This document shows positions 1 to 64,000 of a DNA stretch of 64,000 nucleotides, in pieces. The first letter of the stretch is position 1. Each line of letters starts with the position of its first letter. Source of the DNA: Comamonadaceae bacterium OTU4NAUVB1 (GTDB lineage: Bacteria; Pseudomonadota; Gammaproteobacteria; Burkholderiales; Burkholderiaceae_C); the NCBI GenBank assembly GCA_024372625.1, contig CP099605.1, positions 1,426,001-1,490,000 of the forward strand, in the 5' to 3' direction. The notes under the pieces are model-generated. The model searched no databases, was not told where the DNA came from, and saw only the letters and a list, made by a program, of their open reading frames with translations. The translations under genes and the position numbers were made by a program.

Positions 1-2
1 AG

Positions 3-359
3 AACCCCTACGTCGACTACGGCCGCATCGCCAACATCGAGGTCGTGCGCAGCGAGACGCAAGGTGCCGGCACGTCGGGCGGCGGCGCCATCGCCGGCGG
101 CCTGCTGGGCGGGGTCGTGGGCAACCAGTTCGGCGGGGGCGGCGGTCGCGCGGCCATGACGGCGCTGGGCGTGGTGGGGGGCGCGCTGCTGGGCAACCGC
201 GTCGAATCCAACAACAACGCGCCGCGCGCCTACGAGACCTATCGCATCTCCGTGCAGACCGACCAGGGCGGCTATCGCGCTTTCGACGTGCCCACGCCGG
301 GCGACCTGCGCACGGGCGACCGGGTGCGCATCGAGAACAACCAGCTCTCCAGGTACTGA
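3..359 (+). CDS. Glycine-zipper 2TM domain protein, 5' truncated by window edge
   Basis: The reading frame is already open at the left edge, so the N-terminus and any signal peptide lie outside the window. The visible 118 codons contain a Gly/Ala-rich stretch (GGGAIAGGLLGGVVGNQFG, then VVGGALLGN), which is the glycine-zipper hairpin of SlyB/PcP-type outer-membrane lipoproteins and Rick_17kDa-like antigens. The rest is a short soluble tail ending in RIENNQLSRY. Known members are small envelope proteins of poorly defined role. A GC hairpin followed by a T run lies just downstream. The family call is good; the exact function is unknown. Confidence 0.75.
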   Translation, partial: NPYVDYGRIANIEVVRSETQGAGTSGGGAIAGGLLGGVVGNQFGGGGGRAAMTALGVVGGALLGNRVESNNNAPRAYETYRISVQTDQGGYRAFDVPTPGDLRTGDRVRIENNQLSRY

Positions 360-383
360 GCCTCGCGCCCGCCGAGCCGGGAA

Positions 384-407
384 GCCGGGACCGCGCGCCC
401 GGTTTTT
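384..407 (+). terminator. Rho-independent terminator after the glycine-zipper gene
   Basis: CCGGG at 385-389 pairs with CCCGG at 398-402 and is followed directly by five T. It sits 25 bases after the stop codon, between two convergent genes. Confidence 0.5.
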
Positions 408-462
408 CGTCGTCCGGTCCCGCGCCGCACGACGTTCCGGGCCGCTGCGGCCGTGGTCCGGT

Positions 463-987
463 TCAGTGCAGCAGGTCGCCCCCCGGGGCCTTGGGCGCGA
501 TGCTGAAGAAACCGGTGCCGGCGGTTCCGCTGCCGATCTCGTCCTCGGTCGCCTCGCGCACCGAACGCACCGTCAGGTCGAGCCGCAGCGCGATGCCCGC
601 GAGCGGGTGGTTGCCGTCGAGCACGAGGTGGTCCGGATAGACCTCGCTGACGGTGTAGATCGCGTCGCGCGGGATGTCCGGACTGGTGCCGGCGGGCAGG
701 GCGGCGCCGTCGAAGGTCATGCCTTCCTCGGTGCCTTCGGGGAAGAGGGTGCGCGGTTCCAGGAACAGCAGCTGGTCGTTGAAGTCGCCGAAGGCCTGCT
801 CTGGCTCCAGCTGCAGCTGCACGCGGGCACCGGGCTCGTGGCCCTGGAGCACCGCCTCGATCGCGTCGAAGAGGTCGTCGCCGCCGACCAGGAATTCCAC
901 CGGCTCGTCGAGCACGTCCAGCACATCGCCCAGGGTGTCCTTGAGCGTCCAGGTCAGTCCGACCACGCATTGTTCAGAAATTTCCAT
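463..987 (-). CDS. SlyD-like FKBP-type peptidyl-prolyl cis-trans isomerase
   Basis: Predicted 174-residue cytoplasmic protein. It has the split FKBP fold of SlyD, with an insert-in-flap region at about residues 68-120 followed by the signature LDGNHPLAG (123-131). SlyD proteins isomerise prolyl bonds and act as chaperones; the E. coli protein also delivers nickel through a His/Cys-rich tail. That tail is absent here, the C-terminus being Gly/Pro-rich, so a metal role is not supported. I chose the ATG at 987 because GGGAG lies about 10 bases upstream; a longer frame to 1023 lacks support. The start codon is only 14 bases from that of the divergent roxA. FkpB-like function is the main alternative. 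Confidence 0.85.
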   Translation of the reverse strand: MEISEQCVVGLTWTLKDTLGDVLDVLDEPVEFLVGGDDLFDAIEAVLQGHEPGARVQLQLEPEQAFGDFNDQLLFLEPRTLFPEGTEEGMTFDGAALPAGTSPDIPRDAIYTVSEVYPDHLVLDGNHPLAGIALRLDLTVRSVREATEDEIGSGTAGTGFFSIAPKAPGGDLLH

Positions 988-1001
988 TGCAGAATTCTCC
1001 C

Positions 1002-2153
1002 ATGGACCCCACCCGACCCTCACCCCTGCTCGGCGGCCTCACGCCGGCGCAGTTCATGCGTCGTCACTGGCAGAAGAAGCCGCTGCTCGTGCGCCAGGCC
1101 GTGCCGCTGGACGCCCCCCCGGTGTCCCGGAGCGCGCTGTTCGACCTGGCCGCGCGGGAGGACGTCGAGTCGCGCCTGATCCGCCACGGCGCCGACGGCT
1201 GGACGCTGCGCCACGGGCCGTTCGCGCGCCGCGCGCTGCCGTCGCCGCGCCAGCCCGGCTGGACGCTGCTGGTGCAGGGCGTCGACCTCCACCACGATGC
1301 CGCGCACGACCTGCTGCGGCGCTTCCGCTTCCTGCCCGACGCCCGCCTCGACGACCTGATGATCAGCTACGCCGGCGACGGCGGCGGCGTGGGCGCGCAT
1401 TTCGACAGCTACGACGTGTTCCTGCTGCAGGTCCAGGGCACGCGCCGGTGGTCGATCGGCCGGCAGCGCGACCTCGCCCTGCAGCCCGACGTGCCGCTGA
1501 AGATCCTGCGGGACTTCGCGCCGGAGCAGACCTTCGACCTCGCCCCCGGCGACATGCTCTACCTGCCACCGCGCTACGCCCATGACGGCGTCGCGATCGG
1601 CGGCGACTGCATGACGTGCTCGATCGGCCTGCGCTCGCCGGCCGCCTCGGCCCTGGGCGCCGACCTGCTCGCGCGCATCGCCGAGGCCCGTGCCGACGCG
1701 CTGCAGGACGAGCCGTCGGCGCGGCCCGTGCATTACCGCGATCCGGCGCAGGATGCCGTCGATGCGCCGGCGGCGATGCCCGCCGCGCTGCAGGCCTTCG
1801 CCCGCGAGGCGGTGGAGGTTGCGCTGCGCGATGCCGACGCCATCGACCGCGCGCTGGGCGAGTCGATGACGGAGCCCAAGGACAACGTGTGGTTCGAACA
1901 GGGCGACCCGCCCGACGATCCGCCGACGCACCTGGCGCTCGACCGGCGCACCCGCATGCTCTACGACGCGCGCCACGTCTACATCAATGGCGAGAGCTTC
2001 CGCGCGGCCGGCCGCGACGCGACGCTCATGCGACGCCTGGCCGACCAGCGCGAACTCGATGCGCGCGCGTTGAGGGGCGCGAGCGAGGACGCCATCGAAC
2101 TGCTGGGCGACTGGTGCGCCGCGGGATGGGCGCATGCCGACCGCGCCCCCTGA
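1002..2153 (+). CDS. roxA: RoxA-type JmjC cupin, ribosomal protein uL16 arginine hydroxylase
   Basis: Predicted 383-residue Fe(II)/2-oxoglutarate oxygenase of the YcfD/RoxA family, which hydroxylates an arginine of 50S protein uL16. The N-terminal block LLGGLTPAQFMRRHW with QKKPLLVRQ is typical. The iron-binding facial triad is visible as His133-Phe-Asp135 (GAHFDSYDVF) and His194 (LPPRYAHDG). A C-terminal winged-helix-like part follows, as in E. coli YcfD (373 aa). The ATG at 1002 gives the expected N-terminus; no clear ribosome site precedes it. The last 20 bases overlap the next gene, suggesting coupled translation. The gene is divergent from the SlyD-like gene with almost no spacer. Confidence 0.9.
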   Translation: MDPTRPSPLLGGLTPAQFMRRHWQKKPLLVRQAVPLDAPPVSRSALFDLAAREDVESRLIRHGADGWTLRHGPFARRALPSPRQPGWTLLVQGVDLHHDAAHDLLRRFRFLPDARLDDLMISYAGDGGGVGAHFDSYDVFLLQVQGTRRWSIGRQRDLALQPDVPLKILRDFAPEQTFDLAPGDMLYLPPRYAHDGVAIGGDCMTCSIGLRSPAASALGADLLARIAEARADALQDEPSARPVHYRDPAQDAVDAPAAMPAALQAFAREAVEVALRDADAIDRALGESMTEPKDNVWFEQGDPPDDPPTHLALDRRTRMLYDARHVYINGESFRAAGRDATLMRRLADQRELDARALRGASEDAIELLGDWCAAGWAHADRAP

Positions 2154-2658
2154 CGATCCCGGCGCGACGCGGGACGGCGCCTTGCCCGAGGGCCCGTTCG
2201 ACGGTCGTCGGGCGTTCCACGTCCTGCTCCACGCGGCGCTCGAGGCCGCCGCGTGCGAGGGCTGGCGGCAGATCGTGCTGAGCGATCCCACGTTCGCCGA
2301 CTGGCCGCTGGGCGAGCGCGCCACGGCGGCGGCGTTGCAGGCCTGGGCATCGAGCGGGCGCGGCCTCGTGATGCTCGCTGGTGATTTCGGCGTCTTCGAG
2401 CGCGAGCACGCGCGCTTCGTCCAGTGGCGCCGCACCTGGAGCCACATCGTCGAATGCCGTGCCTGTCACGGTGCGGGCGCGCCAGCCGTGCCCAGCGCGA
2501 TCTGGACGCCGGCCTGGGTCCTGCACCGCGTCGATGTCGAACGCAGCCGGGGCACGAGCGGAAGCGACGCGCAGCAGCGGCGCGCCGTTCGCGAGCGCAT
2601 CGACGAGTGCCTGCGGCGGTCACGACCCGCGTTCCCGGCCTTCACATTGGGTTTGTGA
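2134..2658 (+). CDS. Conserved hypothetical protein downstream of roxA
   Basis: Predicted 174-residue soluble protein without signal peptide or membrane segment. It starts inside the last codons of roxA in another frame (20-base overlap), which argues for co-transcription and translational coupling. Visible features are a CRAC pair (WSHIVECRACHG), many Trp residues and the repeated phrase VLSDPTFADWPLGE. I recognise the arrangement as common in Comamonadaceae but know no assigned function. A role linked to RoxA is only suggested by position. Confidence 0.7.
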   Translation: MPTAPPDDPGATRDGALPEGPFDGRRAFHVLLHAALEAAACEGWRQIVLSDPTFADWPLGERATAAALQAWASSGRGLVMLAGDFGVFEREHARFVQWRRTWSHIVECRACHGAGAPAVPSAIWTPAWVLHRVDVERSRGTSGSDAQQRRAVRERIDECLRRSRPAFPAFTLGL

Positions 2659-2749
2659 CCGGAACGCGAGGACGGGCGGACGGGAATTTGGCTGACGGTG
2701 CCGAGGCGTCCAGGCCAACGTCGGCGCCGCGATTTGCCTCGACCATCTC

Positions 2750-2781
2750 CCTAGAATTCATTTTCACGCTTCACTTCTAGG
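2750..2781 (+). promoter_or_regulatory. Inverted repeat covering the ribosome site of the small lipoprotein gene
   Basis: CCTAGAA (2750-2756) is a perfect inverted copy of TTCTAGG (2775-2781), 18 bases apart. The right arm overlaps the AGGAG ribosome site nine bases before the ATG at 2791. As RNA it could hide the ribosome site; as DNA it could be an operator. Both are inference. Confidence 0.35.
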
Positions 2782-2790
2782 AGATAGCAC

Positions 2791-3081
2791 ATGAACAAGT
2801 CCGTCCTGATCGCCGCCCTGATGGCCGCCGCCGCCCTGACCGCCTGCGGCAAGAAGGAAGAGACCGCCGCGCCGGCCGTCGTCACGCCGGCCCCGGCCGT
2901 GGTCACCCCCGCCCCGAGCACCACCACCACCACCCCGGCCGATCCGATGGCGCCCGCCGCGTCGGGTGCCGCCAGCGGCAGCATGGGCATGGGCTCGCCG
3001 TCGCCGGCCGCCTCGTCGGCCCTCGATGCCGCCAACGCCGCGACCGAAGCCGCCCGCAACGCCGCATCGGCCCCGCGCTGA
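2791..3081 (+). CDS. Small Pro/Ala/Thr-rich lipoprotein
   Basis: Predicted 96 residues. A short signal peptide (MNKSVLIAALMAAAALTAC) ends in the lipobox LTAC, so Cys19 should be lipidated. The mature part is low-complexity: charged KKEE, then Val/Thr/Pro/Ala repeats (VVTPAP twice), then an Ala-rich helix. Nothing in it suggests an enzyme; such proteins usually span the periplasm as linkers or tethers. A strong ribosome site (AGGAG) precedes the ATG and a strong terminator follows, so it is probably a single-gene unit. Function unknown. Confidence 0.75.
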   Translation: MNKSVLIAALMAAAALTACGKKEETAAPAVVTPAPAVVTPAPSTTTTTPADPMAPAASGAASGSMGMGSPSPAASSALDAANAATEAARNAASAPR

Positions 3082-3130
3082 GCCGGTCCTCCCCGCCGGA
3101 CGCCTCGCGGCGCCGGTGAAGACCGATGCG

Positions 3131-3166
3131 AAAAGGCCGGATCGACCTGTCGATCCGGCCTTTTCC
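3131..3166. terminator. Strong hairpin terminator, probably bidirectional
   Basis: AAAAGGCCGGATCGA at 3131-3145 is followed by a four-base loop and its perfect complement at 3150-3164. Flanking A and T runs make it work in either direction, serving the small lipoprotein gene on plus and the aldo/keto reductase gene on minus. Confidence 0.9.
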
Positions 3167-3203
3167 ATTGCCGCGTGCCCGCGGCCGACGCCTGGCGCCG
3201 CGC

Positions 3204-4172
3204 CTATGCGTAGCGCGCGTCCGGCTCGCTCGCCTCGTCGAGTTCCTGGATCGACCGGGCGTCGAGCCTCAATGCCACGGCGGCGGCGAGGTCCTGCAGT
3301 TGTGCGAGCGAGGTCGCGCTGGCGATCGGCGCGGTGACCGCGGGGCGCGCCAGTTGCCAGGCGAGCGCCACCTGGCCGATCGGCGCGCCGACGCGTCCAC
3401 CGACGACGTCGAGGGCCGCCAGGATGCGCAGACCGCGCGGATTGAGGTACTTCTTCGTCGTGCTCTCGCCGCGCGCGCTCTTGCGCGCATCGGCCGCGGT
3501 GCGGTACTTGCCGGTCAGGAAGCCCGCCGCGAGCGCGTAGAAGTTGATCACGCCGACGCCGCGCTCGAGGCACAGCGGTTCCAGTGCGTCCTCGAACTCG
3601 CTGCGGTCGTACAGGTTGTAGAGCGGCTGCAGGCTCTCGTAGCGCGGCAGGCCCTCGCGCTCGGCGACGTCCAGCGCCTCGGCCAGGCGTGGCGCGGTGT
3701 GGTTGGACGCGCCGATGGCACGCACCTTGCCGGCCTTGATGAGGTCGGCGAAGGCGCCCAGCGTCTCCTCGAACGGCGTGCCGGCGTCGTCGTCGTGCGA
3801 CTGGTAGAGATCGATGTGGTCGGTCTGCAGGCGCCTGAGCGAGGCGTCCACGGCCTCGCGGACGTAGGCCGCCGACAGGCCCGACTTGCCTTCGCCCATC
3901 GGCTTGCCGACCTTGGTGGCGAGCACGACGCGGTTGCGCTTGCCGCTCTGGCGCAGCCACTTGCCGATGATCGTCTCGGACTCGCCGCCGGCGTGGCCCG
4001 GCACCCAGCGCGAGTAGACGTCGGCCGTGTCGACGAAGTTGAAGCCGGCGTCGAGCCAGGCGTCCAGCAGGCTGAACGACAGTTTTTCGTCGACGGTCCA
4101 GCCGAAGACGTTGCCGCCGAAGGCAAGGGGGGAGACCTGCAGGCCCGAGCGGCCGAGGGGACGGAATTGCAT
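3204..4172 (-). CDS. Aldo/keto reductase
   Basis: Predicted 322-residue NADPH-dependent oxidoreductase. The catalytic tetrad is readable: Asp48 and Tyr53 (VDTADVYSR), Lys87 (LATKVGKP) and His126 (IDLYQSHDDD). The family motif GRSGLQVSPLAFGG opens the protein. The group resembles E. coli YajO/Tas-type enzymes that reduce small aldehydes and ketones; the substrate cannot be read from sequence. The ATG at 4172 gives a full-length enzyme; the much longer open frame upstream is composition only. It shares the minus strand with the chromate transporter pair but an 88-base gap separates them. Confidence 0.9.
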   Translation of the reverse strand: MQFRPLGRSGLQVSPLAFGGNVFGWTVDEKLSFSLLDAWLDAGFNFVDTADVYSRWVPGHAGGESETIIGKWLRQSGKRNRVVLATKVGKPMGEGKSGLSAAYVREAVDASLRRLQTDHIDLYQSHDDDAGTPFEETLGAFADLIKAGKVRAIGASNHTAPRLAEALDVAEREGLPRYESLQPLYNLYDRSEFEDALEPLCLERGVGVINFYALAAGFLTGKYRTAADARKSARGESTTKKYLNPRGLRILAALDVVGGRVGAPIGQVALAWQLARPAVTAPIASATSLAQLQDLAAAVALRLDARSIQELDEASEPDARYA

Positions 4173-4260
4173 GAGGGCGAGTCCTTGGGGTGTGGAGGGG
4201 TCGAGGGATCGGGTGGGAGGTGGAGCGGGCGGTGCGGCGGTGCGGCGGTGCGGCGGGCGA

Positions 4261-4860
4261 TCACACGAAGCCGGCCGCGCCCAGGGCCGCGCCGATGGAC
4301 AGCAGCCAGAGCAGGTGGATGCGGGTGCGCCAGACGACCAGCGCGGCGAGCCCGGCCACCAGCCACAGGTGCCAGGGCGGCGTGTCCGGCGCCCGGTTGC
4401 CGGCGGCCAGCACCCAGCCGGTGGCGATGAGCAGGCCGACCACGACCGGCGCCATGCCCTGCTTGAAGGCGCGCACGTCCCGCCGCGCGCGGTTGCGATG
4501 GCCCCAGCGCGTGGCGAAGTAGGTGAGGGTGGTGCTGGGCAGCAGGATGCCCACCATCGTGATCGACAGGCCCAGCAGGCCCAGCAGCCACGCGTGCGGA
4601 CCCGCGTCGATGCCGCCACCGGCGTTGAGGCCGACGTTCCATCCCATCAGGCCCACGAACAGCACGTTGGGTCCGGGCGCCGCCTGCGCGATGGCCACGG
4701 AAGAGGTGAACTGGGCGTCGCTGAGCCAGCCGTGCTGCACGACCAGATAGCGCTGCATGTCCGGCACGGTGGTGATGGCGCCGCTGATGGAGAGCAGCGA
4801 CAGCAGAAGGTACTGGCCGAAGAGCGCGAGCCAGTCGTGCCATTGCATGACGATGGTCAT
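4261..4860 (-). CDS. Chromate transporter, second half of a split ChrA pair
   Basis: Predicted 199-residue membrane protein of the short-chain chromate ion transporter family (Pfam Chromate_transp). It has about six hydrophobic segments and the family motif APGPNVLFVGLMG at about residues 60-72. Short-chain ChrA proteins come as pairs whose products combine into the equivalent of one long-chain antiporter. The start ATG at 4860 overlaps the stop of the upstream partner by four bases, the usual pair arrangement. Chromate resistance is the known role of some members; many homologues have no proven substrate. Confidence 0.88.
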   Translation of the reverse strand: MTIVMQWHDWLALFGQYLLLSLLSISGAITTVPDMQRYLVVQHGWLSDAQFTSSVAIAQAAPGPNVLFVGLMGWNVGLNAGGGIDAGPHAWLLGLLGLSITMVGILLPSTTLTYFATRWGHRNRARRDVRAFKQGMAPVVVGLLIATGWVLAAGNRAPDTPPWHLWLVAGLAALVVWRTRIHLLWLLSIGAALGAAGFV

Positions 4861-5495
4861 GGTTCGATCTTCCGCCAGGTGGCGACGCAGGCCGCGGCGC
4901 CGACCGTGAGCAGCACCCAGCCCAGCGGCACGCGCAACAGCGCGATGGCCGCGAACACCAGCGCGACGACGCCCAGGCAGACCGCGAAACCCAGCGGGTT
5001 CCTGCGCAGCTGCGGCACCAGCTTGAAGCCCGTCGCGGCGATGACCCCGCCGGCGATGGCGCCCATGCCGCGCAGCGCGCCCGCCACCTGCGGATTGCCG
5101 GCGAAATGGGCATACAGCACCGCCAGCACCATGACCACCACCAGGGGCGCCGCCAGCAGTCCCGCGAAGGCCGCGGCCGCGCCGCGCAGACCGAAGTGGC
5201 GGTCGCCGATCATCACGGCGAGGTTGACGACGTTGGGCCCCGGCAACACCTGGGCGACGGCCCAGTCCTCGAGGAACTCGTCGGCCGTGAGCCAGCGCTT
5301 CTTCTCGACCAGCTCCCGCTGCACCACCGCCAGGACGCCGCCGAAGCCCTGCAGCGCCAGCACCGTGAAGGAGACGAAGAGATCGCCCGGGGATGTCGGA
5401 CGGGGCCGCTCGGGCGTCGCGGCGGCATCGCCGGGGGACGCTGCGGAGGGGCGTGCCCCGGCGGACGGGGACGGGGAAGGGGGAACCGGCTGCAT
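4857..5495 (-). CDS. Chromate transporter, first half of a split ChrA pair
   Basis: Predicted 212-residue membrane protein. A Pro/Ala-rich cytoplasmic N-terminus of about 35 residues precedes the family start (FVSFTVLALQGFGGVLAVVQ) and the signature VLPGPNVVNLAVMIGDR. The charged EKKRWLTADEFLEDWAVAQ segment is also typical of ChrA N-terminal halves. It is translated first and overlaps the second half by an ATGA. No chrB-type regulator lies nearby, so inducibility by chromate is not indicated. The start could be later than 5495 because the N-terminal tail is low-complexity. Confidence 0.88.
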   Translation of the reverse strand: MQPVPPSPSPSAGARPSAASPGDAAATPERPRPTSPGDLFVSFTVLALQGFGGVLAVVQRELVEKKRWLTADEFLEDWAVAQVLPGPNVVNLAVMIGDRHFGLRGAAAAFAGLLAAPLVVVMVLAVLYAHFAGNPQVAGALRGMGAIAGGVIAATGFKLVPQLRRNPLGFAVCLGVVALVFAAIALLRVPLGWVLLTVGAAACVATWRKIEP

Positions 5496-5584
5496 GGCCG
5501 ACCATTATGGTTGCGCGAGGCGATTCGCGCCGGCGCCGGGCCGAGCACGCGTCGGCGCGGTCCGGAAGCGGCGACACTCCAGGC

Positions 5585-6520
5585 ATGTCCCTGAGCGCAC
5601 TCCTCGACCTTTTCAAGCAGGCTTTCCTTTCCTGGAAGAACGACTACGCCCCCAGCATGGGCGCTGCGCTGGCGTACTACACGATCTTCTCGGTGGCGCC
5701 GTTGCTGCTGATCGTGATCTCGGTGGCCGGGCTGGTGTTCGGCCGCGACGCGGCGCGCGGCGAGATCTTCGCGCAGCTCGCCGGGCTGATGGGCGCCCAG
5801 GGCGCGCTGGCCGTGCAGGGCATGCTCGAAGCCGTCAACAAGCCCATGGAAGGCATCGTGGCGACGGTGGTGGGCGTCTCGATCCTGGTGATCGGCGCGA
5901 CGACCGTCTTCGGCGAGCTGCAGGACGCCATGGATCGCATCTGGCGCGCCCCGGCGCGCGAGGAGAGCAGCGGCGTCTGGAGCATCGTGCGCGTGCGGCT
6001 GCTGTCCTTCAGCATGGTGATGGGCATCGGCTTCCTGCTGATGGTGTCGCTCATCGCCAGCGCCGCGCTGGCTGCGCTGGGCAAGTGGTGGGCGCCGATC
6101 TTCGGTGGCTGGGCCACGCTCGCGCAGGCGGTCAACTTCCTCTTCAGCTTCGCGATGGTGACGGTCGTCTTCGCCATGATCTACAAGCTGATGCCGCGGG
6201 TGAAAGTGGAATGGCGCGACGTCTGGACCGGCGCGGGCGTCACCGCGCTGCTGTTCACCATCGGCAAGCACCTCATCGGGCTCTACATCGGCAAGAGCAG
6301 CGTCGCATCGGGCTACGGCGCGGCCGGCTCGCTGGTGGTGGTGCTGGTGTGGGTCTACTACTCGGCGCAGATCTTCCTGCTGGGCGCGGAATTCACCTGG
6401 GTCTACGCGCAGAAATTCGGCTCGCTCAGGCACCGGCCGCAGGACGTCCCCGCGCCGGTGGGCGACGCGAGCCGCGGCACCCCGCCCGAACGCGGCGATC
6501 TTCCTTCCCCGACACCATGA
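5585..6520 (+). CDS. YihY/BrkB-family inner-membrane protein
   Basis: Predicted 311-residue polytopic protein with about six membrane segments. The N-terminal motif ([20 protein letters not shown], then [12 protein letters not shown]) and the C-terminal [20 protein letters not shown] stretch are diagnostic of the YihY family, once mis-called ribonuclease BN. The family is proposed to move small molecules or lipids; no reaction is established. The ATG at 5585 follows an AGG-type ribosome site. The stop overlaps the start of the patatin gene (ATGA), so the two are probably co-translated. It is divergent from the chromate transporter pair. Confidence 0.9.
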
Positions 6521-7734
6521 GCCTCATCGACACCCCCCCGCCCAGCCCGCCCAATCCGCGCAACACCGACATCACCTTCGCCCGCCGCGCGCTGGTGCTG
6601 CAGGGGGGCGGCGCCCTGGGCGCCTACCAGGCCGGCGTCTACGCCGGCGCGCACGAGCGCCACAAGGAGGTCGACTGGGTCGCCGGCGTGTCGATCGGCG
6701 CCATCAACGCCGCGCTGATCGCCGGCAACGCGCCGGAGCGGCGCGTCGACCGGCTCAAGGAGTTCTGGTACCTCGTCTCGTCGGCGGCGCCGCAGCGGCT
6801 GCCCGACTGGGCCGGCACGCGCGAATGGCAGAACCAGTTCAGCGCGGCCTCGGCCGCCCTGCTGGGCATTCCCGGCTTCTTCGAGCCACGCGCCACGCCG
6901 GCCCTGCTGCTGGGAGCGAAGGCCCCGGTACTGAGCTATTGCGACACGGCGCCGCTGCGCGCCACGCTGGAGCGCCTGGTCGACTTCGACCGGATCAACG
7001 ACGGCGAGACGCGCTTCAGCGTCGGCGCGGTCAACGTGCGCACGGGCAATTCGGTCTATTTCGACAACACCACCCAGCGCATCGGTCCCGAACACATCAT
7101 GGCCAGCGGCGCGCTGCCGCCGGGCTTTCCGCCGGTGCACATCGACGGCGAGGACTACTGGGACGGCGGCATCGTCTCCAACACGCCGCTTCAGTACGTG
7201 CTCGACACCCACCCGCGCGACGAGTCGCTGCTGGTGCTGCAGGTCGACCTCTTCAGCGCCCGCGGCCCGATGCCGCGCACGCTGGGCGAGACGCTGGAGC
7301 GGCAGAAGGACATCACCTATTCGAGCCGCACCCGCATGAACACCGACGTGCTGGCGGCCAACATGAACCTGCAGCAGGCCATCGCCGACCTGATGGCCAA
7401 GCTGCCCGAGCAGTTGCGCAACGACGCGAGCGTGGCGGCCGTGTGCGCCCAGCTGACCCACGAGCCGATCGAGATCGTCCACCTCATCTACCGCAACAAG
7501 CCCGACGAACTCGAATCGAAGGACTACGAGTTCTCGCGCGCGTCGGTGGAGGACCACTGGGACGCCGGGCTGCGCGACATCCGCCACACGCTGGACCATC
7601 CGGAACTGTTGCGCCAGGCCTCCGACGTGAACGGCGTGACCACCTTCGACCTGGCCGACCCGCAGGCGCGCCGCCTGCGCCACCCCATGCACGCGCCGGC
7701 CGTCGCGCACCGGGTGCCGCGCACGAGACGCTGA
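6517..7734 (+). CDS. Patatin-like phospholipase with DUF3734 C-terminus
   Basis: Predicted 405-residue serine hydrolase. The oxyanion loop [10 protein letters not shown] (29-38), the nucleophile elbow GVSIG with Ser59, and the catalytic Asp216 in DGGIVSNTP are all present. A C-terminal region of about 180 residues matches the DUF3734 type seen in Burkholderiales. Known relatives act on phospholipids, and several sit beside polyhydroxybutyrate genes. The next gene on the same strand is 3-hydroxybutyrate dehydrogenase, which fits a role in storage-polymer or membrane-lipid turnover. No signal peptide is visible, so it should act in the cytoplasm. It overlaps the YihY gene by four bases. Confidence 0.9.
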
Positions 7735-7819
7735 CGGCCGGCGGCGCTACGCTCTGCGGCCCGGCATGCCGGGTCCGCGACGGGTCCACGCCTCATTCCA
7801 GCCTCGCCCACCTCAATCA

Positions 7820-7873
7820 CCCCACTCACCCCACTCACCCCACTCACCCCACTCACCCCACTCACCCCACTCA
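7820..7873 (+). repeat. Six perfect tandem copies of a 9-bp unit
   Basis: The unit CCCCACTCA is repeated six times without error and ends just where the ribosome site of the 3-hydroxybutyrate dehydrogenase gene begins (AAGGAAC, ATG at 7884). It lies in the spacer after the patatin gene. Perfect short tandem repeats can change copy number by slippage, which here would change the leader length, not a reading frame. Confidence 0.95.
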
Positions 7874-7883
7874 AGGAACATCC

Positions 7884-8666
7884 ATGCAACTCAAGGACAA
7901 GGTCGCTTTCGTCACCGGCTCGGCCAGCGGCATCGGCAAGGAAATCGCGCTGCTCTACGCGAAGGAGGGCGCCCGGATCGTCATCGCCGACCTCAACAAG
8001 CAGGCCGCCGACGCCACCGCCGCCGAGATCGTGGCCACCGGCGCGCAGGCCATCGGCGTCGGCGTGGACGTGACCAGCGAGGAGCAGGTCGATGCCGCCG
8101 TCGAGGAGGCCGCCAAGGCCTTCGGCGGCATCGACATCCTGGTGAGCAACGCCGGCATCCAGATCGTGCATCCGGTGGAGGAATTCACCTTTGCCGAATG
8201 GAAGAAGATGCTCGCCATCCACCTCGACGGCGCCTTCCTCACGACCAAGGCGTGCCTCAAGCACATGTACGCGCAGGGCCGGGGCGGCAGCGTGATCTAC
8301 ATGGGCTCGGTGCATTCGAAGGAGGCCTCGGTGATGAAGGCGCCTTACGTCACGGCCAAGCACGGCCTGATCGGACTGTGCAAGACCGTGGCCAAGGAAG
8401 GCGCCAAGCACGGCGTGCGCGCCAACGTGATCTGCCCGGGCTTCGTGCGCACGCCGCTGGTGGAAAAGCAGATCCCCGAGCAGGCCCGCAACCTCGGCAT
8501 CAGCGAGGAGGACGTCATCAAGAAGGTCATGCTCAAGGACAGCGTGGACGGCGAATTCACCACCACCGACGACGTCGCGCGCGTGGCGCTGCTGTTCGCG
8601 GCCTTCCCGACCAACGCGCTGACGGGTCAGTCGATGGTGGTGAGCCACGGCTGGTTCATGCAGTAG
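7884..8666 (+). CDS. bdhA: D-3-hydroxybutyrate dehydrogenase
   Basis: Predicted 260-residue short-chain dehydrogenase that interconverts 3-hydroxybutyrate and acetoacetate with NAD, a step in polyhydroxybutyrate breakdown. The Rossmann motif TGSASGIG (11-18), VSNAG and the catalytic Ser142, Tyr155 and Lys159 are present. The C-terminal part ([10 protein letters not shown], then [14 protein letters not shown]) matches bacterial 3-hydroxybutyrate dehydrogenases closely and supports the specific call. The ATG has a good AAGGAA ribosome site. The leader contains a tandem repeat of six 9-bp units. It sits behind the patatin gene, a pairing common in Burkholderiales. Confidence 0.93.
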
Positions 8667-8714
8667 CGGAACCCGACGTTGTCCCCACGGGGCGACGGAA
8701 AGAGCGCGAAACCT

Positions 8715-8720
8715 TAAAAT
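8715..8720 (+). promoter_or_regulatory. Likely -10 box for ygiQ
   Basis: TAAAAT in the context AACCTTAAAATGCGCGG, about 84 bases before the ygiQ ATG, resembles a sigma-70 -10 element. No convincing -35 is visible about 17 bases upstream. Confidence 0.4.
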
Positions 8721-8803
8721 GCGCGGTTGCCCACCACGGGCGCCACCCACAGGCGGATGCAGGTTTCCGCCCTCCATCACTTCCCGCCGTCCCTTTCCCA
8801 CCG

Positions 8804-11365
<2,562 letters not shown>

Positions 11366-11370
11366 GCCGC

Positions 11371-11386
11371 GCCGGGGGTCCCCGGC
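11371..11386. terminator. GC hairpin between convergent genes
   Basis: GCCGGGG faces CCCCGGC across a two-base centre, filling the 22-base gap between the ygiQ stop and the stop of the opposing phosphatase gene. There is no T run, so it may act as a processing or Rho-assisted end. Confidence 0.35.
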
Positions 11387-11387
11387 T

Positions 11388-13268
11388 TCAGGTGCCCACG
11401 AGGCCGCCGTCGTGGCGGCGCACCACCACCGTGGCCGAGCGCGGCGGGGCGTCGCCCGGCGCGGCGTCCTCGGGCCAGGCGCTGCTGACCGTGCCGGCCC
11501 TGTCGCGCCGCTCGCCCGGGTGCTGGATGTTCACGAACAGCGTGCGCCGGTCGGGTGTCAGCACGCAACCGGTGACCTCGCAACCGGTCGGGCCGACCAT
11601 GAAGCGCCGGATGCGTCCGCTCGCCGGATCGGCGCACAGCAGCTGGTTGTTGCCGATCGCCGCCAGCGCGTCCTTGCCGATCGCCCAGCCGCCCATGTCG
11701 GTCTGGATCCACAGCAGGCCGGCGCTGTCGAAATGCAGGCCGTCGGGCGCGCCGAAGACGTCGGCGTCGGGCGTCGGGTAGCGCGCACCGGTGCCGGCGA
11801 AGGCGGGGTCGCCCGCGCGCACGAAATGGTCCCACGCGAAGGCCGTGGCACCGGCGTCGCCGCCGTCCTCGCGCCAGCGCAGGATGCCGCCGAAGAGGTT
11901 CGGCGCGCGCGGGTTGGCGGCGTCGGCGTCGGGCCGGCCGGGGTCGCCGCGCAGGGCGTTGTTGGTCAGCGTGACGTAGACCTCGCCGGTGTGCGGATGC
12001 ACGGCGATCCATTCCGGCCGGTCCATCTTCGTGGCGCCCACCGCGTCGGCCGCGAGCCTCGCCTGCACCAGCACCTGCGCCTGGTCGGCGAAGCCCGACG
12101 CGGCATCGAGCCCGGCGCGGCCATGCGTGAGTTCCAGCCAGGCGCCGCGGCCGTCGGCGTCGTAGCGCGCGGCGTAGAGCGTGCCGTCGTCGAGCAGCCG
12201 GCGATTGGCCGCGCGCGCGGCGGCGTCGTGGCCGGGGTGCATCCGGTCGCGGCTGACGAACTTGTAGACGTATTCGAAGGCCGTGTCGTCGCCCATGTAG
12301 ACGGCCACCCGACCGTCCGCCGTCGGCCGGCAGGTGGCGCTCTCCTGGCGCTTGCGGCCGAGCGCGGTGCGCTTGACGGGGATGAAGGCGGGGTCGAAGG
12401 GGTCGATCTCGACCACCCAGCCGAAGCGGTTGGCCTCGTTCGGGTCCTTCGACAGGTCGAAGCGCGCGTCGAAGCGCCAGTACTCCACCCATTGCGAACC
12501 CGCCACCGTGCCGTAGCGCCGCTGCGCCGGCGTGGCGCTCGTGGCGGCCGACTTCGGACCGCCGAAATAGCCGTGGAAATTCTCCTCGCAGGTCAGGTAG
12601 GTGCCCCAGGGCGTGACCCCCATCGCGCAGTTGGCGAAGGTGCCGAGCGCGCGCGTACCGGTGGCATCGGCCGGCGTGCGCAGCCACGCCGTGCCGGCGG
12701 CCGGCCCCGCCATGCGCATCGGCGTGCGGCCATGGATGCGGCGCGCGTACGCCGAGGGCAGCACCTGCCGCCAGCCCTGGGCGGTGCGCTCGATCTCGAT
12801 CACCGACACGCCCATCGCGTGCAGCGACTTCGCGACCTTCTCGGCGCTGGCCGGCCTGGCGCCGTCGGGGTGGAGCAGGTCCTCGTCGGTGTACTCGTGG
12901 TTCATCACGAGCAGGCCGCGCCGGCTCTCCCCGCCGGCATCGGTGGCGAGCGGGAAGAAATGCATGCCGTCGTGGTGCATGCCCGCCTGCACGGCCTGGT
13001 CGGCCGCCGTGCCGGCGCGGTCCGGCCTGAAGGCGGGCATGGCACCGGCGATGCCGGTGGGCGCGCCCCAGGGATAGAGCACCTCGAAGCCGTATTCCGG
13101 CGGCAGCGTGATGCCGTCGTGCAGCGTGGCCGCGACATGGCCGAAACCCATCGGCGGCACGTCGCCGGCGCCGGCCCGCGGCGTCGCGCAGCCCGCACCC
13201 ATCAGCGAGACGAGCGCGGCGGCACCGGACTGCAGGAGGAAGAAGCGTCGATCGAGGGTGGATGGCAT
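11388..13268 (-). CDS. PhoX/DUF839-family phosphatase, Tat and lipobox signal
   Basis: Predicted 626 residues. The N-terminus has a twin-arginine-like motif ([11 protein letters not shown]), a hydrophobic stretch and a lipobox-like MGAGC, suggesting export in a folded state and possible lipidation. PhoX-type landmarks are present: [10 protein letters not shown], a [12 protein letters not shown] block, [19 protein letters not shown] and [11 protein letters not shown]. Characterised PhoX enzymes are periplasmic calcium- and iron-dependent alkaline phosphatases that hydrolyse phosphate esters. The substrate here is inferred from the family only. I see no 7-4-7 PhoB box upstream. It is divergent from tRNA-Pro. 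The start at 13268 is chosen because it begins the signal peptide. Confidence 0.85.
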
Positions 13269-13354
13269 GAGGAATGACCCGTGGCGATCGAAAGGCGGCG
13301 CGTCTTTTTCGTGCCGTGCCGATCGCTCAAAAGGAAACGAGTCTAGCCACGGGT

Positions 13355-13360
13355 TAGAAT
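13355..13360 (+). promoter_or_regulatory. Likely -10 box for tRNA-Pro
   Basis: TAGAAT lies 11 bases before the 5' end of the tRNA, in an AT-richer stretch than its surroundings. The expected -35 position is poorly matched. Confidence 0.5.
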
Positions 13361-13371
13361 AGAAGGCTTGT

Positions 13372-13448
<77 letters not shown>

Positions 13449-13529
13449 AGTTTTCTTTTTTCCTCTTCGGCACGGACCCCCGCACCAGGTCCCGCCGTCC
13501 GGAAGTCTCCTCTCCCGTGTTCTCTGATT

Positions 13530-13606
13530 CTGTCCGTAGCTCAGTTGGATAGAGCATCGGCCTTCTAAGCCGAATGTCGGGGGTTCGATCCCCTCCGGAC
13601 AGGCCA
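13530..13606 (+). tRNA. tRNA-Arg (anticodon UCU)
   Basis: A 77-base cloverleaf. Acceptor arms CTGTCCG and CGGACAG pair perfectly, the D arm is GCTC...GAGC, and the anticodon stem TCGGC/GCCGA encloses CTTCTAA with anticodon TCT. The T loop TTCGATC is present, then discriminator G and CCA. It reads AGA/AGG, rare codons in such a GC-rich genome. The sequence after its 3' end changes character abruptly, as at an integration site. Confidence 0.95.
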
Positions 13607-13801
13607 AATCAAGGTCCGGCAACGTTCCGTGTTGTCCGGCAATTCCTGCTTCTTCCTGTCGATGGCACGCGCCAGGTGATGCCCGCCCGTCGTGTAAGCG
13701 GACGCATGGAACTGAACTTTCGGACGCGTGGAACTGAATTCAGATCCATGCGTCCGGGATGTAACCATGCGTCCGGAAGCCTGCCGATCGGGTGCTTTTT
13801 C

Positions 13802-13960
13802 CTACTGTGATGTCGCCTGCGCCAGCAGATCGAGGCCCGAGCGCTGCCGGAACGCCTGGTAGCTGATGGGCTGGAGGTCGTGGCGGCCGGCGTCGTTGGT
13901 CGCCCAGTAGGCCCAGGTGCGGCCGTCGGCGCGGCTGTGGCTTTTTTTCGGCCGGCGACT
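13802..13960 (-). pseudogene. Possible C-terminal gene fragment inside the remnant
   Basis: On the minus strand a frame ending in TAG at 13802 keeps the codon bias of real genes of this genome for about 45 codons (ADGRTWAYWATNDAGRHD, then LQPISYQAFRQ). Upstream of about 13960 it runs into the CTCCCGAGT repeats and loses that bias. It looks like the surviving tail of a gene cut off by the repeat element. I do not recognise the protein family. Confidence 0.3.
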
Positions 13961-14076
13961 CCCGAGTAGTGCCACTTTTTCGTGCAAGATGCTCCCGAGT
14001 TCGGTTTGCTGCAGACGCTCGCGGGATCGACTTTTCCTTTGCGAATCATCGACTTGACGAACTCGGGAGCGGACGG

Positions 14077-14103
14077 GCAACTCGGGAGCATCTCCCGAGT
14101 TGC
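14077..14103. repeat. Perfect 12-bp stem with three-base loop
   Basis: GCAACTCGGGAG at 14077-14088, loop CAT, then its exact complement at 14092-14103. The core ACTCGGGAG also occurs at 14061-14069 and, inverted, at 13959-13967 and 13992-14000. This density within 150 bases suggests recombinase or transposase binding sites. Confidence 0.85.
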
Positions 14104-14493
14104 AGGGCGCGAGGAGGGGGCGTGCGCCCGTGAATCCGCTTGGCATTCCCAATGGTGGACGGCCGGAAGCGGTATCGCGTCAAGGCCTACGCAGACGCGT
14201 CACGGCCGCTTTTCATGCGTCCGCAAGCGGGAACCACTCAAGCGGCCCGAAACCGCTCCAAGTGGCTGATTTCATTAGGCAATCTCTCCACTTCCGAGCA
14301 AGTCCCGCTTCTTCCCACTCAGTTCAGTTCCATGTGTCCGGTCACATCGTTCGCGGGTGCGATGCGGGCCTCGGAAAATCAAACATTGAAACAAGGCGTG
14401 GCGGGGCGGTTCGTGCGTGGACCGGACACGCGGCTTTCATGAAGCCTGCCTAAGCTCGTTGCCTGCCCTGCAACCTGTCTCGAGGACCACCCC

Positions 14494-15501
14494 TTGACCG
14501 ATCGACGCCACTTTCTTCGCAGCTCCCTCGCTGCCACCGCCACCGTGGGAATCGCGCACGGCCTGACCGCCTGCGGCGGCAGCGACGGCAACGGCAGCCT
14601 GATGTCCGATGCCGCCGCGGCCACGCGTTCGAGTGCGCTGAGCGCGCAGTTGAAGCAGCTCACCGCGTCCTCCGTCTGGACGAAGGTCGGTGAGACGAGG
14701 CTGGCCAGCGCCGCCTACCACCCGCAGGGGCTGGTCCGCATCGGGGATGCGTACTTCGTGTCGACCGTCGAGATCCTCACCCCGACGACGCGGCTCGACC
14801 CGCCCGTGAACGGCTTCGACCGGACCCCCGGAACCGGCAGGGGCCACGTCCTGAAGTTCGACTTGGGCGGCAACCTGCTGGCCGACCTGCAGATCGGCGA
14901 GGGCACGGTCTATCACCCCGGCGGCATGGACTTCGACGGCACGAACCTCTGGGTCCCCGTGGCGGAATACCGGCCCGACAGCCGAGCGCTGTTCTACCGG
15001 ATCGATCCGGCGGCGATGCGTGCGACCCGGGTGTTCGGATTCGACGACCACATCGGCGGGCTGTCGCGCAACGCCGACGACAACACGCTGCATGGCATCG
15101 GCTGGGGTTCGCGGCGCTTCTACCGCTTCTCGCTGGATGCCGGGCAGACGGGCAGCCCCGAGGCGCTGGTTCCGCCGAGGGACCTGCGCCGGTTGAACCG
15201 CGCCTTCTACATCGACTACCAGGACAACCAGTACCTGGGCGACAACGAGATGCTCTACACCGGGCTCACCGCGTTCGGCGCCACGCCCAACAGCAACGCG
15301 TTCGCCCTGGGCGGCTTCGAGATCGTGAACCTCGAGACCGGGCTGCCGGTGCACCAGGTGCCCGTGAAGCTCTGGGCCGCGAGCCGCCGGCCCATGACCA
15401 CCAACGCCACCTGGTTCGAGTCGACCGCCACCGGCGTGCGCGCCCATTTCGTGCCCGACGACGACACCGCCTCGGTGCACGTCTACGACGTCGCGGTCTG
15501 A
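14494..15501 (+). CDS. DUF6454-family exported protein, probable Tat lipoprotein
   Basis: Predicted 335 residues from a TTG start preceded by GAGGA at good spacing. The N-terminus (TDRRHFLRSSLAATATVGIA, then LTACGG) combines a twin-arginine motif with a lipobox, so an exported lipoprotein is likely. The rest resembles a beta-propeller: repeated units such as HVLKFDLGGNLLADLQIG, GGMDFDGTNLWVPVAEY and FYRIDPAAMRATRVFGF read like blades. The family has no assigned activity that I know. It stands alone just right of the repeat-rich remnant and is followed by a GC hairpin. Confidence 0.75.
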   Translation: MTDRRHFLRSSLAATATVGIAHGLTACGGSDGNGSLMSDAAAATRSSALSAQLKQLTASSVWTKVGETRLASAAYHPQGLVRIGDAYFVSTVEILTPTTRLDPPVNGFDRTPGTGRGHVLKFDLGGNLLADLQIGEGTVYHPGGMDFDGTNLWVPVAEYRPDSRALFYRIDPAAMRATRVFGFDDHIGGLSRNADDNTLHGIGWGSRRFYRFSLDAGQTGSPEALVPPRDLRRLNRAFYIDYQDNQYLGDNEMLYTGLTAFGATPNSNAFALGGFEIVNLETGLPVHQVPVKLWAASRRPMTTNATWFESTATGVRAHFVPDDDTASVHVYDVAV

Positions 15502-15505
15502 GCGC

Positions 15506-15526
15506 CGCCCACGGTGCGGGTGGGCG
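15506..15526 (+). terminator. GC hairpin after the DUF6454 gene
   Basis: CGCCCAC at 15506-15512 pairs with GTGGGCG at 15520-15526 across a seven-base loop, four bases after the stop codon. There is no T tail, so its strength as a terminator is uncertain. Confidence 0.4.
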
Positions 15527-15655
15527 ACGCGCGACCATCGCGGCGGCGGGCCCCGGGCCGCGAGGAAGTCGCCAACGTGCCGGCAGCGTCATGTCCGACG
15601 CCCGTGGGGATTCCGCATGCCTAGCGTCGGTCCTCAATCAATTTGGAAGCCGATC

Positions 15656-15862
15656 ATGGACAAAGATGCACCGTCGCATCGAAGCGCACTCCGCGACAAC
15701 AAGAACGTGCTTGTTGGCAGTCTGATTCTCGTGACAGTGATGTTCGTCGGCGCACTCGTCTACGCGCTGTTCTTCGGGCCCGACGAGCCGGATCTGAAAG
15801 CCGCCGGCCAACCGGCGGCCGCTTCCCAGGCCTATCCCGCCACGACGCCGGCCACCAAGTGA
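15656..15862 (+). CDS. Small single-pass membrane protein
   Basis: Predicted 68 residues starting at ATG 15656. A charged N-terminus (MDKDAPSHRSALRDNKN) precedes one clear membrane helix (VLVGSLILVTVMFVGALVYA), then a short Pro/Ala-rich tail. The positive residues before the helix predict the N-terminus inside and the tail in the periplasm. No family is recognised. It begins a row of tiny membrane-protein frames up to 16492, and the same frame reopens right after its stop. Confidence 0.55.
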   Translation: MDKDAPSHRSALRDNKNVLVGSLILVTVMFVGALVYALFFGPDEPDLKAAGQPAAASQAYPATTPATK

Positions 15863-15961
15863 ATCGGCTTCCCACCGGCGACATGGCGCGCATGCGATGC
15901 GAGCCGTGTCGGCTGGCCCGCGCTGTCCGTCCGACGGGATCCGGCTGCGGCAGGTGAGTCG

Positions 15962-16186
15962 ACCGGCAACGCCCCGGACCGTTTCAAGACCTACAGCGAG
16001 CTTTTTCCGGCCGAGGTCGCGGCGTTGGCGGCGGCCGTGTTCGTGCACCTGCGGCAGGTGAGGTCGAGAACGGACGCCTCGCTCAGGGACCACCTCGGCC
16101 TCGTCCTCGTCGCCGCGGCGGTGGTGTTCCTGGTGGTGATGCTGATCCAGCATCCGAAGTGGCTGACGCCTTTCGAGCTGGGCTGA
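15962..16186 (+). pseudogene. Membrane-protein reading frame lacking a usable start codon
   Basis: The frame that ends at TGA 16184-16186 encodes a convincing short protein: a soluble part (TGNAPDRFKTYSELFPAEV), a basic patch, one membrane helix (LVLVAAAVVFLVVMLI) and the end HPKWLTPFELG. It is open back to the stop of the preceding small gene (15862) but holds no ATG or GTG before the soluble part. A TTG at 16025 would cut off that part. It may be a decayed gene, a product using an odd start, or the tail of a protein split by the stop at 15862. Confidence 0.35.
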
Positions 16187-16303
16187 ACCTCCGCTGCGTC
16201 GGTCGGCGCGCAACAGGGATCGCAACCACATGTAGTTTGAATTCCCATCGCCGCGCGACGACCGCATGATCCGGGTCCGATCGCAACACAGCGGGGTCAC
16301 GCA

Positions 16304-16492
16304 TTGGAATACCTGGACTTCGTCGCTGCCGGCGCGGTGGCGGTCGCGGTGGGTTCGATGATCTACCTCGGCTTGGCCGTCGTGGAGAACTCGGATTTCT
16401 CCAACGCCGATGCGCACGCGGACATGGTGGCGCTGGCGGTCGCGGCCACCTTCGTGTCCGTCATGATCGCGCAACGCCCCGGGTGGTTCTGA
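16304..16492 (+). CDS. Tiny two-helix membrane protein
   Basis: Predicted 62 residues from a TTG start at 16304. Two hydrophobic segments (LDFVAAGAVAVAVGSMIYLG and MVALAVAATFVSVMIAQ) flank an acidic loop (VENSDFSNADAHAD). It ends in PGWF and is followed by a terminator-like hairpin. Codon use matches the genome. No family is recognised, and the weak start and small size leave real doubt. Confidence 0.4.
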   Translation: MEYLDFVAAGAVAVAVGSMIYLGLAVVENSDFSNADAHADMVALAVAATFVSVMIAQRPGWF

Positions 16493-16519
16493 GGGGCACG
16501 GCGCGCATGGCGAGGGCAG

Positions 16520-16546
16520 ACCGCCCGGATGTCACTGGGCGGTTTC
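16520..16546 (+). terminator. Hairpin terminator after the small membrane-protein cluster
   Basis: ACCGCCC (16520-16526) pairs with GGGCGGT (16537-16543), followed by TTTCC. It lies between the small-protein cluster and the convergent acyltransferase gene. Confidence 0.55.
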
Positions 16547-16580
16547 CCTGTTGAAGCCGCGGTACAGCGATGCCGTAGCG

Positions 16581-17672
16581 TCAGCCGGTGGTGACCGTCG
16601 CCGTTCGAAGCCGGGTGAGCCGCCGCCCGATCCTCATGAACGGTCGCTCGATCAGCACGTGACTCAGCGACGCCAGCAGGGCGATAACCGCGAGCGATGC
16701 GATCGCGCCCGCCCAGCCCTGCAACCCCAGCCCATGGTAGACCCACAGCATCACCGGAAAATGGCAAAGGTAGATGGCGTAGGAGGTTTCCGAAACGAAG
16801 AACGCGGTGCGGTTGCGGATCGTCTCGCTGTTAAGCGCTGCGACCAGCAGCAGTGCAATGCCGACGCCCGTGACGAACATTGGATTGAAGACGAGATAGG
16901 AGGGCTGAGCCAGGAAGATGAGGACCGCCAGGCCCAGCGCCAGGACAGGATTGATCCGTGACACGGCACGCCGGTGGAAATGCAGCCAGGCGCCGAAGAC
17001 GAAGAAGACCACCTGGGCGGCGAAATGGTTGACGACGAACAGGTAGGCGTGACCGGCGTTCACGTCGCTCACCCCCGGGTAGAGGAAGTCGAGCGCGCCC
17101 GTGCTGGCCGTCCAGGCCCATCCGGTCGACACGAGCACGGCGACCAGGACCGTCGGCCAGCCCAGCGTCCGGTTGCCGACGAGCAGCAGGGGCGCGAGGG
17201 CGTACCACAGCACTTCGATGGTCAGCGTCCAGGTGACGTGCAGCACGTCGAACCTCATCAGCGCCGCCGGGAACAGGTGCTGCATGAAAACGAGGTTGGC
17301 CACGAAGCCCCACGGGTCCGCCACGATGGCGCCCGCCGTGACGACCCGCGCCCCGATGCCGATCGCCAGGAAGAAGAACAGGTAGGCCGGGGCGATGCGG
17401 CAGATCCGGTGCACGGCATAGGCCCAAAGGTCGTGCTTCTCGCAGCTCGCAGCGATCAGATGGCCGCTGATCACGAAGAACAGCTGGACGCCGAACCACC
17501 CTCCGTTGGCGCCGAAGAACGGCACGTTCCCTCCGAAGACATGCTGACCGTGATGGATGAGCACCGCGACGATCGCCAGCGCGCGCAGTAGATCGACGTT
17601 GTTCTGCCGCGCGTCGTCCAAGAGCGAGCGCAGGTCGGCAAGGGGCGCGAATGGAGAGAAGTGCACGTTCAT
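16581..17672 (-). CDS. Acyltransferase family 3 (OafA/NodX-like) membrane protein
   Basis: Predicted 363-residue polytopic protein. The family entry motif NNVDLLRALAIVAVLIHHGQH carries the conserved His pair, followed by GWFGVQLFFVISGHLIAAS and an Arg motif RICRIAPAYLFF. Such proteins move acyl groups, often acetyl, onto sugars of lipopolysaccharide or exopolysaccharide at the inner membrane. The acceptor is unknown because no polysaccharide genes adjoin it. It is the last gene of a long minus-strand run, 26 bases behind the cupin gene. The start ATG 17672 gives a complete first helix. Confidence 0.85.
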   Translation of the reverse strand: MNVHFSPFAPLADLRSLLDDARQNNVDLLRALAIVAVLIHHGQHVFGGNVPFFGANGGWFGVQLFFVISGHLIAASCEKHDLWAYAVHRICRIAPAYLFFFLAIGIGARVVTAGAIVADPWGFVANLVFMQHLFPAALMRFDVLHVTWTLTIEVLWYALAPLLLVGNRTLGWPTVLVAVLVSTGWAWTASTGALDFLYPGVSDVNAGHAYLFVVNHFAAQVVFFVFGAWLHFHRRAVSRINPVLALGLAVLIFLAQPSYLVFNPMFVTGVGIALLLVAALNSETIRNRTAFFVSETSYAIYLCHFPVMLWVYHGLGLQGWAGAIASLAVIALLASLSHVLIERPFMRIGRRLTRLRTATVTTG

Positions 17673-17698
17673 CGTGACGCGGATTGTGGGCGCGGCGC

Positions 17699-18124
17699 TC
17701 ACCGCGCGCGCTTCGGCCGCGCCCTGGCCTTGAACCGGGGCTCGTTCCAGCGGCGGGACTGCATCACCCCGCCGCGCAGCCGGTAGAAGCGCGGCTCGCG
17801 GCGCGCCACGCCTTCGGTGTGCCAGACCACCGACGTGACGCATTCGCCCTCGGGCAGCTCGACGATGCGGTGGATGGTGCGGGCGCCGACCCGGTGCGTG
17901 GTGCCGGGCTCGCGGTGCACGCGCCGTGATTGCCAGCCGTCCTTGCCGCGTCGCCACACCTCCTCGACATAGCCGCCGGCCAGGATCGTGGTGGTGAACG
18001 GGTAGGGGTGGTCGTGCGGGTCGCCGGCATCGGGCCCGGTGAAATGGTGAAGGGTGAGCGCGAACCTGCCGACGTCCAGGTGCAGCTTGGCGAACTGCTC
18101 GCTCATGCGCTCGACGCGCGTCAT
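17699..18124 (-). CDS. Small cupin-fold protein
   Basis: Predicted 141 residues. A histidine motif (DPHDHPYPFTTTILAGGYVEE) and later HRVGARTIHRIVELPEGE form the two cupin sequence blocks that usually bind a metal. The C-terminus is strongly basic (KARARPKRAR). No substrate can be inferred. Its ATG overlaps the stop of the chloride-channel gene (ATGA), so the two are translationally coupled. A DNA- or RNA-contact role for the basic tail is only a thought. Confidence 0.7.
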   Translation of the reverse strand: MTRVERMSEQFAKLHLDVGRFALTLHHFTGPDAGDPHDHPYPFTTTILAGGYVEEVWRRGKDGWQSRRVHREPGTTHRVGARTIHRIVELPEGECVTSVVWHTEGVARREPRFYRLRGGVMQSRRWNEPRFKARARPKRAR

Positions 18125-19476
18125 GGCCCGTCCGCGCGGGGGGCGGTCGCGTCCGGGCGCGCGGTGGTCGCGGTCGCGGTCGCCACCATGTGCTCGGCCA
18201 GCGTCTCGTAGAGCGGCCGGCTGATCATGCGCGACACCAGGCTCGCTAACATCGCGCTGGCCATCAGGCTGAGCACCATGGCGTGCCCGTCGACCATCTC
18301 CATCACGATGATGAAGGCCGTCAGCGGCGCCTGCGTCACCGCGGCCAGGAACGCCGCCATGCCCATGGCGATCAGGGCCGGGCCGAGCGCGGGACCGGCC
18401 AGCTGGGCGATGCCCTCGCCGATGCCGGCGCCGATCGACAGCGACGGCGCGAAGATGCCGCCCGGCACGCCGCACCAGGCCGTGAGCCAGGTGGCGATGA
18501 ACTTCAGCAGCGTGAACAGCGGCGTGAGCGCGTCGTGGCCCGCGAGCATGCGCTTGACGGCCTCGGAACCGGCCCCGAAGGTGACGCCGCCCGTCGCCAG
18601 CCCGATCACCGCGATCAGCAGGCCGCCGGCGGCGGCGAACCGCACCGGCCATCGCGCGCGCCACCGGTTCAGGCGCTGGGGCGAACCGGTCAGCGACGCG
18701 ATCATCAGGCGCGCGAAGAGCCCGCCCGCGACGCCGCTGGCCAGCGCCACCAGCAGGCCCGGGCCCAGTAGCTCCCAGCCGAGCGCGGGCACCCGGATGA
18801 CGCCGAAATAGCTCAGGTTGCCGAAGGCCGACACGGCCACGAGGCCCGCCAGCACGATGGCCGTGATGATCACGCCGCTGGCGCGCGCCTCCATCCGGCC
18901 CGACAGCTCCTCGATGGCGAACACCACGCCCGCCAGCGGCGCGTTGAACGCGGCGGCGATGCCGGCCGCGCCGCCGGCGACCAGCAGGGCGCGCAGGCTG
19001 AGCGTGCTGCGCGGCGAGAGCCAGCGGCGCGCGTGCTGCATGACGCCGGCGGCCACCTGCACCGACGGGCCCTCGCGGCCGATCGACAGTCCGGCCGCGA
19101 AGCCGGCGACGCCGAGGCCGATCTTGGCCACGGCGGTGGCGAGCGACGCGAAACCGCCGAGCCGCTCGGGCGGCAGGGCGGGATCGAGCGCGGCCTTGAT
19201 CTGCGGGATGCCGGAGCCGGCCGCGCCGGGGAACCACCGGCGCGTGATCCAGACGATGCCGGCCGTGAGGGCGGGAGTCCAGAGCAGCACCGCCCAGGGC
19301 GCCGCATGGTGCAGGCGCTCGAACAGGCCGAAGGCGAATTCGGCCGCGATCGTGAAGCCGACCACGAACAGGCCGGCGGCCACCGCGTAGCCCAGCACGA
19401 CGGCCCGGTCGATCCACAGGCGCCAGCTCGACAGTTCCGCACGCAGGTTCTCGAGGAAATCGGGTTCGTGATTCAT
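18121..19476 (-). CDS. ClC-type chloride channel or Cl-/H+ antiporter
   Basis: Predicted 451-residue membrane protein of the voltage-gated ClC family. The selectivity-filter motifs are present: GSGIP (87-91), GREGP (133-137, with gating Glu135) and GGIFAPSLSIGAGIGE. The length matches bacterial ClC transporters without the cytoplasmic CBS domains. Relatives exchange chloride for protons in acid resistance or export fluoride. The gate glutamate and the GREGP motif favour ordinary Cl-/H+ exchange over the fluoride branch. It starts seven bases after the BMP lipoprotein gene and overlaps the cupin gene. Confidence 0.92.
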   Translation of the reverse strand: MNHEPDFLENLRAELSSWRLWIDRAVVLGYAVAAGLFVVGFTIAAEFAFGLFERLHHAAPWAVLLWTPALTAGIVWITRRWFPGAAGSGIPQIKAALDPALPPERLGGFASLATAVAKIGLGVAGFAAGLSIGREGPSVQVAAGVMQHARRWLSPRSTLSLRALLVAGGAAGIAAAFNAPLAGVVFAIEELSGRMEARASGVIITAIVLAGLVAVSAFGNLSYFGVIRVPALGWELLGPGLLVALASGVAGGLFARLMIASLTGSPQRLNRWRARWPVRFAAAGGLLIAVIGLATGGVTFGAGSEAVKRMLAGHDALTPLFTLLKFIATWLTAWCGVPGGIFAPSLSIGAGIGEGIAQLAGPALGPALIAMGMAAFLAAVTQAPLTAFIIVMEMVDGHAMVLSLMASAMLASLVSRMISRPLYETLAEHMVATATATTARPDATAPRADGP

Positions 19477-19483
19477 CGGCGGG

Positions 19484-20575
19484 TCAGCGCGGAGTCGCGA
19501 ATTCCGCCCCGTCGTAGGCCTCCGGCACCACGAGGCGGCCGGCCGCGATGTCGGCCGTGATGGCGGCGATCCGCTCGCGCGTGCGCGCCGGCACGTCCGG
19601 TGCCAGCGAGAGACCGACCGCGCCGGGCACGGACAGGCCGATGCGGCGCACCCGGCCGGCCGGGAAGGCGCCGGCGCGCAGGTCCTCGACGGCCTCGTAG
19701 ACGCCCATCCCCACGTCCGCCATGGCCGAGCCGATGAAGACGCCCGGGTCGCTGCGGACCCAGTCGACCACGTTGCCGATCTGGCGCGCGCCGCGCTGCC
19801 GGCACGCCTCGACGACGCCGGTGCGCCCGGCGTTGAGCATCGTGAAGATCACGTCGGCGCCGGCGTCGATCTGCGCCAGGGCGATCCGGCGCGACAGCGC
19901 GTTGTCGTCCTGGCTGCCCGAGAAGTTGGTCAGCAGGCGCACCGACGGGTCGGCGGCCCGGGCTCCGGCCGCGTAGGCCGCGCGGCCCTTGAGGCCCGGC
20001 CGCACCCGGATGCCCGACATGTGGCCGATGACGCCCGTGCGGGTGCTCAGGGCCGCCAGCACGCCGGCCAGGTAGGCCGATTCCTCCTGCAGCACGTCGT
20101 AGCTGGCCAGGTTGGGTGCCACGACGGCGCCCTGGGTGACGACGAAGCGCACCTTCGGGAAGCTCGCCGCGACGTCGGCGCAGGCCTCGTTGTTCTGGCC
20201 GCCGTACGCGACGACGAGGTCGGGGCCGGCGGCCGCGAGGTCGACCAGCGCGGCCGCCAGCAGGTCGCGCCGTGGCTCGACGTTCGCCACGTGCGTCGTG
20301 GCGACGCCGAACGCGGCGCGGGCCCGCTCGAGCCCGCGCCAGCCGGCTTCCATGAAGCCGCCGTCGTCGACGCGGCCGGCGAACAGGGCCGCGACCCGTG
20401 GCGCGGCGCCGGACGCCGCCGTGGGCCGGTCGTCCGGCGGGGCGGCGCAGGCGGCCAGGAAGGGCGCCACGGCGGCGCCGGCGGCGCCCAGGACGATGCG
20501 GCGACGTCGCGGCGCGTCGGGCCGGGTCGGGTGAGGAGGGCGCGCGGGCGCGGCGCCGTTCGACGGGAGGGTCAT
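19484..20575 (-). CDS. BMP-family (PnrA/Med-like) substrate-binding lipoprotein
   Basis: Predicted 363 residues. An Arg-rich N-terminus (PRRRRIVLGAAGAAVAPF) leads to the lipobox LAAC, so it is an exported, perhaps Tat-routed, lipoprotein. The body matches BMP binding proteins: RVDDGGFMEAGWRGLERA, VAYGGQNNEACADVAASFP and FIGSAMADVGMGVYEAVEDL. Family members bind nucleosides or similar compounds for ABC importers. No ABC permease or ATPase lies nearby, which is odd. An in-frame start at 20611 would add 12 residues; I prefer 20575 because a GAGCGAG-like ribosome site precedes it. Confidence 0.82.
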   Translation of the reverse strand: MTLPSNGAAPARPPHPTRPDAPRRRRIVLGAAGAAVAPFLAACAAPPDDRPTAASGAAPRVAALFAGRVDDGGFMEAGWRGLERARAAFGVATTHVANVEPRRDLLAAALVDLAAAGPDLVVAYGGQNNEACADVAASFPKVRFVVTQGAVVAPNLASYDVLQEESAYLAGVLAALSTRTGVIGHMSGIRVRPGLKGRAAYAAGARAADPSVRLLTNFSGSQDDNALSRRIALAQIDAGADVIFTMLNAGRTGVVEACRQRGARQIGNVVDWVRSDPGVFIGSAMADVGMGVYEAVEDLRAGAFPAGRVRRIGLSVPGAVGLSLAPDVPARTRERIAAITADIAAGRLVVPEAYDGAEFATPR

Positions 20576-20678
20576 GGGTTCTCGCTCGGGGACGGATGAC
20601 GGGATCGACATGATGAACGACCTCGTGCCCGCACGGCGCCGCGCCGCGCCCTCGCGCCCCTCGCGGCGCCGCGGCCGG

Positions 20679-21662
20679 TCAGTCCAGCGTCGCGCCGGTC
20701 AGTTTGACCAGGCCCGCATAGCGATCGAGTTCGGACTTCCAGAACGCCGCGAAGCCGGCCGCGTCGCCCGGGCGCACCTCGGCGCCGATGTCGGCGAGGC
20801 GCTGGCTCAGGTCGCCCGAGGAGAAGGCCGCCTGCACGGCCGCGTTGAGCCGCTGGACAACCGCCGGCGGCGTGTTCGCCGGCGCCGCCAGGCCGTACCA
20901 GGCGTTCATGGTCATGCCCTTCATGCCCAGTTCGTCGAACGTCGGCACGGCCGGCAGCAGCGGGTGACGCCGGGTCGAGGCGACGGCGATCGCGCGCACC
21001 TTGCCGCCCTTGAGCTGGCCGTAGGCGCCGGTGTCGAGCATGTAGTCGAGCTGGCCGGCCATGACGTCGGTCAGGGCCGGCGCGCTGCCCTTGTAGGGCA
21101 CGTGGATCACGTCGATGCCGGCCACCGACTTGAAGAGTTCGCCCGCCAGGTGCGCCGAGTTGCCGACGCCGCCGGAGCCGTACGAGAGTCGGCCGGGGGT
21201 CGCCCGGGCGGCCTTCACCACGTCCGCCGGCGTCCGGTACGGCGAGCCGGCCGCCACGATCATCACGCTGGGGATGACGGCCAGCGAGGCCACCGGCGTG
21301 AAGTCCCGGATCGGGTCGAAGCCCGTCTTCTTGTAGAGGTAGGGGTTGGCCGAGTTGGTCGAGCTGGTGGCCAGCAACAGGGTGTGGCCGTCCGCCGGCT
21401 GGCGCACGAACTGCTGGGTGCCGATGTTGCCGCCCGCGCCGGCGATGTTGTCCACCACGACGCTCTGGCCGAGCTGCACGCGCAGCGCTTCGGCCAGCGC
21501 GCGGCCGACGGCGTCGGTGGCGCCGCCGGCGGGCCACGGCACGATCAGGCGCACGGTCTTCTGCGGGTAGGCCTGCGCCAGCACGGCCGGCGCGGCCACG
21601 CCCGCGGCGGCGAAGGCGGCGGCGAGCGCGGCACGGCGCGCCAGGGTTCTTCGGGTGATCAT
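20679..21662 (-). CDS. Bug/TctC-family periplasmic solute-binding protein
   Basis: Predicted 327 residues. A Tat-like signal peptide (MITRRTLARRAALAAAF) ends near VLAQA. The mature start YPQKTVRLIVPWPAGGATD and the ligand loop SSTNSANPYLY are typical of Bug proteins, which bind carboxylates, amino acids or related small organics. Classical members serve TctAB transporters; most Bordetella and Comamonadaceae members are orphans, as here. A GGAG ribosome site supports the ATG at 21662. It follows another Bug gene by 50 bases and is about as different from it as from any other, so this is not a recent duplication. Confidence 0.92.
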   Translation of the reverse strand: MITRRTLARRAALAAAFAAAGVAAPAVLAQAYPQKTVRLIVPWPAGGATDAVGRALAEALRVQLGQSVVVDNIAGAGGNIGTQQFVRQPADGHTLLLATSSTNSANPYLYKKTGFDPIRDFTPVASLAVIPSVMIVAAGSPYRTPADVVKAARATPGRLSYGSGGVGNSAHLAGELFKSVAGIDVIHVPYKGSAPALTDVMAGQLDYMLDTGAYGQLKGGKVRAIAVASTRRHPLLPAVPTFDELGMKGMTMNAWYGLAAPANTPPAVVQRLNAAVQAAFSSGDLSQRLADIGAEVRPGDAAGFAAFWKSELDRYAGLVKLTGATLD

Positions 21663-21712
21663 GGTCGGTGCGGTCTCCGGGGTCGGTGGGATGGGTCGAG
21701 GCGCCGGGCGCG

Positions 21713-22702
21713 TCACTCGACCTTGGCGCCGGAGGCGCGCACCAGCTCGGCGGCCTCGGGCATCTGCTGCTTCACGAAGGCCCAGAACCGGTCCGTCGAC
21801 ATCGGTTGCGCGGCGGGCGCGCCCAGCTCCGCCAGCTGCGTCCTCACCTCGGGCTGCGCCAGCGCCTGGGCCAGCGCCGCGTTGAGCTTCTCCAGCACCG
21901 GCTGCGGCGTGCCGGCCGGCGCGACCAGGCCGTACCAGGAATCGGTGTGGAAGCCCTTCAGGCCGGCCTCGTCGAAGGTCGGCACGTCGGGCAGGGTGGG
22001 CAGGCGTTCCTTCGACGCCACCGCCACGGCGCGCACCTTGCCCGAGCGCACGAACGACACCGCGCCCGTCGTCAGGATCATGTCCACGCGGCCCGCCATC
22101 ACGTCGGTCATGGCCGGGGCGGTGCCCTTGTAGGGGATGTGCGGGATGTCGACGTTCGCGAGCTTGACGAAGCGCGCGCCGGCCAGGTGCTGGCTGGAGC
22201 CGACGCCGCCCGAGGCGTAGTTCAGCTTGCCGGGATTCGCCCGGGCCTGGGCCAGCACGTCGGCGACGGTCTTGAAGGGCGAGGTGGCGGGGACCAGCAG
22301 CACGCTCGGGGAGCTGGCGATCATGCCCACCGGCGCGAAGTCCTTGACGGGGTCGTGATTGAGCCTGGCGTACAGGGCCGAGTTCAGCCCGTGGGAGGTG
22401 GCCGTCGCCAGCATGATGGTGTAGCCGTCCGGCTTGGCCTTGGCGGCGATGTCGGTGCCGATGTTGCCGCCGGCGCCGGCGCGGTTGTCGATGACGACGG
22501 TCTGTCCGAGCGTGCGGCCCATGGCGTTGGCGATCAGCCGCGCAACGTTGTCGGACGGCCCGCCCGCCGGCCAGCCGACCACCATCGTGACCGGGGCCGA
22601 GGGGTAGGCGGGCTGCGCGTGCGCGGTCCGGGCGGCGCCCAGCAGCGCGATGGCCGCAACCGCGCCGGCGGCCGCGAAAGAAAGGGACATGCGAGGGGTC
22701 AT
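21713..22702 (-). CDS. Bug/TctC-family periplasmic solute-binding protein
   Basis: Predicted 329 residues with a Sec-type signal peptide ending in AHAQP. Landmarks are YPSAPVTMVVGWPAGGPSDN, VVIDNRAGAGGNIG and VPYKGTAPAMTDVMAGRVD. The two Bug motifs around the ligand pocket (WPAGG and ATATSHGLN) are intact. The ligand is unknown. It lies between the RraA-type aldolase gene (70-base gap) and the second Bug gene, in the same direction, so it is probably expressed with the aminotransferase operon. Confidence 0.92.
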   Translation of the reverse strand: MTPRMSLSFAAAGAVAAIALLGAARTAHAQPAYPSAPVTMVVGWPAGGPSDNVARLIANAMGRTLGQTVVIDNRAGAGGNIGTDIAAKAKPDGYTIMLATATSHGLNSALYARLNHDPVKDFAPVGMIASSPSVLLVPATSPFKTVADVLAQARANPGKLNYASGGVGSSQHLAGARFVKLANVDIPHIPYKGTAPAMTDVMAGRVDMILTTGAVSFVRSGKVRAVAVASKERLPTLPDVPTFDEAGLKGFHTDSWYGLVAPAGTPQPVLEKLNAALAQALAQPEVRTQLAELGAPAAQPMSTDRFWAFVKQQMPEAAELVRASGAKVE

Positions 22703-22772
22703 GGGATGTCTGTCTCCGTGGTGGTGGTGCGGGGCCGCGCGCTCCGGGGCGTCGCGAGCGCGGGCGGCGGGG

Positions 22773-23450
22773 TCATGGCTCGATGAAGCAGCCCAGCCGG
22801 GTCAGGGTGGCGTCGACCCAGGCGCGGTCGTAGCTACCGTCCTTGATGCCCGCGACCATGACGGTCTCGGCCGCCTGCTTCTGGTGCGCGGCCGCCAGCA
22901 GCCGCTCGACGTCGTCGAAGGGCACGCACAGGAAGCCGTCCTCGTCGCCGATGACCAGGTCGCCCGGCTCGATCACCATGCCGTCGATGGCGATGGGCAC
23001 GTTGATCTCGCCGGGGCCGTCCTTGTAGGGGCCGCGGTGCGTCACGCCGGCGGCGTAGACGGGGAAGGCGTTGGCGCGGATGAAGCCGGCGTCGCGGATG
23101 GCGCCGTCGATGACGAAGCCGCCCAGGCCCTGGCCGATGGCGTCGCCCACCATGATCTCGCCGGTGATGGCGTTGGTGAGGTCGCCCCCGGCGTCCACGA
23201 CGATGACGTCGCCGGGCTTCGCCAGCTGCAGCGCCTTGTGCAGCATCAGGTTGTCGCCCGGGCGGCTCTTGACGGTGAGCGCCGGGCCGGCCATGCGCCC
23301 GCCCGAATGCATCGGGCGCAGGCGCGCGCCGCCGGCGGTCATGCGCGCCATGCAGTCGCTGACGTTGGCCACCGGCACCTCCAGGAACTGGCGGGCGAGG
23401 TCGAGGGAGACGGCGCGGCGGCGCCGGAGGATGCGAAGTCCGTTGTGCAT
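22773..23450 (-). CDS. RraA-like protein, possible 4-hydroxy-4-methyl-2-oxoglutarate aldolase type
   Basis: Predicted 225 residues of the RraA/class II pyruvate-aldolase fold. The catalytic signature GEIMVGDAIGQGLGG followed by FVIDGAIRDAG carries the Gly-rich loop and the Arg-Asp pair that bind substrate and divalent metal in HMG/CHA aldolases. Within the family some proteins cleave 4-hydroxy-2-oxo acids and others inhibit RNase E. Its place between binding proteins and an aminotransferase favours an aldolase or oxaloacetate-decarboxylase role. It starts five bases after the amino-acid binding protein gene stops, so the pair is tightly coupled. Confidence 0.85.
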   Translation of the reverse strand: MHNGLRILRRRRAVSLDLARQFLEVPVANVSDCMARMTAGGARLRPMHSGGRMAGPALTVKSRPGDNLMLHKALQLAKPGDVIVVDAGGDLTNAITGEIMVGDAIGQGLGGFVIDGAIRDAGFIRANAFPVYAAGVTHRGPYKDGPGEINVPIAIDGMVIEPGDLVIGDEDGFLCVPFDDVERLLAAAHQKQAAETVMVAGIKDGSYDRAWVDATLTRLGCFIEP

Positions 23451-23455
23451 GATGG

Positions 23456-24358
23456 TCAGACGCCCTTGTTGCTGGGGTTGCGGTAGGCCTCGCGGACGGC
23501 CTCGGTCATCGGGAAGTTGAGGTTGGCGTTGGTCGGCGGGATCGGCGACATGAACCACTTGCGGTAGAGCGGCTCGATGGCGCCGGACTTCATCAGCTGC
23601 GTGACGGTGCCGTCCACGACCTCCTTGAACTGCGGGTCGTCCTTGCGGTACATGATCCCGTAGGGCTCCTGGCGCAGCGATTCGCCCGTCAGGATCTTGT
23701 AGTCGCCCGGCCTGGGCGAGGTGGCGATCAGACCGGCGAGCTGCACGTCGTCCAGGATGTAGGCCACGGCGCGGCCGGTGCCCAGCAGCAGGAAGCCGTC
23801 GGCCGTGTCCTTCGCCGCGAGGCTCTCGACCTCCATGTTCTCGGTCTTGCGGTAGGTGCGCAGCAACTGCAGGCCGGTGCTGCCGGCCACGGTCGAGACC
23901 GTCTTGCCCCGGAGGTCGGCGAAGCTGTCGATGCCCGAGTCCTTCTTCACCGCCGCGGTGATGCTGGTGACGAAGTGGCTGGGCGCGAAGGCCACCTGCT
24001 CCTGGCGCTGCACGGTGTTGGTGGTGGTGGCGCAGTCCAGGTCCACGGTGCCGTTGGCCAGCAGCGGGATGCGGTTGGTCGAGGTCAGGATCGTGTAGCG
24101 CACCTCCAGGGCCGGCAGCGCGAGCCTGGCCTTGACGGCCTCGACGATCCGCAGGCAGATGTCGTTGGTGAAGCCGACCGGGTCGCCGCCGCCCACGGGC
24201 TTGTACGAGAACGGCACCTGGCTGTCGCGCGCGCCGATGGTGATGACGCCGCTGGCCTTGACCTTGGCCAGGGTGTCGTTGTTCTGGGCGGCGGCGGTGC
24301 CGCAGGCGAGCGCGACGGCGAGGCCGAGGCCGGTGGCGAGGGAACGGTGGGAGGTCAT
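23456..24358 (-). CDS. Amino-acid type (family 3) periplasmic binding protein
   Basis: Predicted 300 residues with a signal peptide (LGLAVALACGTAAAQ). The family 3 signature is clear: GVITIGARDSQVPFSY, GFTNDICLRIVEAVK, LLANGTVDLDCATTTNT and KWFMSPIPP. It is closest in pattern to glutamate/aspartate binding proteins such as GltI, including the DCATTTNT ligand loop. Such proteins normally feed an ABC permease with ATPase; none is encoded in the window. It lies between the aminotransferase and the aldolase gene, which suggests an acidic amino acid or a derivative as ligand. Confidence 0.9.
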   Translation of the reverse strand: MTSHRSLATGLGLAVALACGTAAAQNNDTLAKVKASGVITIGARDSQVPFSYKPVGGGDPVGFTNDICLRIVEAVKARLALPALEVRYTILTSTNRIPLLANGTVDLDCATTTNTVQRQEQVAFAPSHFVTSITAAVKKDSGIDSFADLRGKTVSTVAGSTGLQLLRTYRKTENMEVESLAAKDTADGFLLLGTGRAVAYILDDVQLAGLIATSPRPGDYKILTGESLRQEPYGIMYRKDDPQFKEVVDGTVTQLMKSGAIEPLYRKWFMSPIPPTNANLNFPMTEAVREAYRNPSNKGV

Positions 24359-24441
24359 GGTCGAGGCTTTCGGAAAGACGGAGAAAAGCGATACGTGGTC
24401 AACGGTGAGCGGAATCTGACGGAGCGCCGGGCAAAGCCGGA

Positions 24442-25647
24442 TCAGGCGAGCTGCCCGACGGCCTCGCGGATCGCGGCGCAGCCGGCCTCGATCTGCTCGG
24501 TCGACGTGGCGAACGACAGGCGCAGGTGCGCGGGCATGCCGTAGGACTCGCCGTCGATGACGGCGACGCCGGCCGCGTCGAGCAGGTGGCGCATCACGTC
24601 GACGTCGCTGGCGAGGCGCGTTCCCGCGGGGGTCGTCCGGCCCAGCAGGCCGGCCACGCACGGGAAGACGTAGAAGGCGCCGTCCGGGGCGGCGCAGTCG
24701 ATCCCGGGAATGGCGTCGAGCAGCGCCACCATGCGGTCGCGGCGGCCCTCGAACAGGGCGCGGGCGTCGGCCACGCAATCCTGCGGACCGTCCAGCGCGA
24801 CCACCGCCGCGGCCTGGCTCATGGCGCTGGCGCAGGTGGTGGTCTGCGAGGCCAGCAGCGTCAGCGCCTTCATCAGCGCCGCCGGTCCGGCCGCGTAGCC
24901 GATGCGCCATCCGGTCATCGCGTAGGCCTTGGACACGCCGTTGACCACCAGCGTGCGCGGGGCGAGATCGGCCGCCACGGCCAGCGGCGACAGGTGGCGC
25001 GCTCCGCCATAGGCGAAGTGCTCGTAGATTTCGTCGGTCATCACCCAGACGTGCGGGTGGCGGCGCAGCACGGCGGCGAGGCCTTCGAGTTCGCGGCGCG
25101 AATACACCGCGCCGGTCGGGTTGTTGGGCGTGTTGAGGACCAGCCAGCGCGTGCGCGGCGTGAGCGCCGCCTCCAGCGCGCCGGGCGTGAGCTTGAAGCC
25201 GCCCGCCGCGTCCGATGGCGCGATCACCGGCACGCCGCCGTTGAGCCGCACCATGTCGGGGTACGACACCCAGTAGGGCGCCGGCACGACGACCTCGTCG
25301 CCTGCCTCGAGCGTGGCGGCGAAGGCGTTGAAGATCAGCGTCTTGGCGCCGGGGCCGACGACGATCTCCTCGACCCGGTAGGTCAGGCCGTTGTCGCGTC
25401 GCAGCTTGCGCGCCACGGCCTCGCGCAGGGCCGGCGTGCCGGCCGAGCCGGTGTACTTCGTCTGCCCCGCCAGCAGCGCGGCGACGCCGCCCTGGACGAT
25501 GTGCGCGGGCGTCGGGAAATCCGGCTCACCCAGCGTGAAGTCGACGATCCGGCGCCCGCTGGCGCGCAGCGCGTCCACCCGGGCCTTGGCGGCGATGCTG
25601 GGCGAGGGCCTGACCTGGCCGATGCGGGAAGAAAGCAGGGTGCTCAA
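24442..25647 (-). CDS. PLP-dependent class I aminotransferase (aspartate aminotransferase-like)
   Basis: Predicted 401 residues. The fold-type I motifs are intact: NTPNNPTGA (172-180), DEIYEH (205-210), the Schiff-base Lys240 in SKAYAMTGWR and Arg248 nearby. The N-terminal VDFTLGEPDFPTP is typical of the I-gamma aspartate aminotransferases of many bacteria. The substrate is probably an acidic or aromatic amino acid, but cannot be fixed. The start is TTG, since the nearest upstream ATG is out of frame and quickly stops. It heads a nine-gene minus-strand run and is divergent from a LysR gene across a 120-base regulatory gap. Confidence 0.88.
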   Translation of the reverse strand: MSTLLSSRIGQVRPSPSIAAKARVDALRASGRRIVDFTLGEPDFPTPAHIVQGGVAALLAGQTKYTGSAGTPALREAVARKLRRDNGLTYRVEEIVVGPGAKTLIFNAFAATLEAGDEVVVPAPYWVSYPDMVRLNGGVPVIAPSDAAGGFKLTPGALEAALTPRTRWLVLNTPNNPTGAVYSRRELEGLAAVLRRHPHVWVMTDEIYEHFAYGGARHLSPLAVAADLAPRTLVVNGVSKAYAMTGWRIGYAAGPAALMKALTLLASQTTTCASAMSQAAAVVALDGPQDCVADARALFEGRRDRMVALLDAIPGIDCAAPDGAFYVFPCVAGLLGRTTPAGTRLASDVDVMRHLLDAAGVAVIDGESYGMPAHLRLSFATSTEQIEAGCAAIREAVGQLA

Positions 25648-25741
25648 GGGAGGGATTCCATGACGTTCCCCATCGACGCGACGGGGCAGCGAAACCGATT
25701 CTGGGAGCGCCCTAGAATTTCAAAAAGCGATTTTTTCTCCT

Positions 25742-25760
25742 GGAATCGCATTCCCGGAAT
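25742..25760. promoter_or_regulatory. Triple GGAAT/ATTCC site, candidate LysR operator
   Basis: In the gap between the aminotransferase and the LysR gene, GGAAT (25742-25746), ATTCC (25750-25754) and GGAAT (25756-25760) form two overlapping palindromes with spacers of three bases and one base. The site is eight bases before the LysR start, where self-repressing LysR proteins often bind. An AT-rich tract with a run of T lies just upstream. Confidence 0.5.
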
Positions 25761-25767
25761 CGATACG

Positions 25768-26691
25768 ATGACCTTCAAGCAACTCGAAGCGCTCTACTGG
25801 ATCGTGCAGCTCGGCGGCTTCTCGGCCGCCGCGCACAAGCTCCACACCACGCAGTCGGCGGTCTCCAAGCGGGTGCAGGAACTGGAGCAGCTGTTCGACA
25901 CGCCGCTGTTCGACCGGGCCCAGCGCAGCGCGCGGCTGACGGAAAAGGGCGAGGAGATGTTCGTGCTGGCGGGACGGCTGCTGGCGCAGCGCGACGCCGC
26001 CGTCGAGCAGTTCAGCCGCCCCGACGTGATCGAGCGGCGCGTGCGCATCGGCATCACCGAGCTCACCGCGATGACCTGGCTGCCCCGCCTCATCGAGACC
26101 ATCCAGCGGCTCTATCCCAAGGTCGTCATCGAGCCGACGGTGGAGAGCAGCCCGCTGCTGCGCGACAAGGTGCTGGCCGACGAACTCGACCTGGTGATCG
26201 TGCCGGACGCCTTCGCCGACACGCGCATCGCCAGCACGCGCGTGGGCGAGGTCGAGCACGCGTGGCTGTGCAAGCCCGGGCTGGTGCGCACGGACCGCAC
26301 GCTGCGCCTGCACGAGGTCGCGCTGCACCGGATGCTGGTGCAGGGCGCGCAGTCGGGCACCGGCCGCGTCTACGACGCCTGGATGAAGGAGCGCGGCGCC
26401 GAGCCCGCCGACGCCATCGTCGTGAGCAACCTGGTGGCCATGCTGGGCCTGGTGGTCTCGGGCATCGGCGTGAGCTACCTGCCGCATCGCTGCCTGTCGC
26501 CGCTGGTGGCCGCCGGGCAGCTGACGGTGATCGACGTCGCCCCGGCGCTGCCGCCCATCGCCTACGTGGCGCTGCACCAGGGCGAGCACCGCAGCGCGCT
26601 CGTCGCCTCGATCGCGATGCTGGCGCAGGAGTGCTGCGACTTCTCCGCCATGTTCCAGGGCCTGAGCCACACGATGGTGGGCGGACGGTAG
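25768..26691 (+). CDS. LysR-family transcriptional regulator, divergent from the aminotransferase operon
   Basis: Predicted 307 residues. The N-terminal winged helix is typical (FKQLEALYWIVQLGGFSAAA, HTTQSAVSKRVQELEQ). The effector domain starts near residue 90 (RVRIGITELTAMTWLP). By the usual LysR logic it should control the divergent aminotransferase/binding-protein run and its own gene. The ligand is probably a substrate or intermediate of that run. The same ITELTAMTWLP signature recurs in the second LysR of the window (SELVSLTWLP), so the two belong to one subfamily. It converges on a Bug gene across 37 bases. Confidence 0.92.
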   Translation: MTFKQLEALYWIVQLGGFSAAAHKLHTTQSAVSKRVQELEQLFDTPLFDRAQRSARLTEKGEEMFVLAGRLLAQRDAAVEQFSRPDVIERRVRIGITELTAMTWLPRLIETIQRLYPKVVIEPTVESSPLLRDKVLADELDLVIVPDAFADTRIASTRVGEVEHAWLCKPGLVRTDRTLRLHEVALHRMLVQGAQSGTGRVYDAWMKERGAEPADAIVVSNLVAMLGLVVSGIGVSYLPHRCLSPLVAAGQLTVIDVAPALPPIAYVALHQGEHRSALVASIAMLAQECCDFSAMFQGLSHTMVGGR

Positions 26692-26728
26692 CGTCGGGCC
26701 GGAAAGGGCGCGACCGGTCGCGGCGTCC

Positions 26729-27715
26729 TCAGTCGAGCCGGATGCCCGCCTCGCGCACCACCGGCGCGAGGCGCGCGCGATCGGCGGCGTTGAGGTCGCC
26801 CAGGGCCTTGGGCGTGCCGCCGAGCAGTTCGGCGCCCGTCGCGACGATCCTGTCGCGCACGTCGGGTTGCCTGAGCAGCGCGTTCACCTCGGTGTTCCAC
26901 AGATCGACGACGGCCTTGGGCGTGCCCGCCGGTGCCATCAGGCCCCAGACGCTGGCGAGTTCGACGCCCTGGATGCCCGCTTCGCCGAAGGTCGGCACGT
27001 TCGGCAGCACGGGCGAGCGCCGGGCGGTGGTGACGCCGATCGGGCGCACCTTGCCGCCCTCGATCTGGCTGAGCAGGGTCGGGATCGAACCCATGTACAT
27101 GTCGACCTGCCCGCCGATCAGGTCGGGCACGGCCTGCGCCATGCCGCGGTAGGGCACGTGCGTGAACTTCACGCCCGAGGCGTTCTGCCACAGCTGATTG
27201 ACCAGGTGCGCGATGGTGCCGGTGCCAGGCGTGGCGACGGTCAGCACGCCAGGCTTGGCCTTGGCGGCGGCGACGACGTCGCCCAGGGTCTTGTAGGGCG
27301 AGTCGGCCCGCACCACCAGCACGACGGCGCCGCTGGCGATGGAGGTGATGGGTTCGAGGTCCTTGACCGGGTCGTAGGTGAGCTTGGTGTAGAGCAGCGG
27401 GTTCAAGACGATGTTGTCGGTCTGCGCCATCACCAGCGTGTGGCCGTCGGGCTTGGCCTTGGCGACGCTGTCGAGCGCCAGGTTGCCGCCGGCGCCGGGC
27501 TTGTTGTCGACCGTGACGACCCATTTCAGCTTGGCCGCGAGCGCCGTCGCGATCTGGCGGGTCAGGGCGTCGGTGCCGCCGCCGGCGGGGAAGGGCACGA
27601 CGATCCTGACCGGACGCTCGGGGTAGGTCTGGGCGTGGGCGGGCGCGGTGCCCAGCGCGACCAGGGCCACGGCGGTGGCCGTGGCGACGGCGGAAATTCG
27701 GGTGAGGGTTCGCAT
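26729..27715 (-). CDS. Bug/TctC-family periplasmic solute-binding protein
   Basis: Predicted 328 residues with signal peptide (VALVALGTAPAHAQ). Core motifs are YPERPVRIVVPFPAGGGTD, VDNKPGAGGNLALDSVAK and HVPYRGMAQAVPDLIGGQ. It is the last gene of the second minus-strand run, 42 bases behind the FAD/Fe-S dehydrogenase gene. That position suggests it captures the substrate later oxidised by the run, probably a hydroxy acid or related carboxylate. No TctA/TctB membrane partner is present. Confidence 0.92.
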   Translation of the reverse strand: MRTLTRISAVATATAVALVALGTAPAHAQTYPERPVRIVVPFPAGGGTDALTRQIATALAAKLKWVVTVDNKPGAGGNLALDSVAKAKPDGHTLVMAQTDNIVLNPLLYTKLTYDPVKDLEPITSIASGAVVLVVRADSPYKTLGDVVAAAKAKPGVLTVATPGTGTIAHLVNQLWQNASGVKFTHVPYRGMAQAVPDLIGGQVDMYMGSIPTLLSQIEGGKVRPIGVTTARRSPVLPNVPTFGEAGIQGVELASVWGLMAPAGTPKAVVDLWNTEVNALLRQPDVRDRIVATGAELLGGTPKALGDLNAADRARLAPVVREAGIRLD

Positions 27716-27757
27716 GGTTGTCGTCTCCGGGGTTGGAACGGATGGCCGACCCGGCCG

Positions 27758-30700
27758 TCAGGCCTGGTCGTGGTGCTCGGGTGCCAGCGTCGGCGCCGAC
27801 GGCGCGGGCGGCGCGGGCGGCGGTGCGGCGGCCGGACCGGCCCGCGCCGTCCTGACGCGGGCGAGCAGCACCTGCAAGGGGTGCGACAGGTCGACGCCGT
27901 CCACGAGCGCGGCCTGGCAGCGGCACGAATAGCCCGTGGCGACCAGCCGGCCCGCGTGGCGCGGCGCGGCGACGATCGAGCGCCAGCTCAGCCCGTAGAT
28001 CGCCTCGGACGTCGCGCGGTGGTCGCGCTCGTGGCCGTAGAGGCCGGCCATGCCGCAGCAGCCGCTGGGCACGATCCGCAGGGCGATGCCCAGGCGCTCG
28101 GCCACGCGCCGCCAGTCGGCGGTCGCGGCCGGGGCGTTGGTGCGCTCGGTGCAGTGCGGCAGCAGGTGCCACGGGTCGGACGCGTCCGCTGCCAGCGTCG
28201 GCAGGTCGTCGAGTCGCTCGACCAGCCATTCCTGCGGCAGCAGGACGGCCGGTACGCGGTCCGGGCCCAGCGCCTTGACGTACTCGGCGCGGTAGGCGAG
28301 CGTCATGGAAGGGTCCACGCCCACCAGATCGACGCCCGTCGCGGCCAGCGCGCCGAGCATGTGGGCGTTGGCCGTCGCGGTGCGCTCGAACCGGCCCAGC
28401 AGGCCCAGCACGTGCTGCGGCTTGCCATTCGGCTTGAAGGGCGCCAGCCAGGGAACGAAGCCGAGCGCGAGCAGCAGTTCGCACCAGTCGACGACCACAG
28501 CGGTGTCGTAATGAGAGGTGAAGGCGTCCTGCACGACGACCACGCTCCTGTCGCGCTCGGCCGCCGTGAGCGCGCGCAGGGCTTCCGGCGATGCCGTCCT
28601 CACGCCCCGTCGCGCCAGCGCCTCGCGCAGATCGATGCCACTCATTTCGGGCAGCGAGACCAGTCCCATCGTTTCCAGGACCCCGCGGCCGACGGCACTC
28701 CGGGTGATGCCGTTCATGAGCCGCGGCAGCTTCGCGGCGGTGGGCAGCCAGCGTTCCAGCGAGGCCACCAGGGTGTCCTTGACCGGCCGCAGGTAACGCC
28801 CGTGGTGGACCTCCAGGAAGCGCGAGCGGAATGCCGGCACGTCGACCTTGATCGGGCACTGCCCCACGCACGACTTGCAGGCCAGGCAGCCGTCCATCGC
28901 TTCCTTGACCTCCAGCGAGAAGTCGACGTTGGTGCCCGGGGCGTCCGCGTCGCGCCGGGCGTTCCAGGTGTTGAGGGCGCGGAGGGGCCAGGCCGACCAG
29001 CGCCCGAGCACCCCCAGCCGCCGGAGGCGCGCGGCCTCGCTCGCCGGATCGACCTCCTGCTCGGCCAACTGACGCAGCCACTCGCGCATCAGCGAGGCCC
29101 GGCCCTTGGGCGAGTGACGGCGCTCGCGCGTGGCCTTCCACGACGGGCACATCGCGTCGTCGGGGTCGTAATTGAAACAGGCCGCATTGCCGTTGCAGTG
29201 CAGCGAATCCTCGTTCGCGCGGCGCACCTCGATCGGGATGCGCCGGTCGGCCCGCCCCCGGGTCGGCACGCCGTCGATGCGGGAGAGCGCATGGCCCGGC
29301 GGCGCGGCGATCTTGCCGGGATTGAGCTGGTTGTGCGGATCGAACGCCGCCTTGATCTCCTGCATGCGCGCATAGAGCGGGCCGAAGAATTCCGGCGCGT
29401 ACTCGGAGCGGAAGCCCTTGCCGTGCTCGCCCCAGAGCACGCCCTTGTACTTGCGCGTGAGCGCGAAGACCTCGTCGGAGATCTCGCGCACCAGCGCTTC
29501 CTGGGCCGGGTCCTTCATGTCCAGCGCCGGACGCACGTGCAGGCAGCCGGCGTCGACGTGGCCGAACATGCCGTAGACCAGACCCCGTCGGTCGAGCAGC
29601 GCGCGGAACTCGGCGATGTAGTCGGCCAGCCGCTCGGGTGGCACCACCGTGTCCTCGACGAAGGGCATCGGGCGGCGCTCGCCCTGCAGGTTGCCCAGCA
29701 GGCCGACCGACTTCTTGCGCATCGACCAGATCGCCGTGGCCGCCGCTTCGCCACGGGCGACCGTGTGGCCGCGCCGACCCGATCCGCCGGCCGCGACGTC
29801 GTTCAGCGCCGCCTCGACGCGCGCAAGCTTCGCGGCCAGTTCCGTCTCGTCGTCCGCCAGGAACTCGACGATGTTCACGCCCTGCGCCGGGCCCTGCGGG
29901 TCGTCGGGGAAGTAGTCCTTCACGGCCAGCCAGATCGCGTCCTGGCGCGCCAGGGCGAGCACCTTGGCGTCGATGGTCTCGCTCGATGCCGCCTCCAGCC
30001 GCATCAGCGCGCCGGCATCGCGCAGCGCGGCGTCGAAGCTGTCGTAGCGGATGCAGAGCACCGCCGTGCAGTGCGGGATCGGGGTCAGCCGGATCTTGGC
30101 CTCGGTGACGAAGGCCAGGCTGCCTTCGGCGCCGCACAGCACCGAACTCAGGTTGAAGTGCCCGTGATGGTCGCAGAGGTGCACCAGGTCGTAGCCGGTC
30201 ACGCAACGATTGAGCTTGGGAAACCGCTCCGTGATGAGGTCGGCATCGTCAACGCGGATGCGGTCGAGCAACCGATGGATGAAACCGACGCGATCCTGAC
30301 GACGCTTGATGCCATCGAATTCCGCAGCGGCCAGCGGTTTGGAATGCCATGGTGTGCCGTCGAGCAGCACGGTCCTGAGTTCGAGCACATGGTCGCGCGT
30401 CTTGCCGTAGAGGATCGAGCCCTGGCCGCTGGCGTCCGTCGCGATCATCCCGCCGATGGTGGCCCGGTTGGAGGGCGAGAGTTCCGGCGCGAAGAACAGG
30501 CCGTGCGCGAGCACCGCCGCGTTGAGCTGGTCCTTGACCACGCCGGCCTGCACGCGCGCCCAGCCTGCGTCGGCATCGACCTCCAGGATCGCGTTCATGT
30601 GGCGCGACAGGTCCACCGCGATGCCGTCGGTCAGCGACTGGCCGTTGGTGCCGGTGGCGCCGCCACGCGGGGTGAACGTGATGGAGCGGAAGCGTTCCTC

Positions 30701-30916
30701 ATGGGCCAGGGTGGCCACGCGCACGACATCGGTCTCGTGGCGCGGGAACACCACCGCCTGCGGCGGGACCTGGTAGATCGAGTTGTCGGTGGCGAAGACG
30801 ACGCGGTCGGCCGGGCGCTGGCTGATGTCGCCCTCGAAGCCGCGCAGGCGCAGCTCCGAGAGGAACTCGGCGTAGACGGTGACCGGGGCGTCCTGGGACT
30901 GGAGGCGGGGAATCAT
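27758..30916 (-). CDS. FAD-linked oxidase fused to Fe-S subunit (YdiJ/GlcD-GlpC type)
   Basis: Predicted 1052-residue dehydrogenase. The N-terminal FAD domain has the PP-loop motif TPRGGATGTNGQSL and TIGGMIATDASGQGS. Two Fe-S motifs follow: CNGNAACF with CP nearby, then CLACKSCVGQCP near residue 680. The C-terminal half carries CCG-type motifs (PSGCCGMAGLYGHE and SCRCQ). The same architecture and length occur in E. coli YdiJ (about 1018 aa), a D-2-hydroxy acid dehydrogenase reported to act on D-2-hydroxyglutarate. Electrons probably pass to the quinone pool. It is 21 bases downstream of a D-2-hydroxyacid dehydrogenase gene, which supports a hydroxy-acid pathway. Confidence 0.88.
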   Translation of the reverse strand: MIPRLQSQDAPVTVYAEFLSELRLRGFEGDISQRPADRVVFATDNSIYQVPPQAVVFPRHETDVVRVATLAHEERFRSITFTPRGGATGTNGQSLTDGIAVDLSRHMNAILEVDADAGWARVQAGVVKDQLNAAVLAHGLFFAPELSPSNRATIGGMIATDASGQGSILYGKTRDHVLELRTVLLDGTPWHSKPLAAAEFDGIKRRQDRVGFIHRLLDRIRVDDADLITERFPKLNRCVTGYDLVHLCDHHGHFNLSSVLCGAEGSLAFVTEAKIRLTPIPHCTAVLCIRYDSFDAALRDAGALMRLEAASSETIDAKVLALARQDAIWLAVKDYFPDDPQGPAQGVNIVEFLADDETELAAKLARVEAALNDVAAGGSGRRGHTVARGEAAATAIWSMRKKSVGLLGNLQGERRPMPFVEDTVVPPERLADYIAEFRALLDRRGLVYGMFGHVDAGCLHVRPALDMKDPAQEALVREISDEVFALTRKYKGVLWGEHGKGFRSEYAPEFFGPLYARMQEIKAAFDPHNQLNPGKIAAPPGHALSRIDGVPTRGRADRRIPIEVRRANEDSLHCNGNAACFNYDPDDAMCPSWKATRERRHSPKGRASLMREWLRQLAEQEVDPASEAARLRRLGVLGRWSAWPLRALNTWNARRDADAPGTNVDFSLEVKEAMDGCLACKSCVGQCPIKVDVPAFRSRFLEVHHGRYLRPVKDTLVASLERWLPTAAKLPRLMNGITRSAVGRGVLETMGLVSLPEMSGIDLREALARRGVRTASPEALRALTAAERDRSVVVVQDAFTSHYDTAVVVDWCELLLALGFVPWLAPFKPNGKPQHVLGLLGRFERTATANAHMLGALAATGVDLVGVDPSMTLAYRAEYVKALGPDRVPAVLLPQEWLVERLDDLPTLAADASDPWHLLPHCTERTNAPAATADWRRVAERLGIALRIVPSGCCGMAGLYGHERDHRATSEAIYGLSWRSIVAAPRHAGRLVATGYSCRCQAALVDGVDLSHPLQVLLARVRTARAGPAAAPPPAPPAPSAPTLAPEHHDQA

Positions 30917-30937
30917 GGGCGCGTGCGTCGCGTGCCC

Positions 30938-31987
30938 TCAGGCGGCCGCCGCCGCCGCGATGGCGTCGCGGCGCCGTGCGACGCGCTCCCACACCTCGGG
31001 GTTGACCAGCCGGGGCGGTCGCTCGCCGCCCACCATCCGCACGACCTGCTCGGCGGCCATCGACGCGACGTTGTGGCGGCCTTCGTGCGAGACGCCCGCC
31101 GTGTGGAAGGTGGCCACCACGTTGTCCAGCGCGAGCAGTGGATGGTCCAGCGCCGGCGGCTCCTGCTGCCAGACGTCCAGCCCGGCACCGGCCAGGTGCC
31201 CCGAACGCAAGGCATCCGCCAGCGCCAGCTCGTCGTGCACGCCGCCGCGCGCGGTGCTGACGAAGATCGCGCCGGCCTTCATGGCCGCGAAGCGCGCGGC
31301 GTCGAACAGGCCGAGCGTGTCGCGCTCGCGCGGGCAGTGCAGCGACACCACGTCGGCGACGCGGACCAGGGTGTCGAGCTCGGCCGGCTCGGCGCCGCGC
31401 GCACGGATCTCCTCGGGCGACAGGAACGGATCGACGGCCAGCACGCGCATGCCGAAGGCTCGCGCCAAGGCGGCGGTGCGGGTGCCGGCATGGCCGAGGC
31501 CGACGATGCCCAGCGTCTTGCCGCCGATGTCGTGGCCCATCACCGACTCGCGCGAGAAACCGGTCTGCGTGCGCAGCTTGCGGTCGGACTCGACGATGCG
31601 GCGCGAGACCGCCAGCATCAGGCCGATGGCCATCTCCGCGACGGCCGGCGCGTTGGCACCGATCTGGCTGACGACCGCGATGCCGGCGCGCGTGCAGGCG
31701 TCGACGTCGACGGTGTCGAAGCCGGCGCCCGTGGACGACACGCAGAGCAGGTTCGGGCAGCGCGCCAGCAGGGCCTCCCGCGCGTGCCAGTGCGGCGGCA
31801 GCTCGTCCTTGGCGGCGCTGATCTGGTAGATGTGCGCGTCCGCCAGGAGGCGCCAGGCGCGGGCGTCGTCGGCGCGCAGCGGGGCGACGTCGAGCCGGAT
31901 GTCCGACTCCCGCGCCAGGCGCTGGTCGAAGACCGGGTCGATCCATTGGTCGAAGCGCGCGACGCGCCAGGGTGCGGACTCGTTCAT
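30938..31987 (-). CDS. NAD(P)-dependent D-2-hydroxyacid dehydrogenase
   Basis: Predicted 349 residues. The Rossmann motif GIVGLGHAGTRTA and the catalytic set Arg (STARGGVHDE), Glu (WQQEPPALDHP) and His (TFHTAGVSHEG) mark the 2-hydroxyacid dehydrogenase superfamily (glyoxylate/phosphoglycerate dehydrogenase-like). It interconverts a 2-oxo acid and a D-2-hydroxy acid; the substrate is not readable. I use ATG 31987. An alternative ATG at 32023 overlaps the upstream Bug stop by four bases and would add 12 residues; both are plausible. Confidence 0.88.
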   Translation of the reverse strand: MNESAPWRVARFDQWIDPVFDQRLARESDIRLDVAPLRADDARAWRLLADAHIYQISAAKDELPPHWHAREALLARCPNLLCVSSTGAGFDTVDVDACTRAGIAVVSQIGANAPAVAEMAIGLMLAVSRRIVESDRKLRTQTGFSRESVMGHDIGGKTLGIVGLGHAGTRTAALARAFGMRVLAVDPFLSPEEIRARGAEPAELDTLVRVADVVSLHCPRERDTLGLFDAARFAAMKAGAIFVSTARGGVHDELALADALRSGHLAGAGLDVWQQEPPALDHPLLALDNVVATFHTAGVSHEGRHNVASMAAEQVVRMVGGERPPRLVNPEVWERVARRRDAIAAAAAA

Positions 31988-32019
31988 GGGGATGTGCTCG
32001 GGTGCGGGGTTCGAAGGGG

Positions 32020-32991
32020 TCATTGCCTGGGCAGGGTGCGGGCGAGTTCCTGCAGCGCCTGGCGGTTCTGTTCCAGGGACCGCTGCCATTGCGCGCCGGG
32101 CAGGTACGCCAGCACCGGCGCGTCGGCCGAGGCGCTGGCGATGAATTCGGGGTCGCGCACGCTCTCGGCGATGGCGGCGTCGAGCCGGGCGACGACCGAC
32201 GACGCCACGTCCTTGTGGACGGCGAAGCCGCGCTCGGAGGTCATGGTGACGGGCGTGCCGGCCTCGGTGGCCGTGGGCACGCCGGGCAGGGCGGGCGAGC
32301 GCCGGGCGCCGAACTGCACCACGGCCTTCATCGCGCCGGTGCCCTTGCCGTGCAGCTCCGGCACCTCGCCCGCGCTCACGATGCCGAAGTCCAGGTGGCC
32401 GCCCATGACGTCGGTCTTCTGCGCGGCGGTGCCCTTGTAGGGAACGGCGTTGAGTTCGACCCTGGCGGCCTTCGCCAGCAACTGCAGGGCGAGGTCGCCG
32501 TTGGTCCCGACGCCGTTGTGGCCGAAGGACAGCGAGCCGGCCTTGCCGCGCGAGGCGGCGACGATGGCGGGCAGGGTGTCGACGGCGTTGTCCGCGCGCG
32601 TCACCATCACGGTCGGGTCGTCCACCACCCGCGCGACCAGGGTGAAGTCGCCTGCCTCGTACTGGGCCTTCTTGATCATCGGCACGTACAGGAACCCGGG
32701 CACGTTGACGACCAGCAGCGTGTAGCCGTCGGGCCGGGCGTTCCTCACGTGGGCGTTGGCGATCTCGCCGGCCGCGCCGGGCTTGTTGACCACCACGAAC
32801 TGGGCCTTGGGGCCGAGCCGCTTCTGCACGAAGGGCAGCAGCTTGCGCGCCATCAGGTCGGTGCCGCCACCCGGCGCGAAGCCCACCACCACCTCGATGG
32901 GCTTGTCGTCGGGCCATGCGGCCCAGGCCGGATGCGCCAGGCCGAGCGCCAGTGCGATCGTCGCGAGCCGTTGGATCGGTGTCGTCGTCAT
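32020..32991 (-). CDS. Bug/TctC-family periplasmic solute-binding protein
   Basis: Predicted 323 residues with signal peptide (IALALGLAHPAWA). Family landmarks are PIEVVVGFAPGGGTDLMARK, VVVNKPGAAGEIANAHVR and VPYKGTAAQKTDVMGGHLD. The ligand loop differs from the other three Bug proteins of the window (VVNVPGFLYVP), hinting at a different ligand. A strong AGGAGA ribosome site precedes it. It sits directly behind the LysR gene and before the hydroxyacid dehydrogenase gene. Confidence 0.92.
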   Translation of the reverse strand: MTTTPIQRLATIALALGLAHPAWAAWPDDKPIEVVVGFAPGGGTDLMARKLLPFVQKRLGPKAQFVVVNKPGAAGEIANAHVRNARPDGYTLLVVNVPGFLYVPMIKKAQYEAGDFTLVARVVDDPTVMVTRADNAVDTLPAIVAASRGKAGSLSFGHNGVGTNGDLALQLLAKAARVELNAVPYKGTAAQKTDVMGGHLDFGIVSAGEVPELHGKGTGAMKAVVQFGARRSPALPGVPTATEAGTPVTMTSERGFAVHKDVASSVVARLDAAIAESVRDPEFIASASADAPVLAYLPGAQWQRSLEQNRQALQELARTLPRQ

Positions 32992-33063
32992 GCGTGTCTC
33001 CTGTTTTTGGAGACGCGATGATCCGGTCGCTCGACGATGCGGACAAGCGATTAATTCGACAGT

Positions 33064-33996
33064 CTATTCAGTCGTTTTTCGACTTTTCGCGAACGGTGCG
33101 AGGTAGCGGGAGGCCGAATCGAAGTCGGCCACGTGCACGACGTGTTCGCGCATCGCGTCCAGGAGCACGCGGCTGTCGTCGCTGCGGTTGAAGAAGTAGT
33201 AGTTCAGGCTGGGCAGCGGCGGGTCGCTGCGCAGGGCCACCAGGCTGCCGTGTTCCACCCAGGGTTTCATGAACTGCGTGGGAAGGAAGCTGATGCCGAC
33301 ATCGGCCAGCACCAGCGCCACGATCGCCATCAGGCTGTTGCAGCCCAGGATGCGATGCATGGTGATCTCCTGCTCCGCGGCCCAGGCCTGGATGGCCCGC
33401 GTGAGGCCGGAACCCTCGGTCATGGTGATGACGGGGTGGCGCTCCAGGTCGGCGCGGCGCAGCAGTTCGGGCGTGCCGATGCGCGAGGGCGACGCCACCC
33501 ACGAGAAATGCACGCGGCCGATGACGCTGCCGTGGACGCGCGGGTTGCGGCTCGGGCCGGTCGTGATGGAGAAGTCCAGTTCGCCCCGCTGGACCTTGCG
33601 CTCGAGGTTGCGCGCCAGGTCCACGTAGGGTTCGAGCATCAGCGCCGGGTGCGCCTGGTTCACGCGCCGCGTGAAGTCCGGCAACCACGTCAGCGAGACC
33701 AGTTCGCTCACGCCGAAGCGGCAGAGGCCCGCCAGGCTGGTGGAGGACGACGCTTCCCTGTGGAGCTGTTCCTTGAGGTCGAGCATCCGGCCGGCCAGCG
33801 GCAGCAGCCGTTGGCCGGCCTCGGTGAGCTGGGCGCGCTTGCTGGAACGGTCGAACAGCGGGGCGTCGACCGACGCCTCCAGTTCGGCGATGCGCTTGGA
33901 CAGCGAGGACTGGGTCACGTGCAGGCGCAATGCCGCGATGCTGAAGCTGCCGAGGTTGGCGGCCCAGTAGAAGGCCTCGATCTGCTTGAGCGTCAT
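33064..33996 (-). CDS. LysR-family transcriptional regulator within the second metabolic run
   Basis: Predicted 310 residues with a standard helix-turn-helix (LKQIEAFYWAANLGSFSIAA, HVTQSSLSKRIAELEA) and a periplasmic-binding-like effector domain. Unlike most LysR genes it is co-directional with its likely targets. It starts 13 bases after the ammonia-lyase stop, and 72 bases separate it from the next Bug gene. That 72-base AT-richer gap holds a near-palindrome around CGATTAATTCG that could be its operator. Auto-regulation as part of the operon is therefore possible. Confidence 0.9.
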   Translation of the reverse strand: MTLKQIEAFYWAANLGSFSIAALRLHVTQSSLSKRIAELEASVDAPLFDRSSKRAQLTEAGQRLLPLAGRMLDLKEQLHREASSSTSLAGLCRFGVSELVSLTWLPDFTRRVNQAHPALMLEPYVDLARNLERKVQRGELDFSITTGPSRNPRVHGSVIGRVHFSWVASPSRIGTPELLRRADLERHPVITMTEGSGLTRAIQAWAAEQEITMHRILGCNSLMAIVALVLADVGISFLPTQFMKPWVEHGSLVALRSDPPLPSLNYYFFNRSDDSRVLLDAMREHVVHVADFDSASRYLAPFAKSRKTTE

Positions 33997-34009
33997 GCGC
34001 GGCGCCGGC

Positions 34010-34978
34010 TCAGCCCGCCAGCAGGGCCGCGTAGCGCGCCAGGTCGACGTTGCCGCCGCTCACGATCACGCCCACCCGCGCGCCCTGCAGCGCCGGCGCG
34101 TCGGCCACCGCGCCGGCGAAGGCGAGGCAGCCGGTGGGCTCCACCACCATCTTCATGCGTTCGCCGAAGAAGCGCATGGCCTCGACCAGCTGCGCGTCGC
34201 TCGCGGTGCGGATGTCGGCGACGTCGCGCCGGATGATGCCGAAGGTGAGTTCGCCCAGGTGTGTCGTCTGCGCGCCGTCGGCGATGGTGCGCGGGGTCTC
34301 GATGCGCACGATGCGCCCGGCGCGCAGCGACTGCCGGCCGTCGTCGCCCGCCTCCGGCTCGACGCCGTGGACGCGGCACGCCGGCGACAGCGCCTTGGCC
34401 GCCAGTGCCGACCCGCCGGTCAGGCCGCCGCCGCCCAGGCAGACGTAGAGCGCGTCGAGCGGTCCGGTCTCCTCGAACAGCTCCTTGGCCGCCGTGCCCT
34501 GGCCGGCGATCACGTCGGCGTGGTCGTAGGGCGGGATCGGCGTCATGCCGCGTTCGGCGGCGAGCGTTCGGGTGAGCGCCTCGCGATCCTGCGCGAAGCG
34601 GTCGTAGAGCACCACCTCGGCGCCGTAGCCGCGCGTGGCGGCCAGCTTGGCCGCCGGCGCGTCCTGCGGCATCACGATCAGCGCCGGCATGCCCAGCAGC
34701 CGCGCCGACAGCGCCACCGCCTGCGCGTGGTTGCCCGAGGAGAACGCGATGGCGCCGGCCCGGCGCTGCGCGGCGTCGAAACGCGACAGGGCGTTGAAGG
34801 CGCCGCGGAACTTGAAGGCGCCCATGCGCTGGAAGTTCTCGCACTTGAAGAAGAAGCGCGCGCCCCAGCGGGCGTCGGCGGTGGCCGAACGCAGCACCGG
34901 GGTGCGATGGGCATGGCCCTGGAGCCGCACGGCGGCGGCGGCGACATCGTCGTAGGTGGGGAGTGCGGGTGCTTGCAT
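34010..34978 (-). CDS. PLP serine/threonine dehydratase, possibly threo-3-hydroxyaspartate ammonia-lyase
   Basis: Predicted 322 residues of fold-type II PLP enzymes. The cofactor lysine is Lys56 (GAFKFRGA), followed by the substrate loop SSGNHAQ and the phosphate-binding Gly loop GGGGLTGG. The region ARLLGMPALIVMPQDAPAAK resembles threo-3-hydroxyaspartate dehydratases and serine racemases. There is no C-terminal ACT domain, so it is not a feedback-controlled biosynthetic IlvA. It releases ammonia from a hydroxy-amino acid to give a 2-oxo acid, which would feed the downstream oxidoreductases. It heads the run and is divergent from the PAP2 gene. Confidence 0.82.
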   Translation of the reverse strand: MQAPALPTYDDVAAAAVRLQGHAHRTPVLRSATADARWGARFFFKCENFQRMGAFKFRGAFNALSRFDAAQRRAGAIAFSSGNHAQAVALSARLLGMPALIVMPQDAPAAKLAATRGYGAEVVLYDRFAQDREALTRTLAAERGMTPIPPYDHADVIAGQGTAAKELFEETGPLDALYVCLGGGGLTGGSALAAKALSPACRVHGVEPEAGDDGRQSLRAGRIVRIETPRTIADGAQTTHLGELTFGIIRRDVADIRTASDAQLVEAMRFFGERMKMVVEPTGCLAFAGAVADAPALQGARVGVIVSGGNVDLARYAALLAG

Positions 34979-35017
34979 CGCGCGAGCTTAGGCCAAGCCT
35001 CCGGGCCGTGGGAGTCG

Positions 35018-35680
35018 ATGGTCTCGACGACACTCGCGCCCGTGAACGCACTCCTTCCGCCCCCGCTCGCCGGCACGCTGTCCCATTTCCTGCTCTGGCT
35101 GGGCGACAGCGGCCTGGCGAGCGTCGCGACCGGCGCGATGGCGTCGTCCCTCGCGCTGTCGGCGACGACCCGGGGCCTGGCCTGGCGATGGACGGGCGCC
35201 TTCTGCGCGGTCAGCGCGCTGGTCTTCGCGACCAAGCTGGGCCTGTTCGGCTGGGGCGAGGGTTTCGCCGCGCTCGACTTCCGGGGCCCGAGCGGGCACG
35301 CGACGCTGTCGGCGTTCGTCTGGCCCCTGTGCGCCTGGCTGCTGGCGGCGCGGGCCGGCCGCGCGCCGCGCCGTGCCGCGCTGGCGCTGGGCGCGGCGGC
35401 GGCGGGCGGCACCGCCTGGGTGCTGATCGCCTTCGGCTTCCATTCGGTGGCCGAGGTCGTCGCCGGCAGCGTGCTCGGCGGTGGCGCGGCGTGGGCCTGC
35501 CTGGCCGCCGCGCGCCGTGCCGCGCCGCCGCCGCCGCGCGTCCAGGTCCTGGCCGCCGTCCTGGTGGCGACCGTGTTCGGCCTGCAGCACGGCAGGGAGC
35601 TGCCCGCGCTGGTGCGCTTCAAGTGGAAGGCGCACGAACTGGTGGCGCTGGCGCGTCCTCCAGGCATCATCGTCCGATGA
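35018..35680 (+). CDS. PAP2-family membrane phosphatase
   Basis: Predicted 220 residues with about five membrane segments. The acid-phosphatase signature parts GPSGHATLSAF and GFHSVAEVVAGSVLGGG are present (the SGH and HxxxE/D motifs). Family members remove phosphate from lipid phosphates such as phosphatidate or undecaprenyl pyrophosphate at the membrane face. The first motif, KxxxxxxRP, is not obvious, so activity is uncertain. GGGAG precedes the ATG at 35018; a GTG at 35042 is a second option. Its stop overlaps the next start (ATGA). Confidence 0.75.
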   Translation: MVSTTLAPVNALLPPPLAGTLSHFLLWLGDSGLASVATGAMASSLALSATTRGLAWRWTGAFCAVSALVFATKLGLFGWGEGFAALDFRGPSGHATLSAFVWPLCAWLLAARAGRAPRRAALALGAAAAGGTAWVLIAFGFHSVAEVVAGSVLGGGAAWACLAAARRAAPPPPRVQVLAAVLVATVFGLQHGRELPALVRFKWKAHELVALARPPGIIVR

Positions 35681-36486
35681 AATCGCGCCTCGTCACCGTC
35701 GTCGTCCATGCCCACCTGAGCGAACCCGAGCCGCTGGAGCAGGTCTCCCTGGCGCAGACCCTGGCGGTCCTGGGGCGCCATCCGATCACCTTCGTCGTCC
35801 CGATGGACCTCGACACGCGCTGGTACGAGGACTTCTGCCGGGGCCGCGCCACCGTCCGGTTCCTGCGCTTCGAATGGAGCGGCCTCGACGAGTACGCGCG
35901 CATGCTGCTGAGCCCGGCGTTCTACGCCCGCTTCCACGATTACCGCTACCTGCTGATCTGCCACCTCGACGCCTTCGTCTTCCGCGACGAACTCGCGGCG
36001 TGGTGCCACCGGGGCTACGACTACGTCGGCGCGGTGATCCACCACCGGACCTGGGAGCGCGGCCACCAGCGCGCGCTCGGTCGCGCGGCGGACTTCGACA
36101 CGCTGCACAAGCTGCTGCGCGCGACCACCACTGGCTACCTCGCCAACGGCGGCTTCGCGCTGCGCAAGGTCGACACCTTCCTGCGCCTGACGCGCCGTTT
36201 CGAGCGCTACATCGACGCCTACGCGGCGATGGCCATGGCGCGCGGACGCGGCGTGTGGGAGGACCTGTTCGTGCTGCGGCTTTTTCCGCAGCTTTCGCGC
36301 GACTTCAGGGTGCCGCCGCGCCGGATCGCCGCCCGGTTCGGCGCCGAGCACGTCGACGCCGTCGCGCCCGACCTGCGCCGGGGCGAGCGCGACCTCGCCG
36401 GACTGCCGTTCGGCATCCACGGCTGGATCCAGTACCAGCCGGAGGTCTGGACGCCGTACGCGCGCCGATTTGGGCACGACGTCTGA
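35677..36486 (+). CDS. DUF5672 glycosyltransferase-like protein
   Basis: Predicted 269-residue soluble protein. It starts like a GT-A enzyme (VTVVVHAHLSEPEPLEQVSL, then LGRHPITFVVPM), has the acidic pair region YLLICHLDAFVFRDEL that could bind nucleotide-sugar metal, and the stretch YVGAVIHHRTW and GYLANGGFALRK typical of DUF5672. Such proteins usually lie in polysaccharide loci. Here the neighbours are lipid-related membrane enzymes (PAP2 before, phospholipase D after). The acceptor is unknown. The four-base overlap with the PAP2 gene suggests joint expression. Confidence 0.75.
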   Translation: MKSRLVTVVVHAHLSEPEPLEQVSLAQTLAVLGRHPITFVVPMDLDTRWYEDFCRGRATVRFLRFEWSGLDEYARMLLSPAFYARFHDYRYLLICHLDAFVFRDELAAWCHRGYDYVGAVIHHRTWERGHQRALGRAADFDTLHKLLRATTTGYLANGGFALRKVDTFLRLTRRFERYIDAYAAMAMARGRGVWEDLFVLRLFPQLSRDFRVPPRRIAARFGAEHVDAVAPDLRRGERDLAGLPFGIHGWIQYQPEVWTPYARRFGHDV

Positions 36487-36525
36487 CCGGGCGGGGCGGC
36501 CGACCGGGAAACAATCGGCCGCACC

Positions 36526-38166
36526 ATGACCGTCGCGCCACCCGTTCCTCCCGCGTTCCTCGATGCCCGGCCCGCCGGCCGCGCGCGCGCCTTCCCCGCG
36601 CTCTGGCGCCGGCTCGCCCTGCTGCTGGCGGCGCTGTCGCTGGCGGCCTGCGCGCTGCCGCCGCGCCAGGGCATCGCACCGTCCCAGGCCCTGGCCCCCG
36701 CCGAGGCCTCGGCCACGGCCATCGGGCAGGCGGTGGCGGCGCGGGCGGCGGAGCAGGCACCGGGCGCCTCCGGCATCCATCCGCTGGCCGACGGCATCGA
36801 TGCCTTCGCCGCGCGCATGCTGCTGGCCGCCGCCGCCGAGCGCACGCTGGACGTGCAGTCCTACATCTGGCGCGACGACACCACCGGCCGGCTGCTGCTG
36901 CAGGCCCTGCGCGAGGCGGCCGACCGGGGCGTGCGGGTGCGGCTGCTGCTCGACGACAACGGCATCCCGGGGCTGGACGCGCGGCTGGCCGCGCTGGACG
37001 CGCACCCGGGCATCGAGGTCCGGCTGTTCAATCCGTTCGCGACGCGATGGTTCAAGCCGCTGGGCTTCGTCACCGACTTCTCGCGCGCCAACCGGCGCAT
37101 GCACAACAAGTCGTTCAGCGCCGACGCGCAGGCCACCATCATCGGCGGGCGCAACATCGGCGACGAGTACTTCGACGCGCTGGTCGAGGGCCTGGTCTTC
37201 GCCGACCTCGACGTGCTGGCCTTCGGCCCGGCGGCGCGCGACATCGCGAGCGACTTCGACCGCTACTGGGCGAGCGAATCGGCGTGGCCGATCGCGCTGC
37301 TGGTGAAGCCGGGCGCACCCGCCGACCTGGCGCCGCTCGACCGCATCCGCGCCGAGGTCGCGGCCGACGCGGGACGCCGCCGCTACCTGCGCGCGGTCAA
37401 GGGCTCGGACTTCGCGGTCGACCTGCACGCCGGCCGCCTGAGCCTGGAATGGGCGGCGGTGCAGACCCTGAGCGACGATCCGGCCAAGGGGCAGGGCGCG
37501 GTCGCGCGCGGCGACCTGATGGCCTCCGGACTGGCGCGCCTGCTGCGCGGGCCGCGCCGCGACGTCGAGCTGGTGTCGGCCTATTTCGTGCCGGGCGCCC
37601 AAGGCGTGGCGGCCCTGGCCGCGCTGGCGCGGCAGGGCGTGCGGGTGCGCATCCTGACCAACGCCCTGGAAGCCACCGACGTCGCGGCGGTGCATGCGGG
37701 CTATGCCCGGCGCCGCGCGCCGCTGCTGGCCGCCGGCGTCGAATTGTTCGAGATGCGCCGTCAGGGCGGCCTGCCCGCCGCCGGCGCCAACGACCGGGGC
37801 GGCAGCGGCAGCGGCTCGGGTGCCTTCGGCAGTTCGGATTCGAGCCTGCACGCCAAGACCTTCTCGGTGGACCGCGAGCGCGTCTTCATCGGCTCCTTCA
37901 ATTTCGATCCCCGCTCGGCGCACCTGAACACCGAGCTCGGCTTCGTCATCGACAGCCCGGCGCTGGCCTCGGGCATCGAGGACGCCTTCACCCGCCACAT
38001 CCCGGCGCAGTCGTACGCGGTGAAGCTCGACGCGCAGGGCCGCCTGTACTGGCTGGCGTCCACGCCCGACGGCGTGGTGCGCCACGACACCGAACCCGGC
38101 ACGACCTGGTGGCGGCGCGCCGGGGTCGGCCTGATGTCGCTGCTGCCGATCGAGTGGCTGCTGTGA
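36526..38166 (+). CDS. Phospholipase D / cardiolipin synthase C-like lipoprotein
   Basis: Predicted 546 residues. A leader with LALLLAALSLAACALPP contains a lipobox LAAC after an unusually long N-terminal extension. Two HKD motifs are complete: His193-x-Lys195-x4-Asp200 (MHNKSFSAD) and His442-x-Lys444-x4-Asp449 (LHAKTFSVD). The pattern and size match ClsC/YmdC, which makes cardiolipin from phosphatidylglycerol and phosphatidylethanolamine. A nuclease of the same fold is less likely. The gene follows the DUF5672 gene by 39 bases, with AAACAATC as a possible -10 in between. Confidence 0.85.
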   Translation: MTVAPPVPPAFLDARPAGRARAFPALWRRLALLLAALSLAACALPPRQGIAPSQALAPAEASATAIGQAVAARAAEQAPGASGIHPLADGIDAFAARMLLAAAAERTLDVQSYIWRDDTTGRLLLQALREAADRGVRVRLLLDDNGIPGLDARLAALDAHPGIEVRLFNPFATRWFKPLGFVTDFSRANRRMHNKSFSADAQATIIGGRNIGDEYFDALVEGLVFADLDVLAFGPAARDIASDFDRYWASESAWPIALLVKPGAPADLAPLDRIRAEVAADAGRRRYLRAVKGSDFAVDLHAGRLSLEWAAVQTLSDDPAKGQGAVARGDLMASGLARLLRGPRRDVELVSAYFVPGAQGVAALAALARQGVRVRILTNALEATDVAAVHAGYARRRAPLLAAGVELFEMRRQGGLPAAGANDRGGSGSGSGAFGSSDSSLHAKTFSVDRERVFIGSFNFDPRSAHLNTELGFVIDSPALASGIEDAFTRHIPAQSYAVKLDAQGRLYWLASTPDGVVRHDTEPGTTWWRRAGVGLMSLLPIEWLL

Positions 38167-38204
38167 CGCCGCATGACGCCGGAGACCAACCCGAGGAAAC
38201 GCAG

Positions 38205-38423
38205 ATGGATGACGATGCCGACCCGACCCTGATGTCGGACCGCGAACTCGCCGTGGCGATCCAGCGCCACCGGCGCGCCGCCCTGCGCGGCAGCGGCTAC
38301 CTTGCCGAGCGCGGCGACCGGCTGGAGCAGGAACTGCGCCGGCGCGCGGGCATCGTGAGCGAATTCGGCGCGCCGCTGCGCTTCGCCACGCCGCCCAAAC
38401 GTCGCTGGTGGCAGTTCTGGTGA
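38205..38423 (+). CDS. Small acidic-to-basic hypothetical protein
   Basis: Predicted 72 residues. GAGGAAAC lies a few bases before the ATG, a strong ribosome site. The N-terminus is acidic (MDDDADPTLMSDRELA), the middle is a charged helix (QRHRRAALRGSGYLAERGDR), and the end is Trp-rich and basic (KRRWWQFW), which suggests contact with a membrane or nucleic acid. It lies 38 bases after the phospholipase D gene, likely in its transcript. No family is recognised. Confidence 0.55.
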   Translation: MDDDADPTLMSDRELAVAIQRHRRAALRGSGYLAERGDRLEQELRRRAGIVSEFGAPLRFATPPKRRWWQFW

Positions 38424-38455
38424 ACAACGCCACGGCAGCCCGACGCATCCGCTGC

Positions 38456-38474
38456 TAGTATCAAAATAATACTA
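38456..38474. promoter_or_regulatory. AT-rich palindrome upstream of acyltransferase gene
   Basis: TAGTAT (38456-38461) and ATACTA (38469-38474) form a perfect 6-bp inverted repeat around CAAAATA. Such an AT-rich stretch is rare in this genome. It lies 25 bases before the GTG start at 38500, where it could be a promoter core with an operator for a TetR- or MarR-type repressor. Confidence 0.45.
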
Positions 38475-38499
38475 AAGTGTTTGTGTGTAAGGAGTCGCC

Positions 38500-39606
38500 G
38501 TGCAGACCACCGTCCATCGATCGATCGGCACCAGCGCGAGCCTGGTGCTGGACATGCTGCGCCTGGGCGCCGCGCTGACGGTGCTTTTCGCTCATGCGCA
38601 GGACATGTGGCTGCCTTCGACGACCCAGGACGCCTCGCGCCCCGGCGAGGCGGCGCACTCGGCGATCGTGGTGTTCTTCGTGCTGTCGGGTTTCGTGATC
38701 GCCCACACCACCAGCGCCCGGCAACGTGGCCTGGGCGAATTCCTCCAGGCGCGCTGGAGCCGCCTGTTCTCGATGGTGGTTCCCGCGCTGCTCCTGACCG
38801 CGATCGTCGAGTTCGTGGTGCGCGCGCAGGGCGACCCGGGCCTGGTGGCGGAGTACGTGCGCGGCGCGTTCGGCCCGCGCTACATGGTGACCGGGCTGTT
38901 CCTCAACGAGACCTGGTTCTTCTCGGCGGCGCCGCCGGCCAACGGCGCGCTGTGGTCGCTGAGCTTCGAGTTCTGGTACTACATGATCTTCGGCCTGTGG
39001 TTCTGCACGGGGCGGGGCTGGCGCTCCTGGCTGCTGGCCCTGGCGGCGTGCCTGGTGGCCGGTCCGAAGATCCTGCTCATGATGCCGATCTGGCTGATGG
39101 GCTGCGCGGCCTGCCTGCTGCCGCGTCCGGCGTTGCGTGCCCCGCTGCGGTGGGCCGGCGTCGCGCTGGCGCTGGGCGCGGCGGCGTTCGTCGTGGCCCG
39201 GGTGCCGCCCTGGCCCTATCCGATCGGTGTGCCGCCGTTCTTCTTCGCCAACGAGTTCGTGACCGACACGGCGTCGGGCCTGTGCGTGGCGATCGCCCTG
39301 TGGCTGCTGCCGGCCGGGCCCTCGGCCGTCGCCGGCGGTCCGGTCGACCGGTTCCGCGCCCTGGCGGACCTCACGTTCCCCATCTACGTGCTGCACTTCC
39401 CGCTGCTGATCCTTTGGCGCGTGTGCTTCGGCCTGCGGGTCGAGGATCGGGGGCAGTACGCGCTGGCCCTGACCAGCGTGCTGATCGTCGCGGCGATCCT
39501 GGGCCTGGCGCTGGAGCGGCAACGCCCGCGCTGGCGTCGTGCCTTCGCGTGGCTGTTCGCGGCGGCCGGGCGCTTCCTGCCCCGGCCCGGGCCGCGCGCC
39601 ACGTAG
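38500..39606 (+). CDS. Acyltransferase family 3 membrane protein
   Basis: Predicted 368 residues from a GTG start with a strong AAGGAG ribosome site. The opening VLDMLRLGAALTVLFAHAQD keeps the conserved His, and VFFVLSGFVIAHTT plus ARWSRLFSMVVPALLL follow the family pattern; about ten membrane helices are present. It differs clearly from the other acyltransferase at 16.6 kb. It probably modifies an envelope sugar or lipid with an acyl group. A distinctive AT-rich palindrome just upstream suggests single-gene regulation. Confidence 0.85.
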   Translation: MQTTVHRSIGTSASLVLDMLRLGAALTVLFAHAQDMWLPSTTQDASRPGEAAHSAIVVFFVLSGFVIAHTTSARQRGLGEFLQARWSRLFSMVVPALLLTAIVEFVVRAQGDPGLVAEYVRGAFGPRYMVTGLFLNETWFFSAAPPANGALWSLSFEFWYYMIFGLWFCTGRGWRSWLLALAACLVAGPKILLMMPIWLMGCAACLLPRPALRAPLRWAGVALALGAAAFVVARVPPWPYPIGVPPFFFANEFVTDTASGLCVAIALWLLPAGPSAVAGGPVDRFRALADLTFPIYVLHFPLLILWRVCFGLRVEDRGQYALALTSVLIVAAILGLALERQRPRWRRAFAWLFAAAGRFLPRPGPRAT

Positions 39607-39676
39607 GCCGCGCCGCTGCGCGCACCGGCCGTCGCGGGTCACAATGACACGATCGACAGCATTCCAGGAGATCGAC

Positions 39677-40033
39677 ATGCGGGCCCTTCGATGGCAACAA
39701 CGGGGCGCGGCGCTGGCGGTGGCGGCGACGCTGTGCGGCTGCGCGGGGATGTCGCCGTTCGGCGGCGGTCCGGAACCGCTCTACAAGGTCGACAACCGCT
39801 CCGGCGGCTTCACCATCTCCACGGTCCACGTCCAGCGCGCGTCGATGCCGCGCGACGCCGTCGAGCAGGCCTGCCGGCAGGGCCTGGTGCGCAACGCCAA
39901 CGACCTCGCCCGCAGCCTGGGGCGGTCGATCCAGCCGGTCGACGCGCGCGCCGCCAGCGTCCGCCTGAGCACCGACGGCCCGGCGGGCGTCACGCGGTGC
40001 GAGGGATCGCTGCCGGCGACCTGGGCGCGCTGA
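39677..40033 (+). CDS. Small lipoprotein of unknown function
   Basis: Predicted 118 residues. AGGAG precedes the ATG. The signal peptide ends in the lipobox LCGC (LAVAATLCGCAGMSPFGGG). The mature part has a beta-rich look (YKVDNRSGGFTISTVHVQ) and one further pair of Cys (EQACRQG and VTRCEGS) that could form a disulphide in the periplasm. No family is recognised. It converges on the next gene. Confidence 0.7.
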   Translation: MRALRWQQRGAALAVAATLCGCAGMSPFGGGPEPLYKVDNRSGGFTISTVHVQRASMPRDAVEQACRQGLVRNANDLARSLGRSIQPVDARAASVRLSTDGPAGVTRCEGSLPATWAR

Positions 40034-40048
40034 AGCCGGGCCGCGCGC

Positions 40049-40318
40049 TCACAGCTCGGCCAGGCCCGTGTCGCCCGTGTGGCTGCGGCTGCTCCATTCC
40101 CGGATGAACGCGCGCGCCCGCGCTTCCAGCACCGCCGCCGCGGCGGCCGGTTCCTGGCGGTGGCCGACCAGCGTCAGGCGGCACTTCTGGACGCCGTCGC
40201 GATAGACGTCGGCATGGCTCGCCGCCGGATGGTCGAGCCGGGCGGGCAGGGCGTGCACGCGCACGCTCCAGGCGCCGTCGTCGAAGCGGCTGATCTCGGT
40301 GGCGTCGTCGAAGTCCAT
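40049..40318 (-). CDS. Conserved small hypothetical protein
   Basis: Predicted 89 residues. GAGGAG about ten bases upstream supports the ATG at 40318. It has no signal peptide or membrane segment. It is rich in charged residues (MDFDDATEISRFDDGAWSVR) and ends in a helix with many Arg/Glu. It follows the glutathione-transferase gene by 50 bases on the same strand. Function unknown. Confidence 0.55.
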   Translation of the reverse strand: MDFDDATEISRFDDGAWSVRVHALPARLDHPAASHADVYRDGVQKCRLTLVGHRQEPAAAAAVLEARARAFIREWSSRSHTGDTGLAEL

Positions 40319-40368
40319 GCGGGCATCTCCTCGGAGGGATGGCGTCGGTGGCGGGGGAGCGCGGGCGC

Positions 40369-41073
40369 CTAGCGCTTCTCGTACTGCGTGCGGCCGAACA
40401 GGACCTCGCGCTCCCGGTCGCCGGTCAGCGGCTTGCGGCGCTCGGCCAGCACCGCGACGCCGCGCTGGACGGCCGGGCGCGCGGCCAGGGCGTCGAACCA
40501 CGCCTTGACGTGCGTGTACTCCTCCAGCACCACGCCCTGGTTCTGCCAGCTGCGCAGCCACGGGAAGATGGCGATGTCGGCGATCGAGTAGTCCGCCCCG
40601 GCGATGAAGGCGTGCCTGGCGAGCTGGCGGTCGATCACGCCGTAGAGGCGGCGGGCCTCGTTGGTGTAGCGCTCGATGGCGTAGGGCAGCTGCTCGGGCG
40701 CGTACAGGCGGAAGTGGTGCGCCTGGCCGAGCATCGGGCCGACGCCGCCCATCTGGAACATCAACCACTGCAGCACGTCGCAGCGCGCGCGCGCGTCGCG
40801 GGGCATCAGGCGGCCGGTCTTCTCCGCGAGGTAGAGCAGGATCGCCCCGGACTCGAAGAGCGAGATCGGCCGGCCGTCCGGGCCCTCGGGGTCGGTGATG
40901 GCGGGGATCTTGTTGTTCGGGCTGATGGCCAGGAACCCGGGGGCGAACTGCTCGCCCTTGCCGATGTCCACCGCGTGCGCCTCGTAGGGCAGCGCGCACT
41001 CCTCCAGCATGATGTGGACCTTGTGTCCGTTGGGCGTGGGCCACGTGTGGACCTGGATCGGTGCGGAGGGCAT
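40369..41073 (-). CDS. Glutathione S-transferase-like protein (YfcG/YghU type)
   Basis: Predicted 234 residues. The thioredoxin-fold N-domain starts with VHTWPTPNGHKVHIMLEE, where the TPNG loop replaces a catalytic Cys or Tyr, as in YfcG/YghU, which reduce disulphides with glutathione. NNKIPAITDPEG carries the cis-Pro and LFESGAILLYLAEKTG the glutathione-binding Glu-Ser. The helical C-domain (DYSIADIAIFPWLRSW) is complete. It should act in the cytoplasm in thiol or peroxide defence. Confidence 0.88.
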   Translation of the reverse strand: MPSAPIQVHTWPTPNGHKVHIMLEECALPYEAHAVDIGKGEQFAPGFLAISPNNKIPAITDPEGPDGRPISLFESGAILLYLAEKTGRLMPRDARARCDVLQWLMFQMGGVGPMLGQAHHFRLYAPEQLPYAIERYTNEARRLYGVIDRQLARHAFIAGADYSIADIAIFPWLRSWQNQGVVLEEYTHVKAWFDALAARPAVQRGVAVLAERRKPLTGDREREVLFGRTQYEKR

Positions 41074-41150
41074 GGCGTGTTCCGTTTAAGTGGAAAAGCT
41101 TAGTCGAGGACGCCAGCATAAACGGCCGGAACGCCGTTCGGCAGGGTCGG

Positions 41151-41168
41151 GCGTCATCCGGTTGCCAT
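41151..41168 (+). promoter_or_regulatory. Weak candidate PhoB box upstream of the OlsB-like gene
   Basis: GCGTCAT (41151-41157), four bases, then TTGCCAT (41162-41168) fit the 7-4-7 direct-repeat layout of PhoB sites with five of seven matches to CTGTCAT in each half. No good -10 follows at the expected distance, so it is weaker than the sites of ppk1 and pstS. Confidence 0.3.
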
Positions 41169-41229
41169 GCCGGCGACACGGCGCTTTCATGAGCGCCGGA
41201 CAGACTGCCGGTCATCGATGGAGACCGTC

Positions 41230-42129
41230 ATGCCCGAATTGCCCAACCCCCTGTTCCCCATCTCGCAGCTCGGCATCCGCCCGTCGCTGTGGCGTGCGCC
41301 GCCGGCCGCGCGGGTGGCGCCGATCGTTCCGGTGCCCACGCCCGGCGTCGCTGCGATCCCGGTCACGGACCCGGGCGCCACGCCGCGGGCGGCCGGCGGG
41401 GCCACCGGCCTGAACGTGAGCTGGGCGCGCCACCTCGACGACGTGCGCGCGGCGCAGCGCCTGCGCCACCAGGTCTTCGCCGGCGAGATGGGAGCGCGCC
41501 TGAGCACGACGCTGCCCGGCCACGACATCGACCTGTTCGACGACTTCTGCGAGCACCTGCTGGTGCGCCACGAGGCCACGGGCGAGGTCATCGGCACCTA
41601 CCGCGTGCTGACCCCGGCGCAGGCCCGGCGCATCGGCAGCACCTACAGCGACACCGAATTCGACCTGACGCGGCTGCGCGAGGTGCGCGAGCGCATGGTC
41701 GAACTCGGGCGCAGCTGCGTGCACCGCGACCACCGCCAGGGCGGCGTGATCCTGGCGCTGTGGGGGGCGCTGGCCGGCTTCATGCACCGCAACCGCCTCG
41801 ACGTCATGATCGGTTGCGCCAGCATCCCCATGTCGCACAACGGCGTGAACTGCGGCGACGCCGCCGCGAGCATCTGGCGCCAGCTCTCGGCCGGGCACAT
41901 GGCGCCGGTGCGCTACCACGTGCAGCCGCGCCTGGCCCTGCCGGTCGACCGGCTCGACGGCACGCTCGACGTCGAGCCGCCCGCGCTCATCAAGGGCTAC
42001 CTGCGCCTGGGCGCGAAGGTGCTCGGCGCGCCGGCCTGGGACCCGGACTTCAACACCGCCGACCTGCCCATGCTGATGCGCATCGGCGACCTGCCGCCGC
42101 GCTATCGCCGGCACTTCCTCGGCCACTGA
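41230..42129 (+). CDS. OlsB-like GNAT N-acyltransferase (ornithine lipid type)
   Basis: Predicted 299 residues. After a Pro/Ala-rich N-terminus of about 65 residues comes the acyltransferase domain: RLRHQVFAGEMGARL, DLFDDFCEHLLVR, IGTYRVLTPAQARR and ELGRSCVHRDHRQGGVI. These match OlsB/hemolysin-like proteins that attach 3-hydroxyacyl groups from ACP to the ornithine alpha-amine, the first step to phosphorus-free ornithine lipids. No olsA follows; the neighbour is polyphosphate kinase. GGAG supports ATG 41230; an in-frame ATG at 41218 is possible. Function by family, not proven here. Confidence 0.8.
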   Translation: MPELPNPLFPISQLGIRPSLWRAPPAARVAPIVPVPTPGVAAIPVTDPGATPRAAGGATGLNVSWARHLDDVRAAQRLRHQVFAGEMGARLSTTLPGHDIDLFDDFCEHLLVRHEATGEVIGTYRVLTPAQARRIGSTYSDTEFDLTRLREVRERMVELGRSCVHRDHRQGGVILALWGALAGFMHRNRLDVMIGCASIPMSHNGVNCGDAAASIWRQLSAGHMAPVRYHVQPRLALPVDRLDGTLDVEPPALIKGYLRLGAKVLGAPAWDPDFNTADLPMLMRIGDLPPRYRRHFLGH

Positions 42130-42155
42130 GCGCAGGCCGCGGCGACGCGGGCGCG

Positions 42156-42189
42156 GCGTCACGAAACCGACATGCAACTTGGTCACAAT
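42156..42189 (+). promoter_or_regulatory. PhoB box and -10 element of ppk1
   Basis: GCGTCAC (42156-42162), spacer GAAA, CCGACAT (42167-42173) form the 7-4-7 repeat of a PhoB site. CACAAT at 42184-42189 lies 10 bases further, where PhoB-activated promoters have their -10 box. It starts about 25 bases after the OlsB-like stop codon. Confidence 0.6.
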
Positions 42190-42252
42190 CTTCGGCTTTG
42201 CCCGACCGACGCCACGCGGGCCGCCCCGCCCGCGACGTCCTCCTCCGTGACC

Positions 42253-44430
42253 ATGCAGCCTCCCGCGGTACCGATTCCAGCCGAGATCTCCGTTCCTCCC
42301 GCCACCACGGCCCCGGCACCCGCCACGGCCGTGCCCAAGCTGGTGCTGCTGGACCGCGACCACAGCATCCTCGCCTTCAACCGGCGCGTGCTCGACTGGG
42401 CACGCCGCCCCGAGGTGCCGCTGATCGAGCGCCTGCGCTACCTGTGCATCGTGTCGTCCAACCTCGACGAGTTCTTCGAGGTCAGGGCCGCCGCGCACCT
42501 GATCGCCGCGACCACCGGTCAGGCGCCGGGTGGCGCGTCGCTCGATGCGTTCGAGCGGCTGGCCACGACCGCGCACGCCACCGTGGCCGAGCAGTACGCG
42601 CTCTACAACGACGCGCTGATGCCGGCCTTCGCCGAGCACGGCGTCCACATCATCTCGCACGGCGAACGCAACCCGACGCAGCGCAAGTGGGTGCAGGAGT
42701 ACTTCGAGCGCGAGGTGCGTCCGCTGCTCATCCCGGTCGGGCTCGACCCCTCCCACCCGTTCCCGCAGGTGGCCAACAAGTCGCTCAACTTCATCGTGCG
42801 CCTGAGCGGCAAGGACGCCTTCGGGCGCGAGAACCCGATCGCGATCCTGAAGGTGCCGCGCGTGCTGCCGCGCGTGATCCGCATGCCGGCGAAGGTCTCG
42901 GGCGGGCGCACGCTGTTCGTGGCGCTCTCCAGCATCGTGCGCGCGCACCTCTCCAGCATGTTCCCGGGGCGCGAGGTGGGCGATTTCTCCCAGTTCCGCG
43001 TCACGCGCAACTCCGACCTGTCCGTGGACGAGGAGGACGTGAAGAACCTGCGCACGGCGCTGCGCCAGGGTCTGGAGCACCGGCACTTCGGGCAGGCGGT
43101 GCGGCTGGAGGTGTCGGCGAGTTGCGCCGAGTCGCTCGCGAGCTTCCTGCTCGCGCAGTTCAACCTGCCCGAGCGCGCGCTCTACCGCGTCCACGGTCCC
43201 GTCAACCTGGCGCGACTCACGCAGCTGATCGACCTGCTGGGCGAGCCCGCCTTCAAGGCGCTGCGGTTCGTGCCCTACAAGGCGTCCTACCCGGTCACGC
43301 TGTCGCCCGGGCAATCGTCCTTCGACCGTCTGCTGCGCGGCGACGTGCTGATCCACCAGCCCTTCGAGAGCTTCGACGGCGTGCTGGCCTTCCTGCGCGA
43401 GGCGGTGCAGGACCCGCAGGTGCTGGCCATCAAGCAGACCATCTACCGCACCGGCGCCGATTCCGAGATGATGGAGCTGCTGCGCGAGGCCGTGCGCCGC
43501 GGCAAGGAAGTCATGGCGGTGGTCGAGCTCAAGGCCCGCTTCGACGAGGAGGCCAACATCAACTGGGCCGAGATGCTCGAGTCGATCGGCGCCCAGGTGG
43601 TGTATGGCGTGGTGGGCCTGAAGACGCACGCCAAGATGCTTCTGGTGACGCGGCGCGAGGGCAAGCAGCTGCGCCGCTACGGCCACCTCTCCACCGGCAA
43701 CTACAACCCGCGCACCGCGGCGCTCTACACGGACATCAGCCACCTCACGGCCGACCCGCTGCTGACGGCCGACATGGACGCCGTGTTCGTGCATCTGGCC
43801 GGCCAGAGCCGCCTGCCCAAGCTCAACCGGATGTGGGTCGCGCCGTTCGACCTGCACCGCAACCTGGTCACGCAGATCGACGCCATCGGCGCGGCCGCCG
43901 AACGCGGCGAGCCCACCCGCATCGTCGCCAAGATGAACGCCCTGACCGACGACCTGCTCGTCGCGGCACTGGTGCGGGCCGGCCAGAAGGGCGTGCGGAT
44001 CGACCTCGTCGTGCGCGGCGCCTGCACGCTGCCCGCGCAGCTGCCGGGGCTGACCGACAACATCCGCGTGCGCTCGGTGATCGGCCGCTTCCTGGAGCAT
44101 TCGCGGGTGTTCTATTTCCGCAACGGCGCCGACGAGTCGCTCTACCTGTCGAGCGCCGACTGGATGAACCGCAACATGATGCGGCGCATCGAGCTGGCCT
44201 GGCCGGTGACCGACCCGGTGCTGCGTCAGCGGATCATCGACGAGTGCCTGGTGGCCTACCTGCACGACGGCCGCGACGCCTGGGACCTGGGCGCCGACGG
44301 CGTCTACCGCCGCGTCGACGGAGACACGCACCCGCTCGAGGAGGGCGCGTCGCGCCGCATCGAGGCGCACGGCGCGCAGCGCGCGCTCATGGACCGCTAC
44401 GGCGCGCGCAACGGCGACCGTGCCACCTGA
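42253..44430 (+). CDS. ppk1: Polyphosphate kinase 1
   Basis: Predicted 725 residues. The enzyme moves the terminal phosphate of ATP onto polyphosphate and back. The N-domain opens with DHSILAFNRRVLDWARRP; SNLDEFFEVR is the classical family signature. The autophosphorylated histidine is His478 in RYGHLSTGNYN, and the second conserved His616 lies in FLEHSRVFYF. About 35 low-complexity residues precede the domain. The start 42253 leaves room for the PhoB-type promoter; an ATG at 42172 would overlap it. A phosphate-starvation response fits the neighbours. Confidence 0.95.
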   Translation: MQPPAVPIPAEISVPPATTAPAPATAVPKLVLLDRDHSILAFNRRVLDWARRPEVPLIERLRYLCIVSSNLDEFFEVRAAAHLIAATTGQAPGGASLDAFERLATTAHATVAEQYALYNDALMPAFAEHGVHIISHGERNPTQRKWVQEYFEREVRPLLIPVGLDPSHPFPQVANKSLNFIVRLSGKDAFGRENPIAILKVPRVLPRVIRMPAKVSGGRTLFVALSSIVRAHLSSMFPGREVGDFSQFRVTRNSDLSVDEEDVKNLRTALRQGLEHRHFGQAVRLEVSASCAESLASFLLAQFNLPERALYRVHGPVNLARLTQLIDLLGEPAFKALRFVPYKASYPVTLSPGQSSFDRLLRGDVLIHQPFESFDGVLAFLREAVQDPQVLAIKQTIYRTGADSEMMELLREAVRRGKEVMAVVELKARFDEEANINWAEMLESIGAQVVYGVVGLKTHAKMLLVTRREGKQLRRYGHLSTGNYNPRTAALYTDISHLTADPLLTADMDAVFVHLAGQSRLPKLNRMWVAPFDLHRNLVTQIDAIGAAAERGEPTRIVAKMNALTDDLLVAALVRAGQKGVRIDLVVRGACTLPAQLPGLTDNIRVRSVIGRFLEHSRVFYFRNGADESLYLSSADWMNRNMMRRIELAWPVTDPVLRQRIIDECLVAYLHDGRDAWDLGADGVYRRVDGDTHPLEEGASRRIEAHGAQRALMDRYGARNGDRAT

Positions 44431-44459
44431 AACCCCCCACCTTCGAGAGGAACGAGTTC

Positions 44460-44921
44460 ATGGACCTGATTTTCTGGCGCCACGCCGAGGCCGAGGACTG
44501 GACCGACGGCTGCGACGACCTGCAGCGCGTGCTCACGCCGCGCGGCGAGAAGCAGGCCAAGCGCATGTCGAGCTGGCTCGACCGCCAGCTGCCCGAGGGC
44601 ACGCGCGTCATCAGCAGCCCGGCGCGGCGCTGCGAGCAGACCGTGATGGCGCTGGAGCGACGCTACAAGCTGCGCGAGGAACTCGCGCCGGACACCACGC
44701 CGCAGGCGCTGCTCGCGGCGGCCGGCTGGCCCAATGGCAAGTCCGTGGTGCTGGTGGTGGGCCACCAGCCCTCGCTCGGCCAGGCGATCTCGCAACTCCT
44801 GGGCTGGCAGCACGAGAGCTGCCCGGTGCGCAAGGGCTCGGTGTGGTGGATCCGCACCCGGGAGCGCGATGGCGACGTGCAGACCGTGGTCGTCACGGTC
44901 CAGACGCCGGAACTGCTCTGA
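44460..44921 (+). CDS. sixA: SixA-type phosphohistidine phosphatase
   Basis: Predicted 153 residues of the small histidine-phosphatase branch. The catalytic motif is reduced to RHAEAED (His8), as in SixA, with a conserved SSPARRCEQT and the second His in VVGHQPSLGQ. In E. coli SixA removes phosphate from histidine of phosphotransfer proteins such as ArcB or NPr. GAGAGGAACG precedes the ATG. It lies 29 bases after ppk1, so it is probably co-transcribed and Pho-controlled, a link worth noting because Ppk itself works through phosphohistidine. Confidence 0.88.
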   Translation: MDLIFWRHAEAEDWTDGCDDLQRVLTPRGEKQAKRMSSWLDRQLPEGTRVISSPARRCEQTVMALERRYKLREELAPDTTPQALLAAAGWPNGKSVVLVVGHQPSLGQAISQLLGWQHESCPVRKGSVWWIRTRERDGDVQTVVVTVQTPELL

Positions 44922-44941
44922 CGCCGGCGTTCGCGCCGGCG
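44922..44941. terminator. Perfect hairpin between convergent sixA and ppx
   Basis: CGCCGGCG, tetraloop TTCG, then CGCCGGCG: an 8-bp perfect stem starting at the first base after the sixA stop codon. It can end transcripts from both sides or protect their 3' ends; no T run follows. Confidence 0.6.
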
Positions 44942-44966
44942 CGGCGGCAACGGCGCCCGCTCCGGC

Positions 44967-46481
44967 TCAGCTGACGTCGAAGTCGACGCGCCAGCCGGTC
45001 TTCTGCCAGGCCAGCGTCTCCTCGCGCAGCAGGTGCGCCGATTGCGGATAGGCGTCGATCCACCGGCTTCGGCAGCGCAGCGCGAACCCCCGGCCGTTGC
45101 GCGCGACCTGCAGTGCCGCCGGATCGGGGTCGCGCCGGGCATGGCACAGGATCACCGCCAGGCGCAGCGTCAGGACCTGCGTCACGAAGGTCTCGTCGTC
45201 CAGCGCGGCCTCGAGCTTGCGCAGCTTGCCGCGATGCCCGAGGACCAGCTGGCTGAGCTGGTGCAGGTCGTTGGTCGCGAAGCCCGGCGCGTCGGCGTGA
45301 TCGAGCACGTAGGCGCCGTGCTTGTGGTATTCGCTGTGGGAGATCTGCGCGCCGATCTCGTGGAGCTGTGCCGCCCAGCCCAGGGCGCGCAGCGCGCGGC
45401 CCGCGCGGCTGGTGGCGCTGCTGCTCCGGGCGTCGGGCTCGAGCTGCAGGTAGAGCGCGGTGGCGGTCTCCGACACGCGCCGGGCCTGCGCCGGATCGAC
45501 CGAGAAGCGCGCGGCCAGGCGCGCGACGGTCGCGCCGCACAGGTCGGTGGTGCCGTCGTTGCGGTCCTGGAGTTCGTACAGCACGCCGTGGCGCAGCGCG
45601 CCCTGGGCGACCTGCATCTGCCGGATGTCGAGCAGGTCGAACACCGCGCGCAGCACGCTCAGGCCGCCACCGATGACGGCCTTGCGGTCCTCGCGCATGC
45701 CCTCCATGCGCAGGCGCTCGGCGCTGCCGGCCTTCAGCAGGCGGTCGAGCAGCCAGTCGAGCCCCTCGCGCGTGACCACGCCGGCCGGCGCGCCGGAGGC
45801 CGCGAGCACGTCGCCCACCGCGCCGATGGTGCCGGAGGCGCCGTAGGCGACGTCCCAGCGGTCGGGCGCGTGGCTGGCCAGCGCCTCGTCGAGGACGGCC
45901 TTGGCGGCGATCTCGGCAGTCCGGAAGGCCGAGGCGGTGAACTGGCCCTGCGGGAAGTGCTTCATCGACCAGGCGACGCTGCCCACGCGGTAGGACTCCA
46001 TCACCTCGGCCTCCAGCGCGTGGCCGATGATCATTTCGGTGGAGCGCCCGCCGATGTCCACCACCAGCCGGCGCTCGCGTCCGGAAGCCTCGGTCTGCGG
46101 CAGCATGTGCGCCACGCCCTGGTAGATCAGGCGGGCTTCCTCGCGCCCCGGGATGACGTCGATGCCGAAGCCCAGCACGGTGCGCGCGCGCAACAGGAAC
46201 TCGTCGCGGTTGCGCGCCTCGCGCAGCGTCTGGGTGGCCACGGCGCGGACCTGGGCGCGCTGGAAGCCGGCCAGGCGTTCGCCGAAGCGCGCCAGCGTGT
46301 CCCAGCCGCGCTGCATGGCCTCGGGCGTGAGGTTGCGGTTGGCGTCGAGGCCGTTGCCCAGGCGCACGGTCTCCTTGAGGTACTCGGTGCGCCGGATCTG
46401 GTCGTGATCGACCTGGCCGATCTCGAGGCGGAAGCTGTTGGAGCCTAGGTCGATCGCCGCGAGGAGGGAGCCGTTTTGCAT
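44967..46481 (-). CDS. ppx: Exopolyphosphatase, Ppx/GppA family
   Basis: Predicted 504 residues with the ASKHA ATPase-like fold. AAIDLGSNSFRLEI is the phosphate-1 motif, VVDIGGRSTEMIIG the phosphate-2 motif, and YGASGTIGAV the third; a C-terminal HD-like helical region (AAQLHEIGAQISHSEYHKHG) follows. It removes phosphate stepwise from polyphosphate, or acts on pppGpp. The call as exopolyphosphatase rests on the neighbouring ppk1. The ATG at 46481 gives the expected N-terminus but has no good ribosome site. It is divergent from pstS and shares its regulatory gap. Confidence 0.9.
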   Translation of the reverse strand: MQNGSLLAAIDLGSNSFRLEIGQVDHDQIRRTEYLKETVRLGNGLDANRNLTPEAMQRGWDTLARFGERLAGFQRAQVRAVATQTLREARNRDEFLLRARTVLGFGIDVIPGREEARLIYQGVAHMLPQTEASGRERRLVVDIGGRSTEMIIGHALEAEVMESYRVGSVAWSMKHFPQGQFTASAFRTAEIAAKAVLDEALASHAPDRWDVAYGASGTIGAVGDVLAASGAPAGVVTREGLDWLLDRLLKAGSAERLRMEGMREDRKAVIGGGLSVLRAVFDLLDIRQMQVAQGALRHGVLYELQDRNDGTTDLCGATVARLAARFSVDPAQARRVSETATALYLQLEPDARSSSATSRAGRALRALGWAAQLHEIGAQISHSEYHKHGAYVLDHADAPGFATNDLHQLSQLVLGHRGKLRKLEAALDDETFVTQVLTLRLAVILCHARRDPDPAALQVARNGRGFALRCRSRWIDAYPQSAHLLREETLAWQKTGWRVDFDVS

Positions 46482-46630
46482 GGATGGGAACGAGGAGAGG
46501 GGCGGGGGGAGGCGACGCGGCGGGTGGGGCGGCGCCCCGGTCCGTGGGAACCCGATGAGAACCTTCGATGGTATCGCTCGCGGCCCCCGGCGGAAATGAC
46601 AGTTGCGTGACGCCGTCATCCGGAATCGGG

Positions 46631-46646
46631 ACGCCACAGGTGGCGT
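46631..46646. promoter_or_regulatory. Perfect palindrome upstream of the pst PhoB box
   Basis: ACGCCAC (46631-46637), AG, GTGGCGT (46640-46646). It lies 16 bases before the PhoB box in the ppx-pstS gap. It could be a site for a second regulator of pst or ppx, or the end hairpin of a short upstream transcript, since TTTCCC follows. Confidence 0.4.
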
Positions 46647-46662
46647 TTCCCTCTGGAGAGGC

Positions 46663-46694
46663 CTGTCACGAAGGCGTCACAGAAGCTTTTTAAA
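46663..46694 (+). promoter_or_regulatory. PhoB box and -10 element of the pst operon
   Basis: CTGTCAC (46663-46669), spacer GAAG, GCGTCAC (46674-46680) match the 7-4-7 PhoB consensus well, and TTTTTAAA at 46687-46694 serves as -10. The site is about 75 bases before the pstS ATG and replaces the -35 box, as at known PhoB-activated promoters. Confidence 0.8.
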
Positions 46695-46756
46695 GTCCGC
46701 CCGCAACACCATGACCCCGATCCGGGGAATCGGTAGAACCCCTCAAAGGAAGCCTC

Positions 46757-47800
46757 ATGACAACGACTTTCCGCTTCGCCGCCGCCAGCCTCTTCGCGGC
46801 CGCCGCCACCTTCTCCCACCTCGCCGCCGCGCAGGACATCACCGGCGCGGGCGCCAGCTTCCCGGCGCCGCTCTATGCCAAGTGGGCCTCCGACTACAAC
46901 AAGGCCACGGGCGTCAAGATCAACTACCAGTCGGTCGGTTCGGGCGCCGGCCTGAAGCAGATCGATGCCAAGACGGTCGATTTCGGCGCCTCCGACGCGC
47001 CGCTCAAGGACGATGAACTCCAGGCCAAGGGCCTGATGCAGTTCCCGACGGTGGTCGGCGGCGTCGTGCCGGTGGTCAACATCCAGGGCATCAAGCCCGG
47101 CGAACTCAAGCTCAACGGCCAGGTGCTCGGCGACATCTACCTCGGCAAGATCACCAAGTGGAACGACCCGGCGATCAAGGCGCTCAACGGTTCGCTGGCC
47201 CTGCCCGACGCCACCATCGCGCCGGTGCGCCGCGCCGATGGTTCGGGCACCAGCTTCGCCTTCACCAACTACCTGAGCCAGGTCAATCCGGAGTGGAAGG
47301 CCAAGGTCGGCGAAGGCACGGCGGTGAACTGGCCCACCGGCGCGGGCGGCAAGGGCAACGAGGGCGTCGCCGCCTTCGTGGGCCGCCTGCCCAACTCGAT
47401 CGGCTATGTCGAGTACGCCTACGTCAAGCAGAACAAGATGACCTACGCCCAGCTGCAGAACGCCTCGGGCGGCTTCGTCTCGCCCGACGACGAGACCTTC
47501 AAGGCCGCCGCCGCCGGCGCCGACTGGGACAAGAGCTTCTATCAGATCCTCAACAACAAGCCCGGCAAGGACGCCTGGCCGATCACCACCGGCACGTTCA
47601 TCCTGGTGCACAAGGTGCAGGACAAGCCGGCCAACGCCGCCGCCGTGCTGAAGTTCTTCGACTGGGCCTACAAGGGCGGCGACAAGACCGCCGCCGACCT
47701 CGACTACGTGCCGATGCCCGACAGCGTGAAGGCCATCATCGCCAAGGCCTGGACCGACAACGTCAAGGATGCGTCGGGCAAGCCCGTCGCCTTCAAGTAA
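46757..47800 (+). CDS. pstS: Phosphate ABC transporter, periplasmic phosphate-binding protein
   Basis: Predicted 347 residues with signal peptide cleaved near AAAQDITG. The mature start [18 protein letters not shown] is the hallmark of PstS, followed by [22 protein letters not shown] and [15 protein letters not shown], which line the phosphate pocket. It captures inorganic phosphate for PstCAB and heads the pst-pho operon. A PhoB box lies upstream. Expression should rise strongly on phosphate starvation. Confidence 0.97.
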
Positions 47801-47873
47801 AGCGCCCCCGCCGACGCGCATGAACGGTCCCAAGCCCCCCGGCGCGTCGAATCCGTCACTTCCGGAGCGATCC

Positions 47874-48902
47874 TTGTCATCCACCTTCCCCGCCCAAGGC
47901 GCCCCGCTCGACCTCGCGGTCGAACGCCCGCGCGCGTCCGTCAATCCGCCGCCGGCCCGGCGCCCGCGCACCGGCGCCGCCACCGACCGCCTGTTCGGGC
48001 TGGCCGCCAAGGGCGCGGCGCTGCTGACGCTGGCGCTGCTGTTCGGCATCCTGCTGTCGCTGGTCGCCGGCGCCTGGCCGGCGATCGCCAAGTACGGCCT
48101 TGGCTTCCTGACCAGCACGGTCTGGGACCCGGTGCAGGAGGAGTACGGCGGGCTGGTGATGATCTACGGCACGCTCGCGACGTCGTTCATCGCGCTGGTG
48201 ATCGCGGTGCCGGTGAGCTTCGGCATCGCGCTGTTCCTCACGGAGATGTCGCCCTCCTGGCTCAAGCGTCCGCTGGGCACCGCCATCGAGCTGCTCGCGG
48301 CCGTGCCGTCGATCGTCTACGGCATGTGGGGCCTGCTGGTGTTCGGGCCGATCCTCTCGACCTACGTGCAGCAGCCGCTGCAGAGCCTGTTCGCCGGCGT
48401 GCCCTACCTGGGCGCGCTGGTGTCCGGGCCACCGGTGGGCATCGGCATCCTGTCGGCCGGCATCATCCTGGCCATCATGATCATCCCGTTCATCGCCTCG
48501 GTGATGCGCGACGTCTTCGAGGTCACGCCGCCGCTGCTCAAGGAGTCCGCCTACGGGCTGGGCTCCACCACCTGGGAGGTCGTCTCCAAGGTCGTTCTGC
48601 CCTACACCAAGGCCGGCGTCATCGGCGGCATCATGCTCGGCCTGGGCCGGGCGCTGGGCGAGACCATGGCCGTGACCTTCGTGATCGGCAACATGAACCA
48701 GCTCAACTCGCTGTCGGTCTTCGAGGCCGCCAACAGCATCACGTCGGCCCTGGCCAACGAGTTCGCCGAAGCCGGCGCCGGCCTGCACCAGGCCGCGCTG
48801 ATGTACCTGGGCCTGGTGCTGTTCTTCATCACCTTCGTCGTGCTGACGCTGTCGAAGGTGCTGCTGCAGCGCATGAAGAAGAGCGAAGGAACGAAATCGT
48901 GA
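47874..48902 (+). CDS. pstC: Phosphate ABC transporter permease PstC
   Basis: Predicted 342 residues from a TTG start with GGAG seven bases upstream; an ATG at 47820 would add 18 residues but lacks a ribosome site. The first 40-50 residues are a Pro/Arg-rich cytoplasmic tail; six membrane helices follow. The permease loop with [19 protein letters not shown] and [16 protein letters not shown] is the EAA-type contact for PstB. It pairs with PstA to form the phosphate channel. The stop overlaps the pstA start. Confidence 0.95.
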
Positions 48903-49783
48903 GCACCGCCGAAAAACTCCTGAGCGCGCGAGCGCTCGACGAGACGCGCGCGGCGCGCTTCGCCAGCCGCAAGCGCGTCAACCTCGTGGCGCTGACCCTG
49001 TCGCTCATGGCGATGGCCTTCGGCGTCTTCTGGCTGATGTGGATCCTGTGGGAGACGCTTCGCCTGGGCATCGGCGGGATCGTGCTGGCCACCTTCACCG
49101 AGATGACCCCGCCGCCCAACGAGCCCGGCGGCATCGCCAACGCGATCTTCGGCTCGCTGGTGATGGTCGGCCTGGCGACCTTCGTGGGCACGCCCATCGG
49201 CATCATGGCCGGCATCTACCTGGCCGAGTACGACCCCAAGGGCTGGCTCTCCTCGCTCACGCGCTTCGTCAACGACATCCTGCTGTCGGCGCCCTCGATC
49301 GTGATCGGCCTGTTCGTCTATGCCGTCGTGGTCGCCTACTTCAAGACCTTCTCGGGCCTGGCCGGCGCGCTGGCCCTGGCGCTGATCGTCATTCCGGTGG
49401 TGATCCGCACGACCGAGAACATGCTGCAGCTGGTGCCCCCGGGCCTGCGCGAGGCGGCCTACGCCCTGGGCACGCCGAAGTGGAAGGTCATCATCAGCAT
49501 CACGCTGCGCGCCGCGCGCGCCGGCGTCGTGACCGGCATCCTGCTGGCCGTCGCCCGCATCGCCGGGGAGACCGCGCCGCTGCTGTTCACCGCCCTGAAC
49601 AACCAGTTCTGGACCTCCGACGTCAGCCAGCCGATGGCCAGCCTGCCGGTGACGATCTTCAAGTTCGCGATGAGCCCGTACGAGAACTGGCAGCAGCTGG
49701 CCTGGGCCGGGGTCTTCCTGATCACCGTCGCGGTGCTGGGCCTCAACATCCTCGCGCGCGTGCTCACGCGCTCCAAACACTAG
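48899..49783 (+). CDS. pstA: Phosphate ABC transporter permease PstA
   Basis: Predicted 294 residues from a GTG start that overlaps the pstC stop (GTGA) and is preceded by AAGGAAC. Six helices and the EAA loop [18 protein letters not shown] with [15 protein letters not shown] are present; the signature [17 protein letters not shown] is typical of PstA. It forms the inner-membrane channel with PstC. Confidence 0.95.
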
Positions 49784-49805
49784 ACACCGAACCAGCGCGA
49801 ATCCC

Positions 49806-50588
49806 ATGCCCACCACCCTCGCTTCCCCTCCCGTGCGCTCGAAGATCTCGGTCAAGGACCTGAACTTCTACTACGGCAAGTTCCACGCCCTCAAGGGCAT
49901 CAACCTCGAGATCCCCGAGAATCAGGTCACGGCCTTCATCGGTCCCTCGGGCTGCGGCAAGTCGACCCTGCTGCGCACCTTCAACCGCATGTTCGAGCTC
50001 TACCCGGAGCAGCGCGCCGAGGGCGTCATCTCGGTGGACGGCGAGAACCTGCTCACGTCCAAGCAGGACGTGGCCATCATCCGCGCGAAGATCGGCATGG
50101 TGTTCCAGAAGCCCACGCCGTTCCCGATGTCGATCTACGACAACATCGCCTTCGGCGTGAAGCTGTTTGAGAACCTCAGCGCGAGCGACATGGACGACCG
50201 CGTGGAGTGGGCGCTGAAGAAGGCCGCGCTCTGGACCGAGGTGCGCGACAAGCTCCAGCAGAGCGGCTCGGGCCTCTCCGGCGGCCAGCAGCAGCGCCTG
50301 TGCATCGCGCGCGGCATCGCCATCAAACCCGAGGTGCTGCTGCTCGACGAGCCGTGCTCGGCGCTCGACCCGATCTCCACCGGCAAGGTGGAGGAACTGA
50401 TCGCCGAGCTCAAGAGCGACTACACCGTCGTCATCGTGACGCACAACATGCAGCAGGCCGCGCGCTGCAGCGACCACACGGCCTACATGTACCTGGGCGA
50501 CCTGATCGAGTTCGGCGAGACCGAGCAGATGTTCTTCAAGCCCAAGCGCAAGGAGACCGAGGACTACATCACCGGCCGCTTCGGCTGA
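49806..50588 (+). CDS. pstB: Phosphate ABC transporter ATPase PstB
   Basis: Predicted 260 residues. Walker [10 protein letters not shown], the signature [14 protein letters not shown], Walker [12 protein letters not shown] and the switch histidine in [10 protein letters not shown] are all intact. The N-terminal [17 protein letters not shown] is typical of PstB. It powers phosphate import and signals with PhoU to PhoR. It follows pstA by 22 bases. Confidence 0.97.
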
Positions 50589-50601
50589 CACGGAGACCGA
50601 C

Positions 50602-51303
50602 ATGACAGAAAAACACCTTTCGAGCCAGTTCGACAGCGAGCTCAACGGCGTGTCGTCGCGCGTGATGGAGCTCGGCGGCATGGTCGAGTCGCAGATCCAT
50701 CAGGCGGTCTACGCGCTGTCGGAGTTCGACGCCGACGCGGCCGACCGCGTCGTGGAGACCGAGGTGCGCGTCAACGCGATGGAGATGGAGATCGACCGCG
50801 AGCTCTCCTCGATCATCGCGCGGCGCCAGCCGACCGCGCGCGACCTGCGCCTGCTCATCGCGATCTCCAAGACGACCGCCAACCTCGAGCGCGTGGGCGA
50901 CGAGGCCAACAAGATCGCCCGCATGGTCAAGTCGATCATCGAGAGCGGGGCGGCGCGCGCGCTGCCCTCGACCGAGCTGCGCATCGCCGCCGACCTGGCC
51001 TCGGGCCTGCTGCGCAAGGCGCTGGACGCGTTCGCCCGCCTCGACACCGCCGCGGCGCTGTCGATCCTCAAGGAGGACGACCAGATCGACCAGGAGTTCG
51101 ACGGTTTCGTGCGCAAGCTGGTGACCTACATGATGGAGGACCCGCGCACCATCTCGGCCAGCCTCGACCTGCTGTTCCTGGCCAAGGCCATCGAGCGCAT
51201 CGGCGATCATGCCAAGAACATCGCCGAGTTCATCATCTACATCGTCAAGGGCGCCGACGTGCGCCACACGTCGATGGCCGAGATCGAGTCGGCACTGCAG
51301 TGA
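50602..51303 (+). CDS. phoU: Phosphate-signalling regulator PhoU
   Basis: Predicted 233-residue all-helical protein with two PhoU repeats. Each carries the metal-binding acidic motif: VEARVNAMEMEIDRE-like in the first (VETEVRVNAMEMEIDRE) and EDDQIDQEFDGFVRKL in the second, with AIERIGDHAKNIAEFIIY near the end. It restrains PhoR and PstSCAB when phosphate is plentiful, acting at the inner membrane face. It starts 13 bases after pstB, in the standard pst operon order. Confidence 0.96.
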   Translation: MTEKHLSSQFDSELNGVSSRVMELGGMVESQIHQAVYALSEFDADAADRVVETEVRVNAMEMEIDRELSSIIARRQPTARDLRLLIAISKTTANLERVGDEANKIARMVKSIIESGAARALPSTELRIAADLASGLLRKALDAFARLDTAAALSILKEDDQIDQEFDGFVRKLVTYMMEDPRTISASLDLLFLAKAIERIGDHAKNIAEFIIYIVKGADVRHTSMAEIESALQ

Positions 51304-51334
51304 GGCCGGTTCCCGGACCGGACAATCCGTCGTC

Positions 51335-52027
51335 ATGAAGAAGCCCAGAGTCCTCATCGTCGAAGACGAGTCCTCGATCGCCGAGCTGATCGCCGTCAAC
51401 CTGCGCCACAACGGCTTCGAGCCGATCTGGGCCGAGGACGGCGCCGCGGCGCAGCGCGAGATCGACACGCTCGCCCCCGACCTGATCCTGCTCGACTGGA
51501 TGCTGCCGGGCCAGAGCGGCCTGCAGCTCGCGCGCCAGTGGCGCAAGGAGGCGCGCACCAAGGCGATCCCGATCGTCATGCTCACCGCGCGCGGCGACGA
51601 GCCCGACAAGGTGGCCGGGCTGGACGCCGGCGCCGACGACTACATCACCAAGCCGTTCTCCACGCAGGAGATGCTCGCGCGCATCCGCGCCGTGCTGCGC
51701 CGCCGCGCGCCGGAGGCGCCGGACGAGCGCGTGGTCATCGGCGAGCTCGCGCTCGACACCGCCACGCACCGCGTCACCTGGCAGGGCGCGCCGCTGAAGG
51801 TCGGGCCGACCGAGTTCAAGCTGCTGGGCTACCTCATGCAGCACGCCGAGCGCGTCCACAGCCGTTCGCAGCTGCTGGACAACGTCTGGGGCGACCACGT
51901 CTACATCGAGGAGCGCACGGTCGACGTGCACGTCAAGCGCCTGCGCGAATCGCTGGGCAGCGCGGCACCGATGGTGGAGACCGTGCGCGGCGCGGGCTAC
52001 CGCCTGACGGCGCAGGCCACGGTGTGA
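51335..52027 (+). CDS. phoB: Phosphate response regulator PhoB
   Basis: Predicted 230 residues. The receiver domain has the acidic pair EDE (10-12), the phosphorylated Asp54 (ILLDWMLPG), Thr in MLTARGDE and Lys in YITKPFS. The OmpR-type winged helix ends with RTVDVHVKRLRESLG and VRGAGYRL. As PhoB it should bind the 7-4-7 boxes found before pstS and ppk1. Unusually for enterics, but commonly in Burkholderiales, it lies directly behind phoU in the pst operon. Confidence 0.96.
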   Translation: MKKPRVLIVEDESSIAELIAVNLRHNGFEPIWAEDGAAAQREIDTLAPDLILLDWMLPGQSGLQLARQWRKEARTKAIPIVMLTARGDEPDKVAGLDAGADDYITKPFSTQEMLARIRAVLRRRAPEAPDERVVIGELALDTATHRVTWQGAPLKVGPTEFKLLGYLMQHAERVHSRSQLLDNVWGDHVYIEERTVDVHVKRLRESLGSAAPMVETVRGAGYRLTAQATV

Positions 52028-52060
52028 GGCGTCGCCCGGCGGTGGCCGGCGCGCGACGCC
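52028..52060 (+). promoter_or_regulatory. Long stem-loop between phoB and phoR
   Basis: GGCGTCGC (52028-52035) pairs with GCGACGCC (52053-52060), and CCGGC/GCCGG inside extend the stem around GGTG. It starts right after the phoB stop and ends 16 bases before the phoR ATG. It may weaken or stabilise the distal phoR message; GATAAT follows and could even be a -10 box. Confidence 0.45.
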
Positions 52061-52076
52061 CCGGATAATCGGCGCC

Positions 52077-53450
52077 ATGCCGTTTCGCATCGCACTGTTC
52101 CTCCTGGCGACGCTGGCCGGCGCCGTCCTGGTCGGGCTGGCCTCCGGCTGGCCGCAGGCGGGCTGGGGCGCCTGGGCCGGGGCCGCCCTGTGGTTCGCGC
52201 TGGACACCGTGCGCGGCCAGCGTTTCCTCAACGTGATGCGCAAGGACGTGGCCGGCCTGCCGATGCGCGGCGCCGGCATCTGGGGCGAGCTGTCCGAGCG
52301 CATCCGCAAGTCGCTGCGCGAGCGCGACCAGCAGATCCGCCAGGCCCAGGATCGCCTGCAGGAATTCCTCGCCGCCATCCAGGCCTCGCCCAACGGCGTG
52401 ATCCTGCTCGACGAGCAGGGCCGCATCGAGTGGTGCAACCAGACCGCGGCCGGCCAGTTCGGCATCGACGCCGAGCGCGACCTGCTCCAGCACCTGTCCA
52501 ACCTCGTGCGCGACCCGGCCTTCGTGGCCTACCTCGCCTCCCACAACTACAGCCGCGACGTCGTGATCGACGCCACGCACGCGCGCCTGGGCGCGGGGCA
52601 CGCGCCGTCGCGCCTGTCGGTGCAGGTGCATCCGTACGCCGGCAACCGGCGCATGCTGCTCACGCGCGACATCACGGCGCTGGAGCAGGCCGAAGCCATG
52701 CGGCGCGACTTCGTCGCCAACGTCTCGCACGAGATCCGTACGCCGCTGACGGTGCTCGCGGGCTTCGTGGAGACGCTGCAGAACCTGCCGCTCGACGCCG
52801 GGGAGCGTTCGCGCTACCTCGCCCTGATGGCGCAGCAGTCGCACCGCATGGAGACGCTGGTCAACGACCTGCTGACGCTGTCGCGCCTCGAGGGCAGCGC
52901 CGCGCCCAAGATCGGCCAGTGGACGCGCGTGCGGGCGCTGATCGCACAGTGCGAAGACGAGGCGCGCGGCCTGTCGAGCCGCCTGTCGCCCGCGCAGGCG
53001 CACCGCCTGGTGTTCGACCTGAAGGACGACGCCGAGATCGCGGGCGCGCCGACCGAGCTGCAGAGCGCGATGTCCAACCTGCTGAGCAACGCCGTGCGCT
53101 ACACGCCCGGCGGCGGCGAGGTGGCGGTCAGCTGGCGCGTGCTGGCCGACGGCCGTGGCGAGTACGCCGTGCGCGACAGCGGCCCCGGCATCGCCGCCGA
53201 GCACATCCCGCGCCTGACCGAGCGCTTCTATCGCGTCGACCGCAGCCGTTCGCGCGAGACCGGCGGCACCGGCCTGGGCCTGGCCATCGTCAAGCACGTC
53301 GCGCAGCGCCACGGCGCCGAACTTCGCATCGAGAGCACGCCGGGCAAGGGCTCGCGTTTCGCGCTGCTGTTCCCCGCCTCGCGCCTGCGTCCGCTGCGTC
53401 CGGCGGTGGCGGCGGCCGCCGGGACGCACGTCAGCGCGACGACCGCCTGA
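52077..53450 (+). CDS. phoR: Phosphate sensor histidine kinase PhoR
   Basis: Predicted 457 residues. Two short N-terminal membrane helices with almost no periplasmic loop (IALFLLATLAGAVLVGLAS and AGWGAWAGAALWFALDTV) are typical of PhoR. A PAS domain follows (LAAIQASPNGVILLDEQG). The phosphorylated His218 is in NVSHEIRTPL, and the ATPase boxes NLLSNAVRYTP, DSGPGI and GGTGLGLAIVKH are complete. It phosphorylates PhoB when PstSCAB and PhoU signal low phosphate. The last 20 bases overlap the convergent MATE gene. Confidence 0.96.
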   Translation: MPFRIALFLLATLAGAVLVGLASGWPQAGWGAWAGAALWFALDTVRGQRFLNVMRKDVAGLPMRGAGIWGELSERIRKSLRERDQQIRQAQDRLQEFLAAIQASPNGVILLDEQGRIEWCNQTAAGQFGIDAERDLLQHLSNLVRDPAFVAYLASHNYSRDVVIDATHARLGAGHAPSRLSVQVHPYAGNRRMLLTRDITALEQAEAMRRDFVANVSHEIRTPLTVLAGFVETLQNLPLDAGERSRYLALMAQQSHRMETLVNDLLTLSRLEGSAAPKIGQWTRVRALIAQCEDEARGLSSRLSPAQAHRLVFDLKDDAEIAGAPTELQSAMSNLLSNAVRYTPGGGEVAVSWRVLADGRGEYAVRDSGPGIAAEHIPRLTERFYRVDRSRSRETGGTGLGLAIVKHVAQRHGAELRIESTPGKGSRFALLFPASRLRPLRPAVAAAAGTHVSATTA

Positions 53451-54795
53451 GGGTGCGCCGCAGCAGCGCCGCGAACAGCAGCGCGGTCGCGGCCAGCGCC
53501 GCCGCGCTCATCAGCCAGAAGGCCAGCGGCGAGCGCATCGCCTCCCACGGTCCCAGGCCCCGGTAGGCCAACAGGTAGCTGCCGCCCAGCCCCACGCCCC
53601 AGAGCAGTCCGCAGTAGAGGATCAGCGGCATCACCGTGATGCGGTAGCAGCGCAGGACGAAGACGCACAGGGTCTGCACGGCATCGGCGAGGTGGTAGGC
53701 GGCGGTCGCGAGCAGCAGCACCGCCGCCATCGCCACGACGCCGGGACGATCGGAATAGACGCCCGCGAGCTGCCAGCGCAGCGCGACCATCGCCGCCGCC
53801 CAGGCCAGCGCGCACGCCAGCGTGAGTTCGAAGCCGCGCCGGCAGGCCTGGCGCGCCCGCGCGCCGTCGCCCGTGCCGAGCCAGAAGCTCACCCGCGCGC
53901 TGGTGGCGATGGCCAGCGACAGCGGGAACATGTAGGCCACGGCGGTGAGGTTCGAGGCGATCTGGTGCGCCGCCGAGGCCACCGTGCCCAGCCGCGCGAT
54001 GAACAGCGCCATCAGCGTGAAGGAGGTCACCTCCACCAGCACCGCCAGTCCCGCCGGCACGCCCAGGCGCGCGAATTGCGCCAGCGCGCGCCGGTCCGGC
54101 GGCTCCACGCGCCGCCACAGGTCGTAGGCCGCGTAGAACGCGCCGCGCCGCAGCACCACGACGGCGCAGGCCAGCATGGCCCAGTTGACCACCAGCGTGG
54201 CCCAGCCGCAGCCGGCCAGCCCGAGCGCCGGCACGCCCGCGCCCCCGAAGGTCAGCCACACCGACAGCGGCAACTTGACGGCCAGCGCGCCCAGCTGCAG
54301 CCAGGTCACGAAGCGTGGCTTGCCCAGGCTCTGGTTGAGCGTGCCGAAGATGCGGAACAGGAGCGCTGGCGGCAGGGCGAAGGCGAGGATGGCGAGGTAG
54401 CGCTCGACGTCCCCGCGCAGGGTCCCGGGCACCTCCGTCCACTGCAGCAGGGCACCCGGCATCAGCAGCACGGCCATGCCCACGGCGATGGCGAGGGCGC
54501 ACACGTAGAGCGACTGGCGCACCGAGCGGCCGACTTCCGAGGCGCGCCGCGCGCCGTGGAGCTCGGCCCACACCGGCAGCAGCGCCTGCATCGCGCCCAT
54601 CAGCGAGACGAAGACGCTGATGAAGATGGCCGAACCCACCGACAGCGCGGCCAGCGCGTCCTCGGCGTAGCGGCCGGCCACGATGGTGTCGGTGACGCCG
54701 AAGGCCATCACCGCGAGTTGCCCGACCAGCACGGTGGCGGCATGCCCGGCGATCAGGCGGCGCTCGCTGCGCGCCGGCACGGCGTCGCCCGTCAC
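53431..54795 (-). CDS. MATE-family multidrug/Na+ or H+ antiporter
   Basis: Predicted 454 residues with about twelve membrane helices. The MATE pattern is clear at the start (LIAGHAATVLVGQLAVMAFG, VTDTIVAGRYAEDALAALSV) and in the second half (GVPAGLAVLVEVTSFTLMAL, AAHQIASNLTAVAYMFPL). It exports cationic drugs or metabolites. The GTG start overlaps the stop of the GT-C-type gene upstream (GTGA). The 3' end overlaps phoR by 20 bases on the opposite strand, which is unusual. Confidence 0.9.
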   Translation of the reverse strand: MTGDAVPARSERRLIAGHAATVLVGQLAVMAFGVTDTIVAGRYAEDALAALSVGSAIFISVFVSLMGAMQALLPVWAELHGARRASEVGRSVRQSLYVCALAIAVGMAVLLMPGALLQWTEVPGTLRGDVERYLAILAFALPPALLFRIFGTLNQSLGKPRFVTWLQLGALAVKLPLSVWLTFGGAGVPALGLAGCGWATLVVNWAMLACAVVVLRRGAFYAAYDLWRRVEPPDRRALAQFARLGVPAGLAVLVEVTSFTLMALFIARLGTVASAAHQIASNLTAVAYMFPLSLAIATSARVSFWLGTGDGARARQACRRGFELTLACALAWAAAMVALRWQLAGVYSDRPGVVAMAAVLLLATAAYHLADAVQTLCVFVLRCYRITVMPLILYCGLLWGVGLGGSYLLAYRGLGPWEAMRSPLAFWLMSAAALAATALLFAALLRRTLRRSSR

Positions 54796-56579
54796 GGGCC
54801 GGTGCGCTGGAAGAGCAGCAGGTCGTCGCTCGCGCTGCTGGGTCGGCGCAGCGTGCCGACGAAGCGCCAGCGATCGAAGCTGGCGACGTCCTTCAGGCGC
54901 GCGATGGCGTCGGGGCCGACGACCATCCAGCCGCACGGCGTGTCCGCCGCGAGCGGACGCAGGTCGAAGCCCGCGTGGTGGCGCAGCGCCGAGATCTGCG
55001 AGCGCCCGACGCCCAGCAGCGCGAGGCAGGTCGGCGCGCGGGGCGCGCCCGGGGCGACGTCGGCGCGTTCGATGCGCTCGGCGATGGCGCGCACCTGCGG
55101 TGCGTAGCTCAGGGCGTAGTCCAGCGAGGGCAGCCACAGCGTGGTGCCCAGCAGCCAGCACAGGGCCGCGCCGCCGCCGGGCAGCACCAGCGACTTCCAC
55201 AACGCCGCCCGATGGCGGCCGCTGCGCCAGCGCACCAGCCAGCACCACGCCAGCGTCGCCGCGATGGCGAAGACCAGCGTCAGCCAGGAGAACTGCGGCA
55301 CGAACCCCGGCGTCAGCCGCGCGACGCTGGCGGCCATCTTGGGTGGCGTGCCGGTCTGCATGGCGATCCAGTAGCCCCAGATGATGACGGCGGCGCTGCT
55401 GAAGAAAAGCAGCGTGAACCAGTCGACCAGCGCGGCCACGCTGCGGCGCAGGGTCGGCAGGGCGAAGGCGGCCAGGGTGGCCACCGCGGGCAGGCCGAGC
55501 AGCAGCGACCGGTCGGAGAAGCCGGTGGTCCAGGTGGCCGCCAGCGGCACGGCCATGAACAGCAGCGGCAACGCCAGATGGCGCGCGGCCAGTTGCCCGC
55601 GCCAGCGCCACAGCGTCCACACGACCAGCGGCCAGGCCGGCCAGGTGAACCACAGCATCAGCTTGACCAGACTGCGCAGGTCCGAGCCCAGCGACTTGTC
55701 CGGGCGCAGCCCCGGCAGCACGATCTGCCAGTGCCACAGGCCCAGCAGGGCGGCGAGCGCGGCGGCGGCCAGCGCGACGCCGGCGATCCGCCCCGCCGTG
55801 CCCGACGGGTAGAGCGGGGCCTCGCGCGCGATGTCGGCGTAGAGCGTGGTGGTGTCGGTCGCGCGGCGCGCGTGACGCCGGCGGTCGGTGGAGACGACCA
55901 GGGCGCTGCCCAGTCCGAGCGCGAGCGCCACCGCCGGCGCGCCGCTCAGCGTCAGTCCGAGCAGGCCCGCCACGAGCGCTGCCCATGCACCCAGGCGGTG
56001 GTAGGGCAAGGCGGCGACGCCGTAGAGCAGCCAGGCGGCGAAGAACAGCTGCGCCAGCGCCGGCGTGGTCTCGTGGCCCAGCTGCGCCAGCCCCAGGCAG
56101 GCGATCAGCGCCAGCAGCGCGCCGTCGGCGATGGCGCGCGCGTAGTCGGTGGGCTGTGCCTCGCCGCCGAACGCGAACGCGACGGGCTGGGCGTCGGGCG
56201 TGCGCGCCAGGTGATAGACCGCATACCAGGTCGCCGCGAACACGCCCCACAGCAACACGGCGAAGGCGATGCGCACGGCGAGGTCCGGCGTGACCCAGCC
56301 CGGCGCGACCTTGATCGCCAGAGCGCCGAGCCAGTAGGGCAGGAGTGCCGGCATGTCCGGCCGCAGGCCCAGCAGCAGCGGGTCGAACCAGCGTGCCAGT
56401 CCCTCGCCGCCGCGGGCGAGCTCGGCCATGTAGCCGTAGCTGGCGATGTCGGCGCTCTTCCAGGGCCCGCGGCCGAGCAGGCCCGGCATCAGGTAGGCGG
56501 CGCACAGCAGGAGCAGGGCGAGGCGCGGCATCCGGCGCACGGCGCTCTGGGCAACGATCGCGGGCGTGGGCTGGCTCAA
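54792..56579 (-). CDS. Polytopic GT-C (ArnT/PMT-like) membrane protein
   Basis: Predicted 595 residues with about twelve membrane helices and a C-terminal soluble part (from about residue 500). The first loop has acidic residues (GPWKSADIASYGYMAEL), where GT-C enzymes bind the lipid-linked sugar; LLLGLRPDMPALLPYWLG follows like the second family block. Such proteins move sugars from polyprenyl carriers to lipid A or proteins. The family call is from layout, and the donor and acceptor are unknown. It is co-directional and overlapping with the MATE gene. Confidence 0.7.
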   Translation of the reverse strand: MSQPTPAIVAQSAVRRMPRLALLLLCAAYLMPGLLGRGPWKSADIASYGYMAELARGGEGLARWFDPLLLGLRPDMPALLPYWLGALAIKVAPGWVTPDLAVRIAFAVLLWGVFAATWYAVYHLARTPDAQPVAFAFGGEAQPTDYARAIADGALLALIACLGLAQLGHETTPALAQLFFAAWLLYGVAALPYHRLGAWAALVAGLLGLTLSGAPAVALALGLGSALVVSTDRRRHARRATDTTTLYADIAREAPLYPSGTAGRIAGVALAAAALAALLGLWHWQIVLPGLRPDKSLGSDLRSLVKLMLWFTWPAWPLVVWTLWRWRGQLAARHLALPLLFMAVPLAATWTTGFSDRSLLLGLPAVATLAAFALPTLRRSVAALVDWFTLLFFSSAAVIIWGYWIAMQTGTPPKMAASVARLTPGFVPQFSWLTLVFAIAATLAWCWLVRWRSGRHRAALWKSLVLPGGGAALCWLLGTTLWLPSLDYALSYAPQVRAIAERIERADVAPGAPRAPTCLALLGVGRSQISALRHHAGFDLRPLAADTPCGWMVVGPDAIARLKDVASFDRWRFVGTLRRPSSASDDLLLFQRTGP

Positions 56580-56609
56580 GGCGAAAGGGAGGGCGGGAGA
56601 GGGAACGGG

Positions 56610-56644
56610 AAAGAAAAAGGGCAGCGCGGTAAACCGGGCTGCCC
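56610..56644 (-). terminator. Rho-independent terminator of rpmE2
   Basis: GGGCAGC (56619-56625) pairs with GCTGCCC (56638-56644), with CGGT/ACCG continuing the stem. Read on the minus strand it is followed by a T-rich run, 20 bases after the rpmE2 stop. Confidence 0.8.
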
Positions 56645-56663
56645 TCGACTGGAAGCGATCGCC

Positions 56664-56933
56664 TTACTTGGCGACGGCGCCGGTGGTCTTGCCGAAACGG
56701 TTGCGGAACTTCTCGACGCGACCGCCCATGTTGTCGACCGACTTCTGCGTGCCGGTGTAGAAGGGATGCGATTCGCTCGTGGTGTCGAGCTTGAACAGCG
56801 GCAGTTCGCGGCCGTCGTCGGCGGTGCCCATCTCGCGGGTGTTCGCGCACGAACGCGTCACGAACTTGAAGCCGTTGGACATGTCCACGAACAGGACTTC
56901 GCGGTAGTTCGGGTGGATGCCTTCTTTTGCCAT
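56664..56933 (-). CDS. rpmE2: 50S ribosomal protein L31 type B
   Basis: Predicted 89 residues. [19 protein letters not shown] and [22 protein letters not shown] are the conserved blocks of bL31. The zinc-ribbon CxxC pairs of the ordinary type are missing, so it is the zinc-free type B, normally used under zinc limitation but the only copy in many Burkholderiales. AAGGAAA precedes the ATG. A Zur-type operator is not obvious in the 140-base upstream gap. Confidence 0.95.
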
Positions 56934-57076
56934 GGTGTTGGTTTCCTTGCGGGGTCGTTGCGAGAGCCACAAGCCGTCGATCGCGCCGGATCGGAAGGCT
57001 GTCCCTGGAAGGGGCGGGGCGGACCTGCCCTGCTGCACTTTTCGCGGAGCCCATGATTATCGCATACTGAAGAGAC

Positions 57077-58138
57077 ATGAACACGAACCCGCTTCGAATC
57101 GGCCTCGTCGGCTATGGCTTCGCCGGCCAGACCTTCCACGCGCCGGTGCTGACTTCCGTGCCGGGCCTGCAACTGGTCGCCGTGGCCAGTTCCAGGCCCG
57201 AGCGCGTCCGGGCCGACTGGCCCGGCGTGGCGGTGGAGTCCGATGCCGCCGCCTTGTGCGATCGCGAGGATGTCGACCTGGTCGTGATCGCCGCGCCCAA
57301 CGACGTGCATCACCCCCTGGCGGCCCGCGCGCTGGACGCGGGCAAGCACGTGGTGGTGGACAAGCCCTTCGTGCTCGACGCGGCGCAGGCGCGCGAACTC
57401 GCCGCGCTCGCGCGGGCACGCGGCCGGCTGCTGTCGGTCTACCAGAATCGTCGCTACGACGCCGACTACCTGACCCTGCGCGACCTGCTGGCGAGCGGTG
57501 CGGTGGGCCGTCCGGTGTACTTCGAGTCCCATTTCGACCGCTTCCGTCCCGACGTGCGCGCGCGCTGGCGCGAGCAGGACGTGCCCGGCGCCGGTCTCTG
57601 GCTGGACCTCGGGTCGCACCTGCTCGACCAGGCCGTGCAGCTCTTCGGACGCCCCGACGTCCTCCGGCTCGACACCGCCGCCCTGCGTGATGGCGCCGTC
57701 GTCGACGACCATTTCCATGCCGTGCTGCGCTACGAACGGGGCGCCGGCGCGCCGTTGCGCGTCGTGCTGCACGCCACCACGCTGGCGGCTCAGGCCGCGC
57801 CGCGCTACGTCCTGCACGGCACCCGGGGCAGCTACGTGAAGCATGGCGTGGATCCGCAGGAGGACGCCCTGCGCGCGGGCCGGCGCCCGGGCGGCGAGGA
57901 CTGGGGCGTCGATCCCCATCCCGGTGCCCTCAAGGTCGCGGCTTTCGAGAACTGGTTCAGCGACAGCACCGTTCCCAACCGCCGTGGCAACTACGCCGGC
58001 TACTACGCCGCCGTGCGCGACGCGGTCCGCGGCGCGGGCCCGAATCCCGTGCCGCCCGAGCAGGCCGTCGAACTCATGGAACTGCTCGATGAAGGCCGGC
58101 GCAGCGCGGCGGAAGCGGCGGCCCAACCGGGCGCGTGA
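57077..58138 (+). CDS. Gfo/Idh/MocA-family oxidoreductase
   Basis: Predicted 353 residues. The Rossmann start RIGLVGYGFAGQTFHAPVL, the conserved Lys96 in DKPFVLD and the substrate His in DLGSHLLDQ are present. The pattern (FAGQTFHAP) is that of YdgJ/scyllo-inositol dehydrogenase-like enzymes that oxidise cyclitols or sugars with NAD(P). The ATG at 57077 follows GAAGAG. It is a single gene divergent from rpmE2 and convergent with rho; the shared hairpin lies behind it. Confidence 0.9.
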   Translation: MNTNPLRIGLVGYGFAGQTFHAPVLTSVPGLQLVAVASSRPERVRADWPGVAVESDAAALCDREDVDLVVIAAPNDVHHPLAARALDAGKHVVVDKPFVLDAAQARELAALARARGRLLSVYQNRRYDADYLTLRDLLASGAVGRPVYFESHFDRFRPDVRARWREQDVPGAGLWLDLGSHLLDQAVQLFGRPDVLRLDTAALRDGAVVDDHFHAVLRYERGAGAPLRVVLHATTLAAQAAPRYVLHGTRGSYVKHGVDPQEDALRAGRRPGGEDWGVDPHPGALKVAAFENWFSDSTVPNRRGNYAGYYAAVRDAVRGAGPNPVPPEQAVELMELLDEGRRSAAEAAAQPGA

Positions 58139-58147
58139 CGGACGGGC

Positions 58148-58177
58148 CAAAAAAAATCCCGTCGGAGGACGGGATTT
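58148..58177. terminator. Strong terminator of rho, usable in both directions
   Basis: AAATCCCGTC (58154-58163), loop GGAG, GACGGGATTT (58168-58177). On the minus strand a run of T follows, so it is an excellent intrinsic terminator for rho; on the plus strand it ends the Gfo/Idh gene. Confidence 0.9.
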
Positions 58178-58258
58178 CTGTCGATGGATATCCGGGCACC
58201 GGTGTCCGCCCCTGCGAAGAGGGGCATCGAAGCGACGTGGAGTGCGCGCGGGACCGGG

Positions 58259-59524
58259 TCAGCCGCCGCGCCGCATCATGTCGAAGAACTCCACGTTCGT
58301 CTTCGTCGCCTTCATGTTCTTGAGCATCAGCTCCATCGACTCGATCTCGTCCATGTTGTACATGAGCTGGCGCAGGATGCGGGTCTTCTGCAGGATCTCG
58401 GGCGCGAGCAGCAGTTCCTCGCGGCGGGTGCCGCTGCGATTGAGCTGGATCGACGGGAACACGCGCTTCTCGTAGAGGCGGCGATCGAGGTGGATCTCGG
58501 AGTTGCCGGTGCCCTTGAACTCCTCGAAGATCACTTCGTCCATGCGGCTGCCGGTGTCGATCAGCGCGGTGCCGATGATGGTCAGCGAGCCGCCTTCCTC
58601 GACGTTGCGGGCCGCGCCCAGGAAACGCTTGGGCCGCTGCAGGGCGTTGGAGTCCACGCCGCCGGTCAGCACCTTGCCCGAGGAGGGCACGACGTTGTTG
58701 TAGGCGCGGGCGAGGCGGGTGATCGAGTCCAGCAGGATCACCACGTCCTTCTTCAGTTCGACCAGGCGCTTGGCGCGCTCGATCACCATCTCGGCGACGT
58801 GCACGTGGCGGGCCGCGGGTTCGTCGAAGGTCGAGGCGATGACCTCGCCCTTGACGGTGCGCTGCATCTCGGTCACTTCCTCGGGCCGCTCGTCCACCAG
58901 CAGCACCATCATGTGCACCTCGGGATAGTTGGCGCTGATGGCATGGGCGATGTGCTGCATCATGACCGTCTTGCCGCTCTTGGGCGGTGCCACCAGCAGG
59001 GCGCGCTGGCCCCGGCCGATGGGGGCGATGATGTCGATGATCCGGCCGGTGATGTTCTCCTCGCCCTTGATGCCGTCGCGCTCGAGCTTCATCTGCTCCT
59101 TGGGGAACAGCGGCGTCAGGTTCTCGAACATCACCTTGTGCTTGTTCTGCTCGGGCGGGCCGCCGTTGACGGCGTCGAGCTTGGTCAGCGCGAAGTAGCG
59201 CTCGCCGTCCTTGGGCGTGCGGACCTCGCCTTCGACCATGTCGCCGGTGTGCAGGTTGAAGCGCCTCACCTGGCTCGGCGAGATGTAGATGTCGTCGGTG
59301 CTGGCGGTGAAGCTGGTGTCGGGGCTGCGCAGGAAGCCGAAGCCGTCGGGCAGGATTTCGAGCACGCCATCGGCGAAGACCTGTTCGCCGGCCTTCGCGC
59401 GCTTCTTGATGATCGCGAACATCAGTTCCTGCTTGCGCATGCGGCCGGTGTTTTCGATCTCAAGGGCTTCGGCCTGCTTGAGGACTTCAGACACGTGGAG
59501 TGCCTTGAGTTCGTTTAAGTGCAT
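58259..59524 (-). CDS. rho: Transcription termination factor Rho
   Basis: Predicted 421 residues, the standard length. The N-terminal helix bundle ([20 protein letters not shown]) and the cold-shock-like RNA site GFGFLRSPD come first. The ring ATPase has Walker A PPKSGKT, Walker [17 protein letters not shown], the Q-loop and R-loop ([16 protein letters not shown]). It ends transcription by translocating on RNA. The ATG at 59524 is the family start; the longer open frame is not used. Confidence 0.98.
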
Positions 59525-59650
59525 GGAGCAACCCCACACGGGGGCAATGTCGAACGGGAGACGGGGGGAGGTTCGGGAAGAGGCGAGAACGGCCTCGGGA
59601 ACCGGGGAACTCAAACCGGGCGAGCCGGTGATCTGTCCGAGATTATGACA

Positions 59651-59690
59651 GGAAAAAAAAGGCGGCCGCCGCGTTGCGCGGGTGGCCGCC
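59651..59690 (-). terminator. Intrinsic terminator of trxA
   Basis: GGCGGCC (59661-59667) pairs with GGCCGCC (59684-59690), with a further CCGCG/CGCGG inside. On the minus strand eight T follow at once. It separates trxA from rho. Confidence 0.85.
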
Positions 59691-59702
59691 GTGCGCCCAA
59701 GT

Positions 59703-60035
59703 TCAGGCGAGCTGCTGGTCGATGAAGGCGGTGAGCTGAGCCTTGCTCATGGCGCCGACCTTGGTGGCGGCGAGCTGGCCGTCCTTGAAGATCATCAGCG
59801 TGGGGATGCCGCGGATGCCGAACTTGGCCGGGATGTCGCGGTTCTCGTCGACGTTCATCTTGGCGACCTGGAGCTTGCCCTTGTAGGTGTTGGAGACCTC
59901 GTCGAGGATCGGCGCGATCATCTTGCACGGACCGCACCACTCGGCCCAGTAATCCACCAGCACCGGCTGGCCGGACTTGAGCACGTCGGCTTCGAAAGAG
60001 GAATCGGAGATGTGTTTGATGAGTTCGCTGGCCAT
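59703..60035 (-). CDS. trxA: Thioredoxin 1
   Basis: Predicted 110 residues. The active site WCGPCK, the preceding VDYWAEW and the cis-Pro motif [11 protein letters not shown] are intact. It reduces cytoplasmic disulphides, for example in ribonucleotide reductase. The trxA-rho order is conserved in many Proteobacteria. About 295 bases between trxA and the next start hold no other gene; part must be promoter for both divergent units. Confidence 0.97.
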
Positions 60036-60330
60036 GGTTTCAGTCCTTGAAGCGCTGGGGGTACGGCCGCCGTGCGGAGGCCGCTAAAGTGCGATTCATT
60101 GTGACAGAAACGACCCTGGCGACACGGGGGGCGGGACACCGCCTTTCCTATGGACGCGATGGGCGCAGCGGGGTTGGAAAGGGCGTGCGACGCCCCCATC
60201 TGGTCGCTCCCTGGTCTCCCGCCAATCCTGCCGATCCTGCCCCGGACGGCGCCGACCCCTCCAGGCGCCGCCTCCGGGTTCGCCGCCGCGCGGCGGCCGC
60301 CGCCGCCCCGACCCCCTCCCAGCCGATCGA

Positions 60331-63300
60331 ATGCCCGCCATGTCCATGAATCCGCCGCCTCCCGCCCATCCCGTGCAGGCGCTCTGGTGCGACCCGGTCG
60401 AGGGTCTGGTGGCGCGCATCGACGGCGTCCTGGCGCGGCGTGGCGTGCGGCCCGCGCGCTGCGTCGTGCTCGTGCCCTATGCCCAGCTCATCGGCGTGGC
60501 CGAGGCGATGTGGGCACGCTGCGCGACGGCCCATGGCGCGCCGCGCTTCGAGACCACGCGCAACTGGGCGCGCGGCATGGGGGATTTCACGTCCGCGCCG
60601 CACGACCTGGTCTTCGACATGGCGCGCGACCTGGTGGCCGCCCAGGCACTGCTCGCGCAGACCAGCTTCGGGGCCGAGAAGCAGGCGCTCGCCGGCGGCC
60701 TGGTCGAGCTGGCCTGCCAGCTCGCGCCGCTGGCCGCCGCGCGCCACCCCGACGACCGCGCCGCCTGGATGCTGGCGCTGCAGTCGGCCCTGCGCATCGA
60801 GGGCGACGCCGAGTGGTTCAAGACCGAGGGCGCGCTCAACGCCATCGCGCTGGCATGGGTCGCCACCACGTCCTACGCCACCGACGTGCTGCTGCGGGGT
60901 CCGGAAGCCACCCACGTGGACCTGCTGATCGTGCTGGAGGGCCTGCAGGCCGATCCGCTGGCGCTCGCCCTGTGCGAGCGCTGGGGCGAGGCCGCCGTGC
61001 GCCTGCCGTTCCCGGCCTGCCCGGCGCCGCCCGGGCCCGCCCGGGTGCATGCCGCGGCCGACCCGCAGGACGAGGCCGAGCGCGCCGCCGCCTGCGTGAT
61101 GGAACGGCTGGCCGAGGGCCACGCCGCGGTCGCGCTGGTCGCCACCGATCGCGTGCTCACGCGCCGCATCGCCGCGCAGCTCCAGTCGCTGGGCGTGCCC
61201 ACGCACGACGAGACCGGCTGGAAGCTCTCCACCACGCGCTCCGCCGCGACCCTCATGGGGGCGCTGCGGGCCTGCGCGCGCGAGGCCACGAGCGACGAGG
61301 TGCTGGACTGGCTCAAGGGCACGGGCGATCTGCCGGCCGGGGAGATCGACGCCCTGGAGACGCGCCTGCGCCGCGAGGGCCTGCGCGAGTGGCGCCGCTG
61401 GTCGCGCGCCATCGCCGCCGGTGCGCGCGAGGAGGACGCCGCGCTGCGGCGCCTGACCGCCCTCGTGGAGGCGCGCCGCGCCGGGCTGTCGAAGGCGCGC
61501 GCGCTCGACGACTGGCTGCGCGACCTGCGCCGCCTGCTGGAGGCCACGCTCGCCTGGGACGCGCTGGCCGCCGATGCGGCGGGCGCCGGCGTCGTGGCGG
61601 CGCTGTGGCTCGATGCCGGCACCGACGCGGCGGAAGGCGGCGACCGGGGCGAGGGCGGCCCGGCGGCCGGCGGCGCCGGCGCCGCCGCGCCCGCGCGCCG
61701 CCTCTCCGGTGGCCGTTTCACGCTCGGCGAATTCACCGGCTGGGTGCGCGACGTGCTCGAGGCCGGCAGCTTCGTGCCGCCGGCCGGCGGCGCCGCCTCG
61801 CACGTCATCGTGCTGCCGATGCAGCAGCTGCTCGGCCGTGCCTTCGACGCGGTGGTGATGCCCGGCTGCGACGAGCGCCGCGTGCCGGCCTCGCCCGAGC
61901 CGCCCGGCGCCTGGACGGCGGCGCAGCGCCTGGCGCTGGGGTTGCCTTCGCGCGAGGCGCTCGAGGCCGCCCAGCGCGCGGCCTGGGCGATGGCCCTGTG
62001 CCAGCCGCGCTGCGACCTGCTCTGGCGGGCGGCCGATTCGACCGGCGAGCCGATGCGGCCGAGCGCGCTGCTGCAGGCGCTGCGCCTGGATGGCGGCGCC
62101 GTCGACGCCGCCGATCCGCGCGTCGCCGATCCGGTCGCGCTGCGTCCCACGGCGCGCCCCGCGCCCCGTGGCGACGAACTGCCGCTGGCCACCGTCTCCA
62201 CCAGCGTCTACGAGGACCTGCGCCGCTGTCCGTACCGCTTCTTCGCGCTGCGCCAGCTCGGCCTGCGCAATGCCGAGGAGATCGACTCGCAGGTCGACAA
62301 GCGCGACTTCGGCAACTGGCTGCACGCCGTGCTCGGGCACTTCCACGAGACGCTGCGCCACGCCGCCGATGCCGACCGGACGGCGCGTCTGGCGCTCATC
62401 GAGCAGGCCGCCGAGCGCGCCACGCGCGAGGCGGCCTTGGGCGCGGCGGAGTTCCTGCCCTTCGCCGCCGCCTGGCCGGCGGTGCGCGACGGCTACCTCG
62501 ACTGGCTGCGCACGCACGAGGCCGGCGGCGCCGTGTTCGTCGAGTCCGAGCCCTGGATGCGCCAGCCCCTGGGCCGGCTGGAACTGGTCGGACGGCTCGA
62601 CCGGATCGATCGCACCGCCGATGGCCGCGCCTTCGTCATCGACTACAAGACCGAGGCCCTCAAGACCACCGAGGACCGCGTCAAGGACCCGGCCGAGGAC
62701 ACCCAGCTGGCGTTCTACGCCGCGCTCATGGCCGACGACACCCTGCGCGCGGCGTATGTCAACGTCGGCGAGCGCGCGCCCGGCACGAAGACGGTGGAGC
62801 AGCCGGACGTCGTCGCGGCGCGCGACGCGCTGGTCGACGGCCTGATGACCGACTTCGCGCGCATCGCCGACGGCGCGCCGCTGCCGCCGCTGGGCGAGGG
62901 CGCGGTCTGCGACCATTGCGACGCGCGCGGCCTGTGCCGCCGCGATTCGTGGAGCGACGACGCCGTCGCGACGGCGCCGCAGGGCGCCGGGGGCCTGGCG
63001 GGCGACGACCGCGTCGGGGCCGCCGACGTGGGGGTCGAGCCGCCACCGCCGGAAGCCGAGGACCTGCCGGTGGCCACCGCGCCCGCGTACGAGCACAACG
63101 GACGGCCGGTCGCGCGCGAAGACTTCTACCGCATCGCCTGCGACCCGCGCCGCAACGTCGCGGTGGAGGCCTGCGCCGGCGCCGGCAAGACCTGGATGCT
63201 CGTCTCGCGCATCGTCCGCGCGCTCCTGGAGGAGGGCGAGGGCGCCTGCGAGCCGCACGAGATCCTGGCGATCACCTTCACCCGCAAGGCCGCCGGCGAG

Positions 63301-64000
63301 ATGGGCGCGCGGCTCGACCAGTGGCTCGCGCAGTTCGCGGGTCAGACGCCCGAGGTCCTCGCGACCGAGCTGGTGCTGCGCGGCATGGCGCCGGGCGCCG
63401 CCGCCGCCGCCGCGCCGCGCCTGAAGGGGCTGTACCGGCGGCTGCTCGACGGCGGCCGGCCGGTGCAGTTCCGCACCTTCCACGCCTGGTTCGCCGGCCT
63501 GGTGCGCAATGCGCCGATGGCCGCGCTGACGGCGCTGGGCCTGCCGGCGCACTACGAGCTGCTGGAGGACGACGCCGAGGCGCGCGGCCAGGCGTGGCGA
63601 CCGTTCTTCGAGGCGGTGGCGGCCGATGCCGACGCGCTCGCCGACTACCGGGCGCTGGTCGCGACGCACGGGCGCTCGCAGATCGCCAAGGCGCTGGGCG
63701 AGGCCCTGACGCGGCGCGTGGAGTTCACGCTGTCGGAGCCGGCCACGGCGGTCCAGCCGTTCGGCGCGCTGCATCCGTCGCTCGACGGCCTGCGCGAGCC
63801 CGCCGACGCGCTGGCCACCGAAGCGGCGCGGCGCGAATGGCTCGCGCGCGCCGCCGCGCTCGGCGGCGAGACCAACAAGACCCCGCAGAAGGCGGCCGAG
63901 GCGATCGTCGAGGTCTTCGGCGGCGGCGTGCCGGCCGTCGAGGACGGCGCCGCGGCGCTGGCGCGGCTGCGCAAGGCCTTCTTCGTCGCCGCCGAGGACC
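60331..64000 (+). CDS. AddB-like Fe-S nuclease fused in frame to AddA-like UvrD helicase, 3' truncated
   Basis: One frame stays open for 1223 codons to the window edge. Residues 1 to about 874 are AddB/PD-(D/E)XK-type: a degenerate helicase region, then nuclease motifs HAVLGHFHE, LVGRLDRID and AFVIDYKT. Four Fe-S cysteines lie at RRCPYRFF and in CDHCDARGLC (C-x2-C-x5-C). A linker of about 45 Ala/Gly/Pro/Glu-rich residues leads to an AddA/UvrD helicase with Walker A ACAGAGKT (947-954) and ITFTRKAAGEM. The known enzyme is a two-subunit helicase-nuclease repairing double-strand breaks. Starts at 60340 and 60346 are also possible; none has a good ribosome site. Confidence 0.82.
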   Translation, partial: MPAMSMNPPPPAHPVQALWCDPVEGLVARIDGVLARRGVRPARCVVLVPYAQLIGVAEAMWARCATAHGAPRFETTRNWARGMGDFTSAPHDLVFDMARDLVAAQALLAQTSFGAEKQALAGGLVELACQLAPLAAARHPDDRAAWMLALQSALRIEGDAEWFKTEGALNAIALAWVATTSYATDVLLRGPEATHVDLLIVLEGLQADPLALALCERWGEAAVRLPFPACPAPPGPARVHAAADPQDEAERAAACVMERLAEGHAAVALVATDRVLTRRIAAQLQSLGVPTHDETGWKLSTTRSAATLMGALRACAREATSDEVLDWLKGTGDLPAGEIDALETRLRREGLREWRRWSRAIAAGAREEDAALRRLTALVEARRAGLSKARALDDWLRDLRRLLEATLAWDALAADAAGAGVVAALWLDAGTDAAEGGDRGEGGPAAGGAGAAAPARRLSGGRFTLGEFTGWVRDVLEAGSFVPPAGGAASHVIVLPMQQLLGRAFDAVVMPGCDERRVPASPEPPGAWTAAQRLALGLPSREALEAAQRAAWAMALCQPRCDLLWRAADSTGEPMRPSALLQALRLDGGAVDAADPRVADPVALRPTARPAPRGDELPLATVSTSVYEDLRRCPYRFFALRQLGLRNAEEIDSQVDKRDFGNWLHAVLGHFHETLRHAADADRTARLALIEQAAERATREAALGAAEFLPFAAAWPAVRDGYLDWLRTHEAGGAVFVESEPWMRQPLGRLELVGRLDRIDRTADGRAFVIDYKTEALKTTEDRVKDPAEDTQLAFYAALMADDTLRAAYVNVGERAPGTKTVEQPDVVAARDALVDGLMTDFARIADGAPLPPLGEGAVCDHCDARGLCRRDSWSDDAVATAPQGAGGLAGDDRVGAADVGVEPPPPEAEDLPVATAPAYEHNGRPVAREDFYRIACDPRRNVAVEACAGAGKTWMLVSRIVRALLEEGEGACEPHEILAITFTRKAAGEMGARLDQWLAQFAGQTPEVLATELVLRGMAPGAAAAAAPRLKGLYRRLLDGGRPVQFRTFHAWFAGLVRNAPMAALTALGLPAHYELLEDDAEARGQAWRPFFEAVAADADALADYRALVATHGRSQIAKALGEALTRRVEFTLSEPATAVQPFGALHPSLDGLREPADALATEAARREWLARAAALGGETNKTPQKAAEAIVEVFGGGVPAVEDGAAALARLRKAFFVAAED

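Follow-up and report, generated by a model that had tools for sequence, protein, structure and literature searches.

Gene organization at the locus

The window, that is, the whole 64,000-nucleotide stretch of DNA that was analysed, was located in its own assembly (G000) at positions 1426001-1490000 of contig C3. At its right end begins a gene on the + strand in which an addB-like and an addA-like part share one reading frame, next to a divergent thioredoxin-like gene (59703..60035, - strand). The frame has no stop codon from 60331 to 63999, up to the window edge. The first-pass annotation had read straight through the junction and proposed to extend the sequence to the right; this extension reaches a stop codon at C3:1492154-1492156 (L003:10155-10157), after 1,941 codons counted from the ATG at 60331. 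The fused gene, addBA, lies at 60331..64000 (+ strand) with its first 3,670 bases in the window, the rest extending outside it to G000:C3:1492156 (L003:10157). ATG codons at 60340 and 60346 are further candidate starts: the database copy of the window protein (P0001) has 1,938 residues, consistent with a start at 60340, and the N-termini of P0002 and P0004 suggest 60346. The initial reading was partly right, since an AddB-type nuclease half is in frame with an AddA-type helicase half, but the expected length of more than 2000 residues is not reached, and the protein lacks the AddA nuclease domain.

The AddB-like half (residues 1-874; 60331..62952, + strand) consists of a helicase-like fold, in which a search for the Walker A pattern found none, plus a nuclease domain. 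AF2 structures were predicted separately for the two halves; for the AddB half (pLDDT 89.9), the top five Foldseek matches are all AddAB chain B (4cej_B, E 1.2e-19, TM 0.54), and the best PDB match in the profile search is 3u44_B. The PD-(D/E)XK nuclease domain (62194..62940, + strand) contains the four-Cys iron-staple pattern C633, C860, C863, and C869 and the motif GRLDRID..VIDYK, and is matched by PF12705 at residues 622-870 (3.8e-37). These four Cys, together with D757, D771, and K773, are invariant across 58 aligned sequences. The AddB end motif noticed earlier was found as CDHCDARGLCRRDSW at 62908-62952. The score for addB_alphas (NCBIfam), a model named for another group, is 78.4 bits and does not reach the cut-off of 486.5. 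The window AddB is 90% and 86% identical to P0002 and P0003, respectively.

The two halves are joined by an Ala/Pro-rich linker of 45 residues (62953..63087, + strand), in frame and without a stop both in the sequence read and in the alignment with relatives, followed by YEHNGRPVAREDFYRIACDPRRNVAVEA at the AddA start, in agreement with the low-complexity linker of the earlier reading. The disordered insert shows 44% and 51% identity to P0002 and P0003, respectively.

The AddA-like SF1A helicase half begins in the window (63088..64000, + strand) and continues outside it to residue 1941. PF00580 and PF13361 are matched, the top four Foldseek matches of the predicted structure (pLDDT 86.3) are all AddAB chain A (4cei_A, E 3.4e-30, TM 0.53), and the profile search gives 3u44_A (3.8e-61). 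The Walker A of the motor (GAGKT; 63178..63192, + strand) was read in the sequence; in an alignment of 57 sequences, its G, G, K, and T are invariant and its A is conserved in at least 90%. The window protein keeps all helicase residues that do not vary in this alignment. The motor (I-IV) is 94% and 92% identical to P0002 and P0003, respectively. As for AddB, the NCBIfam model, addA_alphas, is named for another group, and its cut-off of 860.75 bits is not reached (309 bits).

The C-terminal nuclease domain of AddA is absent. The domain search found no second PDDEXK domain in the window protein, the AddB nuclease being the only one matched; PF12705 is absent from the window AddA, has no second copy in P0002 or P0003, and is present in AddA of all four relatives tested. 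The window AddA extends only 84 residues past motif VI, and no nuclease remnant was found in it; the remaining unbroken genus loci in which this landmark was found have 229-243 residues there. The AddA nuclease signature occurs in all ten other fused genus loci and in 66 of the 69 split ones, the remaining three comprising two loci cut by contig ends and one broken. Judged from these comparisons, loss of the AddA nuclease is the feature most specific to the window genome, shared by its protein with P0002 and P0003, and, judging by the tree, it would have occurred later than the fusion.

Fused and split loci in relatives

Among 101 genomes of the genus (Variovorax), 11 have addB and addA in one frame, 69 have them split, and 21 have no match. 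That the two genes are usually separate, as the annotation had stated, is thus borne out: 80 genus loci contain both halves, and 69 of them are split, as are all 69 of the named-record loci (L034-L112) in which the junction was readable. In the split loci, addB and addA typically overlap by four nucleotides (ATGA; 67/69 in the genus, 43/63 named loci outside Variovorax). The same AddB-linker-AddA layout is present in 12 database proteins besides P0001, and P0002 and P0003, which come from other sources, are the same protein as that of the window (84-85% identity). At the gene level, the fusion is therefore recurrent within Variovorax and close relatives, and not unique to the window. Some of the fused genes are annotated as 'subunit A' or 'subunit B'.

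An open frame is by itself little proof in such GC-rich DNA, since one more + frame (2,445 aa) and one - frame (1,986 aa) are also open over addBA. In the linkers of the fused loci, a stop is likewise absent from most of the other reading frames, and the codon-position composition is flat. It is conservation that carries the fusion claim: both halves are kept in one frame in 11 genus loci with nine different linker lengths, which rules out a sequencing slip. A base-calling error hiding a stop between 62950 and 63090 is unlikely, given that P0002 and P0003 are open across the same linker.

The thioredoxin-like gene adjoins addB in 10 of the 11 fused and in all 69 split genus loci, the missing case (L147) being one where the contig ends. 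Since the neighbours are identical at fused and split genus loci, the joining or splitting arose in place.

For a wider search, a 602-residue piece spanning the junction was compared with 399 family genomes (match at 1e-90 in 100) and 399 order genomes (match at 1e-25 in 148). Among the matches listed, only in G000 did a single match cover both halves without a stop; in eight family genomes, a single match also extended from one half into the other but contained internal stops. Further fusions could be missed, as three candidates were scored per genome and weaker matches fell below the cut-off. Five genomes with suspiciously long frames (G251, G246, G479, G289, and G188) proved to be split upon inspection of their loci.

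A palindromic GC-rich AddB tail is common to six split genus loci, and a similar peptide occurs in the P0008, P0011, and P0013 linkers, which raised the suspicion of a mobile repeat at the junction. No further copies of this repeat were found in the genus loci, in the window, or in those named loci whose junction was readable.

Phylogeny of the fusion

We examined the fused and split states on two trees. The 132-row tree omitted loci with AddB shorter than 700 or AddA shorter than 800 residues (including L147, L183, L204, and L206), six Variovorax records duplicating genus loci, and L097-L112; the 55-row tree is a subset of our choosing. A single clade of all fused rows was rejected (AU p about 1e-83), and at least six changes of state are required in both trees; in the 55-row tree, well-supported branches impose five of them. 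As the fused rows are not monophyletic, the state must have changed repeatedly. The widespread 4-nt overlap, inside and outside the genus, favours repeated fusion rather than an early fusion followed by repeated splitting; by our reading, repeated fusion would require eight gains.

In the clade of L003, P0002, and P0003, the stem exceeds that of the sister lineage in six of eight regions, which could reflect an altered or relaxed function; mean tip distances are below those of the sister in five regions and above in three. The first (Chi-scanner) part of AddB has the largest share on the clade stem (3.17% of tree length, 1.78% for the sister), and its tips are higher too. Since other regions are raised nearly as much, relaxed evolution confined to this part is not established.

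Proposed enzyme and alternative explanations

We propose, with a probability of roughly 0.7, that the gene encodes a natural single-chain helicase-nuclease of the AddAB type, arranged AddB-linker-AddA ('AddBA'), with the one motor (AddA) and the one Fe-S nuclease (AddB) retained according to the domain searches. In two-gene relatives, the ATGA overlap should couple translation of AddA to that of AddB; in the window lineage, as in several others within Variovorax, the frames are instead joined and no common AddA start codon remains. The product would fold as the usual AddB/AddA pair tethered by a disordered linker, so that each AddB would be born with its own AddA, and the covalent chain would fix the 1:1 stoichiometry, as the annotation had supposed.

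A separate AddA might nevertheless be made from the joined frame, alone or beside the long chain, through a possible internal start (63058..63072, + strand; from the sequence read and the comparison of fused loci). Here, a Shine-Dalgarno-like GAGGA (63058-63062) is well spaced, seven bases ahead of an in-frame GTG (63070-63072), the residues EDLPV over this GTG are retained in P0002 and P0003 at the protein level, and some in-frame ATG, GTG, or TTG is present in the linker at 8 of the 11 fused loci. However, the sister lineage L143 has no start codon at the matching position. When in-frame start positions are numbered relative to AddA, none is common to more than two of the 11 loci, and in three of these loci the stretch between the end of AddB and base 26 of AddA contains no such codon in frame. 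Moreover, with AddA produced on its own, there would be nothing to keep both parts in frame over nine linker lengths. We consider such a start improbable.

Still far less credible is a decaying gene that lost its nuclease and had its frames fused, or an assembly error at the join. Loss of a catalytic domain and the raised clade stem would fit decay, as would the AddA nuclease of isopod Wolbachia, lost by a premature stop that its authors place in genome reduction (PMC4224334). Within the genus, G094 (L183) has both addB and addA out of frame in a 99% complete genome with no RecC match, through either pseudogene formation or sequencing errors, which indicates that disruption of addBA is not necessarily lethal. 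Against this explanation, the same protein is found in P0002 and P0003, the four Cys, the AddB catalytic residues, and the invariant helicase residues are all intact, and in most regions the clade has shorter mean tip distances than its sister. Furthermore, RecC (TIGR01450) has no match at 1e-20 in G000 that could take over. Given this lack of a match, the fused addBA is probably the only enzyme of the AddAB/RecBCD kind in G000. RecC is present in 19 of the 21 genus genomes without an AddAB match, and the other two (G071 and G153) are 62% and 58% complete.

In the single-chain AddBA that we favour, the AddA motor would unwind the broken end and the AddB nuclease would cut the 5' strand, as extrapolated from B. 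subtilis AddAB. Nothing in the enzyme would cut the 3' strand, so that 3' overhangs for RecA would form from the end onward, largely free of Chi control. In ordinary AddAB, AddB recognizes Chi and thereby switches the nuclease activity; we know of no Chi for this bacterial group. Tentatively, AddAB may thus have been rebuilt into an end resectase locked in the post-Chi state, which cuts 5' alone, keeps the 3' overhang from the first base, and has no destructive mode. The strand roles of the two AddAB nucleases, as described for the B. subtilis type (PMC4824097, PMC4027173), are borrowed from a distant enzyme, with 14-18% identity in the fold alignments.

The fused enzyme with its one nuclease could also behave like ordinary AddAB or RecBCD, if both strands were cut by the AddB nuclease or by RecJ, ExoI, or other exonucleases. 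The single nuclease of RecBCD does serve both strands. Loss of the AddA nuclease domain is described as lowering the exonuclease activity of AddAB with repair still operable (PMC4224334, citing Amundsen 2009). Each AddAB nuclease is nevertheless described as lining the exit channel of its own strand (PMC4027173), and we regard cutting of both strands as unlikely, though not negligibly so.

At the gene level, the two halves of a DNA-break repair machine are thus united, with one of its two cutting parts lost, and the preparation of broken ends may differ. No AddB-AddA fusion was found among the matches listed in the open-access literature. Natural single-chain AddAB in several lineages beside close two-gene relatives makes covalent joining directly comparable. 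The window lineage is also a natural case of AddA-nuclease loss, without a RecC match in the genome. It allows a long-standing question to be tested in something other than laboratory mutants: can a cell manage if its helicase-nuclease has no destructive mode under Chi control? If it can, the possible cost lies in the degradation of foreign linear DNA.

Comparison with known systems

For each half, AddAB (RexAB) of the B. subtilis type (PDB 3u44/4cej) ranks first in both the structural and the profile comparison: the window protein shares its AddA motor of the UvrD-type SF1A class and its AddB helicase-like fold with a four-Cys Fe-S PD-(D/E)XK nuclease. Unlike AddAB, which has two polypeptides and one nuclease domain per subunit, it is encoded in one open frame, i.e., one chain at the gene level, with one nuclease. 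The Comamonadaceae addB-addA pairs have the same order and, in the genus, the same neighbours, and their aligned sequences are 37-74% identical to the two halves of the window protein (lower for distant outgroups), but they are separate genes, often with the 4-nt overlap, and keep the AddA nuclease where checked.

RecBCD has two motors, RecC and RecD partners, and a single nuclease domain, located on RecB. AddBA resembles it in its single nuclease and in the fold kinship of AddA with RecB and of AddB with RecC (Foldseek), but its nuclease is on the AddB half, it has one motor, and the RecC partner has no match in G000. AdnAB has a Walker A motor in both subunits, whereas in AddBA the UvrD domain is found only in AddA.

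The addA of isopod Wolbachia also lacks the nuclease, with the remainder under purifying selection by the authors' Ka/Ks (PMC4224334). That case concerns an endosymbiont with a premature stop and separate locus tags for addA and addB (Table 1 therein), whereas in the window no remnant was found and addB is fused.

Dna2/Bad and UvrD-Cas4 fusions combine an SF1 helicase with a nuclease of the RecB family in one chain, and in Dna2 and Bad an Fe-S nuclease precedes the motor, as described in PMC7430649 and PMC5704561. Dna2 and Bad have an SF1B motor, whereas the window motor best matches AddA, UvrD, and RecB (SF1A), and these fusions have no AddB helicase-like half. If the tentative post-Chi reading is correct, AddBA would be a Chi-independent bacterial resection enzyme with an effect like that of eukaryotic Dna2-type resection, reached through fusion and then domain loss.

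A single frame for AddB and AddA

The frame that opens with the ATG at 60331 reaches the end of the window without a stop codon. It passes through a 45-residue linker, between RRDSW (last residue 874) and YEHNG, and, read further to the right in L003, the stretch of the same contig holding the full fused gene (addBA), stops at L003:10155-10157. The uninterrupted AddB-AddA frame proposed in the first-pass annotation is thus confirmed, while its estimate of more than 2000 residues was too high, the gene having 1,941 codons from this ATG and its database copy (P0001) 1,938 aa. Pfam places a single PD-(D/E)XK nuclease at residues 622-870 and, C-terminal to it, UvrD helicase domains, with best stretches at 937-1373 and 1777-1874. 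The assembly (G000; 4.66 Mb, 5 contigs), in which the window occupies C3:1426001-1490000, is 98.78% complete. Two shadow open frames also run over the gene in different reading frames, one of 2,445 aa on the plus strand (L003:4151-11488) and one of 1,986 aa on the minus strand (L003:4149-10109), which calls for caution when reading open frames in such GC-rich DNA. At this GC content, a stop-free frame by itself is weak evidence for a fusion; the evidence is its conservation.

Both halves were modeled with AlphaFold2 and aligned relatives (mean pLDDT of 89.9 for AddB with 58 sequences and 86.3 for AddA with 57). With Foldseek, the best five matches of the AddB model are all chain B of Bacillus subtilis AddAB (top E 1.2e-19, TM 0.54), and the best four of the AddA model are all chain A (top E 3.4e-30, TM 0.53). 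Profile searches of PDB sequences gave 3u44_B (1.8e-7) and 3u44_A (3.8e-61), respectively. Since the TM-scores are moderate and the identities 14-18%, this kinship is at the level of the fold and not close. In the same alignments, Cys 633, 860, 863, and 869 as well as D757, D771, and K773 are invariant in AddB, and the same holds in AddA for the Gly, Lys, and Thr residues of Walker A and for the motif II DEFQ.

Conservation and origin of the fusion

The AddB-AddA gene fusion is real and recurrent, a variant form of AddAB. Matches with E no higher than 1e-60 occur in 80 of the 101 genomes of the genus, which we take to be Variovorax. The genes are fused in 11 of the 80 (G000, G096, G074, G064, G067, G139, whose AddB is truncated by a contig end, G140, G141, G146, G111, and G106) and form two adjoining genes in the other 69, in agreement with the earlier statement that AddA and AddB are normally separate. 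Taking the W of the AddB landmark as one end and a point two residues short of the AddA landmark as the other, the linkers of the fused loci measure 129, 108, 99, 102, 114, 111, 117, 96, 129, 96, and 150 nt, i.e. nine different lengths. In 67 of the 69 split loci, the AddA start overlaps the AddB stop by 4 nt, the exceptions being L155 (AddB frame shifted) and L199 (GTG at -14). Any given in-frame start position is common to at most two of the 11 fused loci, and L143, L150, and L152 have no in-frame start between the AddB end and 26 bases into AddA. Given these unshared starts and the overlap in the split loci, the genus loci without overlap, except L155 and L199, are all joined in frame.

A database search (86 hits, 7,972 candidates scored) identified twelve further fused proteins, P0002-P0013 (1,957-2,093 aa); P0006 is identical to the G074 copy across the columns retained for the tree. 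P0015 (1,477 aa) joins AddB and AddA pieces with the middle gone (Fe-S cysteines and AddA N-terminus), which looks like an internal deletion or an artefact. The junctions of six loci (L157, L163, L172, L173, L199, and L207) and the linkers of P0008, P0011, and P0013 share a palindromic sequence rich in G and C or a comparable peptide (like APRLATACASPPPEGE). It is patchily distributed on the tree, and no further copies were found in the loci searched.

Trees of the concatenated halves were built with 132 rows (FastTree) and 55 rows (IQ-TREE LG+G4). By our reading, the fused rows fall into eight groups in both, and at least six changes between the fused and split states are needed in either tree; well-supported branches of the 55-row tree make five of its changes unavoidable. 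A constraint placing the 21 fused rows of this tree in a single clade lowers the log-likelihood by 971 units (AU p 9.7e-84). The 4-nt overlap is also common outside Variovorax, occurring in 43 of 63 named loci (49 of 69 with six Variovorax records included, the others having a 1-nt overlap in one case and other spacings in 19), and we therefore tentatively take separate genes to be the ancestral arrangement and the fusions to have occurred repeatedly. A thioredoxin gene lies upstream of 10/11 fused and 69/69 split genus loci, and a FAD oxidoreductase downstream of 11/11 and 67/69; the identical neighbours indicate that the state changed in place.

Loss of the AddA nuclease

The AddA half of L003 has only 84 residues beyond the motif VI landmark (LYVATTRA), compared with 229-243 in the other genus loci where this landmark was located and 154 in the broken L183. 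The nuclease signature WWVLDYKS or a variant is present in all 10 other fused and 66 of 69 split genus loci, two of the three exceptions being cut by contig ends and the third being L183. PF12705 was found in AddA of L143 (the sister lineage), L144, L188, and L044 (E 1e-6 to 8e-6) and not in the window AddA. In P0002 and P0003, which form a clade with L003, its sole copy is that of AddB, and the remaining fused database proteins, P0004-P0013, retain the AddA signature (as LDCKS in P0011 and VFDYKS in P0008). A 160-residue piece containing the sister's AddA nuclease had no match in G000, in a search run without a positive control. Because the downstream gene overlaps the end of the fused gene by 4 nt, the loss looks clean. 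This double change, fusion and AddA nuclease loss in one lineage, is the most interesting point.

The AddA model has pLDDT below 50 at residues 681-755, 990-994, and 1004-1024. The first segment belongs to a disordered acidic insert between the helicase parts (roughly residues 670-760 of the L003 AddA, beyond the window), which includes MPDFSDVPDFEEPF; its counterpart in P0003 carries MPDFSDRPDFVEPF. This insert may resemble the acidic tip of SSB.

Is the fused gene still in use?

AddAB and RecBCD substitute for each other across the 101 genomes. RecC was found in 21 genomes, of which 19 are among the 21 that lack AddAB and two, G106 and G072, carry both systems. The remaining two AddAB-less genomes, also without RecC, have completeness values of 62% and 58%. 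RecC had no match in G000. One of the two systems is thus present in 99/101 genomes, and that of G000 probably rests on the fused gene. Counter-evidence comes from G094, a single-contig genome, 99% complete, where frame shifts disrupt addB as well as addA (L183) and RecC also had no match; this breakage is either decay into a pseudogene or sequencing errors.

The window protein is 90%/86% identical to P0002/P0003 in AddB and 94%/92% in AddA motor I-IV. The values fall to 82%/56% for the linker, 60%/54% for the tail, and 44%/51% for the acidic insert. When branch lengths are scaled by tree length, the {L003, P0002, P0003} clade has a longer stem than its sister in six of eight regions, and its mean tip distances are below the sister's in five and above in three (clearly in the first part of AddB, slightly in the AddB nuclease and AddA II-IV). 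This suggests a burst of change followed by constraint in most regions, the burst perhaps coinciding with the AddA domain loss.

Comparison with known AddAB systems

Translation is coupled by short gene overlaps, and these are overrepresented in genes encoding subunits of complexes, a pattern tied by the authors to stoichiometry (PMC10666635); a fusion would be one more step in the same direction. Beta-proteobacterial AddAB has long been known (PMC1193525). In B. subtilis, as described in PMC4824097 and PMC4027173, the complex is driven by the single AddA motor, the AddA nuclease cuts the 3' strand and the AddB nuclease the 5' strand, and AddB binds Chi, which is thought to hold the 3' strand off the AddA nuclease. 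With the AddA nuclease removed, 5'-strand cutting would remain and a 3' overhang would form from the start, which is how, by analogy, the window-type enzyme should work. Its loss has a precedent in isopod Wolbachia, whose AddA, like that of the window, is without the nuclease, according to PMC4224334.
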